Part shown: positions 1 through 51,237 of the stretch, piece by piece | Layout of the letters: each line of letters starts with the position of its first letter | Position numbering within the stretch: the stretch's first letter is position 1 | From: Candidatus Woesearchaeota archaeon | GTDB lineage: Archaea > Nanobdellota > Nanobdellia > Woesearchaeales > JAGVZT01 | NCBI GenBank assembly: GCA_018263355.1 | Contig: JAANXH010000045.1 | Location: 1-51,237 of the forward strand | DNA: 51,237 nucleotides | Direction: 5' to 3' | Position numbers and translations under genes: made by a program | The notes under the pieces: generated by a model | The model's database searches: none | What the model was told of the DNA's origin: nothing | Seen by the model: only the letters and a program-made list of their open reading frames with translations

Positions 1-176
1 ACATTTTCAAGTTCCGAAAAAGTGGTAGTCAAAGCAGAGGCGACAATACCCCACATCATGTCACTAACGTTCCTGACCTTAAGCATAGCTTAAGGCTTTA
101 TTGTGGGGATCGGTGCTTTTAGGCACCCACCGAACACAGTGACTGTGAGCCTCTGCACCACTTTTTAGTTATTTTA
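1..176 (+). ncRNA. 3' part of a structured non-coding RNA, copy A of a multicopy family (5' part lies outside the window)
   Basis: Gap-free repeat of 2344-2519 with about 5 mismatches in 176 nt. Nested stems: AAAAAGTGGT/ACCACTTTTT, GCAGAGGC/GCCTCTGC, ACCCCACA/TGTGGGG, CCTTAAGC-ATA-GCTTAAGG, GGTGC-TTTTAG-GCACC. No plausible conserved protein. Confidence 0.6.
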
Positions 177-185
177 CTATTAATT

Positions 186-356
186 ATGATTATATCTACT
201 GGATGCGGGACAGATTCTAACCATAGTTTAACTGAAACAGATACTAACTCACTTGAAGGTTCTTGCATTAGTGGTGGTTGATGCACTTCTCCTGGATGTG
301 GTCAGTGGATAGACCAAAACAAAGATGGTGCTTGTGACAGAGGTATAAAAACATAA
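186..356 (+). pseudogene. Degenerate small lipoprotein-like ORF with in-frame TGA at 279-281
   Basis: Translation MIISTGCGTDSNHSLTETDTNSLEGSCISGG*CTSPGCGQWIDQNKDGACDRGIKT; hydrophobic FLVILLLIMIISTGC lipobox-like stretch in frame upstream but without a clear start codon. Confidence 0.4.
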
Positions 357-381
357 ATACTAATTTTTATTGTTTAAAAAA

Positions 382-1617
382 TTAGTTTCTATTGTTATGT
401 TTTTTGTGTTTTTTTCTGCGTCTGTTTTTATGTCTTTTATGCCTTCGCCTTTTTTTGTGATGATGTCTTCTACCTCGTCTCCTATTTGGAACCCATCTAA
501 CTTTTCTTCTTTTGACTTGTGGCATTTGTTCTTTTTTAATATCTAAAGAAAAATCCCTAAGGATTCTAGAAAAACTCCTGTGGTCTCTTTCTGCCAGCAA
601 TGTGATTGCTTTTCCTTTTTCCCCTGCACGAGCAGTTCTCCCGATTCTATGAACGTATCTTTTACTTTCTCTTGGAAGATCATAATTATATACATGAGTT
701 ATATCATCTATATCTAAACCTCGAGCTGCAACATCTGTGCATACTAAAACATTCACTCTTTGGCTTTTAAAGCTTCTCATTGTTCTTTCACGTTTTGCTT
801 GTGAATACCCCCCATGGATTGCTATTGCATTTATTCCATAAGATTTAAGATTTTTGCTGATAAAATCAACTGTTTTTCTGGTATTACAAAATACCATTAC
901 TAACTCTGCGTCTTCATGCTCCAATAAATGGACAAGTAATGAGAATTTTAGATTTTTTGGCACATCAATATATGATTGTTTTAAATCTCTTGGATCTACC
1001 AAAGGTGTTCCAGATATCTTTACCTGATGGTCCATATATTTTTTTGCAAGTCTGCTAATTTCTGGCCTAATTGTTGCACTAAATAGCAGTGTTTGCCGAT
1101 CTTTTGGACACTTGCAAATTATTTGCTCTACATCATCAATAAATCCCATGTCAAGCATCCGGTCAGCTTCATCCAAAACTACAATATTTACATAGTCTAA
1201 ATTCATAGTTCTTCTTTGAAGATGATCGAGTGTTCTTCCAGGTGTTCCCACAACTATATCTGTTCCTTTTAGTTTATGAATCTGCCTGTTAATTGAAACA
1301 CCACCATAAACTGGCAGTACTTTTAATCCTGAGAACTTGGATAGTTTTCTTATTGCTTTTGCAACCTGATTTGCTAGTTCTCTGGTTGGAACAAGAATTA
1401 TTGCCTGCACCCCATTTCCTTTTTCGCATTTGTTAATTACTCCTGATGCAAATGCAAGTGTTTTACCAGATCCAGTTGCTGATCCAGCAATTACATCGTT
1501 TCCTTGCATAATCTCTGGAATTGATTTTTCCTGTATTAATGTTGGTTTTTCAAAACCTAATTTATTTATTGATTTGAGCATAGGTTTACATACTCCTAAT
1601 TGTTTAAATGTTTTCAT
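382..1617 (-). CDS. DEAD-box RNA helicase with strongly basic K/R/H-rich C-terminal tail
   Basis: Motifs GSATGSGKT, PTRELA, DEAD (VLDEADRMLDMGF), SAT, HRIGRTARAG; tail RRRGRRHHHKKRRRHKRHKNRRRKKHKKH. Confidence 0.97.
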   Translation of the reverse strand: MKTFKQLGVCKPMLKSINKLGFEKPTLIQEKSIPEIMQGNDVIAGSATGSGKTLAFASGVINKCEKGNGVQAIILVPTRELANQVAKAIRKLSKFSGLKVLPVYGGVSINRQIHKLKGTDIVVGTPGRTLDHLQRRTMNLDYVNIVVLDEADRMLDMGFIDDVEQIICKCPKDRQTLLFSATIRPEISRLAKKYMDHQVKISGTPLVDPRDLKQSYIDVPKNLKFSLLVHLLEHEDAELVMVFCNTRKTVDFISKNLKSYGINAIAIHGGYSQAKRERTMRSFKSQRVNVLVCTDVAARGLDIDDITHVYNYDLPRESKRYVHRIGRTARAGEKGKAITLLAERDHRSFSRILRDFSLDIKKEQMPQVKRRKVRWVPNRRRGRRHHHKKRRRHKRHKNRRRKKHKKHNNRN

Positions 1618-1914
1618 TTTTATCTTACCTCATTATGTTAAGAAAAAGTCAATTAAAATAATAATAATTTCAATGCTTTTTCTTTTCAACTATTCAGCCT
1701 TTGTACTTTAGATTATAAATCAACACATTTTAATGTATTTTCAGAAAAAGCACATTGCTGTTTATTCTTTCTTTATTCTGATAACAAGAAGTAGCCTAAA
1801 GTTACTTATAAGTGTTTGGGTTTTATTACTGATTTTTAACAAAAATAAGTGATATTACGCTAAACAACATATATTTTTGTGTTTTAAATATAACTAGAAC
1901 AATATTACTGCATA

Positions 1915-2255
1915 ACGAAAATCTGCGGTGAGGAGCAATCCCCATAATAAATTATGGGGTTTTTAACACTCCTCACTTTTACTTAGAATGCGTTGGGTCT
2001 AAATGTCAGGACTATTCGTCCTGATCATGCTCAGGAAGGTACGCTTCCCGACAGCCCCTGACTTATCTCACTAGCGTTCCTAACACATAAATCATAGATT
2101 TCTGACATTTAACCAGTAGCATTGTAATGCAGTCACTCCACACATTCGTGTTTTGTTCGGCATCCATAAGCTTTGCTTCTGGAGTCTGAAAAGCTATCGT
2201 AAGATAGCTGCCGAGTGAACAAAGTGAACGAATGCATCTGCTTGTCAAAGGGAAG
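1915..2255 (+). ncRNA. Structured RNA region, diverged member (copy D) of the same family
   Basis: Stems GGTGAGGAG/CTCCTCACT enclosing CCCCATAA-TAAA-TTATGGGG; AGGAC-TATTC-GTCCT; GGAAG-GTAC-GCTTCC; AAATGTCAG/CTGACATTT; GCTATC-GTAA-GATAGC. Shares CACTAGCGTTCCT + ATA-loop hairpin and GAACAAAGTGAACG...ATCTGC with copies A/B. TATA-like TTTTAAATATA about 25-30 nt upstream. Confidence 0.5.
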
Positions 2256-2519
2256 AGTGCAAAAGCCCCCGCCTTTAGGCGATGGGATTAACTCTTCACA
2301 GCAGATTTTCTTTACATGCAGATTTTCTGACTGAAAATCTTTCACATTTTCAAGTTCCGAAAAAGTGGTAGTCAAAGCAGAGGCGACAATACCCCACATC
2401 ATGTCACTAACGTTCCTGACCTTAGGCATAGCTTAAGGCTTTAGTGTGGGGATTGGTGCTTTTAGGCACCCACCGAACACAGTGACCGTGAGCCTCTGCA
2501 CCCCTTTTTAGTTATTTTA
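2256..2519 (+). ncRNA. Structured RNA, copy B of the multicopy family (core 2344-2519)
   Basis: Core near-identical to 1-176. Upstream part also forms stems: GAAGAGT/ACTCTTC with inner CGCC-TTTA-GGCG, and AGATTTTC-TGACT-GAAAATCT. Ends in T-rich tract. Confidence 0.6.
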
Positions 2520-2588
2520 TTTTTTCTTAGAATAAATATTCTTGGTTTTAAAAAGGTATCAAAGTTTTTTTATTCAGATAAATTAGAT

Positions 2589-2894
2589 CTATTTTTTCTT
2601 TTTCTTCTTTTTGGACTTCTTCTTACTTTTCTTTTTCTTTTTTGATTTCTTTTTCTTTGATTTACTCTTCTTACTTTTCTTTTTTTTCTTTTCTTCGTTA
2701 TCCTTGTTTATTCTATAGTCATGGTCATACTTTTTGTAGCATTTTTTGCAATATAGTTTTGCATGGTATTTTGATGTGTAATAATCAGATTTTTTATTTA
2801 CTGTGAATGTTTTTCCACAAACTATACATTTTGCTCTTCTTTTAAAGCATTTCCCATTATCGTTTTTTTTTATTTTAGCATGCATTTTTTTCAA
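2589..2894 (-). CDS. Small zinc-ribbon-like protein with lysine-rich low-complexity tail
   Basis: CIVCGKTF...YCKKCYKKY followed by KKKKKSKKSKSKKKKSKKKKKSKKKSKKKKKKK. Confidence 0.7.
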   Translation of the reverse strand: MKKMHAKIKKNDNGKCFKRRAKCIVCGKTFTVNKKSDYYTSKYHAKLYCKKCYKKYDHDYRINKDNEEKKKKKSKKSKSKKKKSKKKKKSKKKSKKKKKKK

Positions 2895-3060
2895 AAAACC
2901 TCTCTTTTGCTTCTAAGAAAGTCATAGACCTTTGTATTTTCTGTTCTTTTCCTAAAACCTGTACTTTCTCTATTATGTACTGGTTCCACATTAGATTCAA
3001 TATGCTTTCTTCCTCTTCTTTGTTAACTGTTTTGTCAATGTGTTTTAAGTTTTGTTTCAT
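2875..3060 (-). CDS. Small hypothetical protein overlapping the start of the K-rich protein gene
   Basis: 61-aa ORF, no stronger alternative frame; overlaps downstream gene by 20 nt. Confidence 0.4.
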   Translation of the reverse strand: MKQNLKHIDKTVNKEEEESILNLMWNQYIIEKVQVLGKEQKIQRSMTFLEAKERFFEKNAC

Positions 3061-3259
3061 TGTAAAAATAAGTATTAATATTATTTAATTGGGTAAGATG
3101 CTTATGCAAGAACACATAATTTAAGTTGTGCCCCAATATAATATTAAAGGAGAGCTTTATTTATAAGTGTTTTGGACTTTGTTTAGTTTTGGACTTTGTT
3201 TATAAAGCAATTTTTCTATATATCCTAAAATCAAATTGTGTTTAACAGATAAACAGAAT

Positions 3260-4315
3260 CTATTTTTCAACTAGAATTGTTTGGGTTGGATATGGCATTT
3301 CTATCTTTTGTTTATTAAATTCACGCAGGATACCTAGGTTAATTTTCTCATGAACTCTTCTGTATAATCCAAAATCTTTATCTTGTATATGATAAACTAC
3401 TTTGTAATTTATGCTAAAGTCTCCAATTTCAGATAAATGCGTTCTAGTATGTTCAGTTTTATCAATTCCTGAAATTATTTTTTCAACAATTTTCGGAATT
3501 TTTTTAAGTTTAGCATCTGATGTTTCACTAGCCACAGCAAATTCAAATGAAACTCTTCTTTTATCCATTTTTTTGTAATTGTGGATTCTAGTCTCTGTTA
3601 GTTCCTTGTTTGATACAACTAGTTCTTCTCCTCTTAATGTTTTAATTCTTGTTGATTTTATCCCTATTTTTTTTACTGTTCCACTGTCATCACCAATAAC
3701 AATAAAATCTCCAATTGTAAATGGTTTGTCCAGGTTTATTGAAATTGATGCAAATAAATCTGCCAAAATATTTTGGAGAGCAAACGCCACAGCAATTCCT
3801 CCTATTCCTAGACCAGTAACAAGCCCGGTAACATTTACCCCAAGGTTTGACAATAAAAGAATAAAAGCCACAACCCAGACTACAAATATTGACAATTTTT
3901 TTATTAGGTTCACTGCTGCTGCATCTTCTGATTTTATTTTTCGGTTTTTGACAATTAATCTGTGTGCTGCATAATTAATAAACTCTTGAATTGCTTTTAC
4001 AGAATAATATATCACAGTTGTAATAACTAAGTATTTGAGAACAGTAGAAAATATATCTGTAACAGTTAAAAACTGAACTGAGATATACAAAGAAATTATT
4101 ACATATAATGGCCACTGTGTACTGTGAATAATATCCACTAATAAGTCGTCTGCATAAGTTTTTGTTTTTTTTGCGTATTTTCGTAACCTATTTAAAATTA
4201 TTATCTTAAATATGTACAACACTGCCAAACAGCTTAAAAATATACCTAAAAAGATTAAATATTCCTGAATTGTATTTTTCATATAACTTAATTCAAGTAT
4301 GTAACTAATATCCAT
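3260..4315 (-). CDS. MscS-family mechanosensitive ion channel
   Basis: GLVTGLGIGGIAVAFALQNILADLFASISINLDKPFTIGDFIVIGDDSGTVKKIGIKSTRI is a typical MscS pore/beta-domain signature. Confidence 0.95.
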   Translation of the reverse strand: MDISYILELSYMKNTIQEYLIFLGIFLSCLAVLYIFKIIILNRLRKYAKKTKTYADDLLVDIIHSTQWPLYVIISLYISVQFLTVTDIFSTVLKYLVITTVIYYSVKAIQEFINYAAHRLIVKNRKIKSEDAAAVNLIKKLSIFVVWVVAFILLLSNLGVNVTGLVTGLGIGGIAVAFALQNILADLFASISINLDKPFTIGDFIVIGDDSGTVKKIGIKSTRIKTLRGEELVVSNKELTETRIHNYKKMDKRRVSFEFAVASETSDAKLKKIPKIVEKIISGIDKTEHTRTHLSEIGDFSINYKVVYHIQDKDFGLYRRVHEKINLGILREFNKQKIEMPYPTQTILVEK

Positions 4316-4469
4316 AAATACTATTGTTTAGAACTCATTTATATTTGTTTAGGATAACTATTGAGTACAAAATTGACTTATGAGGGAAATACTTAAAAAC
4401 ATCTGCTGCTTATTTTAATTATTACGTATGATGTATATAAGGAGTATTCTAACAACGAAGTGTTTTTAA

Positions 4470-6422
4470 ATGAAAATCTATTTTGCATCGCAGTCATTTT
4501 ACCCGCATATTGGTGGAGTTTCTACTTATTTGCTAAATCTGGCTAGAGAGTTAGTTAAAAAAGATAATGAAGTAGTTGAGGTTCACCTAAGACCTTCTGG
4601 AGAAGAGAATGCAGATGATATTAAAGGAATAGAGATTCATAGAGTTCCAAAAGAGCCTTTGGATAGAGAAATGCTTAAAAATTACAGCAAGTTCAAAGAA
4701 GCTATTTACAAAGAATGTCATACTGATAAGGGATCATTTACACAACCTGCAACAGAAATGCCAGGATATAATGATTATAATAAAATAAATATTGCTTTTG
4801 GTGAGGAAGTTCGCTCATTATTAGAGCATCATCCAGCAGAGATAGTGCATGTTCATGATTTTCAATTATTGTTTTTGTATAGGTATGTTCCTAGGGGAAC
4901 TCCACTTGTTTTAACATGGCATATCCCTTTTGACGAAAAGATCAGTGATAATTTAAAGGTGTTTTTAGTCAAACACCTTAATGAGTATGACAGAATTGTT
5001 TTTTCTTCCCAGGATTACCTAAATGCTGCTGTTAAAGCAGGGGTTGAATTTGAAAAGTGCAAAATAATTCATCCTATATGTAATACTGATCTATTTAAGA
5101 TAATGGATGTTGATAAAGGAAAGGTTAGAGAGGAATATAATATTGATAAAGATTGTAAAATGATCATGTGCGTGCAGAGGATTGATCCAAAAAGTGGTCA
5201 CGAACAGCTTGTTAGAGCTATGCCAAAGATTTTAAAACAAGGTGAAAATGCAAAGCTGGTTTTTGTGGGTGGTCAATCAATGAGCTCAAAGCTTTCAAAA
5301 TCCAGACAAGTATATGTTAAGAAAGTAATGGATCTGATAAAAGAACTTGATATTGAAGATAATGTTATATTCACAGGGAATATTGATTATCCGAAATTAC
5401 CAAAGTTGTATAATGCTGCTGATATTGTAGCACTTACTTCAAAAACAGAAGGATTTGGTCTGAGTGTGACTGAAGGGATGAGTTGTGGAAAACCAATTGT
5501 TGGAACCAGAGCAGGAGGGATTCCAATACAAGTCAAGGATGGGTTTAATGGCTATCTTGTTGATGTTGGTGATATTGACACAACTGCTCGCAGGATTAGT
5601 GCATTGCTCAAAAGTGACTCATTAAGAAAGCAAATTGGGAAAAATAGTCTGAGAACGGTCAATGAAAAGTTTAGTATGAATATTGGTATTGAAAAACATT
5701 TGATTATGTATTCACAGCTTATGAAAGAGAAACATGAGTCAAAACGTATTGAAGAGCTGGAATTAAAAAATATCAGGGGGTTTATTACTGATTTTGACAG
5801 AACTTTAACATCAGATGAGCCAGGAGATTTTACTTGGAGAACTTATTCAAAAATAAAGTCAATTAATGTCCCATTAATACTTGCCACAGGCAGAAGTTAT
5901 GGATATGTTAAAAACTTTTTATTTAATGAAAAAAAACAATGGGATGCTGTTGTGGCTGAGAATGGTGCAATAGTTTATTTTCCTAAATCTGGGAAAAAAA
6001 TAGTCAGCACTTCTGTACATATTAAAAAAATAAGAAAACTTTTTGAAAAACACAGACTGGAATTTACTGCAGGAGAAGTTGTTTTAAGCACTTCTATTGA
6101 AAATAAAGGCAGAATTGAAGAGTTATTGGGAGAGGATAAGGAATTTGTGGATCTTATAGTAAATGTAGATGAGGTTATGCTTTTGCCAAAAGGTGTAAAT
6201 AAAGGTTATGGAGCAGGTATTGCATTAAAAGAGCTTAGTATTGATCCAGAAAAAACAATTGTTGTTGGTGACTCTGATAATGATATTGATTTATTTAATG
6301 TTAATGGTTTTAAGATTGCAGTTGCAAATGCTTGTGAGAAATTAAAATTGCTGGCAGATGATGTAACAGAAAAATCCTATGTTGAGGGTGTTTTGGAGAT
6401 TATTGAAAAGATAAAACAATAA
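4470..6422 (+). CDS. GT4-type glycosyltransferase fused to HAD-superfamily phosphatase
   Basis: N-terminal SQSFYPHIGGVSTYLLNLA and SKTEGFGLSVTEGMSCGKPIVGTRAGG; C-terminal ITDFDRTLTSDEPGD, ATGRS, KGYGAGIALKELSI, VGDSDNDIDLF. Confidence 0.93.
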   Translation: MKIYFASQSFYPHIGGVSTYLLNLARELVKKDNEVVEVHLRPSGEENADDIKGIEIHRVPKEPLDREMLKNYSKFKEAIYKECHTDKGSFTQPATEMPGYNDYNKINIAFGEEVRSLLEHHPAEIVHVHDFQLLFLYRYVPRGTPLVLTWHIPFDEKISDNLKVFLVKHLNEYDRIVFSSQDYLNAAVKAGVEFEKCKIIHPICNTDLFKIMDVDKGKVREEYNIDKDCKMIMCVQRIDPKSGHEQLVRAMPKILKQGENAKLVFVGGQSMSSKLSKSRQVYVKKVMDLIKELDIEDNVIFTGNIDYPKLPKLYNAADIVALTSKTEGFGLSVTEGMSCGKPIVGTRAGGIPIQVKDGFNGYLVDVGDIDTTARRISALLKSDSLRKQIGKNSLRTVNEKFSMNIGIEKHLIMYSQLMKEKHESKRIEELELKNIRGFITDFDRTLTSDEPGDFTWRTYSKIKSINVPLILATGRSYGYVKNFLFNEKKQWDAVVAENGAIVYFPKSGKKIVSTSVHIKKIRKLFEKHRLEFTAGEVVLSTSIENKGRIEELLGEDKEFVDLIVNVDEVMLLPKGVNKGYGAGIALKELSIDPEKTIVVGDSDNDIDLFNVNGFKIAVANACEKLKLLADDVTEKSYVEGVLEIIEKIKQ

Positions 6423-6507
6423 TCAGAAACTTACATACTCTGGTTAGTTTCTATTAACAGGAATTTGTTTAGAAACTTTTATATAGCTTTTATTTAAAAG
6501 AATAATT

Positions 6508-6999
6508 GTGAAAATTCCAAAAGAGCTACGGGCTGCAGACTATGTTTCTGCAATTAATTGTGTTTGTGGTGTACTTTCAATTATTCTTTCAATTAAGGGA
6601 GATTATATTTATGCTGCACTGTTAATGGTTGCTTCTTTTATTGCTGATAGTCTGGATGGAAGATTTGCCAGAAGAGGCAGGCCTACTCGGTTTGGTAAAG
6701 AATTAGATTCTCTTTGTGATATTGTTTCTTTTTGCGTTGCTCCTATTGTTTTGTATTTGCATTTAATTGGTATAAACAAGCTGGGCATAATTATTTGTCC
6801 TTTGTTTGTTGTTTCTGGAACAATGAGATTGGCCAGATTTAATATTTCAAAAAGTAAAAACTATCGAGGATTACCTGTGACTACTAATGGTATATTTGTT
6901 CCTATTCTTGTTTTTTTAGGATTAGGACATTTACTTGTTTATTATTTTGCGTTGATGAGTGTACTTATGGTTAGCTCTTTTAAATTCAGGAAATTTTAG
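6508..6999 (+). CDS. pssA: CDP-alcohol phosphatidyltransferase, phosphatidylserine/archaetidylserine synthase-like
   Basis: CDP-OH-P motif DSLDGRFARRGRPTRFGKELDSLCD; multi-TM; GTG start. Confidence 0.85.
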   Translation: MKIPKELRAADYVSAINCVCGVLSIILSIKGDYIYAALLMVASFIADSLDGRFARRGRPTRFGKELDSLCDIVSFCVAPIVLYLHLIGINKLGIIICPLFVVSGTMRLARFNISKSKNYRGLPVTTNGIFVPILVFLGLGHLLVYYFALMSVLMVSSFKFRKF

Positions 7000-7064
7000 A
7001 TTTTAGGTTCAGACATCTATGGTTTTACATTAAATTTATATTGTGCACCTAATCAATAATATGT

Positions 7065-7748
7065 ATGCACCGTGTACAAAAGCTTTTGAGTAGGTATGGC
7101 TATTGCTCTAGAAGAAAGGGCGAAGAATTAATTAAAAAAGGAAGAGTCAGGGTTAATGATAGAGTTATTAAAATAGGAGATAAGGCTAGCAAAAAAGACA
7201 AGATTTATGTAGATAACAAATTGGTCAAAAAACAAAAGCTTCGTTATATTATGTTTAACAAACCTGTTGGTTGTGTAACTTCTCTTAAATCTGCTTATAA
7301 TGAGACTATTATGAAGTACATTGATGTAAAACAGAGAGTTTTTCCTGTTGGAAGGCTGGATTATGAAACATCTGGATTGTTAATTCTTACTAATGATGGT
7401 GATTTTGCTAATAGAATAATGCATCCAAGATATGAAGTAGATAAAACTTACTTGCTTGAGCTTAAAAAACAGATATCTAAAAAACAGATTCTGCAATTAG
7501 AAAAAGGAGTTGATGTTGGGGATTATACTACACATCCTGCTAAAGTTAAAAAAATAAATGACAAATCTATGGAGCTTACAATTCATGAAGGTAAGAAAAG
7601 GATTGTAAGAAAAATGCTGAAAGCACTGGGTAATAGGGTGGTATTTTTAAAGCGAGTGGGTATAGGAAAATTAAGATTAGGAAAATTAAGAGCTGGAGAG
7701 TACGTAGAATTAACAGAAAGAGAAAAGGAGTTAATTTATGAAGTATGA
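7065..7748 (+). CDS. RsuA/RluB-type pseudouridine synthase with S4 domain
   Basis: N-terminal S4-like RVQKLLSRYGYCSRRKGEELIKKGRVRVN; catalytic motif PVGRLDYETSGLLILTNDGDF; C-terminal EGKKRIVRKMLKALG. Confidence 0.95.
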   Translation: MHRVQKLLSRYGYCSRRKGEELIKKGRVRVNDRVIKIGDKASKKDKIYVDNKLVKKQKLRYIMFNKPVGCVTSLKSAYNETIMKYIDVKQRVFPVGRLDYETSGLLILTNDGDFANRIMHPRYEVDKTYLLELKKQISKKQILQLEKGVDVGDYTTHPAKVKKINDKSMELTIHEGKKRIVRKMLKALGNRVVFLKRVGIGKLRLGKLRAGEYVELTEREKELIYEV

Positions 7749-9237
7749 TATAATTTTGGTTTTAGGAGATGAATTTTATGATCACCCTCTTTGTGGTGCT
7801 GCTATTATTAAAAGAGTTTTAGAAGATAAAGGCTACTCTGTGGGTGTAATAGATAGGGTAACTAAGGAAGCAGATGTGAAATTTCTTGGAAAGCCAAATT
7901 TATTTTTTGGTGTAAGTTCTGGAAGTGTTGATTCTATGGTTCGAAATTATACTCCTTTAAAAAAACCAAGAGTAGAGGATAAGCATCTGGATTATGATCA
8001 GTTAGTTAAAGATAGAGCTGATATTGTTTTGAGTAATTGGATTAAGAAAAATTTTAAGGATTCTATTATTGTGCTAGGAGGAGTTGAAGCTACTCTTAGG
8101 AGGTTTACTCACTATGATTACTGGGAAAACAGGCTAAGAAGACCGATTTTACTAGATTCTAGAGCTGATGTTTTGGTTTATGGTTGTGGTGAAAAGCAGA
8201 TTATTGAGATTGCGGCAAGAATTAAAGCTAATAAAAACTTGCAGGGCATTGGTGGAACTTGCATTGTTAGTCGAGAATTGCCAGAAAACTTTGTAAAGTT
8301 ACCTAGTCACAAACAGGTTTTAGAGTCAAAAGAAAAGTTTTGTGATATGCATATGCTGTTTTCAAATAATGAAAATCTTGCAGAGCCTGTTTTAAATCAA
8401 TATGTGCTCCAGTATAAACTCCCAGCATATACTACAAAAGATTTGGATTACTATTACTCTCTAGATTATTCAAGAGATGTTCCAAAAAGACTTAGGGGAT
8501 TTCAATTTAGTGTTGTAACTCATAGAGGCTGCTATGGTGGATGTAATTTTTGCTCTATTAAACTTACTCAGGGGGACAGAATTGTTTCCCGTTCGGAAAA
8601 ATCAATTCTTGAGGAAATTAAAAAACTGACAAAACATCCTCAGTTTAGAAGCCAGGTTGATGATTTGACTGGTCCAACTGTAAATATGTATGGTACTGAT
8701 TGTGACAAGTGCAGAAAGGATTGTATGTCCTGCCCAACATTGGACAGATCTCATAAAAAATTATTATCTTTACTTAGACGAGCTAGAAAGATTAAAGGAG
8801 TTAAGAAAGTAAATATTAAAAGTGGAATTGGATATCGGCTTTGCACTCCTGAACTAATAAAGGAGTTAGTGGATTTTCATAATTTCAGTACTTTGAGAAT
8901 TGCTCCTGAACATGTAAATAAAAAAGTGCTTAAGCTCATGAATAAACAGGGAGATTTTCCAAAATTTCTAAAAGAGTTTAAAAAAATTGCTCCTGAAGAT
9001 AGATTATCTTATTATTTTATTACTGCTCATCCTGGTTCTACAAAAAAAGATGCAAAAGAACTAGCAGAAGCTGTATCTAAGCTTACACATAAAGACCACG
9101 TACAGGTATTTACTCCAACTCCTATGAGCATTTCTACTTGTATGTATTATACTGGTATGAATCCAAAGACAAAGAAGAAAATTTTCGTTCCATATAAGTA
9201 TTCAGAGAAAAAAAAGCAGAAAAGAATAATATATTGA
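7738..9237 (+). CDS. YgiQ-family radical SAM protein
   Basis: RGCYGGCNFCSIKLTQGDRIVSRSEKSILEEI; LRRFTHYDYWENRLRRPILLDSRADVLVYGCGE; 3' overlap with upstream gene. Confidence 0.93.
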   Translation: MKYDIILVLGDEFYDHPLCGAAIIKRVLEDKGYSVGVIDRVTKEADVKFLGKPNLFFGVSSGSVDSMVRNYTPLKKPRVEDKHLDYDQLVKDRADIVLSNWIKKNFKDSIIVLGGVEATLRRFTHYDYWENRLRRPILLDSRADVLVYGCGEKQIIEIAARIKANKNLQGIGGTCIVSRELPENFVKLPSHKQVLESKEKFCDMHMLFSNNENLAEPVLNQYVLQYKLPAYTTKDLDYYYSLDYSRDVPKRLRGFQFSVVTHRGCYGGCNFCSIKLTQGDRIVSRSEKSILEEIKKLTKHPQFRSQVDDLTGPTVNMYGTDCDKCRKDCMSCPTLDRSHKKLLSLLRRARKIKGVKKVNIKSGIGYRLCTPELIKELVDFHNFSTLRIAPEHVNKKVLKLMNKQGDFPKFLKEFKKIAPEDRLSYYFITAHPGSTKKDAKELAEAVSKLTHKDHVQVFTPTPMSISTCMYYTGMNPKTKKKIFVPYKYSEKKKQKRIIY

Positions 9238-9380
9238 CTACCCTCATTTAAATCTCTAATTGTACAACATTAAATTGTGTTAATTAACTCTTTCCGCGAG
9301 ATCTGGATTTCCCTACCCTCTAAGTTCTTCTTGTATTTTTTCCACCATATTTGGTGGCAACTCAAGATTGTAATTGATAT

Positions 9381-9731
9381 TTATTCATTAATAAAAAACT
9401 TATCTATGAACCAGTCTATCTGATTTTCTTTATCCATATCATAGAAATGAAAATTCTGTATATTTTCTGGGTCTCCTGTTGTCCTTTGAAAATATCTTAA
9501 AAGCACAAAATTGTAAAACTGAAGAAACTGAGCATTTTTTAGAGCTTTATTACTAAGATCCCTTTCTGATTGGATAAATGTCTGCAAATAAAAAGAGTTC
9601 TGCGCAGTTTGGTGTCCCAGATAGTTAATAAACTGAGCAGGAGTATGAAATGAACCCCAGTGCTCTGCATTTTCAACCACTGCCTCCAAAGGCAGACCTT
9701 CCAATACCTCACTTCCAGTTAAATCATGCAT
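9381..9731 (-). CDS. Hypothetical protein
   Basis: 116-aa ORF with normal codon usage between flanking genes. Confidence 0.55.
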   Translation of the reverse strand: MHDLTGSEVLEGLPLEAVVENAEHWGSFHTPAQFINYLGHQTAQNSFYLQTFIQSERDLSNKALKNAQFLQFYNFVLLRYFQRTTGDPENIQNFHFYDMDKENQIDWFIDKFFINE

Positions 9732-9756
9732 TGTAAATAGAAATTAAACCAAGTAT

Positions 9757-10341
9757 TTATGTTTTATTTAATTTTCTAATAAAAATCTCTAGTTGGGCTT
9801 CCAAATCCCTTGAAGAATCAATTACCATATGATTTTTCCATTTAATTGGTTTCCACCAGGACTTCATTTGTTGATGGATATCCCATCTTGATTGTTTATC
9901 ACCAACCATTCTTTTCTGTTCATGAGGATTTTCAAAAATTCTTTTTTTAACAATATTTGAAGGACATTTTATTTCAAGTATCCAAAGGTTTACTTTTTTT
10001 GCATATTTGTAAAACATTTTCCTTGAGTCTAAAAGATCAAAACAAGTATCTAAAAGTATCACTCTTTTTTTGTATAATTTACCAAATAAGCTATTGAATC
10101 TTCTGTCAATCTCCACAATCTTTGCCTGGTGTGTTTCTAATCTTATCTTGGTTTGTTCTTCTGGGGACAGATCTAGGTAATTGGGATGTTTTTTTTGGTA
10201 GTTTTTGGAAAATAAATCAGAGTCAAACCAATGCACATTCCAGCCATGTTTCTTTAACTTTGATTCTAAAATCCTCATTGCATAGCTTTTTCCTACTCCT
10301 GGAAGTCCTGCTGTAATGATCAATTCTTTCATTTTCTGCAA
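9757..10341 (-). CDS. P-loop kinase / AAA-type ATP-binding protein (small-molecule kinase or zeta-toxin-like)
   Basis: Walker A GLPGVGKSYAMR at N-terminus; VILLDTCFDLLDSRKMFYKYAKKV. Confidence 0.75.
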   Translation of the reverse strand: MQKMKELIITAGLPGVGKSYAMRILESKLKKHGWNVHWFDSDLFSKNYQKKHPNYLDLSPEEQTKIRLETHQAKIVEIDRRFNSLFGKLYKKRVILLDTCFDLLDSRKMFYKYAKKVNLWILEIKCPSNIVKKRIFENPHEQKRMVGDKQSRWDIHQQMKSWWKPIKWKNHMVIDSSRDLEAQLEIFIRKLNKT

Positions 10342-10364
10342 ATCTGTTAAGTTTTAAAATTATA

Positions 10365-10970
10365 TTATTGTCTCAATCTTACATCCTTCTCACTTGAAAC
10401 ACTACTAATAATCAGATAAACTATTCTCATTATTATTTCAAGACCCATAGCTAATAAGAAATAATATAGCAGCATTCTCCAGTGAGAGGGTACTTTCATT
10501 AAGGTATCCCATGATTCTGCAAATGAGACAAATGTTGAGTCAACAATATATACCCCAAGCAGGGCCAAAGGCAATAGTTTTGCTAGGTCCACAGACAGAT
10601 TCTCATTATAATATGCTGAAATTCTTATAGCTGCAACAACTGCCATTGATGATAAGATCAGATTCTGGATTATAAGCTGTTCTGATAAAAAAGTCAGCAA
10701 GGTTAAAAGTACTCCAAACCAAATAAATGTAAGTATTGGGACTAATAAAATGTATTGGATAAGATAAAAAATAACACGTAATAGTTTTTTAAAAAACGGC
10801 TGCTGTGCTTCATTGTATTTGTTAAGATCAAAATTTATTACATCTCTTTTAGCTAAAAACTTGTAAAAATGAAAAATGAAGATTGCATACAATGCAATAC
10901 CAATTACATAAATAACCAAAGGCTGCAGTATTGTGTATGCTTCTTGATAGCTTAATTGCAATGATATCAT
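10365..10970 (-). CDS. Integral membrane protein of unknown function
   Basis: Several hydrophobic segments across 201 aa. Confidence 0.7.
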   Translation of the reverse strand: MISLQLSYQEAYTILQPLVIYVIGIALYAIFIFHFYKFLAKRDVINFDLNKYNEAQQPFFKKLLRVIFYLIQYILLVPILTFIWFGVLLTLLTFLSEQLIIQNLILSSMAVVAAIRISAYYNENLSVDLAKLLPLALLGVYIVDSTFVSFAESWDTLMKVPSHWRMLLYYFLLAMGLEIIMRIVYLIISSVSSEKDVRLRQ

Positions 10971-11301
10971 TTAGTTTTCCTTATTAAAATTTATATTTAA
11001 ATGTTTGCTATAGCACTCGTACACTTTTTTAGTCTAAGTTGCACCTATAGTATCCTGCTAAAATATTAATTAATGCAAAAAGGTATATTCAAACTTAGTT
11101 AATGGAAAAACCAAAGCATTTAAAAAAGGCGACTGATTACGGTTTTGTATCGGGAACTTAAAACTTTATGAGAAAATCAAAAAAGCTGTTTCTGAATTAC
11201 AAAAAATTGTCTGATGGTAACACATCACTTAAAAAATCAATTTTTTGGTTGAAAATCTCTTTGAGGAGATTTTACAATAAAATTAATGGAGGGAAATAAA
11301 T

Positions 11302-11496
11302 ATGGAAGGAACTGTAAAATTTTTCAACAGCATGAGAGGATTTGGTTTCATTGCTGCAGATGACGGAGAAGAGTACTTTGTACACCAGACTGGATTAACA
11401 GAAGGAACTGTTATTGCAGAAGGAGATAAAGTTACTTTTGACATTGAAGAAGGCGATAGAGGACCAAAAGCTGCTAATGTTCAAAAGGTTGAATAA
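11302..11496 (+). CDS. Cold-shock domain protein
   Basis: MEGTVKFFNSMRGFGFIAADDGEEYFVHQT contains RNP1-like GFGFI and the FVH motif; SD-like ggaggga upstream. Confidence 0.97.
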   Translation: MEGTVKFFNSMRGFGFIAADDGEEYFVHQTGLTEGTVIAEGDKVTFDIEEGDRGPKAANVQKVE

Positions 11497-11925
11497 ATGG
11501 CTGTAAAGAAAGGAGATAAAGTCAAAGTTGAATATACAGGAACATTGGAAGATGGTACTGTATTTGACTCTTCTGAAAAACACAACCAGCCTCTTGAATT
11601 TGAGGTTGGTTCAGGTCAGATTATCCAAGGTTTGGATAAAGCTATTATTGGAATGAAAAAAGACGAAGAAAAGGAAGTCAAGATCAAGCCAGAACAGGCT
11701 TATGGACAACCTAATCCTGAGTTAGTAAGAGTAGTTCCAAAAGAACAACTGCCTCTTGAAAAAGAGCCAAAAAAAGGTATGGTTTTGATTATGGCACTTC
11801 CAAATGGACAACAAATGCCAGTCACTATTACAAAAGTTAGTGATAAGGAAGTAACACTGGATCTGAATCATCCTTTAGCCGGAAAAACCTTAAACTTCAA
11901 AGTTAAGATTATTGAAGTAGCTTAA
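11497..11925 (+). CDS. FKBP-type peptidyl-prolyl cis-trans isomerase (SlyD-like)
   Basis: GDKVKVEYTGTLEDGTVFDSSEKHNQPLEFEVGSGQIIQGLDKAIIGMKKDEEKEVKIKPEQAYG; start abuts stop of cold-shock gene. Confidence 0.96.
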   Translation: MAVKKGDKVKVEYTGTLEDGTVFDSSEKHNQPLEFEVGSGQIIQGLDKAIIGMKKDEEKEVKIKPEQAYGQPNPELVRVVPKEQLPLEKEPKKGMVLIMALPNGQQMPVTITKVSDKEVTLDLNHPLAGKTLNFKVKIIEVA

Positions 11926-12098
11926 AATTTAAGCCAATCAATAATAAATGCTTTTTCTTATTTTTTATTTCTAAATTTTTCATATTTGATAATTACTTAT
12001 ATTTACAAATTTTATGTTGAGTATTAAAGATACTTAATCGCAATAATCTTTATAAAAGCAAACAGCCCACCTTTACAAAAAGCAATGAGGTGCAATTT

Positions 12099-14711
12099 AT
12101 GAAATATGTTTATTATTTTGGTGAAGGAAAAAAAGGTATGAAGGATATTTTAGGAGGTAAGGGTTTAAATTTAGGTGTTATGACTAATATTGGTATTCCT
12201 GTTCCACCGGGTTTTACAATAACTACACAAGCTTGTAAAAAGATAAATGAGAATAATAAATGGCCGGAAGGTCTAAAAAAAGAGTTAGATGAAAATATTG
12301 CCAGACTTCAAGAAGAGATGCAACAAAAATTATCTGATGATAACTATCCTTTACTCTTATCAGTGCGTTCTGGTGCAGCAGTTTCTATGCCAGGTATGAT
12401 GGATACGGTTCTTAATCTTGGTATGAATGATAAAACAGTAAAAGTAATTGCAAACAAGACAGACAACCCAAGATTTGCATGGGATTCTTACAGAAGATTT
12501 ATCCAGATGTTTGGAAATGTTGTAATGGGAATCAAGCACCATTATTTTGAAGAAGTGTTAGATAATGTTAAGGAGACCAAAGGTGTTAAGTTTGATACTG
12601 AACTTGAGATAGAGGATCTAAAAAAAGTAGTTAAGGATTATAAGAAAGTAGTTGCAGAGCATGCAGGAAAGGATTTTCCTCAGGATCCACACAAACAATT
12701 AGAAATGTCTATTGATGCAGTTTTTGGTTCATGGGATAATAAAAGAGCAATTTCTTATAGAAGAATTAACAACATCAAAGGTTTAATTGGAACTGCAGTC
12801 AATATCCAGACAATGGTTTTTGGGAATATGGGGGATGATTCTGGTACAGGTGTATTGTTTACAAGAAATCCTGCTAATGGTGAGAAAGAGTTTTATGGTG
12901 AGTTTTTGATGAATGCTCAAGGAGAAGATGTTGTTGCAGGAATTAGAACTCCCAAAGATATAAAAAAATTAAAGCAAATCAATCAAGATGTTTATGACGA
13001 GCTTGTTGAGATTTATGAAAAGGTTGAACATTATTACAAAGATATGCAGGATATGGAATTTACGATTCAGAAAGGTAAATTGTATATTTTACAGACAAGA
13101 ACTGGAAAAAGAACAGCACAAGCTGCTGTCAAGATTGCCGTTGATATGGTCAACGAAGAGCTTATTGATAAAAAACAGGCAATATTAAGAATAGATCCAG
13201 ATCAGCTTGATCAATTACTTCACAAGCAGATTGATGAGTTGGCAAAGAAAAAACATGAAGTTTTAGCTAAAGGTCTTCCAGCTAGTCCTGGTGCTGCTGT
13301 GGGAGAAGTTGTTTTTGATGCAGACACAGCATTTGAATGGACAAAACAAGGTAAAGATGTTGTGCTTGTAAGAGTTGAAACCAGTCCTGAGGATATTGAA
13401 GGCATGAATGCTGCAAAAGGAGTTTTAACTGCAAGAGGAGGCATGACCAGTCATGCTGCGGTTGTTGCAAGAGGTATGGGTAAATGCTGTGTTGCAGGCT
13501 GCGGAGATATTGATATTGATTATGAAAATTCTCAGTTTACAGTAAATAATACTATTGTTCAACAAGGAGATTATATTACTCTAGATGGTGGAACTGGTGA
13601 ACTATTCAAAGGGAGATTACCAGTTAAGGATCCTGAAGTTGGAGGTAGTTTTGCAACCATAATGAAGTGGGCAGATGAATTTAGAAAGATTGGTGTGAGA
13701 ACTAATGCAGATATTCCAAGAGATGCAAAAGTAGCTCTTGAGTTTGGAGCTGAAGGTATAGGTCTTTGCAGAACAGAACATATGTTTTTTGAAGGCGAAA
13801 GAATAAAGCATGTCAGAAAAATGATTTTGGCAGATAATGAAACTGCAAGAAAAAAAGCACTTGATAATTTATTGCCATATCAAAAATCAGATTTTAAAGG
13901 TTTGTTTGAGGTTATGGGAGAAAAACCAGTTGTTATTAGAACATTAGACCCACCACTGCATGAATTTTTGCCTAAAAAAGAGGAAGATATTGAATTGATT
14001 GCAAAGGAGATGCAGGTAAGTGTTGAAAAGATTAAGGCATCTATCTCTGATTTGCATGAGTTTAATCCAATGCTTGGCCATCGTGGGTGCAGGCTTGGAA
14101 TTACTTATCCAGAGATTACTGCTATGCAGGCAAGAGCAATTGTTGAAGCAGCTTGCGAGGTTTCAAAAGAAAATGATCTTGAGGTTAAAGCAGAAATTAT
14201 GATTCCCTTAGTTGGGAATGTAAAAGAACTTGCAGATCAAAAAAAGGTTGTGCAAAATGTAATTGACAACACCTTGGAAAAATTTGATATGGATCTGCAT
14301 ATTATGATTGGAACAATGATTGAAATTCCAAGAGCTGCAATTACTGCAGACGAAATTGCAAAGCAAGCAGAGTTTTTCAGTTTTGGAACAAATGACCTAA
14401 CTCAGATGACGTGCGGTTTTTCAAGAGATGATGCTGGAAAGTTTTTAAAAGAGTATGTGCAAAAGGGAATTTATTCAAGAGATCCTTTCCAAGTGCTTGA
14501 TCAAGATGGTGTTGGAAAAATTATGACTATTGCTGTTGAAAAAGGAAGAAAAACCAATCCAAAGATTGAACTTGGTATTTGTGGTGAACATGGAGGAGAA
14601 CCTTCAAGTGTAATATTCAGTCATAAGATTGGACTTGATTATGTGAGTTGTTCTCCTTACAGAGTGCCAATTGCAAGACTTGCCGCAGCACATGCAGTGC
14701 TTAAGAAATAG
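12099..14711 (+). CDS. ppdK: Pyruvate, phosphate dikinase
   Basis: MKYVYYFGEGKKGMKDILGGKGLNLGVM; TARGGMTSHAAVVARGMGKCCVAGC phosphohistidine motif; FFSFGTNDLTQMTCGFSRDD; GICGEHGGEPSS. Start moved to ATG at 12099 after SD gaggtg. Confidence 0.97.
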   Translation: MKYVYYFGEGKKGMKDILGGKGLNLGVMTNIGIPVPPGFTITTQACKKINENNKWPEGLKKELDENIARLQEEMQQKLSDDNYPLLLSVRSGAAVSMPGMMDTVLNLGMNDKTVKVIANKTDNPRFAWDSYRRFIQMFGNVVMGIKHHYFEEVLDNVKETKGVKFDTELEIEDLKKVVKDYKKVVAEHAGKDFPQDPHKQLEMSIDAVFGSWDNKRAISYRRINNIKGLIGTAVNIQTMVFGNMGDDSGTGVLFTRNPANGEKEFYGEFLMNAQGEDVVAGIRTPKDIKKLKQINQDVYDELVEIYEKVEHYYKDMQDMEFTIQKGKLYILQTRTGKRTAQAAVKIAVDMVNEELIDKKQAILRIDPDQLDQLLHKQIDELAKKKHEVLAKGLPASPGAAVGEVVFDADTAFEWTKQGKDVVLVRVETSPEDIEGMNAAKGVLTARGGMTSHAAVVARGMGKCCVAGCGDIDIDYENSQFTVNNTIVQQGDYITLDGGTGELFKGRLPVKDPEVGGSFATIMKWADEFRKIGVRTNADIPRDAKVALEFGAEGIGLCRTEHMFFEGERIKHVRKMILADNETARKKALDNLLPYQKSDFKGLFEVMGEKPVVIRTLDPPLHEFLPKKEEDIELIAKEMQVSVEKIKASISDLHEFNPMLGHRGCRLGITYPEITAMQARAIVEAACEVSKENDLEVKAEIMIPLVGNVKELADQKKVVQNVIDNTLEKFDMDLHIMIGTMIEIPRAAITADEIAKQAEFFSFGTNDLTQMTCGFSRDDAGKFLKEYVQKGIYSRDPFQVLDQDGVGKIMTIAVEKGRKTNPKIELGICGEHGGEPSSVIFSHKIGLDYVSCSPYRVPIARLAAAHAVLKK

Positions 14712-14925
14712 AATTTATTTTTTCTTTTTTGATTTATTTAATACAAACTCAACAAGAACTAAAACAGGTCTTTTAATTGGGGTTACACCCCTCGACCCCT
14801 CTATTTTCTTATCCACTCGAAAAGATTCCAAGTTTTCTTGGGAAATACTTAAATTTATCTTGTTTTAATATATATTTGGAAAGGTTTTTATACTAGGTAA
14901 GATTTGTCTTACTTGGTGAAGAAAC

Positions 14926-15192
14926 ATGGATATTGGGTTAACAAAAATGAGTTCAAAAGGACAAATTGTGATTCCAGCGGATATGCGTGATGAGATTGAA
15001 GTAGGCGAAAAGCTTATTGTGATTAAGAACAAAGGACAGCTTATCTTGAAAAAGGCAACTGAGTTAAGTGAACAGTTTCTAGATGATCTTGAATTTGCTC
15101 GTCAGACAGAAGAAGCTTACAAAGCATATGAACGTGGTGAGTTTAAATCAATGGATGCTGATGAATTCTTGAAAGAGTTGGAGAAATGGTAG
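14926..15192 (+). CDS. AbrB/MazE-fold antitoxin-like protein
   Basis: MSSKGQIVIPADMRDEIEVGEKLIVIKNKGQLILKKA; overlaps downstream RelE/ParE-like gene. Confidence 0.88.
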   Translation: MDIGLTKMSSKGQIVIPADMRDEIEVGEKLIVIKNKGQLILKKATELSEQFLDDLEFARQTEEAYKAYERGEFKSMDADEFLKELEKW

Positions 15193-15428
15193 AACTTTAT
15201 TATGATGATTTTTTTTTGAAAAGATATAGTAAGATAAAGAATAAAGCTTTTAAGAAAAAAATTAAAAAACAAATTGCTAAGATTATAAAAAATCCAGAAA
15301 CTGGGAAGCCAATGAGCTATTCTCGTAAGGGCACCCGTGAAGTGTATGTTGGATCTTATAGGATTTCTTATTCATATTCAAAAGATAAGATTGTGTTGCT
15401 TAATCTATATCATAAGAATAAGCAGTGA
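15186..15428 (+). CDS. RelE/ParE-superfamily toxin-like protein
   Basis: YDDFFLKRYSKIKNKAFKKKIKKQIAKIIKNPETGKPMSYSRKGTREVYVGSYRISYSYSKDKIVLLNLYHKNK. Confidence 0.88.
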   Translation: MVELYYDDFFLKRYSKIKNKAFKKKIKKQIAKIIKNPETGKPMSYSRKGTREVYVGSYRISYSYSKDKIVLLNLYHKNKQ

Positions 15429-15471
15429 TTAGAATTTGTTTCTTATGTTTTTAATCAGAACATTCTTGACC

Positions 15472-15636
15472 TTATTCATAATCAAATTTAGGAGGTTCAT
15501 ACTCCTCTAATTTCTTCTTTTCAAGTTTTGGAAATTCATAATCTGGTAAGTCTGGTTCTTCCATCTCGGCGAGTTTCCTCTTTCTGGGTTTTGGAAACTT
15601 TTTCTTTTTAGGTTCTACAAAATCATCAACTGACAT
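15472..15636 (-). CDS. Small charged P/K/E-rich protein with internal repeats
   Basis: MSVDDFVEPKKKKFPKPRKRKLAEMEEPDLPDYEFPKLEKKKLEEYEPPKFDYE; TATA-like TTTAAAGAT about 26 nt before ATG (leaderless arrangement). Confidence 0.55.
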   Translation of the reverse strand: MSVDDFVEPKKKKFPKPRKRKLAEMEEPDLPDYEFPKLEKKKLEEYEPPKFDYE

Positions 15637-15709
15637 ATTAAGTAGAAACTGGTTTATCTTTAAATGAATTTTGAATAAAAAAAAAGAGTACAATTAGTAT
15701 AGATTCTAA

Positions 15710-15748
15710 TTACCAATCATCGTCATCCCAATCTTCATCATATCTCAT
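15710..15748 (-). CDS. Candidate 12-aa micropeptide MRYDEDWDDDDW
   Basis: ORF ATGAGATATGATGAAGATTGGGATGACGATGATTGGTAA preceded by AAGGAGGTG seven nt from ATG, TTAAATA box upstream and a T-rich tract downstream. Confidence 0.45.
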   Translation of the reverse strand: MRYDEDWDDDDW

Positions 15749-15887
15749 GCAAAACACCTCCTTCTGGTAGGAATCAGCCCATTATCTCATAGGTTGTATT
15801 TAAGGTTTTCTTTTTTTTATAGAATTTTTGTCATAAAGATGAGATTATCATAATATTTATATATGCTTTAGAAATACTGTTTACAAG

Positions 15888-16083
15888 CCCCTCTTAGCTC
15901 AACCGCAGAGCGCTCGGCTGTAGATGCAGAAAGAGGTTCTATTAAGAAACAATGAAATTCTGCCAGCCGTGACCGAGAGGTTCCCAGTTCAAACGACCTT
16001 TTACCGCTAACGCTTAAAAGCTCGACCAAAAAGAGGAGTCTTGGCTTCGCCAATCCTCGGGTCTTGGAAGTCTGGGAGAGGGG
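15888..16083 (+). tRNA. tRNA-Tyr(GUA) with two introns: 15924-15971 (37/38) and about 15993-16069 (T-loop, 58/59)
   Basis: Acceptor CCCCTCT/AGAGGGG (C1:G72 as in archaeal tRNA-Tyr), D stem GCTC/GAGC, anticodon stem CTCGG/CCGAG with loop CTGTAG^A, T stem CCCAG/CTGGG with loop TTCAA^GT. Confidence 0.88.
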
Positions 16084-16089
16084 ATTTTT

Positions 16090-16437
16090 TTATAATTTAC
16101 ATTCTTTACAATTCGTGCTCTGACACAAATTATTTGTTTTTTTCCAGTTTATTGCCCAGGTTTTTATTTGTTTTAATATATTAATAAATTCCTCTCCGGA
16201 TTTTGTCAAAGAATACTCGCATTTTATTGGTACTGTTGAAGAATCAACTTTTTTATTTACCATATCTTTTTTTATTAGCTCAGATAAACGTAAAGATAGC
16301 ATTTTTGGAGTTATTTTTGGTATTTTTTCCTCAATTTCATTGTATCTTTTTTTACCTTTGTATAACTCCATTAAGATTAGCAAGGTCCATTTTTTGCCAA
16401 TTATGTCTGCTGTCTGATAAATTGCGCACTTTTCCAT
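16090..16437 (-). CDS. HxlR-family winged-helix transcriptional regulator
   Basis: DIIGKKWTLLILMELYKGKKRYNEIEEKIPKITPKMLSLRLSELIKKDMVNKK; Cys-rich C-terminus CQSTNCKECKL. Confidence 0.9.
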   Translation of the reverse strand: MEKCAIYQTADIIGKKWTLLILMELYKGKKRYNEIEEKIPKITPKMLSLRLSELIKKDMVNKKVDSSTVPIKCEYSLTKSGEEFINILKQIKTWAINWKKTNNLCQSTNCKECKL

Positions 16438-16517
16438 ACTATAGTTTTTGAAACCAACTATTATTTATATAACTATCTATTTTATAGTTAATATACTAAA
16501 TATATCGAGGTGGAAAA

Positions 16518-17348
16518 ATGGTTTTAAGAGAAATTATCACAATTGATGAGGATTTATGCACTGGATGTGGAGACTGTGTTCCTGCATGTCCAGAAGGAGC
16601 CATTCAGATAATAGATGGGAAAGCAAGATTAGTAAGTGATTTACTTTGTGATGGGTTAGGTGCATGTATTGGGCATTGTCCAGAAGATGCTATAACTGTT
16701 GAAAAAAGAGAGGCAGAACCATATGATGAAAAAAAAGTGATGGAAAGTATTGTAAAACAAGGAGAAAACACGATCAGAGCTCACCTACAGCATCTCAAAG
16801 ACCATAATCAACAGGAGTTTTTTGATCAAGCTATTCTATTTCTTAAAGATAATGAGATTGATATTCCGGATTTAAAAGAACCAGGTGATGTTCCTTGTGG
16901 ATGTCCAGGATCCCAAATAATGGATTTTGAAGATACAAAAGAAAAGCAACTTCCTAAGGGTAGTATGCCTTCTCAGCTAAGGCAGTGGCCAGTGCAGCTT
17001 CATCTAGTTCCTCCACGGGCACCTTATTTTTCTGGCCAAGATGTTTTACTTGCCGCAGATTGTGTGGCTTATTCTCTTGGAGATTTTCATAAACATTTAA
17101 AATCAAAGAGCTTGGCAATTGCTTGCCCTAAATTAGACTCTAACCAAGAGGTCTATGTTAATAAACTAAGAGCTTTGATAGACAATGCAAAAATTAACAC
17201 TTTAACTGTAATGATAATGCAAGTGCCATGTTGTTCTGGATTATTAACACTGGCAAAAAAAGCAGCAGAAAACGCTGAAAGAAAGATTCCAATTAAAAAA
17301 ATTGTTGTTGGAATTAAAGGAAATATAATTAATGAAAGCTGGATGTAG
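16518..17348 (+). CDS. 4Fe-4S ferredoxin-domain iron-sulfur protein
   Basis: ITIDEDLCTGCGDCVPACPEGAIQII and CDGLGACIGHCPEDAITVEKREAEPYDE; additional CGCPGS motif. Confidence 0.9.
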   Translation: MVLREIITIDEDLCTGCGDCVPACPEGAIQIIDGKARLVSDLLCDGLGACIGHCPEDAITVEKREAEPYDEKKVMESIVKQGENTIRAHLQHLKDHNQQEFFDQAILFLKDNEIDIPDLKEPGDVPCGCPGSQIMDFEDTKEKQLPKGSMPSQLRQWPVQLHLVPPRAPYFSGQDVLLAADCVAYSLGDFHKHLKSKSLAIACPKLDSNQEVYVNKLRALIDNAKINTLTVMIMQVPCCSGLLTLAKKAAENAERKIPIKKIVVGIKGNIINESWM

Positions 17349-17385
17349 AAACGTTTAAAAACAAATCCCCCCAATTTAGTAATTA

Positions 17386-19626
17386 ATGGGTAAAAAACCA
17401 AAGATTAACAAGAAACATCTTATTATTGGAATTATAGCAGTAGTTTTGATCGTGGTATTTGTTAATTTAGGTATTAAAATAAATTTTCTGGCTAATGATG
17501 AGCTTCATATTAGGATTGAACCTTTGCAAACAAGTTTTGAGGTTGTTAATAATCAGGATTTTGAACTTAATTTTACTGTACAAAATAATAATTTTTGGTT
17601 TTGCAAAACAGAATGTGAACTAAAATTATATGATCCATATAAAGAAGAGTATATTGATACAGAGAAAATTGAGCTTGATTCAAATAGTAAAGTTGAAAAA
17701 AACTATGTTATAAATCTAAAAGAGACAAAAGAAGGACAAAGAGATTTTTATTTTGAAGTTGTATGCAATAATATTAAAACTCAAGTTTGCCAGACTAAGG
17801 AGAAAAAGATTTACAGGTCGGCATTTGCTAATGTAAATTATGTTCTTGATCCAGATAAAGCCAAGCTTGGCTCAAGTTTAAGACCAGTTTTAAATAAACA
17901 AAGCAGCCAGGTAAATTATGCTCTGAATCTTGCGAAAGAAATTGAACAGTTGAGTGGAAAAAAAACCAATCTAAATAAGTATATTATTAATCTAAATGAA
18001 CAAAAAGAATTATGGGACCAGGGAAGATATGAGGATATTGATGTTGATGAGAGCATAAATAAAACCATAATTGACCTTGAAAATCAAAAAAATGATATCT
18101 TGCAAGACACTGAGTCATATAATTTGATTGTAGAGATTATTAATGGTTTTGAAAAAAACTGGCCTGTTTTAAACAATGCTTATAAGCTTAATAATAAAGA
18201 TGTACAAAATGTTGCTGATACAGTTAATGCAAGGATTTTTGTGTTTAACCAAAGCGATTTTGAGGATTCTAGTGAATTAACTGAGAGTTTTGTTAATCTT
18301 AATATGAGTTTTTTTAATATTTTGCAGGAATACAATTATAGTTTGGTTAGAGATGATTTGATTTCGAGACACTGGAAAGTGCAGTCAAGACTCAATTATG
18401 AGCTTGAGACTAATTACTCTATTAATGGAGATGATTGTCAAAAAATAATGATGCTGGCAGAGAATTATAAGCAAATTAATAGTAATTCTAATGAATCTTT
18501 GAAAGACTATGAAGAGTACATCAATAATAGTGAATTTTTGAGTTTAAAAAAAGAGTTTAAAAAAGCAGTATTACTTAATCTTAGTGTTGAACCTGGTTTT
18601 TTTATTAATAATACTTTTTATAATAATAGCCTGAACTTATCTGCTAGAGATTATTATTCTGTTTTAGAATTTAATGATTCAAGTGTTTTGGAGTTTGAGG
18701 ATATTGCATGCACTAACTCATCTTTGGATATTGATTCTGGTGATTATGAGCTAATTAATGTTAGTAATTATACACAAGAAAGATTAATTGATGTTGATTT
18801 TGAGATTGGTAAGCCTGAGTGCTGTATTTTTGGTGAATGCTTGGAATGCATGAAAGATCCAGAATTGTATCCTGTTATTTTTGTGCATGGCCATTCTCCT
18901 TTTGAGCAGAGCCCTGTTGAAAGCTCTTACAAATCTTTGTCAAAGATGCAGATTAAGATGGGTCATGAAAGTTTTGTTAATATGGGAGATATTGATTTGG
19001 ATACATTAAATCAGGATTGGTATGGTATGAGTTACCCGGTTGCTGTTAAAGGAAGTTACTATTATACGTTTTATTATGATGCTGGTTTTTCTGCTGTTGT
19101 CAAAAAGTCATTGAGTATTGAAAATTATGCAATTAGGTTAAAAGAGATTGTAGAGAATGTTAAGGCAAATACTGGAGCAGAAAAAGTTAATATTATTGCG
19201 CACTCAATGGGTGGTTTAGTTGCACGTGAATACATATTATTGTTTGAAGAAGATGATATTGATAAGCTGATTGTTATTGGAACTCCTAACCAAGGTATTT
19301 CAGGAAGAGCAAAAAAGTTTTGTTCAACTATTGGGAATGATAAAGAGTGTGAGGATATGCACAAGAACAGTGTTTTTATGAAACGATTAAACAATTATGT
19401 TCCAGATATTGAAGTGTATACTATTTATGGAACTGGCTGTGATACTGATGGACAAGATGGAGATGGTTTAATAGCAGCAGAGGATGTTAAATTGGAATAT
19501 GCAGAAAACATTATGGTCAATGGTACTTGTGAAGATGTTTTAGGGGTTAGTTTACACAGAGACATGGTTGATCCTGAGAAATATCCTGTGGTATATGAGA
19601 TTGTTACTGAGATAATCGATAGTTGA
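17386..19626 (+). CDS. Membrane-anchored extracytoplasmic protein with C-terminal alpha/beta-hydrolase (lipase/acyltransferase-like) domain
   Basis: N-terminal TM (HLIIGIIAVVLIVVFVNLGI); C-terminal YPVIFVHGHSPF...VNIIAHSMGGLVAREYI nucleophile elbow. Confidence 0.8.
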   Translation: MGKKPKINKKHLIIGIIAVVLIVVFVNLGIKINFLANDELHIRIEPLQTSFEVVNNQDFELNFTVQNNNFWFCKTECELKLYDPYKEEYIDTEKIELDSNSKVEKNYVINLKETKEGQRDFYFEVVCNNIKTQVCQTKEKKIYRSAFANVNYVLDPDKAKLGSSLRPVLNKQSSQVNYALNLAKEIEQLSGKKTNLNKYIINLNEQKELWDQGRYEDIDVDESINKTIIDLENQKNDILQDTESYNLIVEIINGFEKNWPVLNNAYKLNNKDVQNVADTVNARIFVFNQSDFEDSSELTESFVNLNMSFFNILQEYNYSLVRDDLISRHWKVQSRLNYELETNYSINGDDCQKIMMLAENYKQINSNSNESLKDYEEYINNSEFLSLKKEFKKAVLLNLSVEPGFFINNTFYNNSLNLSARDYYSVLEFNDSSVLEFEDIACTNSSLDIDSGDYELINVSNYTQERLIDVDFEIGKPECCIFGECLECMKDPELYPVIFVHGHSPFEQSPVESSYKSLSKMQIKMGHESFVNMGDIDLDTLNQDWYGMSYPVAVKGSYYYTFYYDAGFSAVVKKSLSIENYAIRLKEIVENVKANTGAEKVNIIAHSMGGLVAREYILLFEEDDIDKLIVIGTPNQGISGRAKKFCSTIGNDKECEDMHKNSVFMKRLNNYVPDIEVYTIYGTGCDTDGQDGDGLIAAEDVKLEYAENIMVNGTCEDVLGVSLHRDMVDPEKYPVVYEIVTEIIDS

Positions 19627-19638
19627 ATTGTAACACAT

Positions 19639-20472
19639 TCAATTGCTTTGATCCACATATCCGATACACTTATTCTTCAAATCGCAATTACCACATTTTT
19701 CAATATCTTCGGGTAATGTTAAAATTATTCCAACATGATTTCTTTCATAAGAAAATAGGTCTTGACTGCTTGGATCAACACAGATAGGCAATTTCTCATA
19801 CCAATAATGTGTTTTACTGTTTTCAAGCAGAGGTTTTGTTTCTAAAATAAATGATTTCACATCACTAAACTTAGGTATTAAGGATGGTTTGTTATTCATT
19901 CTTCCTTGTTTAATCAGCCCAGATATGTTTATTCCATAAACCCCCTGCTCAACCAATAGCTCACATGTTCTTTTTAAATCCTGGACATTTAATCTAGTCA
20001 GAACAATTGTTGTTACGACTTTAATTCCCTCTTCAACCAAATTTTCAATCCCCCTTAGGGTCTGCCTATGGCTTCCTTTCACAGAAGTTATCTTATCATG
20101 GATTTCTGCATTATAGCTAAACAAAGAGGTAACCACAGAACCCTTTATTTTTTTTATTAATTCAGTATATTTTTTGTAGTAAAAAATTCTTGCATTCGTG
20201 AAGAGCTGATATCGTATGTTTTTTGATACAATATACCTGATAATTTTATCTAAATCTTTGCGCAGAAATGGTTCTCCACCATAAAGAGATATAGTTTTAA
20301 TTCCATTTTTGCACATCTCATCAATTTCTTTTTTTATCTCCCTAAATTCCTTTTTTAGTGGGACTTGGTCTACTTTATCCTGACAAATAATACAATTATT
20401 ATTGCACTGATTTGTTATAAATAAAACATTGTTTGGTAAATCTTTTTCTTTAAAAGATTTGATAGATTCCAT
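19639..20472 (-). CDS. Radical SAM protein
   Basis: LFITNQCNNNCIICQDKV (CxxxCxxC), TISLYGGEPFLRKDLDKII; C-terminal Cys cluster IEKCGNCDLKNKCIGY. Confidence 0.92.
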   Translation of the reverse strand: MESIKSFKEKDLPNNVLFITNQCNNNCIICQDKVDQVPLKKEFREIKKEIDEMCKNGIKTISLYGGEPFLRKDLDKIIRYIVSKNIRYQLFTNARIFYYKKYTELIKKIKGSVVTSLFSYNAEIHDKITSVKGSHRQTLRGIENLVEEGIKVVTTIVLTRLNVQDLKRTCELLVEQGVYGINISGLIKQGRMNNKPSLIPKFSDVKSFILETKPLLENSKTHYWYEKLPICVDPSSQDLFSYERNHVGIILTLPEDIEKCGNCDLKNKCIGYVDQSN

Positions 20473-20640
20473 CTGATTTTTTTAAAATAAGTTTAAGTTT
20501 AAAAATTTATCTACTTGCTTAGTTAATACACATATAGAATATACTACTTGATTAAATCCAAGGCTATTTATTTTGTAATTTGATTTTGTTCAGAAATATA
20601 ATCGACCAGGATATTCATCCTAAGGTTTATGAAGAAATAG

Positions 20641-20957
20641 TTAGAATTCTGGATTAACTTGTGTAAGCAGGCTCTCTGGTTGTACCATGGTTTTTGCTAT
20701 ATGATCTGGCAATAAATCTTCTTGCCCTCTGTATTTCATTTTTACACCATCTGGAATTTCTCTTGCATAGCAAGGGATTCCTGCTTGTGTTCTTCATCCT
20801 TGTATCTGATTGTAATAGCCGCATACCTTTTTCTCTCTGACCGGATCTGATTTACTAAAACTGCTGGTTTGTTTGAACCAGGATTTAAGGAAGTCATTCC
20901 CACAATATTTGTAAATCCTCCAATAGACATATCTGAAAAAAGTACTCCAATTTTCAT
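20641..20957 (-). pseudogene. Frameshifted small hypothetical gene
   Basis: Annotated ORF 20742-20957 loses coherence near KDEEHKQES; another frame continues as AREIPDGVKMKYRGQEDLLPDHIAKTMVQPESLLTQVNPEF* to 20641. Confidence 0.55.
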
Positions 20958-21102
20958 TTTTTATAGATTGGTATACTAATTTCTATAAATATTTACGAAA
21001 ATACAATATAATTTGCCTTTTTGTATATCTATATATCTTTAACTATACCGTAAGTGAACTAAAACTTAAAGTAGTATACTCAACCGTATATTATTATATA
21101 TT

Positions 21103-23640
21103 TTACTTACTATTAAACAACTTCTTTGTGAGCTTTAGTTGTTTTTCTAGAATCTTATGTTTGTTGTTTTTTGGATTGTATAATGAAACTCTGGTTTTTA
21201 TTTTTTCTACTAGTTTGTGGATTTCTATCTTAAGACCCATTTTTTTCAGCAGGATAATTGTTTTTTTCTGGCTTTCTCTAAGTGGCTCATAATCTAGTTT
21301 GCATTCTACAAATTTGAATTTATTTCGATAGCAGATAAAGTCTGGCATTCCATGATGCACATCACAGATGTATTTTAGATGCTCGAGTTTTTCTGGATGA
21401 TGTTTTTTTAGTAGTCTTATCAATTTAGAATATTTTTTTTGTACATTTGGGTAATTGTCTTTTCTTAATATATTTATCAAAGAGCCTTTCCATACTTCCC
21501 AGCCTTGTTTTTCTAATCTTTTTTTGATTAATTTTTCAGACAGGCCTCTTTTTTCAGCATAGGTTTTTTTGATGGGTATATAGATGCATTTGACAAAATC
21601 TTTTATTGTGGTTTGTTTTTCTTTTTCTATTAATCCTTTTATGTCTTGTTTTGTATAACCAAATTGCTGGAGCAGTACATATAAAGATTTGACAAGAAGT
21701 TTTTTGTAATAAGCTATATCTGGATTTTTATTGTAATCTTCTGGAAGAACTACTCCCTGCTCTGTGATTATGTAATGGATGTGCTGGCCAGGTTTTACAA
21801 TAATACCTTTTTTTCTCAAAGATTTTATTGCATATTTTTGAGGTATGTTGTTTTTGTAATCTGTTTTACTTATTGTGATTGAGCATGCCATCAGTGCTGC
21901 ATCATATTTATCAAGATTTTCAATTGTTTTTTTCAGCAGATTTATCAGCACAGAAATTTTTGTTTTTATTTGGTCTTCTGCAGTGCATTCTCCCATTATT
22001 TTGAGTGCAGATTTCTGAAATTTTTTTACTATTTCTGGAGTATTTCTTTTTCTAAGTTCTATACCTCTTGCTTTTATTTCTCTGTTTCTAAAAACTCCAA
22101 AGTATGTTGAGGGCAATGGTCTATAAGGATCGTTTACTGATGCTAAAAAAACAACCCAGTTAAAGATTCCTTTAAACCCTACTGGGATTCCGGTCATTGT
22201 TTGAAGTTCTTTGCAAAATTCTCTTACTTCTTTTTCTTTGATATTTTTTTTCTTGATGAATAATGAGTCAACTATCCCATGCACTACTTCAAAACCGTAT
22301 TCTTCTGCCAATTTTGCAGATTTTAGTAATGTTTCCCTAGCATAGGCACATATTGCCATATGTGAGCTTGGCAATCCTAATTTAAATTCCCTGAATCTTA
22401 AGTAGCCATAGCTTGTTACTAAGACCCACTTTAATCCTCTAGCTTTTGCTTTGTTTATAGATGAAGGTATTTTTTTGTATTGCATTCTCTTATCTAATAA
22501 GGGTTTTATTGCTCTGGGCACTAAACCTTTGAATCTTAATGAGGCTTTTATTGGTAAGTCAGGTACTTTATCAAAAGGTCCTTTTTCTGACAATAGTGTT
22601 TCAGCACTTATGTTATGATTGTAGATTAACCAAGGAAACATGCTTGAGAAGTCAACTTCTGCAACATTTTTGTGAAATCCTATTTTTGGGTCAAATGTGT
22701 GCGCCCCTCTATCTGCTTTTAATAGATGGAACATATTAATTGGTTTATCTATTGGTTTTTCTTTATAAGGTACAAGATAATTATCATTTATCATCTCTTT
22801 TATTAATGCGGACTGGAATGCAGCTCCAAAACTTCTGGATGCAACTGTCTGAAATCTTGTTCCTGTCATCCTGCTGAGTTCAGCTATTGCCTCTGTGCTG
22901 CATATATTACCCACCATTGTGGAATTGTCTATCAGGAATCTGCCATTTAGTTTTATTGAGTAATTCTGGTAGCGCACATTTCCATAAGAGTAAAATGATT
23001 TTCCGCCTTTGTATTTTATGGGATATGAGTCCCAACGGTGGAAACTAAAACTGAGGTTATTCTTCCTAAGTTTTTCTGCTAGCAAAGGAAGTCTTGCATA
23101 AGCATAGTCCATCCTGATCACATCTGGATCTAGTTTTTGGAATTTTTCTACAAATTCTTCAACACTTACTGTCTTATTATTGAATTTGATTTTGTTGTTT
23201 TCTAAATTAAGATCAAGTTTTGTTAGAGGAATTGTGTATTCCTGCTTGATAGGTTTTACTTTGTTATCCTTTAGAATTATTTGCGAGCATGGCTTTAATT
23301 TATTTTCATACAAAAACATCTGCTCAGGTTTTATGTCTGCATTATATAATGGGATTCTGTACAGGGTTATTTTTTCAAGATATCTTACAAGATTTTCAAA
23401 ATTACTAAGATTAAAAACTGGAACTGCAAGAACTTTTTTTGTTTTAAACGGAGTTTTTCTTGTAGGTTTTAGGAATTGAATATTGTGTTTTTTTAAGATT
23501 TGTTCTGCTTTTTTATCAATGTAGACAAACATACGGCAGGTTTTTTCAAGCTTGATATTTTGTTTTCCCTTTATCCATAATACAATAGAGTTCTTGTTCC
23601 TGTACGTATCGATTAACCAGGCTTTCATATTGTTTTTCAA
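21103..23640 (-). CDS. B-family DNA polymerase homologue with altered motif C and C-terminal VRR-NUC-like domain
   Basis: Motif A-like VDFSSMFPWLI, motif B-like KWVLVTSYGYL, motif C-like VVHGIVDSLFI (YGDTDS expected), C-terminal GMPDFICYRNKFKFVECKLDYEPLRESQKKTI. Confidence 0.82.
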   Translation of the reverse strand: MKNNMKAWLIDTYRNKNSIVLWIKGKQNIKLEKTCRMFVYIDKKAEQILKKHNIQFLKPTRKTPFKTKKVLAVPVFNLSNFENLVRYLEKITLYRIPLYNADIKPEQMFLYENKLKPCSQIILKDNKVKPIKQEYTIPLTKLDLNLENNKIKFNNKTVSVEEFVEKFQKLDPDVIRMDYAYARLPLLAEKLRKNNLSFSFHRWDSYPIKYKGGKSFYSYGNVRYQNYSIKLNGRFLIDNSTMVGNICSTEAIAELSRMTGTRFQTVASRSFGAAFQSALIKEMINDNYLVPYKEKPIDKPINMFHLLKADRGAHTFDPKIGFHKNVAEVDFSSMFPWLIYNHNISAETLLSEKGPFDKVPDLPIKASLRFKGLVPRAIKPLLDKRMQYKKIPSSINKAKARGLKWVLVTSYGYLRFREFKLGLPSSHMAICAYARETLLKSAKLAEEYGFEVVHGIVDSLFIKKKNIKEKEVREFCKELQTMTGIPVGFKGIFNWVVFLASVNDPYRPLPSTYFGVFRNREIKARGIELRKRNTPEIVKKFQKSALKIMGECTAEDQIKTKISVLINLLKKTIENLDKYDAALMACSITISKTDYKNNIPQKYAIKSLRKKGIIVKPGQHIHYIITEQGVVLPEDYNKNPDIAYYKKLLVKSLYVLLQQFGYTKQDIKGLIEKEKQTTIKDFVKCIYIPIKKTYAEKRGLSEKLIKKRLEKQGWEVWKGSLINILRKDNYPNVQKKYSKLIRLLKKHHPEKLEHLKYICDVHHGMPDFICYRNKFKFVECKLDYEPLRESQKKTIILLKKMGLKIEIHKLVEKIKTRVSLYNPKNNKHKILEKQLKLTKKLFNSK

Positions 23641-23863
23641 ATTCTTTTATTTTCTTTTCCTGCTCAAGAATTATTGATAGTAAAACAAATGCCCAGACAT
23701 GGATGCTGCTGGCATAGCTTATATTACTGATATGTTTCAGAGGCTGTTTTAGCAATTTTTGGTAAATTTCTGCATCTTCTTGCCTCATTGATTTTCCGTA
23801 TTTTTCTAACTCTTTTAATATCTTATCCAATACTATTCTTTGGCTCCATACTGTGTGTCCCAT
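23546..23863 (-). CDS. Small helical protein in polB-like cassette
   Basis: 105-aa ORF overlapping both the upstream stop (23863) and the downstream polB-like start. Confidence 0.65.
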   Translation of the reverse strand: MGHTVWSQRIVLDKILKELEKYGKSMRQEDAEIYQKLLKQPLKHISNISYASSIHVWAFVLLSIILEQEKKIKEFEKQYESLVNRYVQEQELYCIMDKGKTKYQA

Positions 23864-24288
23864 TATACTTCTACAATTTTACAATATTGTTGTGCAAGAT
23901 CTTCATGTATAGTATTTTCCTGGATTCCAACTAAGATATTATGTGTTTTTGAAAGATTTGATATAAGTTCCCAGGAGTGTTTAAAGATCTCTTTGTTTTC
24001 CTCTTCATTATCATAATCAAATAACCTTGTGAATGTTGTTATGATTATATTTGTAGCACCTATACTTTTTGATATGCTCTTTAGATTTTTCAGGGTATCT
24101 CTTAGTTTATAGATTAGATCTATGTTTATCACATATATTTTATCAAAGTCCTCCTCAAAAGAAAGGAGCAGATGCGGGTTTGCATAGTTTGCACAGTCTA
24201 GAATCAGTGAAGGAAGGTGCTCTGAAGCATGAGCTAGCAAAGCTGTATTTACTGCCTCGCATCTGCCCTTGTATACTGAAAGTGTCAT
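23863..24288 (-). CDS. RecA/RadA-like fold protein lacking Walker A
   Basis: IIITTFTRLFDYDNEEENKEIFKHSWELISNLSKTHNILVGIQENT resembles the Walker B to L2 region of RecA/RadA; no GxxxxGK[ST]. Confidence 0.5.
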   Translation of the reverse strand: MTLSVYKGRCEAVNTALLAHASEHLPSLILDCANYANPHLLLSFEEDFDKIYVINIDLIYKLRDTLKNLKSISKSIGATNIIITTFTRLFDYDNEEENKEIFKHSWELISNLSKTHNILVGIQENTIHEDLAQQYCKIVEV

Positions 24289-24502
24289 AAATAAGGAAAG
24301 GGTTTATGGTTTAAAATAGCTTACGCACAAATGTCCAGTGAGAAAATGAATTCTCCAGATTCTCGACAATTTTCCAATAGATTTAAATATCAAATCCAAT
24401 TACCTTTTTACATGATAACAGATTTACATAACAAGTTTGATTTTACTAGTTATTTCTATATGTGATTTTGTTTCTCATTGTTTATTAGCCTTTTTTAAAA
24501 AA

Positions 24503-25567
24503 ATGTTTGATAAAAAGATAAGAGTTGGGATCCGGGGTATATCAGGACTCCTCGGAAATAGACTAGCTTTAGCTATACAAAAGCAAAAAGATATTGAAAT
24601 CACCGTAGGAATTGGTAAAAATGACAATAGTCTCCAAAGAATTATTAGTGGTCACTGGACAAGGAATCAATTACCTGAAAAGCTTTTTCTTGATGAACCT
24701 CACAAGATTGTAAGACAAGTAAATAGATCTCAGTCAAAAGTAGAATTTGTACCTGTAGATCAAGCCAATCTTAAGAACTTATGTGATATTATTGTTGATG
24801 CAACCCCTCCTGGCTGCAGAGGAGATAAATGGGATAGGATATACCGTAACTTTGGAAAACCTGTTATTTTACAGTCAGGAGAATACCCTGATGGGGTTTT
24901 AATTGCTCCCCCTATTGTTCCTGAAACAACAAACTTATACAGGCAGGGAGATTGTATCTTGTCCGGAATTGCTCCATTGATAGATCCATTCAGAGAAATC
25001 TTAAAGGGAGTTAGGGTAAATATTCTGATGCAGTATGGGCAGTATTTGAATGATTATCCTACTAGCCAGAGGGTTAATTCAACTTATTTGAATATAGAAC
25101 TTGCCAACCAGATTGAAGATGAACTTGGCGTACTGCTACCTGGTAAACACGTTGTGATGGAACAGCTTTTGCAAGTGCCAGCATTAAATTATTACACAAT
25201 CACATTACACCTTGAAACTGAAAAGCCAATATCAGAAAAAAAAGCAGCTCATGTACTTGAGTTAAGACCAAGAATAATGAGGTGCGAATTCACTTCAACT
25301 TATGAGATAGATCATTTTGTTAGAGAAGAAGCTAATGCCTTTGGTATGGAAGTTCCGCCAATTGTAGTGTACGATTTTCATAATTCAGAAAGAAAAATTA
25401 AAGATATTAAAGTTACAGCAGCAATATATTCCCGGCTTATTGCCATACTCCCAAATATTGATACAATAAGGATTATTAGCCAGAATATGCATCCTCTTGA
25501 ATCTATGGCCCTCACTGATAAATATGCTGGTTTTGGCGAAAGATTTAATAAAAACAAATCAGAATAA
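24503..25567 (+). CDS. Archaeal type II GAPDH-like paralogue, apparently lacking the catalytic Cys motif
   Basis: IRVGIRGISGLLGNRLALAIQKQKDIEITVGI; CDIIVDATPPGCRGDKW; SCNTT-type motif replaced by CILSGIAPLIDPFREIL. Confidence 0.65.
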   Translation: MFDKKIRVGIRGISGLLGNRLALAIQKQKDIEITVGIGKNDNSLQRIISGHWTRNQLPEKLFLDEPHKIVRQVNRSQSKVEFVPVDQANLKNLCDIIVDATPPGCRGDKWDRIYRNFGKPVILQSGEYPDGVLIAPPIVPETTNLYRQGDCILSGIAPLIDPFREILKGVRVNILMQYGQYLNDYPTSQRVNSTYLNIELANQIEDELGVLLPGKHVVMEQLLQVPALNYYTITLHLETEKPISEKKAAHVLELRPRIMRCEFTSTYEIDHFVREEANAFGMEVPPIVVYDFHNSERKIKDIKVTAAIYSRLIAILPNIDTIRIISQNMHPLESMALTDKYAGFGERFNKNKSE

Positions 25568-25576
25568 AAATATAAA

Positions 25577-26647
25577 ATGGAAATTTCAAAAAGATTAAAA
25601 CTCATTAAACAAGTTGGAGAGGAGATTACCACAGATGAAGATCTAAAAAAATTGCTGCAAGAAAAGGAAAATTTTGTTGCATATGATGGTTTTGAGCCTT
25701 CTGGGCGTATTCATATTGCTCAAGGTATTTTGAGAGCTATTAATGTTAATAAGATGATTAAAGCTGGAGCTAAGTTCAAGATGTTTGTTGCTGACTGGCA
25801 TGGCTGGGCAAACAATAAAATGGGTGGTGATCTGGAAAAGATTCAAAAGGTTGGCAAGTATTTTATTGAAGTCTGGAAAGCGTGTGGTATGGACCTAGAT
25901 AATGTGGATTTTGTCTGGGCTAATAATATGATTGTTGATCGAGAGTATTGGAAGATTGTGATGGGAGTTGCAAGAAATTCAACTGTTAATAGGATAATTC
26001 GATGTGGCCAAATTATGGGCAGAGATGATGTTAAGCAGGCTTCTCAAATCCTATATCCTTGTATGCAAGCGGCAGATATTTTTTATCTTAAAGCAGATAT
26101 TTGTCAGCTTGGGATGGATCAAAGAAAAGTGAACATGCTTGCAAGAGAAGTTGGTCCAAAAATTGGTTTTTATAAGCCTGTGGTTGTTAGCCATCATATG
26201 CTGATGGGATTGAAAAAACCCACTAGCAATGAATCTGACGTGGTTGAGAGAACTATTAAATTAAAGATGTCTAAATCTGATCCAAGTTCTGCTATTTTTA
26301 TGGATGATAGCAAGGACGAGGTTTATGAAAAGATGAAGAATGCTTGGTGTCCAGAAAAGCAGGCAAAAGAAAACCCAGTACTAGAGTATTGTAAATATAT
26401 TGTTTTTGAGAGGTTTGATAATTTCAAGATTAAAAGGCCTGATAAGTTTGGAGGTAATGTTGAATTTGCATCTTATGATGAGCTAAAGCAGGCTTATGTT
26501 GAAGGAAATATTCATCCTCTTGACCTTAAGAAATCAACTGCTTTCTACATTAATGAACTTTTGAAACCTGTAAGAAAGCATTTTGAGAATAATAAAAAAG
26601 CAAAAGAATTAGCTGAGTTTGTTAAAAAACAAAAAATTACAAGGTAA
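25577..26647 (+). CDS. tyrS: Tyrosyl-tRNA synthetase (archaeal type)
   Basis: AYDGFEPSGRIHIAQGI and KLKMSKSDPSSAIFMDDS class I motifs. Confidence 0.95.
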   Translation: MEISKRLKLIKQVGEEITTDEDLKKLLQEKENFVAYDGFEPSGRIHIAQGILRAINVNKMIKAGAKFKMFVADWHGWANNKMGGDLEKIQKVGKYFIEVWKACGMDLDNVDFVWANNMIVDREYWKIVMGVARNSTVNRIIRCGQIMGRDDVKQASQILYPCMQAADIFYLKADICQLGMDQRKVNMLAREVGPKIGFYKPVVVSHHMLMGLKKPTSNESDVVERTIKLKMSKSDPSSAIFMDDSKDEVYEKMKNAWCPEKQAKENPVLEYCKYIVFERFDNFKIKRPDKFGGNVEFASYDELKQAYVEGNIHPLDLKKSTAFYINELLKPVRKHFENNKKAKELAEFVKKQKITR

Positions 26648-26648
26648 A

Positions 26649-28154
26649 TTATTTTTCTATTTTGTATATCTTGACAACTCCAATTTGTTGTTGCTCTGAC
26701 AGATTAACATGGAATGCTGATTCAAGTTCTTGTTTTTCTGGTTTCCAGTCCTGCAAAAAAACAATATAATCGTATTTTAAAGCATTTTTCTCTTTAATAA
26801 AGTCCTTTGAATCATATGCATATATTTGTTTATCTAGGAGTATATTTACTGATGTATAGTTTGAATAAAAACGAGAATATGTGTTAGCCAGGCAGCGTTC
26901 TGAGTAAATGATAACTGATTTATTTTGAAGATTACCTCCTACTTCTTTCTGTGAAATAATATAGTGTTTATTCTCAGGGATTTGCTGGAACATGTTTTGG
27001 GGCAGTGCAAACACTGACAGTATAAATAAAATTAAAATGATATTTTTCCAAAGCTCCAATTTGAAGAATAGTGATAATGAGTAAAATCCAAAAGTAATAT
27101 ATATCAAAACTAAAGACAGGAAATTAATTATGTATCTTCTTGGAAATATTTCATAAACAACGTACAGATGGTAGAATAAGACTAAAAGAAAAATTATCTG
27201 ATTCTGCATTTTTCTATTCTTAATAATCAAAGCCACATATCCAACCAAGAACATCAGTACAAGTATCAAAGACAAAACAGAGATCATACTATATATTATT
27301 GAAAAATTCAATGTACTAATACCAAAACCTAAAAATCCCCTGCCAACATGGTTTTTGCTGTGTGTTAGTATTGGTAGAGTATTTGGTATGAAAAGAATGT
27401 ATCCTAAAAGTAAGTCAATGGGTTTTACTGAGGTTTTATACTTAATAAAGTAATATATTAATGGTAAAAATAGGATTGTATTTTCCATACGAAAATATGT
27501 TGAAAATATTGTGGTGTAAAAAATCAATTTAAGATTCTCATTTTTTGAATTATCTGTGAGGTAAAACAAAAAAAGTAACAATATGATTAACGAAGAGTAA
27601 TATAGCCCAGTTACATATGTCGTAGAGATTTCAACAGTAATAGGTACTAGAATGTACATTAAACAACCAAGTAAGGAATAAATTTCGCTTTTTGTTAGTC
27701 TTTTTATTGTAAAGAATACTAACAATATTATGCATATGCTGCAGATTATCCCCAGAATTGTGAAAATAAAATAGGTCTCTAATTCTGGTAGCAGTAGTTT
27801 AAGCAGGAATGCAATTGTGCTGAATCCATGAGTTCTCTCAAATTTTTCTATCCTGTGTTCATAAAAAATATTATCTGCCTGGCATACTTCCTGAACACCA
27901 ATATCTGCTATGTTATTGATTGGATTCATGCTGATAATACTGTTAGCAATATGAAAAATAATTATTAGGACTAATGCAAATAAAGCTGTTTTTGACATTC
28001 GAATCTTGTGTTTTTTAATCCATGGTATCAAGAAATAAATTAGTATCACAAGGTTTGCTAGGAAGAATAAGATATAAAATTTGTTATAGAAATCAGGAAT
28101 CAAGTAAAGAGGATTAACAATCTTGAAAATTGTAATTAAGTCCATAATCTGCAA
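26649..28154 (-). CDS. Polytopic membrane protein, possible glycosyltransferase (GT39/PMT-like)
   Basis: About 12 hydrophobic segments; DIGVQEVCQADNIFYEHRIEKFERTHG extracytoplasmic loop. Confidence 0.65.
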   Translation of the reverse strand: MQIMDLITIFKIVNPLYLIPDFYNKFYILFFLANLVILIYFLIPWIKKHKIRMSKTALFALVLIIIFHIANSIISMNPINNIADIGVQEVCQADNIFYEHRIEKFERTHGFSTIAFLLKLLLPELETYFIFTILGIICSICIILLVFFTIKRLTKSEIYSLLGCLMYILVPITVEISTTYVTGLYYSSLIILLLFLFYLTDNSKNENLKLIFYTTIFSTYFRMENTILFLPLIYYFIKYKTSVKPIDLLLGYILFIPNTLPILTHSKNHVGRGFLGFGISTLNFSIIYSMISVLSLILVLMFLVGYVALIIKNRKMQNQIIFLLVLFYHLYVVYEIFPRRYIINFLSLVLIYITFGFYSLSLFFKLELWKNIILILFILSVFALPQNMFQQIPENKHYIISQKEVGGNLQNKSVIIYSERCLANTYSRFYSNYTSVNILLDKQIYAYDSKDFIKEKNALKYDYIVFLQDWKPEKQELESAFHVNLSEQQQIGVVKIYKIEK

Positions 28155-28228
28155 TAAAACAAAATTCTATTTAAATATAATTAAAAAAACAGAAAATTAC
28201 AAAATAAAATAAAGGAAAATTCCTATTC

Positions 28229-31200
28229 CTATGCTTTTTTCTTTTTGACAAAGGTTATCAAGACAGGTATTAGTATTGCTACTGCAACAATTACAACCAC
28301 AATCAAAATGTTTTTAAACACATCTTTTTGCTCTTTGGTTTGCTCTTGATTTAATGATTCTTGTTCTTGATCTGTTGATTCTTGTTCTGTGGTTTGTGCT
28401 GGTGCTTGTTCTTGATCTGTTTCTTCTTCTACAACCACTTGTTCTTGCTCTGCTTGCGGGCTTTCCTCTGCTGAGATTGCAAAGTAACTAAAACCAGGTG
28501 ATGTTGCTTCAAACAAATAATTGTCTGTATCATATCCTTTACTACTAGTTGTAAGCTCTACCCATTTGTCATCCACATACCTATTTAGTTTGATTGTGTT
28601 TTTGTCAATATTGTTGTCACTTACCCAAGATTTACCTACCTTAAAATTGATTTTTACATCACTGACATCTTCTGTTGAGATTATTTTGGGAGTAATTTCT
28701 AGATATTTGTAGACCTTTTTTGAGTGAGCTGTTACACTGCTTGGTTTTTCTCCTAAACCTGCAACCTTAATCTCAGCATTTGTTTTCTGTTCATTAACAG
28801 TAAACTCAACCTTGGAAATAGGTATGTCCTCTTTTGAGACCGGCATTGAAACAGATTCTCCTGATTTTAATTCAGTCCAAACCCTGGTTTCAGATGTTGA
28901 AGCAATGGTTGCAACTGCTGCTCCACCGCCACCTCCTCCACCGCCTCCGTTTCCCCCATCATCTCCACCATCCTCTCCTGATGATTCTCCTGGTTGTCCT
29001 CCAACCCAAGTGGAGAACTGACAATCTGGAACTTCCCAGACACAGTAATCACTTCCTGTCTTATTTAATGTTGCTTCTGTTGTTCTGTTCAAACATTTGG
29101 TCATGTTATTGTCACAGTGCCAGAATTCAGCACAGGTTCCATTTCCTGGAATCCTTAATAGACATTTTTCAGGATAAAGATTATTGATAATCTTATCTCT
29201 TGTGGCTTCAGCCATACCAGCATATCCAACACTACCTCCTGCAGTTGAATTTATAGTTCCTGATTTCAAAGCATCTGCTGCATCAATATCTCTTGTTTTA
29301 CTGTTTAGACCTGTTTTTGTAATTCTTGCATTGACAAATTCAACATAAGAACTGTTATCTGTGGATGTAAGCAAGATGTTTGCTCTTTTACCTGAGGTGT
29401 AATTGGTTTTCATTCCTGCATTTTCACCACAAACATGTCCTTGCCAGTGCTCATAAGTTTCATCTTGATCAAGATCATATTTAACCTCCCAACCAGTAGG
29501 TGCTTTAATTTTAGTCACAAATCTACAGAAAGAACAAGAGCTGTATGTTTCTGTTGTGAAGTTAGAGCATTTACTTGCACCGCATTTTCCATTCTCATCA
29601 CAGATTTTTATTCTGTAATAATAAGTTGAGTCCGGATTTAATCCAAATCCTAATTTGGTTTGGTCCACTTCTGCAGTGTGCCACAACTTATATTCCTCTA
29701 CTCCACTGTTTGTTATTCCAACATCTGCAATTATGTTGTTTAGTGAAGCTGCAGCACATGTGCTGTCATTAATGTAGAAATTCAAAGTTCCATTTGCTGG
29801 CTTATCTGTGAAATAAGATACAAACGCACTATCTGGATATGTTTCTTTCATCATACCAATCACAAGCGGCATTTTTGTATCTTCAAAACTTGATGCTTCT
29901 ACACCAAGGCTATTGTTTACACAATATGGATGTCCATCACAGTAATAACTTTCACAACCAGATTCTGTCCAGCAATCAGTATTTTCACTGTAATAAATAA
30001 ATCCATCATCTGCTCCTACATTACCTGCTTTTTTCTTAGCATCTGTTTCAAATTTAAACATGTCAAATCCATCAAAGTCAAAGTCAAATGCACCAGGGGT
30101 TGCCCAACCTGCATCTGCAAAATCTGAAGGATTTGTATCATTATTGTTTGGACCTGCACTTGCTACTGCTACTCTCAAATCTACTTCTGAATCATACATA
30201 CCTGAGAATTTGCTTAGCTCATTTAAGTCAAAAGCAATCATTGGGCCTCCAAGCATAGAGCACATCATTTGCCTGACACTACTCACACTAATCTCTGCTT
30301 TTACCCATGAACCATCTGAGCACCTATATGCTGCTGGTGAATCAGAAACACTTCCTGATGTGGAATCATAAGTCCAACTATTTTTAAAGTAGAACTCATA
30401 TCCTGGTTGGCTTGAGTTATATTTTAGTTCACAATTGTTTGTCTTGTTTCCATCTGAATCAAGATACCAATAATAAGTTGATTTATTTGTGCCTGAACCT
30501 TTACCTCCACCCATCAAGTTCATATTATTACATGCTGCTGCAAAATTCATTGAACGTACTCCCACTCCAAAACCATATGCTTGACCCATATCTTTCATAC
30601 CAAAGTCAAGTATATCAACTTCTGCATCTAATCCTGAGTCTTGTGGATCTTTACCTAGATCCACAGGCGGTGCTCCCATATCCATTCCTTTAAAGAATTT
30701 TGCTGCCTGTGCTGGATTACACCATCCATTAACCCATCTAAATGAGTTTCCTAGATTTGTACAGTTCTGCTGAGTATCTGCTTGGCTAAATCCTGCTGGT
30801 TCACATCTGCCATCATTAGCAGCACAAAGTGGATGTGCATCACATAATGCAAGATTATTTTGCAGACTTGTATTCCACATACATTCAAATGGTTTTTCAT
30901 CACAAAATTGCTGCTGTTCATTCCATTTACATAAGGAGTGTTGTTCACATATAGTTTGATTATATGTGTATTGTGGACAGTTTTCTCCAAAGTTTATATC
31001 ACAGAAAGGCCAAGGTTCATCAAACCACCCACAACCAGTTTGAGTCTCACATGCTGTTTGGTTACCATCATACTGCATACACTGCATTCCAAATCCTCCC
31101 ATTGCTATGCTATCTCCTCCTGGCCCTCCTCCTCCACCAGAGCTCATTCCAAAGGTCATTTCTCCGCCAAAGCCTTTTGGATCACAAAAACCAGATGTCC

Positions 31201-34135
31201 AGCTACAGCCTGCACTTGAACAAGCAGTTGCATTTGGCTGATTTTTACAATTTGATTTAACTAGTGGTTCACAATCTCCTCCACCTTCATTAAACATCAT
31301 CCACTCACAATTCTCAGCTAAATCACAAGCAGTGGCATTGTTATGGCTGCATGCAAAAAGTTCATGTTCGCAAAAACCTGCATCTTCTCCTTGCTGCTCA
31401 CACCATGGATCTGGCTTCCACATACATGGTTTTACTCCACTAGAATCTGCAGTTCCTGCATTACTGCAAGTTGCATTTACATCCTGGTCGTGCTGCCAGC
31501 ATTCATAATAGGTTGATCCTGAATAACTTGGATTAGGGTCACAAATTGCACCGAAATCTTGACACCATGTGTCCTGTATCCAAGTACAGTTTGCTTTGTT
31601 ATTACAGGTATTTAGATCTAGTCCTTTACACGATTCTCCTATGCTCCAGTTTCCTTCACACATACCGCCAAAGCCAGAGTGCCATTCACAAGTTCCATTT
31701 CCAGTCATATTATTGTTTTCACATTCTAATTGTGAAGTACCATCAAATTTCCAGCATGCTGCAAAAGGCATATCACATTTTTCTCCCCAAGATTCATTTA
31801 TCCATACACAACCTTCACCTTCACAAGAGGTATTGTCACTGAACCCAAAACAGTCAACCCCAAATTGACCAAACATTACATCTCCACCACAAAACGGATC
31901 TGTAAAACACATTGAGTCAGCACAATCCATTTTATTATCATTATTATTATCAATACCATCCCAACAGATTTCTAGTGAATCTGCTCCAGATTTATATTGA
32001 CAGATTGAACCTGACCATTCACAAACTCCCTGTGCATTACTATCTCCTTTTTTTCCACCTTTGTTTTTACAATCAGATTCTGAATAACATTTATCACATT
32101 GATCTGAACAGGTTTTTTGAGATTGTGATACACACGCTCCGCTAGATTCGTCCTGACTATTTGTTGAATCTGCTACCCATTTACACTTTGCAGGACTTTG
32201 ACTGCAATAACAAGATGGAGCTACACAAGTATCATAACTTGCTGTGGTCCCAGTATACTTTGTTGAAGAAGTTGAATCTCCCATTTTTGCACAACTTGCG
32301 CAATCAGTTTTACAATCTCCTGCTGTTCCTTTTTTAAACTCTTCTTTTGGTTCACAATATCCATATGTGTTTGGAGCATTTGTATCACTGGTAAATCCAC
32401 ATATTCCTAATCTGGATTGTCCACATGCTGATTTAGCTTCTGATTGGCTTGCCCAGTTTGTCTTATCAGATTTGTATTCACATGCCTTACAACTTTTATC
32501 ACAGTTTCTCTCATCTTCAAACTTAAATTCACATCTACCTGTTGGAACCTGCATAGATCCTTCACAATAACTTTCAACAATCCATTTTCCACCTGCAACT
32601 TCACAATTTTTCTTATTATCTATTTTAAAGATATTTCCTCCACCTGAGCCAAACACATCTTCTTTTTTAAAGTGACACCTGCTCTCATTTGCATTCCATT
32701 GACAAGGCATGTACCAAGGAAATCCTGCTATTTGATTACATAGAGTTTGACTAGTAAAAGAGTTATAATCATCACAATATTGTGCTCCTTCTGGAGGTTC
32801 TTCCATTTGGTCCCTACAAGAAGATGAGAATTTATCTTCTACACATTCTCCTGCCATCCAATTACAACAAGAACTAAGCAAAGGAAGACTATTACACACA
32901 GTCTTGTTTGTTAATAGTGAACAATTTAATTGATTATTTCCTATTATTGAATTGTTAGTTTCACATCCTCCTGATACCCAATCACACCCAGTTGTATTAG
33001 TACATGTATTTTGATCTGTATCAAATATATAACAACCAGGATTCCATGCCTGAAAGTCCATTTGGATTCCGCCTTGAGAAGGATCATTACAAACAGATGC
33101 TGTCTTGTTCCAAAGACAATACATGCTATCTAAACAATTTTTTTCTGAGTTTATATTTGAACAGGATTTTGCTGTTACATTTTCATAACATTCAGACCCA
33201 CTCCATATACAATTTAATCCAACAGTATTATTTTCACAATTACCTATACTTTGATATGAAAAACATTGTACTTCTTTACACTGGCCACCTGTAAATGTGT
33301 GCCAGAAACAATCACTTGAAGATTGACATGATGAAACATCCCCGTAATTCTTACATCCTAGTTCAGTACAAACACTAGTTGTAGAGTTCCATTGACAATC
33401 TAGTCCTTTAGTATTATTCTCACAGTTACCTACCTTTGTCCAGCTATAGGATTTACAAGTTGTTTCATGACAAGATGAACCTCCCCAGGTACAATTGTTT
33501 GTTTGACAATCTGATAAAGTTGAGTAAGATGAACAACCAGATTCTCTACATTCATTATATTTAGTGTCCCATTCACAAGCATTACCTTGCATACCTACGT
33601 GTGACTCACAAACTGATGCATTAGTATTTGAATAGTCCCAGCAGTCTTCATCTTTACATACTCCCCAGGTGCAGCCTGCAACATTTTCACAGGTTGAAGA
33701 AGAGGTGTAATTCCAGCATGATTTTTCTGGAGGACCCATACATGGAAATTGATAATTAGCAGCATCAAATTCATCAATCCATTCACATTCAAGATTATAA
33801 GTATTATTTACACATGCACTAGCATTTGTTCCTTCAAATGCAAAACAATCAAGGTGATGACAGAATCCAGAGCTTGCTCCAGCGCTCCAAGAACAGGTTT
33901 TGTTTATGAAATATTGGGTGGAGGCATTATCTGCACTAGAACACTCATTTTCAGAGAATAAATTCCAGCAGCCCACTGGTTCACACCAGCTCCCCCAGGG
34001 ATCTTCTCTCCAGGTACAACTAGTTGCATTATTACATGCTGTTTCATCATATTGATGACAATCAAAAGCATAAACACCCACACTCAAAGCAAATATCATT
34101 AGAAAAAGTAGTATAATCCTGTTCTTATTCATCAA
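28229..34135 (-). CDS. Giant cysteine-rich repeat surface protein with PGF-pre-PGF-like domain and C-terminal TM anchor
   Basis: 1968 aa; signal peptide; tandem C-x-x-x...TxCxW...C repeats; C-terminal VEFTVNEQKTNAEIKVAGL...GFSYFAIS; E/Q/T-rich linker; TM then KKKKA. Confidence 0.9.
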   Translation of the reverse strand: MMNKNRIILLFLMIFALSVGVYAFDCHQYDETACNNATSCTWREDPWGSWCEPVGCWNLFSENECSSADNASTQYFINKTCSWSAGASSGFCHHLDCFAFEGTNASACVNNTYNLECEWIDEFDAANYQFPCMGPPEKSCWNYTSSSTCENVAGCTWGVCKDEDCWDYSNTNASVCESHVGMQGNACEWDTKYNECRESGCSSYSTLSDCQTNNCTWGGSSCHETTCKSYSWTKVGNCENNTKGLDCQWNSTTSVCTELGCKNYGDVSSCQSSSDCFWHTFTGGQCKEVQCFSYQSIGNCENNTVGLNCIWSGSECYENVTAKSCSNINSEKNCLDSMYCLWNKTASVCNDPSQGGIQMDFQAWNPGCYIFDTDQNTCTNTTGCDWVSGGCETNNSIIGNNQLNCSLLTNKTVCNSLPLLSSCCNWMAGECVEDKFSSSCRDQMEEPPEGAQYCDDYNSFTSQTLCNQIAGFPWYMPCQWNANESRCHFKKEDVFGSGGGNIFKIDNKKNCEVAGGKWIVESYCEGSMQVPTGRCEFKFEDERNCDKSCKACEYKSDKTNWASQSEAKSACGQSRLGICGFTSDTNAPNTYGYCEPKEEFKKGTAGDCKTDCASCAKMGDSTSSTKYTGTTASYDTCVAPSCYCSQSPAKCKWVADSTNSQDESSGACVSQSQKTCSDQCDKCYSESDCKNKGGKKGDSNAQGVCEWSGSICQYKSGADSLEICWDGIDNNNDNKMDCADSMCFTDPFCGGDVMFGQFGVDCFGFSDNTSCEGEGCVWINESWGEKCDMPFAACWKFDGTSQLECENNNMTGNGTCEWHSGFGGMCEGNWSIGESCKGLDLNTCNNKANCTWIQDTWCQDFGAICDPNPSYSGSTYYECWQHDQDVNATCSNAGTADSSGVKPCMWKPDPWCEQQGEDAGFCEHELFACSHNNATACDLAENCEWMMFNEGGGDCEPLVKSNCKNQPNATACSSAGCSWTSGFCDPKGFGGEMTFGMSSGGGGGPGGDSIAMGGFGMQCMQYDGNQTACETQTGCGWFDEPWPFCDINFGENCPQYTYNQTICEQHSLCKWNEQQQFCDEKPFECMWNTSLQNNLALCDAHPLCAANDGRCEPAGFSQADTQQNCTNLGNSFRWVNGWCNPAQAAKFFKGMDMGAPPVDLGKDPQDSGLDAEVDILDFGMKDMGQAYGFGVGVRSMNFAAACNNMNLMGGGKGSGTNKSTYYWYLDSDGNKTNNCELKYNSSQPGYEFYFKNSWTYDSTSGSVSDSPAAYRCSDGSWVKAEISVSSVRQMMCSMLGGPMIAFDLNELSKFSGMYDSEVDLRVAVASAGPNNNDTNPSDFADAGWATPGAFDFDFDGFDMFKFETDAKKKAGNVGADDGFIYYSENTDCWTESGCESYYCDGHPYCVNNSLGVEASSFEDTKMPLVIGMMKETYPDSAFVSYFTDKPANGTLNFYINDSTCAAASLNNIIADVGITNSGVEEYKLWHTAEVDQTKLGFGLNPDSTYYYRIKICDENGKCGASKCSNFTTETYSSCSFCRFVTKIKAPTGWEVKYDLDQDETYEHWQGHVCGENAGMKTNYTSGKRANILLTSTDNSSYVEFVNARITKTGLNSKTRDIDAADALKSGTINSTAGGSVGYAGMAEATRDKIINNLYPEKCLLRIPGNGTCAEFWHCDNNMTKCLNRTTEATLNKTGSDYCVWEVPDCQFSTWVGGQPGESSGEDGGDDGGNGGGGGGGGGAAVATIASTSETRVWTELKSGESVSMPVSKEDIPISKVEFTVNEQKTNAEIKVAGLGEKPSSVTAHSKKVYKYLEITPKIISTEDVSDVKINFKVGKSWVSDNNIDKNTIKLNRYVDDKWVELTTSSKGYDTDNYLFEATSPGFSYFAISAEESPQAEQEQVVVEEETDQEQAPAQTTEQESTDQEQESLNQEQTKEQKDVFKNILIVVVIVAVAILIPVLITFVKKKKA

Positions 34136-34295
34136 ACTGCACCTCTTTTTTAAAAAAAGTGAATTTTCTCACTTTTTCTATATATAAATTTATAATACAA
34201 TTATAACTAGGTATACATTTTGACTCATTAAATATATAAATGTTTGTATTTTCAACTGTTCATCTGATACTTCTTGAGGAGTTTTTATAATGGTA

Positions 34296-34440
34296 GCCAA
34301 TGCAAGGAAAAAGTGGCACAGATGCTCACAGTCACTGTGTTCAGTGAGTTGCTCTGGCAACCATACACTGAAGGTTTCAGCTACGCTGAAATTTAGGAAC
34401 ATTAGTGACATGATGTAGGGTATTATACCCCATAGAAAAT
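34296..34440 (-). ncRNA. Diverged minus-strand copy C of the structured RNA family
   Basis: Reverse complement contains TACCCTACATCATGTCACTAATGTTCCT, TTTCAGC-GTA-GCTGAAA, GTTGC-CAGA-GCAAC, CTGAACACAGTGACTGTGAGCATCTGTGCCACTTTTT; TATA-like TTATATAA upstream on the minus strand. Confidence 0.55.
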
Positions 34441-34606
34441 CCCTCAATGCGTGATTTTCAATAATCTATTTTTCATGAGGAAAAATGCTTATATAATAAA
34501 AGACCAATTTTACAAAACATTTAGGCTTTAGCATGCTAATTAAGTGATTTTGAGTATTTTTCGAAAGGTTTATATATTCATTTTATCAATTAAAGTAGTT
34601 AGAGGG

Positions 34607-34777
34607 ATGGCAGCTTTTAATTTCTTAAATTCTATTGACCATTTAGAGCGAAAATGTGGGAAGTGTGGCTCTAAGATAGATTGGGGTACAACAACAGAGT
34701 ATGATGATGAACTAGAAGCACACAAATGCAAGAGTTGTGGAGAGATTGTTAAAGCTCTAAGTGCTAAGTCTGACTAA
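34607..34777 (+). CDS. Small zinc-ribbon protein
   Basis: MAAFNFLNSIDHLERKCGKCGSKIDWGTTTEYDDELEAHKCKSCGEIVKALSAKSD; ATG at 34607 preferred. Confidence 0.75.
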   Translation: MAAFNFLNSIDHLERKCGKCGSKIDWGTTTEYDDELEAHKCKSCGEIVKALSAKSD

Positions 34778-35533
34778 CTGACCTGATTTTTTTGACTTTT
34801 TAAATACATATATATAAAATGGTAGTACTATACATAAAACTGCCATAGATATTATTAAAGACCTGTTGATTAGGTTTATATTTAATGCACCTTCTGTAGG
34901 CAGTCTTTTTAAAGTTTCAAATATCCATGTGTGTGGAAGTACATATGCTACTTTTTGCATCCATACTGGGTAAGTTTTAATTGGAAAAAATGGGGCTGAC
35001 AAGAGGATTATCAGCTGGAGAAAGCTCCAGGATAAAAAAGCATATTCTCTACCTAATAAGACAAATAATGCAACAATCAAGATGCATAAAGAGGTTGAGG
35101 CTAGCAAAGTTGCTGCAATTAGATATAATAAAGGTAATAACGCAGGCAACTGGAACCCAAATAGATGCGTTATGTATAACATTGATCCAAGAATTATTAA
35201 TGATGATATTACTGAGTATAGTATTCTTGCTATTATATATTCTAACTCATGGATTCCTGAAACTAATAATTGATACAAGCTTCTGCTCCACACATCCATG
35301 TTTATCTGAAGATTAGCTGCAGATTGTGATAAATATGAAAATGACCAGAATACATTTATGATTAACAACATCATTGCGGTTTCAACAGAAAACTGTTTAA
35401 AGTAGTTTGCAAACAATCCCCAAATTAAAGTGGAAGTTAGTGGAAAGAATAAAGATTCTATTATTCTTTGCTTTGATTTTGACAAAGTAAGAAAATCTCT
35501 GTACAACAGTGCTTTTATTTTGTGAAATCTCAT
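34757..35533 (-). CDS. ABC-2 type transporter permease
   Basis: Polytopic protein coupled to an ABC ATPase gene; ABC-2-like TM layout. Confidence 0.85.
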   Translation of the reverse strand: MRFHKIKALLYRDFLTLSKSKQRIIESLFFPLTSTLIWGLFANYFKQFSVETAMMLLIINVFWSFSYLSQSAANLQINMDVWSRSLYQLLVSGIHELEYIIARILYSVISSLIILGSMLYITHLFGFQLPALLPLLYLIAATLLASTSLCILIVALFVLLGREYAFLSWSFLQLIILLSAPFFPIKTYPVWMQKVAYVLPHTWIFETLKRLPTEGALNINLINRSLIISMAVLCIVLPFYIYVFKKSKKSGQLVRLST

Positions 35534-36438
35534 TTTAACATTTTTACAAAGTAATCCTCAAGAGAGGGTTTTTTAACCTCCATATCAATTATTTTATATC
35601 CTCCTTTTACTAGCTCTGATAAGACTTTGCTTATATCTTGGTCATGCTTCAATTGTTTTGTTATTTGTTTTCCTCGAACTTTAAATCCCATTCGTTGTAA
35701 TGGTGCTTTTTTTGGATTTTTTATATCTATTATTATTTTGTATGTGTTAAATTTACTTGTTTTTACGTCTTTTACACTGCCAATATCAATAAGTTGTCCT
35801 TTATGAAGAAATGCTATTCTATCGCAGAGCTGCTCTACTTCATGCATATAATGGCTTGTTAAAAGTATTGTTGTATTATATTTGTCTCTTACATCACATA
35901 TTTTTTTCCTAACTTTTATTGCTATGTCTGGATCTAAACCCAATGTTGGCTCATCAAGGAGCAATAATTTTGGATGATTGATCAAAGATTTTGCTAACAC
36001 CAGCCTAACTCTTTGACCAGTTGACAGTGTTGTAAATTTTTTATCCATAAATTCAGATATTTCAAGATCTGAAATTAGTCCTTTTATCCTTTTTTCTCTC
36101 TCTGCTTTTGGTACTTTGTAAAGCATACAATAAAAATTTAAAATTTGATTTGCAGATAAGTTCCAATGAAACCTGGTTTCTCCAGATACTGAATTCATTT
36201 TTTCCAGTATTTTTCTATTTTTTGCTAATTCTTTTCCAAATATCTTGATATTTCCCTTATCTGGAATTAACATGCCATTAATACAATTAAGCAAGGTGGT
36301 TTTTCCTGCTCCGTTTGCTCCAAGAACACCAAAGATTTCTCCTTTCTGAATATTTATTGAAAGATTTTTTAGAGCATCAAATCTAGCACCGTTGTTCTTG
36401 AAATATTTTGATACTTTATTGATTTTTACAGCGAGCAT
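35530..36438 (-). CDS. ABC transporter ATP-binding protein
   Basis: Walker A GANGAGKTTLL, signature LSTGQRVRL, Walker B LLLLDEPTLGLDPD. Confidence 0.97.
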   Translation of the reverse strand: MLAVKINKVSKYFKNNGARFDALKNLSINIQKGEIFGVLGANGAGKTTLLNCINGMLIPDKGNIKIFGKELAKNRKILEKMNSVSGETRFHWNLSANQILNFYCMLYKVPKAEREKRIKGLISDLEISEFMDKKFTTLSTGQRVRLVLAKSLINHPKLLLLDEPTLGLDPDIAIKVRKKICDVRDKYNTTILLTSHYMHEVEQLCDRIAFLHKGQLIDIGSVKDVKTSKFNTYKIIIDIKNPKKAPLQRMGFKVRGKQITKQLKHDQDISKVLSELVKGGYKIIDMEVKKPSLEDYFVKMLK

Positions 36439-36484
36439 AACATGAGCTAAAATTGTGTTATTTAAAAAGTATAGGGTATTAGTT

Positions 36485-36625
36485 TATGCCTCTTGACCGG
36501 TTTCCTCGCCAGTTTGTTAAATATATTGTTTGTAAAACAAAACAGGAAATGAAAAGACAAACTGTTCCTTTTTGCATCTTACGATGACCGAGGTCTCTCT
36601 CAACAGTTTGGCCAGGGAGGCACAA
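36485..36625 (+). ncRNA. Possible structured RNA
   Basis: Archaeal TATA-like TTTAAAAAGTATA about 24 nt upstream of GCCTC; terminal GCCTC/GAGGC, CCTCG/CGAGG, AGTTTGT/ACAAACT pairings; no ORF. Confidence 0.3.
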
Positions 36626-36749
36626 ACTCATCTACTATCTTAAATTTTTAACAAAAAGCTTTATATACAGTTTTTAATTCTGACTTGTTTAGGTCTCTGT
36701 AGCATACTCGAAAAAGCTTTTTCGGTCGCTTCAGATGCTTACCATATTC

Positions 36750-36859
36750 GCCTCTGTAGCATAGTGGTGGTGCGTAGCCTTGGTATGTTCAACTTGTTAT
36801 TTAAAGCGAGTTGAGCGACATAAAGGCTAAGGTCCCGAGTTCAAGTCTCGGCAGAGGCT
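36750..36859 (+). tRNA. tRNA-Thr(GGU) with 37/38 intron at 36786-36823
   Basis: GCCTCTG/CAGAGGC acceptor, TAGCC/GGCTA anticodon stem, loop TTGGTA^A, T arm CCGAG-TTCAAGT-CTCGG. Confidence 0.92.
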
Positions 36860-36896
36860 CTTTTTTCTAATTTTTTTGTTTTAGTAAAATATTTAA

Positions 36897-37979
36897 ATGA
36901 TCTATGTCTTGAATAGTTTGGTGAGACTTATGGTGGTTGGCTGGCTTGCAAAAACTTATTACAACAATACTGTTAAAGAATGGTTATATGCATTGTTGAT
37001 AATTTTTGGTGTGGCAATTATTGCAAAAATTTTTTATAAAATTATAGGAAGTATCTTAAAAAGACTAACAAGTAAGACAAAATCTAAAATTGATGATATT
37101 TTTATTGATATGCTTGAAGAACCTTTAGTATTTGCACTGATTCTAGGCGGAGCTTGGTTTGGATTAAATACATTAGTTTTATCTGATGCAATTAAAGCCC
37201 TCTTAGTTAAAGCATTTCACTTTTTGATTGCCATTGATATAGCTTGGTTATTGGCAAGATTATTTGAAGCTATATATGAGGAATATATTGTTCCTTTTGC
37301 AAAAAATACTGATACAGAATTAGATGACCAGATTTTACCTTTAATTAGGAAAGGAGTTAAGTCCATTATTTGGGCTTTGGGCATTGTCATTGCTTTGAAT
37401 AATGCAGGATATAATGTTGGAGCAATACTTGCTGGTCTAGGTATAGGTGGTATTGCACTTGCCATGGCAGCAAAGGATACAATCTCAAACATATTTGGAG
37501 GAATTGCCATATTTACTGACCAATTATTTTTGATAGGAGATAGAATAAAGATTTCTGGTATTGACGGAGTTGTTGAAGAGATTAGATTAAGGTCAACAAA
37601 AGTTAGGACAATGCAAGGCAGATTAACCACAATTCCAAACTCTGAGTTTATTTCGGCAGCTGTTGAAAATGTTAGTTCTGAACCTTCAAGAAAAGTTAAA
37701 GTAACACTTGGGGTCAGTTGTGATTTGAGTAAGAAAAAAATGCAAAAAGCAATGAAAATAGTTAATGATCTGCTTGAAAAAAATAAGAATGTTGTTAAAC
37801 ATTCTGTTGCATTTAATGGTTTTGGAGATTTTACTTTTGACATTTTTGTGATTTATTATATTAAAAAAGGTGCTGGGGTATTAGATACAAAAACACAAGT
37901 AAATCTTGAGATACTAAATCAATTTAATAAACACAAGATTGACATGCCTTATCCAACACAAGTAGTCAGAAAAGCATAA
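36897..37979 (+). CDS. MscS-family mechanosensitive ion channel
   Basis: GAILAGLGIGGIALAMAAKDTISNIFGGIAIFTDQLFLIGDRIKISGIDGVVEEIRLRSTKVRT. Confidence 0.95.
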   Translation: MIYVLNSLVRLMVVGWLAKTYYNNTVKEWLYALLIIFGVAIIAKIFYKIIGSILKRLTSKTKSKIDDIFIDMLEEPLVFALILGGAWFGLNTLVLSDAIKALLVKAFHFLIAIDIAWLLARLFEAIYEEYIVPFAKNTDTELDDQILPLIRKGVKSIIWALGIVIALNNAGYNVGAILAGLGIGGIALAMAAKDTISNIFGGIAIFTDQLFLIGDRIKISGIDGVVEEIRLRSTKVRTMQGRLTTIPNSEFISAAVENVSSEPSRKVKVTLGVSCDLSKKKMQKAMKIVNDLLEKNKNVVKHSVAFNGFGDFTFDIFVIYYIKKGAGVLDTKTQVNLEILNQFNKHKIDMPYPTQVVRKA

Positions 37980-37983
37980 ATAT

Positions 37984-38898
37984 ATGCCTTTGGAGAATAA
38001 TGTGTCTAACAAAAAACTGGTCCAATATATTAAGGATACACTAAAAAAAGGGTTTAGCAAAGCAGATATAGAAAACGCGCTCTTACAGAGAGGTTATACT
38101 GAAGATACTATAAGACAAGCTTTTCTTCAAGTTAACTCTAGAAATACTAATTTTACAAAAACAAACAAAGCAGTCAAAAATAAACAGTACAAACCACCAA
38201 ATAAAAAAGCTAATAAATCTGTTAAAACTAACATACCAAATAAAAAATATGGTCTGCCGATTGCAGCATTTATTTTATCTTTGATTCCTGTTTTTTCGTT
38301 AATCGGATTAATCTTAGGAATTGTGAGTTTAGTTAAAATCAAGAAAAACCCTGCACTAAAGGGAAAGGGTTTTGCTATTGCTGCGATTGTGATAAGTTCA
38401 TTAGGTTTAATTTTCACTGCTTTAGTTTTTGGTTTAGGTCTTAGTTTTGTCAGAAATGTTTTCGGTCCTAGTTTACAAGAACCACACATGCTTGATATTG
38501 GTAAGCAAACATTAATTGAAAACCCACCAACACAAGACAAACCTTTCACTTTATCTAAAGCAGAATTATTTTTAATGTTAGGAGAAGAATTAACTATCAA
38601 TGCAGGTTTTTATAATAAATTTAATGAATCAGTTGAATCAAGTTTGGATATTCATAGTTGTTATACTAAAGGTAAAGATACTACAGACCAAATTAGTTTT
38701 ACAACAACACAATCTAAGGAAGTTGCAGCCAATGATACGGTGGCATTTCCAGCAATTATTACAGCTTCAAAAACAGCATCTTCTGCAATACATGCTTGTA
38801 CTTTAGTTATTACAGCAAAACCAATTGGTTCTCAAAATGAAGAAGAGAAATTTTATCAAGACATATTAATTACTATTAAATCCAATATCTCAGAATAA
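37984..38898 (+). CDS. DUF4190-like membrane protein with N-terminal helical domain
   Basis: KKYGLPIAAFILSLIPVFSLIGLILGIVSLVKIKKNPALKGKGFAIAAIVISSLGLI; N-terminal LVQYIKDTLKKGFSKADIENALLQRGY. Confidence 0.8.
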   Translation: MPLENNVSNKKLVQYIKDTLKKGFSKADIENALLQRGYTEDTIRQAFLQVNSRNTNFTKTNKAVKNKQYKPPNKKANKSVKTNIPNKKYGLPIAAFILSLIPVFSLIGLILGIVSLVKIKKNPALKGKGFAIAAIVISSLGLIFTALVFGLGLSFVRNVFGPSLQEPHMLDIGKQTLIENPPTQDKPFTLSKAELFLMLGEELTINAGFYNKFNESVESSLDIHSCYTKGKDTTDQISFTTTQSKEVAANDTVAFPAIITASKTASSAIHACTLVITAKPIGSQNEEEKFYQDILITIKSNISE

Positions 38899-38944
38899 AC
38901 AAACAGAAAATATTATATACTCTTATTTTTAAAAAATAATTACC

Positions 38945-39709
38945 GTGGCTGACCAACAGCTTGTTGAATACATTAAAAATACACTAAAGAAAGGGTTTAC
39001 TCAACCTGAAATAGAAAGAGTTCTTTTTGATAATGGTTATTCTAAAGATGATGTTAGCCAAGCTTTTTTAGAAGCATATAGTAACCAAAATTTAAATGCT
39101 GAAGAAAAACCAAAAAAACGAACAAGTAAAATACACACACAAGTACCAATTAAATCATCTAAGCAAAAAAACAAAAATAATTCTCACACGAAAAAAGTCA
39201 AGTCAAATAAAAAATATGGTCTGCCGATTGCAGCATTTGTTTTATCTTTGATTCCTGTTATTTCGTTAATCGGATTAATCTTAGGAATTGTGAGTTTAGT
39301 TAAAATCAAGAAAAACCCTGCACTAAAGGGAAAGGGTTTTGCTATTGCTGCCCTGATTATTAGTATTATCAATATTATTCTTATAATAGTGGGTGTATTA
39401 ATGGTTTTACCACTCTTTTTAGCAGCATCAAGAATGAGAAGTTTTGGAGGGAATTTTTCTTATTTAACAGAATCTAATCCTATTAGCGCAGATTCCTGTG
39501 CTTCTTTAGAAGGATTTTCTAAAGATATGTGTCTTATAAAAGCAGCAAAAGACCAAGGAGATGTGGGTATTTGTGATAGTCTATCTAACTCCCTACAGAA
39601 AAAAGATTGTATTCAAACTGTAGCTATTGAAACAAAAAATCCAGACCTTTGCAGTTTAATAGAAGATAGTGCTGCAAGTGAAAAATGTTTGAGTTATGTT
39701 ACTAGATAA
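38945..39709 (+). CDS. DUF4190-like membrane protein, paralogue of preceding gene
   Basis: Same N-terminal and TM modules; different Cys-containing C-terminus; GTG start. Confidence 0.8.
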   Translation: MADQQLVEYIKNTLKKGFTQPEIERVLFDNGYSKDDVSQAFLEAYSNQNLNAEEKPKKRTSKIHTQVPIKSSKQKNKNNSHTKKVKSNKKYGLPIAAFVLSLIPVISLIGLILGIVSLVKIKKNPALKGKGFAIAALIISIINIILIIVGVLMVLPLFLAASRMRSFGGNFSYLTESNPISADSCASLEGFSKDMCLIKAAKDQGDVGICDSLSNSLQKKDCIQTVAIETKNPDLCSLIEDSAASEKCLSYVTR

Positions 39710-39757
39710 AATCATCTTATAAAACCAGTCTCATATCTTTAATCATTTTACAACAGA

Positions 39758-40138
39758 TTAACAATATTTTAGAGATTGACCAGCTTGATAAACATCAGTA
39801 AAGTCTTGTTCAGATTTTATAATCTTTGCAAATACTTGTGTTTGCCTATATGGTCTATTCCTTGTTTCAGGAAGATATCCCTCACTTGTTTCAACCAATT
39901 TTACTTTAAAGTCATTCTCTATTTGTTTTACTCTCTGAGTTAATATTGGACAGAAGTTTGTCTGACACTGTGCCCCATGATATTCTGCTATTGTTAAATC
40001 TGGGTTTTCATAAACAACTAAAAGTCCAGCCACTAAACGCCTGTCAAACTCCCTAAATTCTTCTGTTATTACTGGTTTTTTATTTGTCAGTTCTTTTAGA
40101 ATTTTTGATATATCTGACATATTAACATAAAAATACAT
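39758..40138 (-). CDS. Hypothetical protein
   Basis: 126-aa ORF in intergenic space with normal composition. Confidence 0.55.
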   Translation of the reverse strand: MYFYVNMSDISKILKELTNKKPVITEEFREFDRRLVAGLLVVYENPDLTIAEYHGAQCQTNFCPILTQRVKQIENDFKVKLVETSEGYLPETRNRPYRQTQVFAKIIKSEQDFTDVYQAGQSLKYC

Positions 40139-40349
40139 TTAGTATTTAATATTTGTGTTGAATGACATTGTAAAGTTAAAGGGACAGGTGTCACCCCATA
40201 GGTACTTATAGCTATAATCTAGGAACAAAATGAAAGGGGAGTGAGTCTGTATGACTGGTGGTCGCCACGAGCATTTGACTAATAAAAAAAGGCTTTTTAA
40301 GCAAAGTAATCGATAATTATAAAAATCAAACTACGTTATTATATATCAT

Positions 40350-40505
40350 GGGCTCGTGGTCTAGTGGCTACAACTTCGGTTGCCATAGATGATATCGCCT
40401 TGACGTGGCGGAGGTCCCCGGTTCAAAGCGATCTTTTTGGTAAAAAACTCGACCAAAAATTGGAGTTGCTATGCAACTCATTCGTTGAAAGTCCGGGCGG
40501 GCCCA
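40350..40505 (+). tRNA. tRNA-Val(GAC) with D-loop insertion (about 40371-40389) and T-loop intron (about 40427-40490)
   Basis: Acceptor GGGCTCG/CGGGCCC, anticodon arm TCGCC-TTGACGT-GGCGG, T stem CCCGG/CCGGG with loop TTCAA^GT. Removing both inserts gives a standard archaeal tRNA-Val. Confidence 0.85.
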
Positions 40506-40510
40506 TTTTT

Positions 40511-41074
40511 TTACAGTTCTTGATAAATTTGTGCAAAGTGTTGTTTTAACTTATCTCTTTCAGGTTGAAAACGAATTGCATAACATGGATGGTACATTGA
40601 GTAAACTGTTGCACCATTGTATCTTGATACTGAACCTTTTTGTTTAGTTATTCTCTCTGGAAAGTTTCCAATTAGTTGATTAAAAATATAAAAAACTGGG
40701 GATCCCCATGTAATAATCAGATTAGGATTAAATTCTTCTATTGTCCCAAACAAGTATGTTTCCATACATCTTTCCAAGTCTGTTAATTGTGGAGTCGTGT
40801 TTGGAGTTTTTGTCAAACATTGAAGTCCATTAACAAATTTCATGTCATTAAATGAAAGTCCAACACTCTGTAAAAATTCAGAAAAATATATGCCTGTCAT
40901 TGATTTAGCAAATGGTTCTTGCCAATTTCCTTGCTCCTGTACTCTTTTATCTGCAAAATGACCTATAACTAGCAACTTTGTTAAGTCTGATCTTGCACCA
41001 CTATAACCTTCTCATCTTGTATTTGGTATTATCTTTGGACTCTGACACAAGCTGCATTCTTTGTATTTAAGCAT
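40511..41074 (-). pseudogene. Uracil-DNA glycosylase-like gene interrupted by in-frame TGA at 41012-41014
   Basis: MLKYKECSLCQSPKIIPNTR*EGYSGARSDLTKLLVIGHFADKRV...LIITWGSPVFYIF...SMYHPCYAIRFQ; N-terminal CxxC and C-terminal HP motif suit an Fe-S UDG-like fold. Confidence 0.6.
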
Positions 41075-41159
41075 AATTTACGGAAAATCATTTACATATT
41101 TAATGCTTATTGGTTTGTCCGGCAAAATGTTTATTAATCTTTTGTTATTAAAAACTGGT

Positions 41160-41609
41160 ATGAAAACCTTAGTGGTGTATTATTCAAGAACAGGAAATAC
41201 AAGAAAAGCTGCTGAATCTATAGCTAAGCATCTTAATGCAGATATAGATGAGATTATTGATAAAAAAAATAGAACCAGAAAAATAATTGGATGGCTTATT
41301 GCAGGAAAGGACGCAAGCCAGAAAAAACTAACAGAGATTGAATATGAAAAGAATCCAGATGATTATGATCTTGTTATTATTGGTACTCCTGTATGGGCAT
41401 GGACAATGACTCCTGCTATTAGGACTTATTTAAGTAAAAATAAGTTCAAAAAAGTGGCTTTTTTCTGTACATCTGGTGGAAGTCCTGGCAAAGTATTAGA
41501 GCACATGAGAGAGCTATCAAAAAAACCTTTGGCTAAACTTAGTCTTGTTGGCAGGGAAATTGATGATTCTAACAAAAAAATCAGGAAATTTTGTACAAAA
41601 TTGCAATAA
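41160..41609 (+). CDS. Flavodoxin-like protein
   Basis: MKTLVVYYSRTGNTRKAAESIA FMN-phosphate loop; VIIGTPVWAWTMTPAIRTYL. ATG at 41160 preferred. Confidence 0.93.
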   Translation: MKTLVVYYSRTGNTRKAAESIAKHLNADIDEIIDKKNRTRKIIGWLIAGKDASQKKLTEIEYEKNPDDYDLVIIGTPVWAWTMTPAIRTYLSKNKFKKVAFFCTSGGSPGKVLEHMRELSKKPLAKLSLVGREIDDSNKKIRKFCTKLQ

Positions 41610-41640
41610 ATTTATTTAGTTAAAATGATTTCTTATTAGG

Positions 41641-41991
41641 GTATATAATATACTTATAATAGATGACCGTTATTATGTATATGAAGGCACAAAAATTAAA
41701 TTCCAGGCTGTTAGTGATGAATTAAAACTCCTATACGCTGGAAACGAAGCTGTAGCCAGAGAATTACTTCAAGATAACGATATTTGCAGAGTTTTTTGTG
41801 ACACTAGATTTCGCAGAAAAAATATTGGACCAGATATTGCAAGAAGTATACAAGAAGATTATCCAGATTTAAAGATTATCGGAGTTTCTATGAATGAGGT
41901 GGAAGAATTATGGATGGGTTTTGAGTTTATGTATAAGACCATAATGCAAGATAATAACTATATTTCTGATTTGCTTTCTGAGCTACGGTAA
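41641..41991 (+). CDS. Receiver-like (CheY-fold) small protein with no ATG/GTG/TTG start, absent from ORF track
   Basis: Open frame reads VYNILIIDDRYYVYEGTKIKFQAVSDELKLLYAGNEAVARELLQDNDICRVFCDTRFRRKNIGPDIARSIQEDYPDLKIIGVSMNEVEELWMGFEFMYKTIMQDNNYISDLLSELR*. Confidence 0.65.
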   Translation, partial: VYNILIIDDRYYVYEGTKIKFQAVSDELKLLYAGNEAVARELLQDNDICRVFCDTRFRRKNIGPDIARSIQEDYPDLKIIGVSMNEVEELWMGFEFMYKTIMQDNNYISDLLSELR

Positions 41992-42033
41992 ATTATAACA
42001 ATTATTTTATAGTATTGTTTATTAGCTTATCAT

Positions 42034-43320
42034 ATGAAAAATGTTTTTATTGAGACTTATGGATGTTCTGCTAATCAGAATGATACAGAAATTATGGCTG
42101 GCCTTTTAAAAAAAGATGGTTTTAAATTAGTTGATTCTATAAAAGAAGCAAACATTATTGTTTTAAATACCTGTATTGTAAAGCAGCCAACATATCATAA
42201 GATGAATCATCTTATCCTAAAATACAAAGATGAGTTTCCATCAAAAAACCTGATTGTAGCTGGATGCATGCCACAGGTTATTGATTTAGATGTAAGTTGT
42301 GTTGGACCACACAATATTGAAAATATTGTTGATGCTGCAAAGTTAGTCATTAATGGGAAAGTTGCAAAGTTTACAGATAAAAAATACACTGAAAAAATCA
42401 ACCTGCCAAAGCACAACAAAAACCAGGTTATTGATATTATCCAGATTCTTGAAGGATGTAGTGGTAATTGTGCTTATTGTATTGTCAAGAATGTTAAACC
42501 TACTTTGATTAGTTTTTCAAAAAACAGGATTGTTGATGATGTAAGAAAAGCTTGTGAAAGAGGCTGCAGAGAAATTTGGATTACTTCGCAGGATAATGGT
42601 GCTTATGGGTTGGATAAACATGATGTTTCACAGCTTCCTGAATTGTTAAGAGAGATTATTAAAGTTGAGGGAGATTTTCTTGTCAGAGTTGGAATGATGA
42701 ATCCAAATAATATTTTACCAGTATTGGATGATCTGGTTGAGGTTTTCAAAAATAATAAGATTTTCAAGTTTGTTCATATTCCTGTGCAGTCAGGTAATGA
42801 TAATGTGCTAGAGAAAATGAAAAGAAAGTATAAAGTAAAGGATTTTAAGAATATTGTTGACAAGTTTAGACAACAAATTCCAGATATATCTATTAGTACA
42901 GACATTATATGTGGTTTTCCAGGTGAGACTGAAAAGCAATTTCAGGATAGTATTGAATTGATTAAAGATATTAAGCCTGATCATCTTAATATTTCTAAGT
43001 TTGGTGCAATGCCTGGTACTGCAGCTAAAGATATGAAACAACTAGATCCAAAGATTATTAATAATCGTTCTGCTAAACTAACCAAGATATTTCACAAAAT
43101 TGCCCTGGAAGAAAACAAAAAATGGATTGGCTGGAGGGGAAAGATTTTACTGGATGAAATCCGTAGAAAAGGAACTGTAATTGGCAGGAATTTTGCTTAT
43201 AAACAGGTAATTGTTCAGGGTGATGAGAATATTTTGGGTAGTTTTGTGAATGCAAAGATTGTTGATTGCACTGGTTTTTATTTGATTGCAGAAAAATCTT
43301 TTACCTGGATCATCCCATGA
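42034..43320 (+). CDS. MiaB-like methylthiotransferase (archaeal e-MtaB type)
   Basis: VFIETYGCSANQNDTEIMAGLL; ILEGCSGNCAYCIVK radical SAM motif; GFPGETEKQF; C-terminal TRAM-like region. Confidence 0.95.
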   Translation: MKNVFIETYGCSANQNDTEIMAGLLKKDGFKLVDSIKEANIIVLNTCIVKQPTYHKMNHLILKYKDEFPSKNLIVAGCMPQVIDLDVSCVGPHNIENIVDAAKLVINGKVAKFTDKKYTEKINLPKHNKNQVIDIIQILEGCSGNCAYCIVKNVKPTLISFSKNRIVDDVRKACERGCREIWITSQDNGAYGLDKHDVSQLPELLREIIKVEGDFLVRVGMMNPNNILPVLDDLVEVFKNNKIFKFVHIPVQSGNDNVLEKMKRKYKVKDFKNIVDKFRQQIPDISISTDIICGFPGETEKQFQDSIELIKDIKPDHLNISKFGAMPGTAAKDMKQLDPKIINNRSAKLTKIFHKIALEENKKWIGWRGKILLDEIRRKGTVIGRNFAYKQVIVQGDENILGSFVNAKIVDCTGFYLIAEKSFTWIIP

Positions 43321-43898
43321 AATTTTCTAATGAGCTTCATGATATGGACTCACTTGTGGAGCATGTGCATAGTTTTGTAGAGAAGAAGAAATTAGATAAT
43401 TTTGATCTTGCTGGTTTTTCCCTTGGAGGGATTGTTGCGGTTAAGTATACCCATCTATATGGAGAAAAAGTTAAAAATCTTTTTGTGCTCAATTCCAGCC
43501 CAAGATTAGTTCGGAAAAATATGCAAAGGTTCATTAAGATTTTTAATCCAATTATAACATCTGCTTTATTTTGCAATTTATTTAGGTACTTTAACACAAA
43601 TAATCTAATTAGAAAAATATTTGGTATCCATAAATTATCAAACCAGAATGCTACAAAAAAATTTCCTAGAGCAATTTATGGTACTATGTTCAATGTGCTT
43701 TCAATTTCTCTTGTAGATGAATTCAATTCATTAAAAATACCAAAAACAATCGCTCTTTTCAAGGATGATACTGTTCTTAGATTTAAAAACCAGAAAGATT
43801 TAGTTCCGAGTCTTAATTCAAATGTCATTGTGTTTGATAAAGGCGGGCATATGACTAGACCAGAATATTTGGAGAATATTATAACAATTTTTAATTAA
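43266..43898 (+). CDS. Alpha/beta-hydrolase, apparently truncated at the N-terminus
   Basis: LDNFDLAGFSLGGIVAVKY nucleophile elbow and IVFDKGGHMTRPEYLENII; no N-terminal HG-containing strands; 5' end overlaps the methylthiotransferase gene. Confidence 0.7.
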   Translation: MHWFLFDCRKIFYLDHPMKFSNELHDMDSLVEHVHSFVEKKKLDNFDLAGFSLGGIVAVKYTHLYGEKVKNLFVLNSSPRLVRKNMQRFIKIFNPIITSALFCNLFRYFNTNNLIRKIFGIHKLSNQNATKKFPRAIYGTMFNVLSISLVDEFNSLKIPKTIALFKDDTVLRFKNQKDLVPSLNSNVIVFDKGGHMTRPEYLENIITIFN

Positions 43899-44325
43899 AA
43901 TAAAAATCAAGCTCATCAGATCTTATGGTTACTGATTTTTTAGTTTCTTTCTCTGCTTTGTAATTTGGCTTTGCACTTATCTGATTTTCTGAATCCTTTT
44001 TTGTTTTCTGCTCTTTTTGGTTTTGTTTCTGATTTTTGTCAGAATTTCTTATATGTGGGTTAAGTTCTAAACCCTTTCTAAAATTAATATTGCCACAATC
44101 CATACATCTAAAATAAGGTCCCCATTTTCCTGCACAAACATCAAGCCATTCTCCGCACGCACATTTTGTGTTTTCTAACAGCTTATCTTTGTGTGCTGGA
44201 CAGACTGGAACAACTTGCTTATTCTTGATTGTAGCCTGCTTCTCGCAGAATGGACATTTGTTAATTTTTGATTTTCCATATTTCTTTGGAATATACATAT
44301 ACCTTAGTGTTAAACTTGCATTCAA
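43891..44325 (-). CDS. Zinc-ribbon protein (topoisomerase-type Zn finger-like)
   Basis: CPFCEKQATIKNKQVVPVCPAHKDKLLENTKCACGEWLDVCAGKWGPYFRCMDCGNINFRKG. Confidence 0.75.
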   Translation of the reverse strand: MNASLTLRYMYIPKKYGKSKINKCPFCEKQATIKNKQVVPVCPAHKDKLLENTKCACGEWLDVCAGKWGPYFRCMDCGNINFRKGLELNPHIRNSDKNQKQNQKEQKTKKDSENQISAKPNYKAEKETKKSVTIRSDELDFYFN

Positions 44326-44342
44326 AAAGCTTTCTAATAAAA

Positions 44343-45203
44343 CTACTCAAACTCCTTAACAAATTTAATTAGCTCTTTTGCCTTTTCAAGTTCTAAAAAT
44401 TCTGGCTTTGTAACAGAAGGAATATCTTTGGGTTTTTTCTTTTTAAAAATTACTAGCTTATTTACTTCAAGTAACCTTGCCCAAGGCAATAGCTCAGGGC
44501 TTGTCTTGTCTCCAATTTCTGTCAGGATTATATCATTTTTTTTCTTTGCAATAACATTAAATGGAGCTCTTTTTGTATCTGTTGCTTTAAAACCTAAGTC
44601 AAGATATTTTTTCGAAATTGCAGATTTTGGATCTGATTCTGTTTCAAATGTGTCCAATATGTTAATATGCTCAAACACAGGATCTCCAAATATATCATAA
44701 AGTTTTAATGCTTTTTTTAATGTGATTTCTGATTTTTCTTTCTCATAATTAACAATCATCTTCCTGCTTACCCCTAGTTTTGTTGCCAGGGTGTTAATTG
44801 AGTAGCCTTGTTTTTGCCTTTTTTCTTTTAACTTTTTTCCGCATATACAGGCAGTGTAACCTGCTCTTGTACTCTTTATTATTGGAAGTTTCTTTTTGAT
44901 ACATCCCTTAAAAGTCTGAAAATTGATTGTATATATTCCATATCTGAGATACACAACATTGTCAACAAGCTTGTTTCCAGCTTTTTGCGCTATTACTAAA
45001 GGAACTCCGTTAATATAGCTGGCAATTTTTCTCATACCTGCTGCCCACTCTTTAGCCAAAGAGTTTGCATCTGATAAAACCTTAATTAAAAAAATAGTAT
45101 CTTTTCTAGCAAGAATATCAAAGCTTCCAACATTTAATACTTTTACTGTATAACCTTGTTTAAGCAAAAATACTGATATTTGTTCAGTTAGGTCCTTTTT
45201 CAT
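44343..45203 (-). CDS. Archaeal XRE/HTH-type transcriptional regulator with N-terminal alpha/beta domain
   Basis: LKEKRQKQGYSINTLATKLGVSRKMIVNYEKEKSEITLKKALKL HTH; N-terminal FDILARKDTIFLIKVLSDANSL. Confidence 0.88.
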   Translation of the reverse strand: MKKDLTEQISVFLLKQGYTVKVLNVGSFDILARKDTIFLIKVLSDANSLAKEWAAGMRKIASYINGVPLVIAQKAGNKLVDNVVYLRYGIYTINFQTFKGCIKKKLPIIKSTRAGYTACICGKKLKEKRQKQGYSINTLATKLGVSRKMIVNYEKEKSEITLKKALKLYDIFGDPVFEHINILDTFETESDPKSAISKKYLDLGFKATDTKRAPFNVIAKKKNDIILTEIGDKTSPELLPWARLLEVNKLVIFKKKKPKDIPSVTKPEFLELEKAKELIKFVKEFE

Positions 45204-45267
45204 GCTATATTTACTATTTAGATTGTTTTAATTTAAAAATATATTGTAAAATAGGCAATCTTAAATA

Positions 45268-45425
45268 TCGAGTGTTAGCTCCATTAGTGCCTGATTTGAG
45301 TGAAGGAGACAATCCTAGTCGTAAGAGTCAGTGGGGAACAGTTTGCCTTAATCAAATTAAACTCCACACAATATGAATGATGGTTTAGCAAACTGGCGAC
45401 TGAACCGGTATTATGGAGCTAACAT
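45268..45425 (+). ncRNA. Candidate structured RNA with closing 12-bp helix and H-type pseudoknot
   Basis: TGTTAGCTCCAT/ATGGAGCTAACA; AGTCG/CGACT; interleaved GTGGGG/CTCCAC and CAGTTTGC/GCAAACTG. TATA-like TTTAAAAATATAT about 25-30 nt upstream. Confidence 0.55.
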
Positions 45426-45567
45426 TAGGTTGACTTTGCCTGTAAAATATGATGCTTTGCAAAAGCTGTATTTTTTACTCATTGGACATCTAGTAATTCT
45501 CATCTAACTGATTGATTTAACCGAAAATTATATATATCACAAATATTTACTTACTGGTGGTGGAGAC

Positions 45568-45810
45568 ATGGTTCTAACAGACATTTATACTATCTTTGAG
45601 CAGAGGAAACTTAAGATGCAGAATATGCTCAAAGGTAAGAATGGAGTTTCTTCTAGTAAAAAATTGGAATTAGAAGGTGCTTTAAATGAAATTGAGATGT
45701 TTTTAAGCACACTTGAATACTATAAAAATGTTCCAAAAAATGTACCTGAACCAGACCTTGAAACACCAATTGATGATAGATCATTCTTATCCAAATTATT
45801 CAAAAAATAA
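45568..45810 (+). CDS. Small hypothetical protein
   Basis: 80-aa ORF with SD-like ggtggagac upstream. Confidence 0.6.
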   Translation: MVLTDIYTIFEQRKLKMQNMLKGKNGVSSSKKLELEGALNEIEMFLSTLEYYKNVPKNVPEPDLETPIDDRSFLSKLFKK

Positions 45811-45874
45811 ACTTTTGTTACAATTACAAAAATGTTATAAACAATAGAACTTAATTATTTGTAGAGGTATACAA

Positions 45875-46264
45875 ATGAAAGTCGATGTAAAACTGGATAG
45901 CATTAAAGTATCAAAGTTTTCTCCAAAAGATTTTTCTGTAGAAATTGAGACTGTTTTTTTTGATGATGATTATAGGAAATTTCACAAAACTGTTCATGTA
46001 AATGATTCAAATTTAGCAGAGAGTATAATAAAAGACATTAAGAATATGATAAACAATAGAAGTGTTGAGTTCAATGGTGAAGTTATTAAAGGTTATAGAG
46101 TACAGGTTGAGATTAAAGATAAAGAAGATGTTTTAAAGAAATTAGGTAAGTTTTTTTCTAAACTTAAGACAAGGGTTGCTAAGGTTAAGAATATTAAGCA
46201 AGCTGAAGGTTATATGGATGCTGTGAATAGAGTAAGGATTCTGAGTACAAAATTTAAAAAGTAG
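45875..46264 (+). CDS. Hypothetical protein
   Basis: 129-aa ORF with gaggt SD-like sequence upstream. Confidence 0.65.
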   Translation: MKVDVKLDSIKVSKFSPKDFSVEIETVFFDDDYRKFHKTVHVNDSNLAESIIKDIKNMINNRSVEFNGEVIKGYRVQVEIKDKEDVLKKLGKFFSKLKTRVAKVKNIKQAEGYMDAVNRVRILSTKFKK

Positions 46265-46318
46265 TACTTCCTCATATAAAACATAAAATTTATATATGAC
46301 AATGTAATATAAAGCTTT

Positions 46319-47149
46319 ATGAGAGAAAGAGTAACTTTAACAATTGACGAGAATCTGCTAAAAAATATTGACCACAGTATTGATGGGCATAATGTTAAGA
46401 ACAGAAGTCATGCAATTGAGATGCTGCTCAATAAAGCATTAGGAAGCAAGATGCCTTCAAAGGCACTAATCTTAGCTGGAGGTAAAAGTAAACCACTAAA
46501 ATCTAAATTTAAAGATACTCCTCATGCATTGACTCCTTTTAATGGTTCTACTGTTATAGAAGAGATTATTAAATTATTTAAAAAATATGGAGTTAAAGAT
46601 ATTATTATTACATTACATCATGATGCAGATGTTATTCAAAATCATTTGGAAAGCAAAGATCTTGGAGTAAGATTAATATTTATAAAAGAAAAATTTCCAA
46701 TGGGCACAGCTGGCGCACTACGAAATGCTAAGGAATACCTAAAGTCAACTTTTTTTATGACAAATGCTGATGAATTAAAAAATATTAACCTAAAAGATAT
46801 GTATATGTTTCATCTGGATCATCATGGAAAAACAACTATTGCACTAACAACTGTTGAAGATCCAAGCAAATATGGTGTTGCAAATCTTACTGGGTACAAC
46901 ATAATTAGTTTTATGGAAAAACCAAAAAAACAAAATGCACCAAGCAACCTGATTAATGCTGGTTTATATGTTATGGATCCAGAAGCTATTGAATTTATAC
47001 CTGATGGGTTTGCAACTTTAGAAAATGATGTGTTTCCAAAACTAGCCAAGGAAAATAAGCTTATTGGATATTCCTTTGGTGGTCAGTGGTTCTCACTGAA
47101 TTCAGAGAAAGAGTATAGTATTGCAGAGAAAAAATGGAAGGACATCTAA
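46319..47149 (+). CDS. Ribbon-helix-helix domain fused to degenerate sugar nucleotidylyltransferase domain
   Basis: MRERVTLTIDENLLKNIDHSIDGHNVKNRSHAIEMLLNKAL (RHH/CopG) then ALILAGGKSKPLKSKFKDTPHALTPF in place of GGxGTRLRPLT. Confidence 0.85.
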   Translation: MRERVTLTIDENLLKNIDHSIDGHNVKNRSHAIEMLLNKALGSKMPSKALILAGGKSKPLKSKFKDTPHALTPFNGSTVIEEIIKLFKKYGVKDIIITLHHDADVIQNHLESKDLGVRLIFIKEKFPMGTAGALRNAKEYLKSTFFMTNADELKNINLKDMYMFHLDHHGKTTIALTTVEDPSKYGVANLTGYNIISFMEKPKKQNAPSNLINAGLYVMDPEAIEFIPDGFATLENDVFPKLAKENKLIGYSFGGQWFSLNSEKEYSIAEKKWKDI

Positions 47150-47847
47150 ATGCCGTAATACTTGCAGGTGGCCTAGGTACAAGACTGAGACCTTTGACTG
47201 ATAACACTCCTAAACCACTTTTGCCAATAAAAGGAAAACCCATTTTGCTGCATATTATTGAAAATCTTAAAAAATATGGGGTTAAAGATATTGTTCTAGC
47301 AGTGTGTTTTGAGGCTGACAAGATTAAAGATTATTTTGGAGATGGCAGCAAGTTTAAAGTTAATGTATCTTATTGTATAGAAAAAGAGCCACTTGGAACT
47401 GGCGGAGCAATCAAATTAGCTTCAAGAGATTTTTCCAACCGGTTTATTGCACTAAATGGAGATAATCTTGGTGATTTTGATTATGACAAAATGCTAAATT
47501 TTCATAAAAAAAATAATGCAAAGGTTACAATTGCACTCTATCCAGTAGAAGATGTTACTCAGTTTGGTATTGCTGATTTAGATGAAAATAGGATCAGAAG
47601 GTTTATTGAAAAACCTTGCATTGCAGAAGCTCCAACCAACCTAAACAATGCAGGAGCATATATATTTGAGCCAGAGGTTATGGATAGTCTGCCTTCTGGA
47701 AAATGTTCTATTGAACGTGATTGTTTTGAAAAACTAGCTCCAAAAGGAGAAGTTTTTGGGTTTGAGCATGAAGGACAATGGTTTCCAACTGACAACATAG
47801 AAAGGTATAATCTTGCAAATAAGAGGTGGAAAAGTGAAAATAGATAA
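47134..47847 (+). CDS. Sugar-phosphate nucleotidylyltransferase
   Basis: AVILAGGLGTRLRPLTDNTPKPLLPIKGKPILLHIIE; EKEPLGTGGAIKLA; FIALNGDNLGDFD. Confidence 0.95.
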   Translation: MEGHLNAVILAGGLGTRLRPLTDNTPKPLLPIKGKPILLHIIENLKKYGVKDIVLAVCFEADKIKDYFGDGSKFKVNVSYCIEKEPLGTGGAIKLASRDFSNRFIALNGDNLGDFDYDKMLNFHKKNNAKVTIALYPVEDVTQFGIADLDENRIRRFIEKPCIAEAPTNLNNAGAYIFEPEVMDSLPSGKCSIERDCFEKLAPKGEVFGFEHEGQWFPTDNIERYNLANKRWKSENR

Positions 47848-49192
47848 AAGTATTTTTAGAGCTTATGATATTAGAGGAGTTTATCCTGATCAGCTTAATG
47901 AAGAAGTTATTTACCGGATAGGTAAAGCTTATATAAAATTCATGCAAGAAGAAAACCCAGGAAAACAGGAGTTTACTATTGCAGTGGGTTGTGATATGAG
48001 GCTTTCTTCTCCTGCTTTGAAAAAAAGTTTAATTAAGTCATTAGTAAATATGGGGGTAAAAGTTGTTGATATTGGGTTAGTTTCTACCCCAACATATTAT
48101 TTTGCTGTAGCAAAATATGGTTATGATGGAGGATTAATAGTTTCTGCGTCTCATAATCCCAAGGAATACAATGGTACAAAGATTGTACGGCAAGGTGCAG
48201 AAGCAATTGGGCTAGTGAATGGTCTAGATAAGATAAGAGATTATGCTCAAGAGGATATAAAAGAAAGTGATTCTAAAGGAAGTGTTATTAAAAACAATAA
48301 GGCTTTAAAGGACAGAACAGATTATGCATTAGATTTTTATGATTTTAAATTAGATAAGATGAAAGTTGTGGCTGATGTTGCTAATGCTATGGGAAGTCCG
48401 GATATTAGAGAGCTTTTTTCACGTCTTGACTCTGAATTAATTGAGATGAATTTCAAATTAGATGGGACTTTTCCTGCACATGAAGCAAATCCTTTCAAAG
48501 AGGAAAATGTTGTAGATCTTAAAAAGAGAGTAGTAGAAGAAAATGCAGATTTAGGAATTGGGGTAGATGGTGATGCTGACCGTTATTTTTTTGTGGATGA
48601 AAAAGGAGAATTAGTTGAGCCTGGAATCTTGAGAGGCATTTTTGCAGAGGTTGTACTAAGACACAATCCTAAGGCAAATATTGGTTATGATATCAGGCCA
48701 GGCCAGATTACACATGATATGATTGTTGAGAATGGAGGAAAACCATTTGTTACCAAGGTTGGACATACATTGATAAAGAAAAAAGGTCGCGAAGTTGATG
48801 CAGCTTTTGCTGGTGAGTCTTCTGGACATTTCTTTTTTAAAACAGACTATGGATTTTTTGAAACTCCATTTATTGGAACATTAGTAATTATGGACGAGAT
48901 ATCTAAGAGAGGTCCATTGTCAAAGATTGTTAAACCTCTAAAAAAATATTTTCATTCTGGAGAAATTAATTTTGAAGTGGAAAACAAGAATGCAAAACTC
49001 TATGAGATTGCAAAAGCTTTTTCTGATGGAGAGATTTCTTTGCTTGATGGTGTTAGTGTCAAGTATGAGAATTGGTGGTTTAATGTTAGGCCAAGCAATA
49101 CAGAGGACAAGATTAGGCTAAATCTGGAAGCAAGAACTAAAGAGAAAATGGAAGAGATGAAATCAAAAGTCATAAAAGTGATTAAGTCTTAA
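47834..49192 (+). CDS. Phosphomannomutase/phosphoglucomutase
   Basis: FRAYDIRGVYPDQLNEEVIYRIGKAY; GGLIVSASHNPKEYNGTK; GVDGDADRYFF; GESSGHFFF. GTG start at 47834 after SD gaggtgg. Confidence 0.95.
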   Translation: MKIDKSIFRAYDIRGVYPDQLNEEVIYRIGKAYIKFMQEENPGKQEFTIAVGCDMRLSSPALKKSLIKSLVNMGVKVVDIGLVSTPTYYFAVAKYGYDGGLIVSASHNPKEYNGTKIVRQGAEAIGLVNGLDKIRDYAQEDIKESDSKGSVIKNNKALKDRTDYALDFYDFKLDKMKVVADVANAMGSPDIRELFSRLDSELIEMNFKLDGTFPAHEANPFKEENVVDLKKRVVEENADLGIGVDGDADRYFFVDEKGELVEPGILRGIFAEVVLRHNPKANIGYDIRPGQITHDMIVENGGKPFVTKVGHTLIKKKGREVDAAFAGESSGHFFFKTDYGFFETPFIGTLVIMDEISKRGPLSKIVKPLKKYFHSGEINFEVENKNAKLYEIAKAFSDGEISLLDGVSVKYENWWFNVRPSNTEDKIRLNLEARTKEKMEEMKSKVIKVIKS

Positions 49193-50281
49193 AGTTTTGT
49201 CCTTTGAATAATTTTTTGAAAATTCTCTTAACTTAGCAGGATTTATCTTTATTTGCTTTTTCTCTAGTAAATTCACAATTTTTTTGCTTGATAAAAACTG
49301 ACAAAACTGAGTTACATTATGTGGTTTTTGTGTGTATCTTGCTCTTTCAAAATCAATTAAAACTGGTGTATTGTTTTGCACAATTATATGCTTTACTGGA
49401 TGATGCATTTCCTGTTTGTTTATTTTTACTTTGTCTAGTTTGTATAGCTGCTGCAGAGTTTGGTTGATTATTTCTAGAATTTGGTTTTTTTCTGCTTTTT
49501 TAAAAAAATCAAGGATCATTTCTCCTTTGACAAATTCCATTATTAAGTAATCTTTCTCAGATTTCAATAGTTGAGGTCCAATCCCAAGCTTGTTTACTTT
49601 TTTTAGCATGTTTGCTTCATGAGAAATAGTGTTTATTGCTTTTGATTCTGGAGCTTTTATTTTAATTGCTACTTTTTTGTTATTGTATTCTCCTTTGTAC
49701 ACTAATCCTCTTTTTCCTTTTGCAAAAAGCTCTAGTTTTTTTACAATATTCAGGTTTTTGAGAAGAGCTGTTTTTCTTAGTTCATAAACAAAAAGTTTTT
49801 CAAAATCAAGCTTTTGTTCTTCTAATTGTTTTGATTTGTAAAGATTTTCTTTGATTGATTTATCAATAATTTCTTTGTTTGTTAGTGAACTAAAGAGTAT
49901 TAAGATAGTGGCATTGTTTTTTAGGTAGTCTTTTGCATTGATTAAAAATCTGACTAAAGTTTCGTATCCGTGCTTTCCTCCGTACAGTGTTTTATCTTCT
50001 ATTCCTTTGTCTTGAGGAAGATATGGGGGATGGAATATAATTAAATCAAACTTGTTTTTTATGTTGGAAAATAAATCTGATTGTATGAATGTGATTTTTT
50101 TGTTTTTTGGTGCTTTTTCTATAGCTATTGAGATATCTGCCCCAATTACTTTTTGAGCAGTTTTTGCTGCCTCCAAAGCTAAGATTCCAGAGCCTGTTCC
50201 CATATCTAGCACAGTTCCTTTTGCATATTTTCTAATATGCTTTTTTATTAAATATGAGTCTTCTCTTGGTTTGTATGTCAT
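49163..50281 (-). CDS. HemK2-like methyltransferase fused to RIO/Bud32-like kinase-fold domain
   Basis: VLDMGTGSGILALEAAK and LIIFHPPYLP; C-terminal GKRGLVYKGEYNNKKVAIKI...YLIMEFVKGEMI...VLIDFERARYT. Confidence 0.82.
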   Translation of the reverse strand: MTYKPREDSYLIKKHIRKYAKGTVLDMGTGSGILALEAAKTAQKVIGADISIAIEKAPKNKKITFIQSDLFSNIKNKFDLIIFHPPYLPQDKGIEDKTLYGGKHGYETLVRFLINAKDYLKNNATILILFSSLTNKEIIDKSIKENLYKSKQLEEQKLDFEKLFVYELRKTALLKNLNIVKKLELFAKGKRGLVYKGEYNNKKVAIKIKAPESKAINTISHEANMLKKVNKLGIGPQLLKSEKDYLIMEFVKGEMILDFFKKAEKNQILEIINQTLQQLYKLDKVKINKQEMHHPVKHIIVQNNTPVLIDFERARYTQKPHNVTQFCQFLSSKKIVNLLEKKQIKINPAKLREFSKNYSKDKTLRLNHFYDF

Positions 50282-50308
50282 TTTAATCTAACATGAGTTC
50301 TTTCTCAG

Positions 50309-50714
50309 TTACTTTTTTGTAAGTAATCTGAAATAATGTTCACCACCAGTCAGGATTATGTGATTGTTTATTACCTCTTTAACAACATTTAAATTTTTCC
50401 CCCTCTTCAGCTCGGAAAAACTTTGTTGAGTTATAATATTAATGTCCCAATCATAATTAATTAAGCTAAAAATTGAATCGATTTTATTTTCAAAATCCTC
50501 TGTTTTTTCAGTATCTGGAATCACAAACAGTAAATCAATATCACTATCTTCAGTGTTTCTGCCTTTAACATAACTACCAAAAAGAATTGCTATGAAAAAC
50601 ACATTATTTATTTTATTCAGTTCATTTAGTATAACTGATATTTTTATGCTTTTTTATCACCTTCTCCAGTTTTTTCTTGTCTTTTAAATAATCATATTTT
50701 CCTCTGTAAGCCAT
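50309..50714 (-). pseudogene. MNT-type nucleotidyltransferase gene with a frameshift near 50625-50640
   Basis: MAYRGKYDYLKDKKKLEKVIKKHKNIS in one frame (50622-50714); VILNELNKINNVFFIAILFGSYVKGRNTEDSDIDLLFVIP in another. Confidence 0.6.
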
Positions 50715-51237
50715 TTTTAACTGCCTCCTTTATTATCTGATAATAAGAATCAACACCATAAAACAATAAATGTTTTCTGAAAAGTTCTTTGCCAAAATTC
50801 TCTTCCTCATTAATCAGCATTTTATAAAAATCAGATTTCTTAATAACATGATAATCAATTTCTATAAGAGATAATCTTGAAATATCTTTGATATAAGGGA
50901 TCAATGTTTTTTCATTCATTTGATCATCTATGATGATAACTACATCAATATCAGAATTTTTTCTTTGATTTCCTACAGCATAACTACCTGTTACAAGCAA
51001 TGTAAAAAAGGGTGTTTTTTTTGATATTGATTTTATCATATCATCAACCACAGGAATCTCTTTGCTGAAAGCTTCTTTTTTATCCAAGAATGAAAGATAA
51101 TTTATTGTATTCTGATTATCCAAATTTAGTGAAATTAGATTAGTATTTCCTTTTTTCTCTAATTTTAGAATATGTTTACTTAATTTTTGTATTGCATTAT
51201 ATGTCCAGTTATAAGATTTTTTTTTTAATTTTTTCAT
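50692..51237 (-). CDS. MNT-type nucleotidyltransferase-domain protein
   Basis: LLVTGSYAVGNQRKNSDIDVVIIID (GSxxx(G)xxxSDIDxxV). Confidence 0.8.
   Translation of the reverse strand: MKKLKKKSYNWTYNAIQKLSKHILKLEKKGNTNLISLNLDNQNTINYLSFLDKKEAFSKEIPVVDDMIKSISKKTPFFTLLVTGSYAVGNQRKNSDIDVVIIIDDQMNEKTLIPYIKDISRLSLIEIDYHVIKKSDFYKMLINEEENFGKELFRKHLLFYGVDSYYQIIKEAVKNGLQRKI

Follow-up and report, generated by a model that had tools for sequence, protein, structure and literature searches.

The repeats that include the minus-strand sequence at positions 34464-34308 of the window (the whole stretch of 51,237 nucleotides that we analysed) are best explained as transposase-less elements of the IS200/IS605 type, or PATEs (palindrome-associated transposable elements), which would have been mobilised in trans as single-stranded DNA and would later have gained hairpin modules. 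We give this reading a probability of about 0.85. The evidence consists of the ends of the copies, their target sites, element-free joins, the letters of the guides, the positions of the modules, mosaic copies, and a genome in which no transposase was detected, all as read from the sequence. In the mechanism that we propose, the near-terminal palindromes would fold when the DNA is single-stranded and be recognised by a putative Y1 (HUH) transposase acting in trans, and a four-base guide at the foot (AATA in family D and AAAG in family B) would set the site of cleavage and insertion (TTAT/TTATT and TTAC, respectively). The element would travel as single-stranded DNA, putatively without target duplication. 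Later, a TCACT-N-GTTCC module or its inverse would enter the apical loops of the palindromes, and a twin-hairpin module would enter the guide/stem boundary, with tandem modules on the 3' side. Recombination between copies at common blocks would then yield mosaics in which loops are conserved and whole stems are swapped.

The D family and the probable expansion of its palindromes

The host genome (G000) is 1.17 Mb in size and its small-subunit rRNA is archaeal; judging from its kin, with one genome per family, it probably belongs to the order Woesearchaeales. Two sequence blocks and paired stems, described in an earlier note on this region, can be read directly off the minus strand, which carries ACATCATGTCACTAATGTTCCT (about 34416-34395) and GAACACAGTGACTGTGAGCATCTG (34342-34319). 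The second block has three matches in the window versus 0.00 expected in shuffles, and the first block alone is weak, with five matches versus 1.8 expected. Folded as single-stranded DNA, the 34464-34308 region exceeds each of 200 shuffles in stability (z = -3.7), and copy A reaches z = -6.9. The features of element D, and copies A and C of the same family, are as follows:

34460-34464, minus strand: target TTATT, left flank of element D; TTAT stands directly before 23 of the 24 D-family left ends in the genome
34308-34459, minus strand: element D, a D-family copy with a type 2 left end and one near-terminal palindrome
34421-34424, minus strand: AATA, the putative four-base guide at the foot of the palindrome, with letters and position as in the tnpA-carrying IS200 elements of two related genomes (G018 and G026)
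34361-34420, minus strand: near-terminal palindrome with a module in its apical loop, CCCTACA (34420-34414) and TGTATGG (34367-34361) forming 6/7 pairs
34396-34408, minus strand: block b, TCACTAATGTTCC
34375-34391, minus strand: hairpin c, TTTCAGC-GTA-GCTGAAA
34348-34361, minus strand: hairpin d, GTTGC-CAGA-GCAAC, which belongs to a set of at least seven interchangeable hairpins
34332-34342, minus strand: block b', GAACACAGTGA, complementary to b
1-173, plus strand: copy A, a D-family element of which the contig start leaves the right part, ending in AGTTATT
2316-2516, plus strand: copy C, a D-family element with right end AGTTATT

The right end of element D is decayed, with ..CCACTTTTTCC in place of ..CCACTTTTTAGTTATT (compare the 173-nt copy on contig C13, in which it is intact). 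A 1968-aa open reading frame without a Pfam match (28229-34135) adjoins the element. Elsewhere in the window, a tRNA gene at 36750-36859, found by Rfam but missed by ARAGORN, is interrupted near the anticodon by a long stretch that is probably an intron, and a 161-nt direct repeat (38237-38397 and 39204-39364, 95% identical) lies inside two adjacent DUF4190 genes.

With element D as the query, more than 30 places genome-wide matched at E < 0.001, partially or completely and many of them at contig ends, and copy A gave a similar pattern; copy counts rest on sequence searches and retrieved loci. In complete copies the left end is TGAAAATTTTACAGG or GAAAATCACGC, after TTAT(T), and the right end is either AGTTATT or CGTTAT, so that right ends terminate in TTATT or TTAT. 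As a T follows type 1 right ends in nearly all copies, the D site comprises four or five bases. On contig C37, two D elements stand head to tail with one TTATT common to both. Complete element copies, at 135-655 nt, are too short to hold a transposase gene.

The shortest complete D copy (C58, 135 nt) has two palindromes without inserted blocks, ..TTTAATA-CCTCACACTTCAGTGTGA.. and ..GACAATA-CCCCACAATTTATTGTGGGG.., and longer copies keep both arms with extra sequence in the loops, CCCCACA[TCATGTCACTAACGTTCCTGACCTTAAGC..]TTTATTGTGGGG and CCTCACA[TAATATCACTTACGTTCCTAACTTTCAGC..]CTTCAGTGTGA. Long D left ends also have a twin-hairpin module between guide and stem, TTTAATA[TGTC..TAAGA]CCTCACA. In the sister family B, the feet of both hairpins read AAAG in short copies (137-138 nt), which have TTAC at either end, while in long copies the left guide is split, TCTAAA[TGTC..GACA]GCCCC, and b-type modules occupy the apical loop of the left palindrome and in some also that of the right. 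The modules measure about 40-55 nt, contain hairpins and lack clear inverted terminal repeats; they are found in either orientation and also in tandem. The GGAAC-N-GTGAG and CTCACT-N-GTTCC modules are a single kind read in opposite directions, each beside a hairpin. In a D-family copy at C50:7265-7460 (locus L024), the inner palindrome and the block b that it contains run opposite to the ends of the copy, and copies on C31 and C27 (loci L070 and L071) are chimeras of D-family left ends and family B middles, joined at the common block TCACTTACGTTCCTAAC.

Module-free copies are found at 135 nt (C58) and 137-138 nt (C50, C8, C60), and G057, a genome from another family of the order, has two B-type copies with covarying stems of their own, one module-free and the other partial. 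Because module-free copies exist both here and in this distant relative, it is probable that the longer copies acquired their hairpin modules, within apical loops and where the guide meets the stem, judging from sequence comparison. The opposite direction, with long copies ancestral, short copies as deletion products and modules never inserted, is in our judgement unlikely. Repeat-mediated core deletion between palindromes is known for Haloquadratum PATEs (PMC3119063) and element D looks like a fused single-palindrome form, but deletion leaves unexplained why four different palindromes carry related modules at corresponding places. The short forms also agree with the canonical IS200 hairpin, and the G057 copy is module-free in another family altogether. 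As to how module gain might have proceeded, template switching during replication is as possible a route as transposition. We tentatively raise, as a somewhat doubtful idea, that the modules are second-order single-strand parasites that insert at the apical loop or guide/stem boundary of IS200-type palindromes, at a place chosen by fold over sequence, and that remodel or lengthen the ends that the transposase recognises. A 12-mer, GAACGAAGTGAG, occurs 108 times in 61 genomes of the order versus 10 times for its reversed control; it lies in a hairpin loop at several loci and resembles the GGAAC..GTGAG part of the modules. In the literature, the motif GAACGAAGTGA and its complement gave unrelated text matches only.

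The two orientations of one module also account for the pairing of GTCACT in the first block with AGTGAC in the second, which had been suggested as a possible tertiary contact. The contact can form in the predicted DNA fold of element D, but it has no support from covariation because it hardly varies, and it crosses the CCCCACA/TGTGGGG palindrome. In copy A the predicted fold favours the palindrome over the crossing b/b' pairing, and in element D, where the palindrome is weaker, b/b' forms.

Covarying stems and the functional RNA reading

The earlier note held that the hairpin arms differ between copies yet still pair, and took this as typical of functional RNA. For hairpin c the first part holds, with true two-sided changes in two of eight pairs (C-G to T-A and A-T to C-G). 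This covariation involves two main hairpin types only, plus two chimeras (C13 and C37:634) that mix arms of both types and have a broken stem. The change from GGTGC..GCACC to GTTGC..GCAAC, by contrast, is not compensatory; GGTGCTTTTAGGCACC and GGTTGCCAGAGCAACC are separate hairpins in the slot before GGAAC..GTGAG, which holds at least seven unrelated hairpin types across copies. Selection for some hairpin in this slot is plausible, but stepwise compensation is not what the data establish. Across 21 distinct, module-bearing D copies, two-sided changes were found in 28 cells versus 11.3 in shuffles, and 89.2% of cells were paired versus 82.9%, although these shuffles ignore the relatedness of the copies. 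Among the module-free copies (five sequences from G000 and G057), two-sided changes affect 7 of 25 pairs, pairing is kept in 97.6% of cells, and none of 500 shuffles reached the score. The stem changes are mixed, some of them compensatory and others swaps of whole hairpins.

The fold is thus conserved and some of its stems covary, but we think it more likely that the hairpins serve in jumping as structures of single-stranded DNA, the form on which selection would act, than that they are functional RNA. A dispersed RNA (riboswitch-like, ribozyme or omega-RNA-like), with stems covarying under selection on the RNA fold, would be in keeping with the stable folds of copies D and A, with the excess of two-sided changes over shuffles, and with the similarity of short guides and hairpins to the right-end region of TnpB elements. 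We nonetheless regard it as very unlikely. Rfam found no family match to the element at either gathering or permissive thresholds (the only hits were tRNA and a chance CRISPR-repeat match), the genome lacks a detected TnpB, hairpins are swapped whole with chimeras that break the stem, and the copies have fixed transposon-type ends and target sites, with some family B copies inserted within reading frames. Covarying stems in dispersed repeats, then, need not imply RNA.

Insertion sites and the link to IS200/IS605 elements

Insertion without target duplication, 3' of a short fixed target in the left flank, is clearest in family B, of which the window holds one element:

1983-2315, plus strand: family B element of 333 nt that interrupts another D-family piece at TTAC, with right end ..CAGCAGATTTTCTTTAC
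1979-1982, plus strand: family B target TTAC
1912-1982, minus strand: inverted type 2 right end (GCAGATTTTCGTTAT) flanking the B insertion

The stretch 1912-2516 thus combines an inverted type 2 right end with a right end of the D family, and the family B element breaks this composite at TTAC; the same site is uninterrupted at four places (C35, C56, C47:75374 and C26). Among 17 distinct left ends in the retrieved loci, 16 are preceded by TTAC, and all 13 right ends are closed by TTTAC. A 5-bp target duplication was considered and rejected, since the base before the left TTAC is variable (ATTAC, GTTAC, CTTAC) and the right end is constant. To read the empty site we joined the flanks of family B copies, from which all of the joins come. 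At C8:8450 the join restores a DUF2000 domain (2.5e-11, residues 9-111, junction at residue 97) and at C34 it gives a 283-aa open frame, while the join at C47:4013 reaches into the neighbouring gene and is not clean evidence. At C4:22063 (locus L084), a family B remnant breaks a histidine-rich frame that by its look resembles a cation-efflux transporter. Conventional MITEs, moved by a DDE transposase with duplication of TTATT or TTAC, would also show a short sequence repeated at both ends, strong structures and no coding capacity, but they are highly improbable here, as the left and right 5-mers of family B differ, the termini are not inverted repeats, and relatives hold IS200 elements with the same ends.

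One of these IS200 elements, in G026, encodes a 151-aa TnpA (NF033573, 2.9e-36) and is present twice, with 544 nt in common from TTTATT to TTTATT. It has AATA-CCCC at the left palindrome and GATA-CCCC at the right, followed by ATTGGG, and shares with family D the TTTATT site at both ends, the AATA-CCCC hairpin foot and ATTGG after the right palindrome; its GGGTTTAATACCCC corresponds to GGTTTAATACCTC in D. The IS200 of G018 has TTATT with AATA on the left and TCATT with the guide GATA on the right, which on our reading fits the guide pairing logic of IS608 (PMC5934647). In IS608 itself, the left site is TTAC and the left guide AAAG, 5' of the hairpin (PMC5934647). The letters at the hairpin foot thus match the putative cleavage site in both families, AAAG with TTAC in family B as in IS608, and AATA with TTAT in family D by analogy and from the G026 and G018 elements, and the near-terminal palindromes resemble IS200/IS605 ends in the same two comparisons.

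Y1 transposases were found in 23 of 61 genomes of the order, and the host genome is not among them. Searches for the Y1 transposase (PF01797) and the TnpB zinc ribbon (PF07282) gave no match in this genome, which is 99.96% complete, nor did the G026 TnpA as a protein query, in a search run without a positive control. Because the assembly consists of 60 contigs, many of which end within repeats, an autonomous copy could be missing from it. Element D had no match in 60 relatives, and an exact block was absent from viral contigs. Its single match in GTDB genomes, on a bacterial contig of 49% GC and outside any element copy, was taken as chance. Bacterial-type REP/BIME sequences of a RAYT transposase, which dispersed palindromes with guide tetranucleotides and the loop motif GAACGAAGTGAG, common in the order, might call to mind, are scarcely credible, as the genome has no detected Y1 protein and hence no RAYT (TnpA-REP) gene, the ends at TTAT and TTAC are defined, no GTAG guide is present, and a published survey reports the IS200 subclass alone in Archaea (PMC6006769).

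Comparison with known systems

By analogy, the closest precedent is the PATEs of Haloquadratum walsbyi, which are invaded by SMR-A repeats in a process whose mechanism has been called enigmatic (PMC3119063). Like them, the elements described here have no transposase, near-terminal palindromes related to IS605 ends, a short target oligonucleotide at the left end without target duplication, and terminal-only shortened forms, which element D resembles in its single palindrome and decayed right end; in neither case is an intact transposase needed in the same genome today (PMC3119063). Unlike those PATEs, they belong to other sequence families in another archaeal lineage, with small hairpin modules enlarging most of the copies. 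Family B shares with IS608 the TTAC site and the AAAG guide 5' of the hairpin foot (PMC5934647), but its elements lack tnpA and tnpB, and their right site and guide are also TTAC and AAAG rather than TCAA and GAAT. The IS200 elements of G026 and G018, from the same order, have the TTATT site, the AATA-CCCC hairpin foot and ATTGGG after the right palindrome, but carry tnpA and have module-free hairpins. The tnpA gene in related genomes offers a means to test the elements.

As judged from short and long copies, the modules resemble SMR-A in being short repeats within near-terminal palindromes, without target duplication and with an unexplained route of mobilisation (PMC3119063). However, SMR-A is about 110 bp long with prominent inverted terminal repeats, and we do not class the modules as SMR-A because they differ in length and in the lack of clear repeats of this kind. 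With them, the entry of small repeats into IS200/IS605-type palindromes would be documented a second time in Archaea, independently and in a lineage far from Haloquadratum, and as module-free and module-bearing copies occur together in one genome, the points of insertion can be resolved to single bases.

Follow-up and report, generated by a model that had tools for sequence, protein, structure and literature searches.

ORF1 (46319-47149, forward strand, 276 aa), which lies in a 51,237-nucleotide stretch of DNA from a Woesearchaeota archaeon (the window), probably encodes an archaeal regulator from an undescribed, enzyme-derived family, kept as a ligand-sensing autoregulator while catalysis is supplied by the neighbouring ORF2. 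ORF1 is an orthologue of the woesearchaeal RHH-nucleotidyltransferase (RHH-NTP) family, in which a ribbon-helix-helix (RHH) domain is fused to a sugar nucleotidyltransferase fold. ORF2 (47134-47847, forward strand, 237 aa; PF00483, E=7e-44) is an RHH-less sugar-1-phosphate nucleotidylyltransferase with an intact catalytic loop; it overlaps ORF1 by 16 nt and is followed by a phosphomannomutase/phosphoglucomutase (PMM/PGM) ORF on the same strand (47834-49192, with a GTG start at 47834 and an alternative TTG at 47813). The gene order is identical in the sister genome G001, which belongs to the same family as the window genome and in which the loop has decayed too; the decay in ORF1 is therefore not a sequencing error.

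The RHH DNA-binding domain of ORF1 spans aa 1-42 (46319-46444, forward strand; MRERVTLTID to NVKNRSHAIEMLLNKALG) and is identified by a match to NikR, by RHH_1 matches in orthologues and by predicted helices. A Pfam profile search placed RHH_1 on aa 4-41 of ORF1 with an E value of 0.0092, too weak to pass the Pfam cut-off, and the profile was matched by 24 of 47 aligned orthologues at E<=0.01, the best at 1.6e-5. When the domain was compared with the PDB by phmmer, the sole match, even at E<=10, was Escherichia coli NikR (1q5v, E=0.0033); the strand RERVTLTID aligns with QRVTITLDD of NikR, and an NRS motif is present. The AlphaFold2 model of ORF1 places the RHH helices at residues 11-19 and 29-41 and, being a model of a monomer, cannot form the ribbon itself. 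ORF1 thus possesses the short polar-alternating strand, the two helices and the helix B N-cap that mark the RHH class, and tandem short half-sites lie at the gene's own promoter across the family and in degenerate form in the window.

The nucleotidyltransferase-fold domain occupies aa 48-276 (46460-47146, forward strand), with aa 48-275 assigned to PF00483 NTP_transferase at E=2.1e-27. The AlphaFold2 model has a mean pLDDT of 90.8, and a Foldseek search with it returned the GDP-mannose pyrophosphorylases VTC1, GMPPB and GMPPA at the top, with E values down to 6e-23; among solved folds VTC1 and GMPPB are the closest, narrowly followed by HddC and the non-catalytic GMPPA. The loop at residues 54-69 reads GGKSKPLKSKFKDTPHAL in ORF1 versus GGKGTRLRPITxExPKPL in intact orthologues. 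Gly57, Arg59 and Lys69 are absent, such that the GxGTRLxP loop and the PKP lysine of active enzymes are replaced by GGKSKPLKS and PHAL, and the second metal Asp of WFDTG has been lost (WFSLN), leaving one of the two metal-binding aspartates. The residues kept are those of NAD (Asp151, the first metal Asp), EKP (200-202), GTAG (129-132) and NAG (213-215), the last three of which are presumed, from established knowledge of RmlA-type enzymes, to serve the sugar-phosphate side. ORF2 retains GGLGTRLRP, PKPL, NGD and EKP. These comparisons bear out three points of the initial annotation, namely that the first protein joins a CopG-type RHH to a nucleotidylyltransferase fold, that its catalytic loop is degenerate, and that an intact enzyme and then PMM/PGM lie downstream. 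The sequence supports the reading of ORF1 as a catalytically decayed pseudoenzyme, which in the window genome probably survives only as a sugar-sensing gene regulator; the retained residues alone suggest that the ligand would be an NDP-sugar or a sugar phosphate.

To place ORF1 within its family, 150 distinct full-length RHH-nucleotidyltransferases from the order and class of the window genome were compared. Gly57, Arg59 and Lys69 (window numbering) are all kept in 123 of the 150 (in about 30 of these, the alignment shows no Asp at the second metal position), and at least one key residue is lost in the remaining 27. Given that the loop is kept in 123 orthologues, the ancestral RHH fusion was very probably an enzyme, and the sequences indicate that the RHH-nucleotidyltransferase is an old fusion in Woesearchaeota that is mostly enzymatically intact. 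Twenty orthologues were classed as decayed, having lost at least two among the loop Gly, Arg and Lys and the first metal Asp; Arg59 remains in 10% of these, Gly57 in 20% and Lys69 in 30%. Glu200 and Lys201 are present in all 150 orthologues, and Glu200, Lys201, Pro202, Gly129 and Gly215 in all 20 decayed ones. Identity to the intact consensus falls from 77% in intact to 37% in decayed proteins within the loop and from 70% to 54% in the rest of the nucleotidyltransferase domain, whereas in the RHH it is 66% and 64%, respectively. R4, T8, D18, R29 and S30 of the RHH are retained by 20 of 20 decayed orthologues; the RHH positions named here as DNA contacts are taken to be so from established knowledge of CopG and NikR. 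The decay is thus directed, with nucleotide triphosphate binding and catalysis lost and the DNA contacts and sugar-side residues kept, and conservation indicates that the RHH of ORF1 is under selection despite the loss of catalysis.

On a phylogenetic tree built with the loop and W-x-D columns removed, parsimony requires nine changes between the intact and decayed states, and strong branch support makes at least four of them unavoidable. The pseudoenzyme is a derived state that arose more than once, catalysis having been lost several times; the decay of ORF1 is common to the window genome and G001. The best loci of the family in GTDB genomes nearly all come from organisms named Woesearchaeota, Nanoarchaeota or other DPANN. 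Two loci under other titles, an Aminicenantes bacterium (L131) and a Methanosarcinales archaeon (L138), are woesearchaeal, and their contigs match contigs of genomes placed in the order of the window genome, suggesting mislabelled or mixed bins. A family search of IMG/VR found no relatives, and a viral origin of the family was rejected.

The initial annotation had proposed that gene duplication produced the sensor beside its active paralogue and had suggested a phylogeny as a check. Constraining ORF1 and ORF2 to group together was rejected (AU p=2.0e-8), ruling out tandem duplication as the origin of the pair; the fusion is old and mostly intact, and ORF2 is not its tandem copy. ORF2 falls among RHH-less enzymes from other families (f14, f67) and its active counterpart in G001 falls elsewhere; a tree in which these two active enzymes group together was likewise rejected (AU p=1.8e-5). 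Both rejections therefore indicate that a separately derived active enzyme was placed beside the old fusion, either twice or by replacement. Among 15 genomes with a decayed copy, a close RHH-less homologue is present in six, and the idea that loss of catalysis is always accompanied by an adjacent active copy was dropped. One genome with a decayed copy (G082) has this single family member and no other; the split into enzyme and regulator is not universal, because some such genomes lack a close active partner.

Reading of the family promoters revealed TATCATACTTTATCATAC directly before the TATA box in many of them, and the candidate operator of the RHH-NTP family is TCATAC-N4-TCATAC, just upstream of TATA. 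Pairs were scored as two TCATAC half-sites at 10-bp spacing, at least one of them exact and the other with at most one mismatch. Such pairs occur in 75 of 148 upstream regions versus one in dinucleotide shuffles, and other spacings are rare; all 12 bases match in 41 upstream regions, where none is expected. TATA follows within 24 nt in 68 of the 75 strong cases, most commonly at 11-13 nt. About half of the family promoters lack a clear pair at this spacing, perhaps in part due to wrong start sites. The operator outlives catalysis, given that 12 of the 20 decayed genes keep at least 10 of 12 matches (about 1.4% expected by shuffles). The NikR operator is GTATGA-N16-TCATAC (PMC7055735), so TCATAC as a half-site fits the similarity of the RHH to NikR, although the family half-sites are direct repeats, unlike the inverted NikR pair.

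In the window, a degenerate tandem candidate operator, TAGTAC-N4-TCATAT, lies at 46262-46277 on the forward strand, 11 nt upstream of a TATA box (TTTATATA, 46289-46296, forward strand) whose position fits the family alignment of 69 promoters; the first half-site overlaps the stop codon of the upstream ORF. A second candidate, TATTAC-N4-TCATAT, lies on the reverse strand at 46294-46309, overlapping the TATA box and running downstream of it. With a 42-nt weight matrix of operator and TATA, the 46262 site is the best in the 51-kb window at 19.9 bits, a score that takes in the A-tract and TATA, and the next site outside the promoter reaches 5.05. With a matrix of the operator only (maximum 28.8 bits), the reverse-strand site is the best in the window at 9.85 bits and the 46262-46277 site is third at 5.9 bits. 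The initial annotation had advised a search for inverted repeats at 46264-46318; the candidate operators of the family are direct repeats. The sister genome G001 has a perfect site. Operators in the window's own genome were sought by pattern matching alone: allowing one mismatch, TCATAYNNNNTCATAY gave 49 matches versus 36 controls, too small a difference to be informative, and a longer pattern with fewer than three mismatches gave the known site alone. At the level of the family, DNA binding and operator-mediated autoregulation are strongly supported by sequence, binding itself being predicted.

The PMM/PGM gene neighbours the RHH-NTP gene at 101 of 151 loci, usually following it directly and in the same orientation. 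At the 151 loci, genes that lie nearby or point the opposite way include glpX fructose-bisphosphatase (FBPase; 26), GAPDH (30), bact-PGI_C isomerase (11) and class I FBPase (6), and aldolases of class I, class II and DeoC type also lie near family loci. The perfect 12-base pattern was found away from family genes at about 21 of 42 sites in 100 relatives, versus 23 in the control; since these off-locus sites are no commoner than the control, the candidate regulon is based on a longer 17-mer alone. The exact 17-mer (ATCATACTTYATCATAC) occurs at 44 sites in 362 genomes of the order, with no control sites. All 40 genomes that carry it belong to families with the RHH-NTP protein, and it is absent from all 100 genomes (counted by hand) of seven families in which the protein was not found (f64, f22, f72, f84, f16, f86 and f33). 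Approximately 31 of the 44 sites are at an RHH-nucleotidyltransferase promoter. The 13 others include GAPDH (three), archaeal FBPase_3, glpX, transketolase, enolase, phosphofructokinase (PFK) and H+-pyrophosphatase, the rest being an SIS-type isomerase-like protein without a Pfam match, an aminotransferase-like gene (by eye) and two unidentified genes.

Relative to TATA, the operator lies 10-13 nt upstream in the promoters of the regulator itself, glpX, FBPase_3, two GAPDH genes and the isomerase-like gene, and about 25 nt downstream in those of PFK, enolase and H+-pyrophosphatase. For TrmBL1, upstream binding activates and downstream binding represses (PMC4706686). That operator position varies with pathway direction, as in this rule, is a strong lead and not proof, because the numbers per gene are small. 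The sites suggest that RHH-NTP switches the operon that encodes it and, in relatives, genes of central sugar metabolism as well; the earlier proposal that the sensor autoregulates its operon therefore holds at the family level, with a scope wider than was envisaged.

Other genes of the window were recorded alongside the locus. A MiaB-like radical SAM methylthiotransferase gene (42034-43320, forward strand) overlaps an alpha/beta hydrolase ORF (43266-43898, forward strand), and a MiaB-like gene lies upstream of the RHH-nucleotidyltransferase at 38 loci. A putative zinc-ribbon ORF (43891-44325) adjoins a reverse-strand gene (44343-45203) whose product has a central HTH_3 domain (E=4e-10) between two similar-looking domains that resemble, by eye, restriction-endonuclease-like folds. 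Beyond PMM/PGM, a reverse-strand ORF (49163-50281) fuses a small methyltransferase domain (MTS, E=5e-10) to a weak protein-kinase-like domain (E=2e-4), resembling a HemK-like/Bud32-like combination. It is followed by adjacent reverse-strand MNT-like minimal nucleotidyltransferase ORFs (50309-50602, GSYVKGRNTEDSDID, and 50692-51237, GSYAVGNQRKNSDID), which are possible HEPN/MNT-type elements.

In the explanation favoured here, the ancestral RHH-nucleotidylyltransferase was probably an enzyme and a transcription factor in one. RHH-dimerised protein pairs would occupy two TCATAC half-sites that lie a helical turn from each other and immediately before TATA, most likely with the dimers side by side on the 10-bp repeats. 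Occupancy of the pocket by a sugar phosphate or NDP-sugar would alter geometry or oligomer state and hence operator occupancy, tuning the protein's own operon (nucleotidyltransferase and phosphomannomutase) and, in relatives, gluconeogenic and glycolytic promoters too; at its own promoter, this would place NDP-sugar supply under feedback control. The half that binds triphosphate and performs catalysis has decayed in the window genome; the separately derived ORF2 would catalyse the reaction, leaving ORF1 with the sensor role alone. DNA binding by ORF1, the identity of its ligand and the direction of regulation are inferred.

It is rather unlikely that ORF1 is instead a GMPPA-like allosteric subunit that binds product and holds back active ORF2 by forming a complex with it, the RHH serving for dimerisation only. 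GMPPA and GMPPB are among the Foldseek and PDB matches of ORF1, GMPPA, itself non-catalytic, binds GDP-mannose and regulates its paralogue GMPPB (PMC11228364), and the ORF1 orthologue adjoins an active nucleotidyltransferase in both genomes of the window's family. However, most orthologues lack an adjacent second nucleotidyltransferase, the DNA-contact residues and the operator are conserved, and the ORF2 partners of the two sister genomes differ in lineage, unlike a co-evolved complex. ORF1 may nevertheless have a dual role as DNA regulator and ORF2 subunit. The lower conservation of the decayed nucleotidyltransferase domain outside the loop would suit a ligand-free oligomerisation scaffold in a constitutive autorepressor or activator, yet such a scaffold has no need of the five sugar-side residues kept in all decayed lineages, and this reading is unlikely.

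That the operator is read by another factor, with RHH-NTP just a target gene, is very unlikely. NikR is known to use TCATAC as a half-site (PMC7055735), and the genomes may encode other RHH proteins, but the 40 site-bearing genomes are all in families that carry RHH-NTP and the 100 genomes of the families in which it was not found have no site; moreover, related proteins with a different strand sequence (group B, below) have different half-sites at their own promoters. Least probable is that ORF1 remains an active nucleotidyltransferase despite its unusual loop: its fold and several active-site residues are intact and the model is confident, but ORF1 lacks the loop Gly and Arg as well as the Lys of PKP and the second metal Asp, and the gene next door encodes an intact enzyme.

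Three more RHH-nucleotidyltransferase-like groups, collectively group B, are present in the order, all without the catalytic loop. Group B1 lies divergently to a UDP-glucose dehydrogenase gene, with half-sites of the form TCTTAC/TCCTAC; group B2 (L270, L271, L275, L280, L281, L285 and L358) is transcribed away from heptose genes resembling gmhA and hldE, and most of its TCATAC pairs lie on the downstream side of TATA; and group B3 (L268, L273 and L278) is divergent to rmlB/rmlC-like genes and has TATTAC half-sites. Strand residues vary by group (RVTLT, KISIT, KIAIS and RVSIS) alongside the half-sites; the heptose and rhamnose names were given from reading sequences without profile search, and the group B half-sites by eye. 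The window's own genome has a B1 pseudoenzyme (G000 contig 47, 117459-118256; L003, L288:9460-10257), divergent to UDP-glucose/GDP-mannose dehydrogenase and preceded by repeats of the TCTTAC/TCCTAC type. The three groups lie beside UDP-glucuronate, heptose and dTDP-rhamnose genes, so that the RHH-nucleotidyltransferases as a whole are probably an undescribed family of sugar-nucleotide-pathway regulators. It is an even call whether sugar metabolism in Woesearchaeota is under the master control of RHH-nucleotidyltransferases, a role so far unrecognised, with one subfamily switching gluconeogenesis, glycolysis and hexose-nucleotide synthesis with TrmBL1-like logic and three decayed paralogous subfamilies each sensing and controlling one pathway (UDP-glucuronate, NDP-heptose and dTDP-rhamnose). 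If true, pathway enzymes have been repeatedly converted into sensors of their own pathway.

NadR, an HTH-nucleotidylyltransferase regulator of NAD metabolism, resembles ORF1 in joining a nucleotidylyltransferase to a DNA-binding domain, but differs in its nucleotidyltransferase superfamily and in its helix-turn-helix. Trifunctional proline utilization A (PutA) is an RHH-enzyme autoregulator in which an N-terminal RHH is likewise fused to a metabolic enzyme and autogenously regulates its own operon (PMC5293562). PutA, however, is bacterial and carries a flavin proline dehydrogenase, whereas here the enzyme is a sugar nucleotidyltransferase from which catalysis has been repeatedly lost; the family has an RHH and an intact enzyme in one chain with its own operator, and in ORF1 the enzyme part is decayed. 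NikR is the closest solved RHH and shares the TCATAC/GTATGA half-site and the R-x-T-x-T strand pattern, but combines an inverted pair separated by N16 with a nickel domain; ORF1 has NTP_transferase at aa 48-276 and no nickel domain, and its direct repeats 10 bp apart would serve a nucleotidyltransferase-derived sensor. The sugar-metabolism regulon and the operator position, upstream at gluconeogenic genes such as GAPDH and downstream at repressed genes, resemble those of TrmBL1 and the Thermococcales glycolytic motif (PMC4706686). TrmB proteins, which pair a wHTH with a sugar-binding domain and recognise TATCAC-N5-GTGATA, have no sequence or fold relation to ORF1, for which Pfam gives just RHH_1 and nucleotidyltransferase families. 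GMPPA/GMPPB, the nearest fold, also offers a non-catalytic nucleotidyltransferase kept for regulation, but GMPPA acts by protein complex and has no DNA-binding domain (PMC11228364). The features of PutA, NikR, GMPPA and TrmBL1 are each known, and none of these systems combines them; a literature search, with most subscription papers and preprints outside its scope, found no RHH-nucleotidyltransferase regulator or DPANN sugar regulator.

The family is a clear-cut example of one enzyme giving rise to a separate catalyst and sensor, repeated independently several times, and it allows the active-site residues needed for sensing to be told apart from those needed for catalysis. It offers a defined operator, a candidate regulon and a natural series from active enzyme to pure sensor, all testable in vitro using recombinant protein and short DNA fragments. 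Woesearchaeota are tiny, probably host-dependent archaea, and transcription control in DPANN archaea is, to our knowledge, poorly understood; the family bears on how such reduced cells balance gluconeogenesis with sugar-nucleotide supply.
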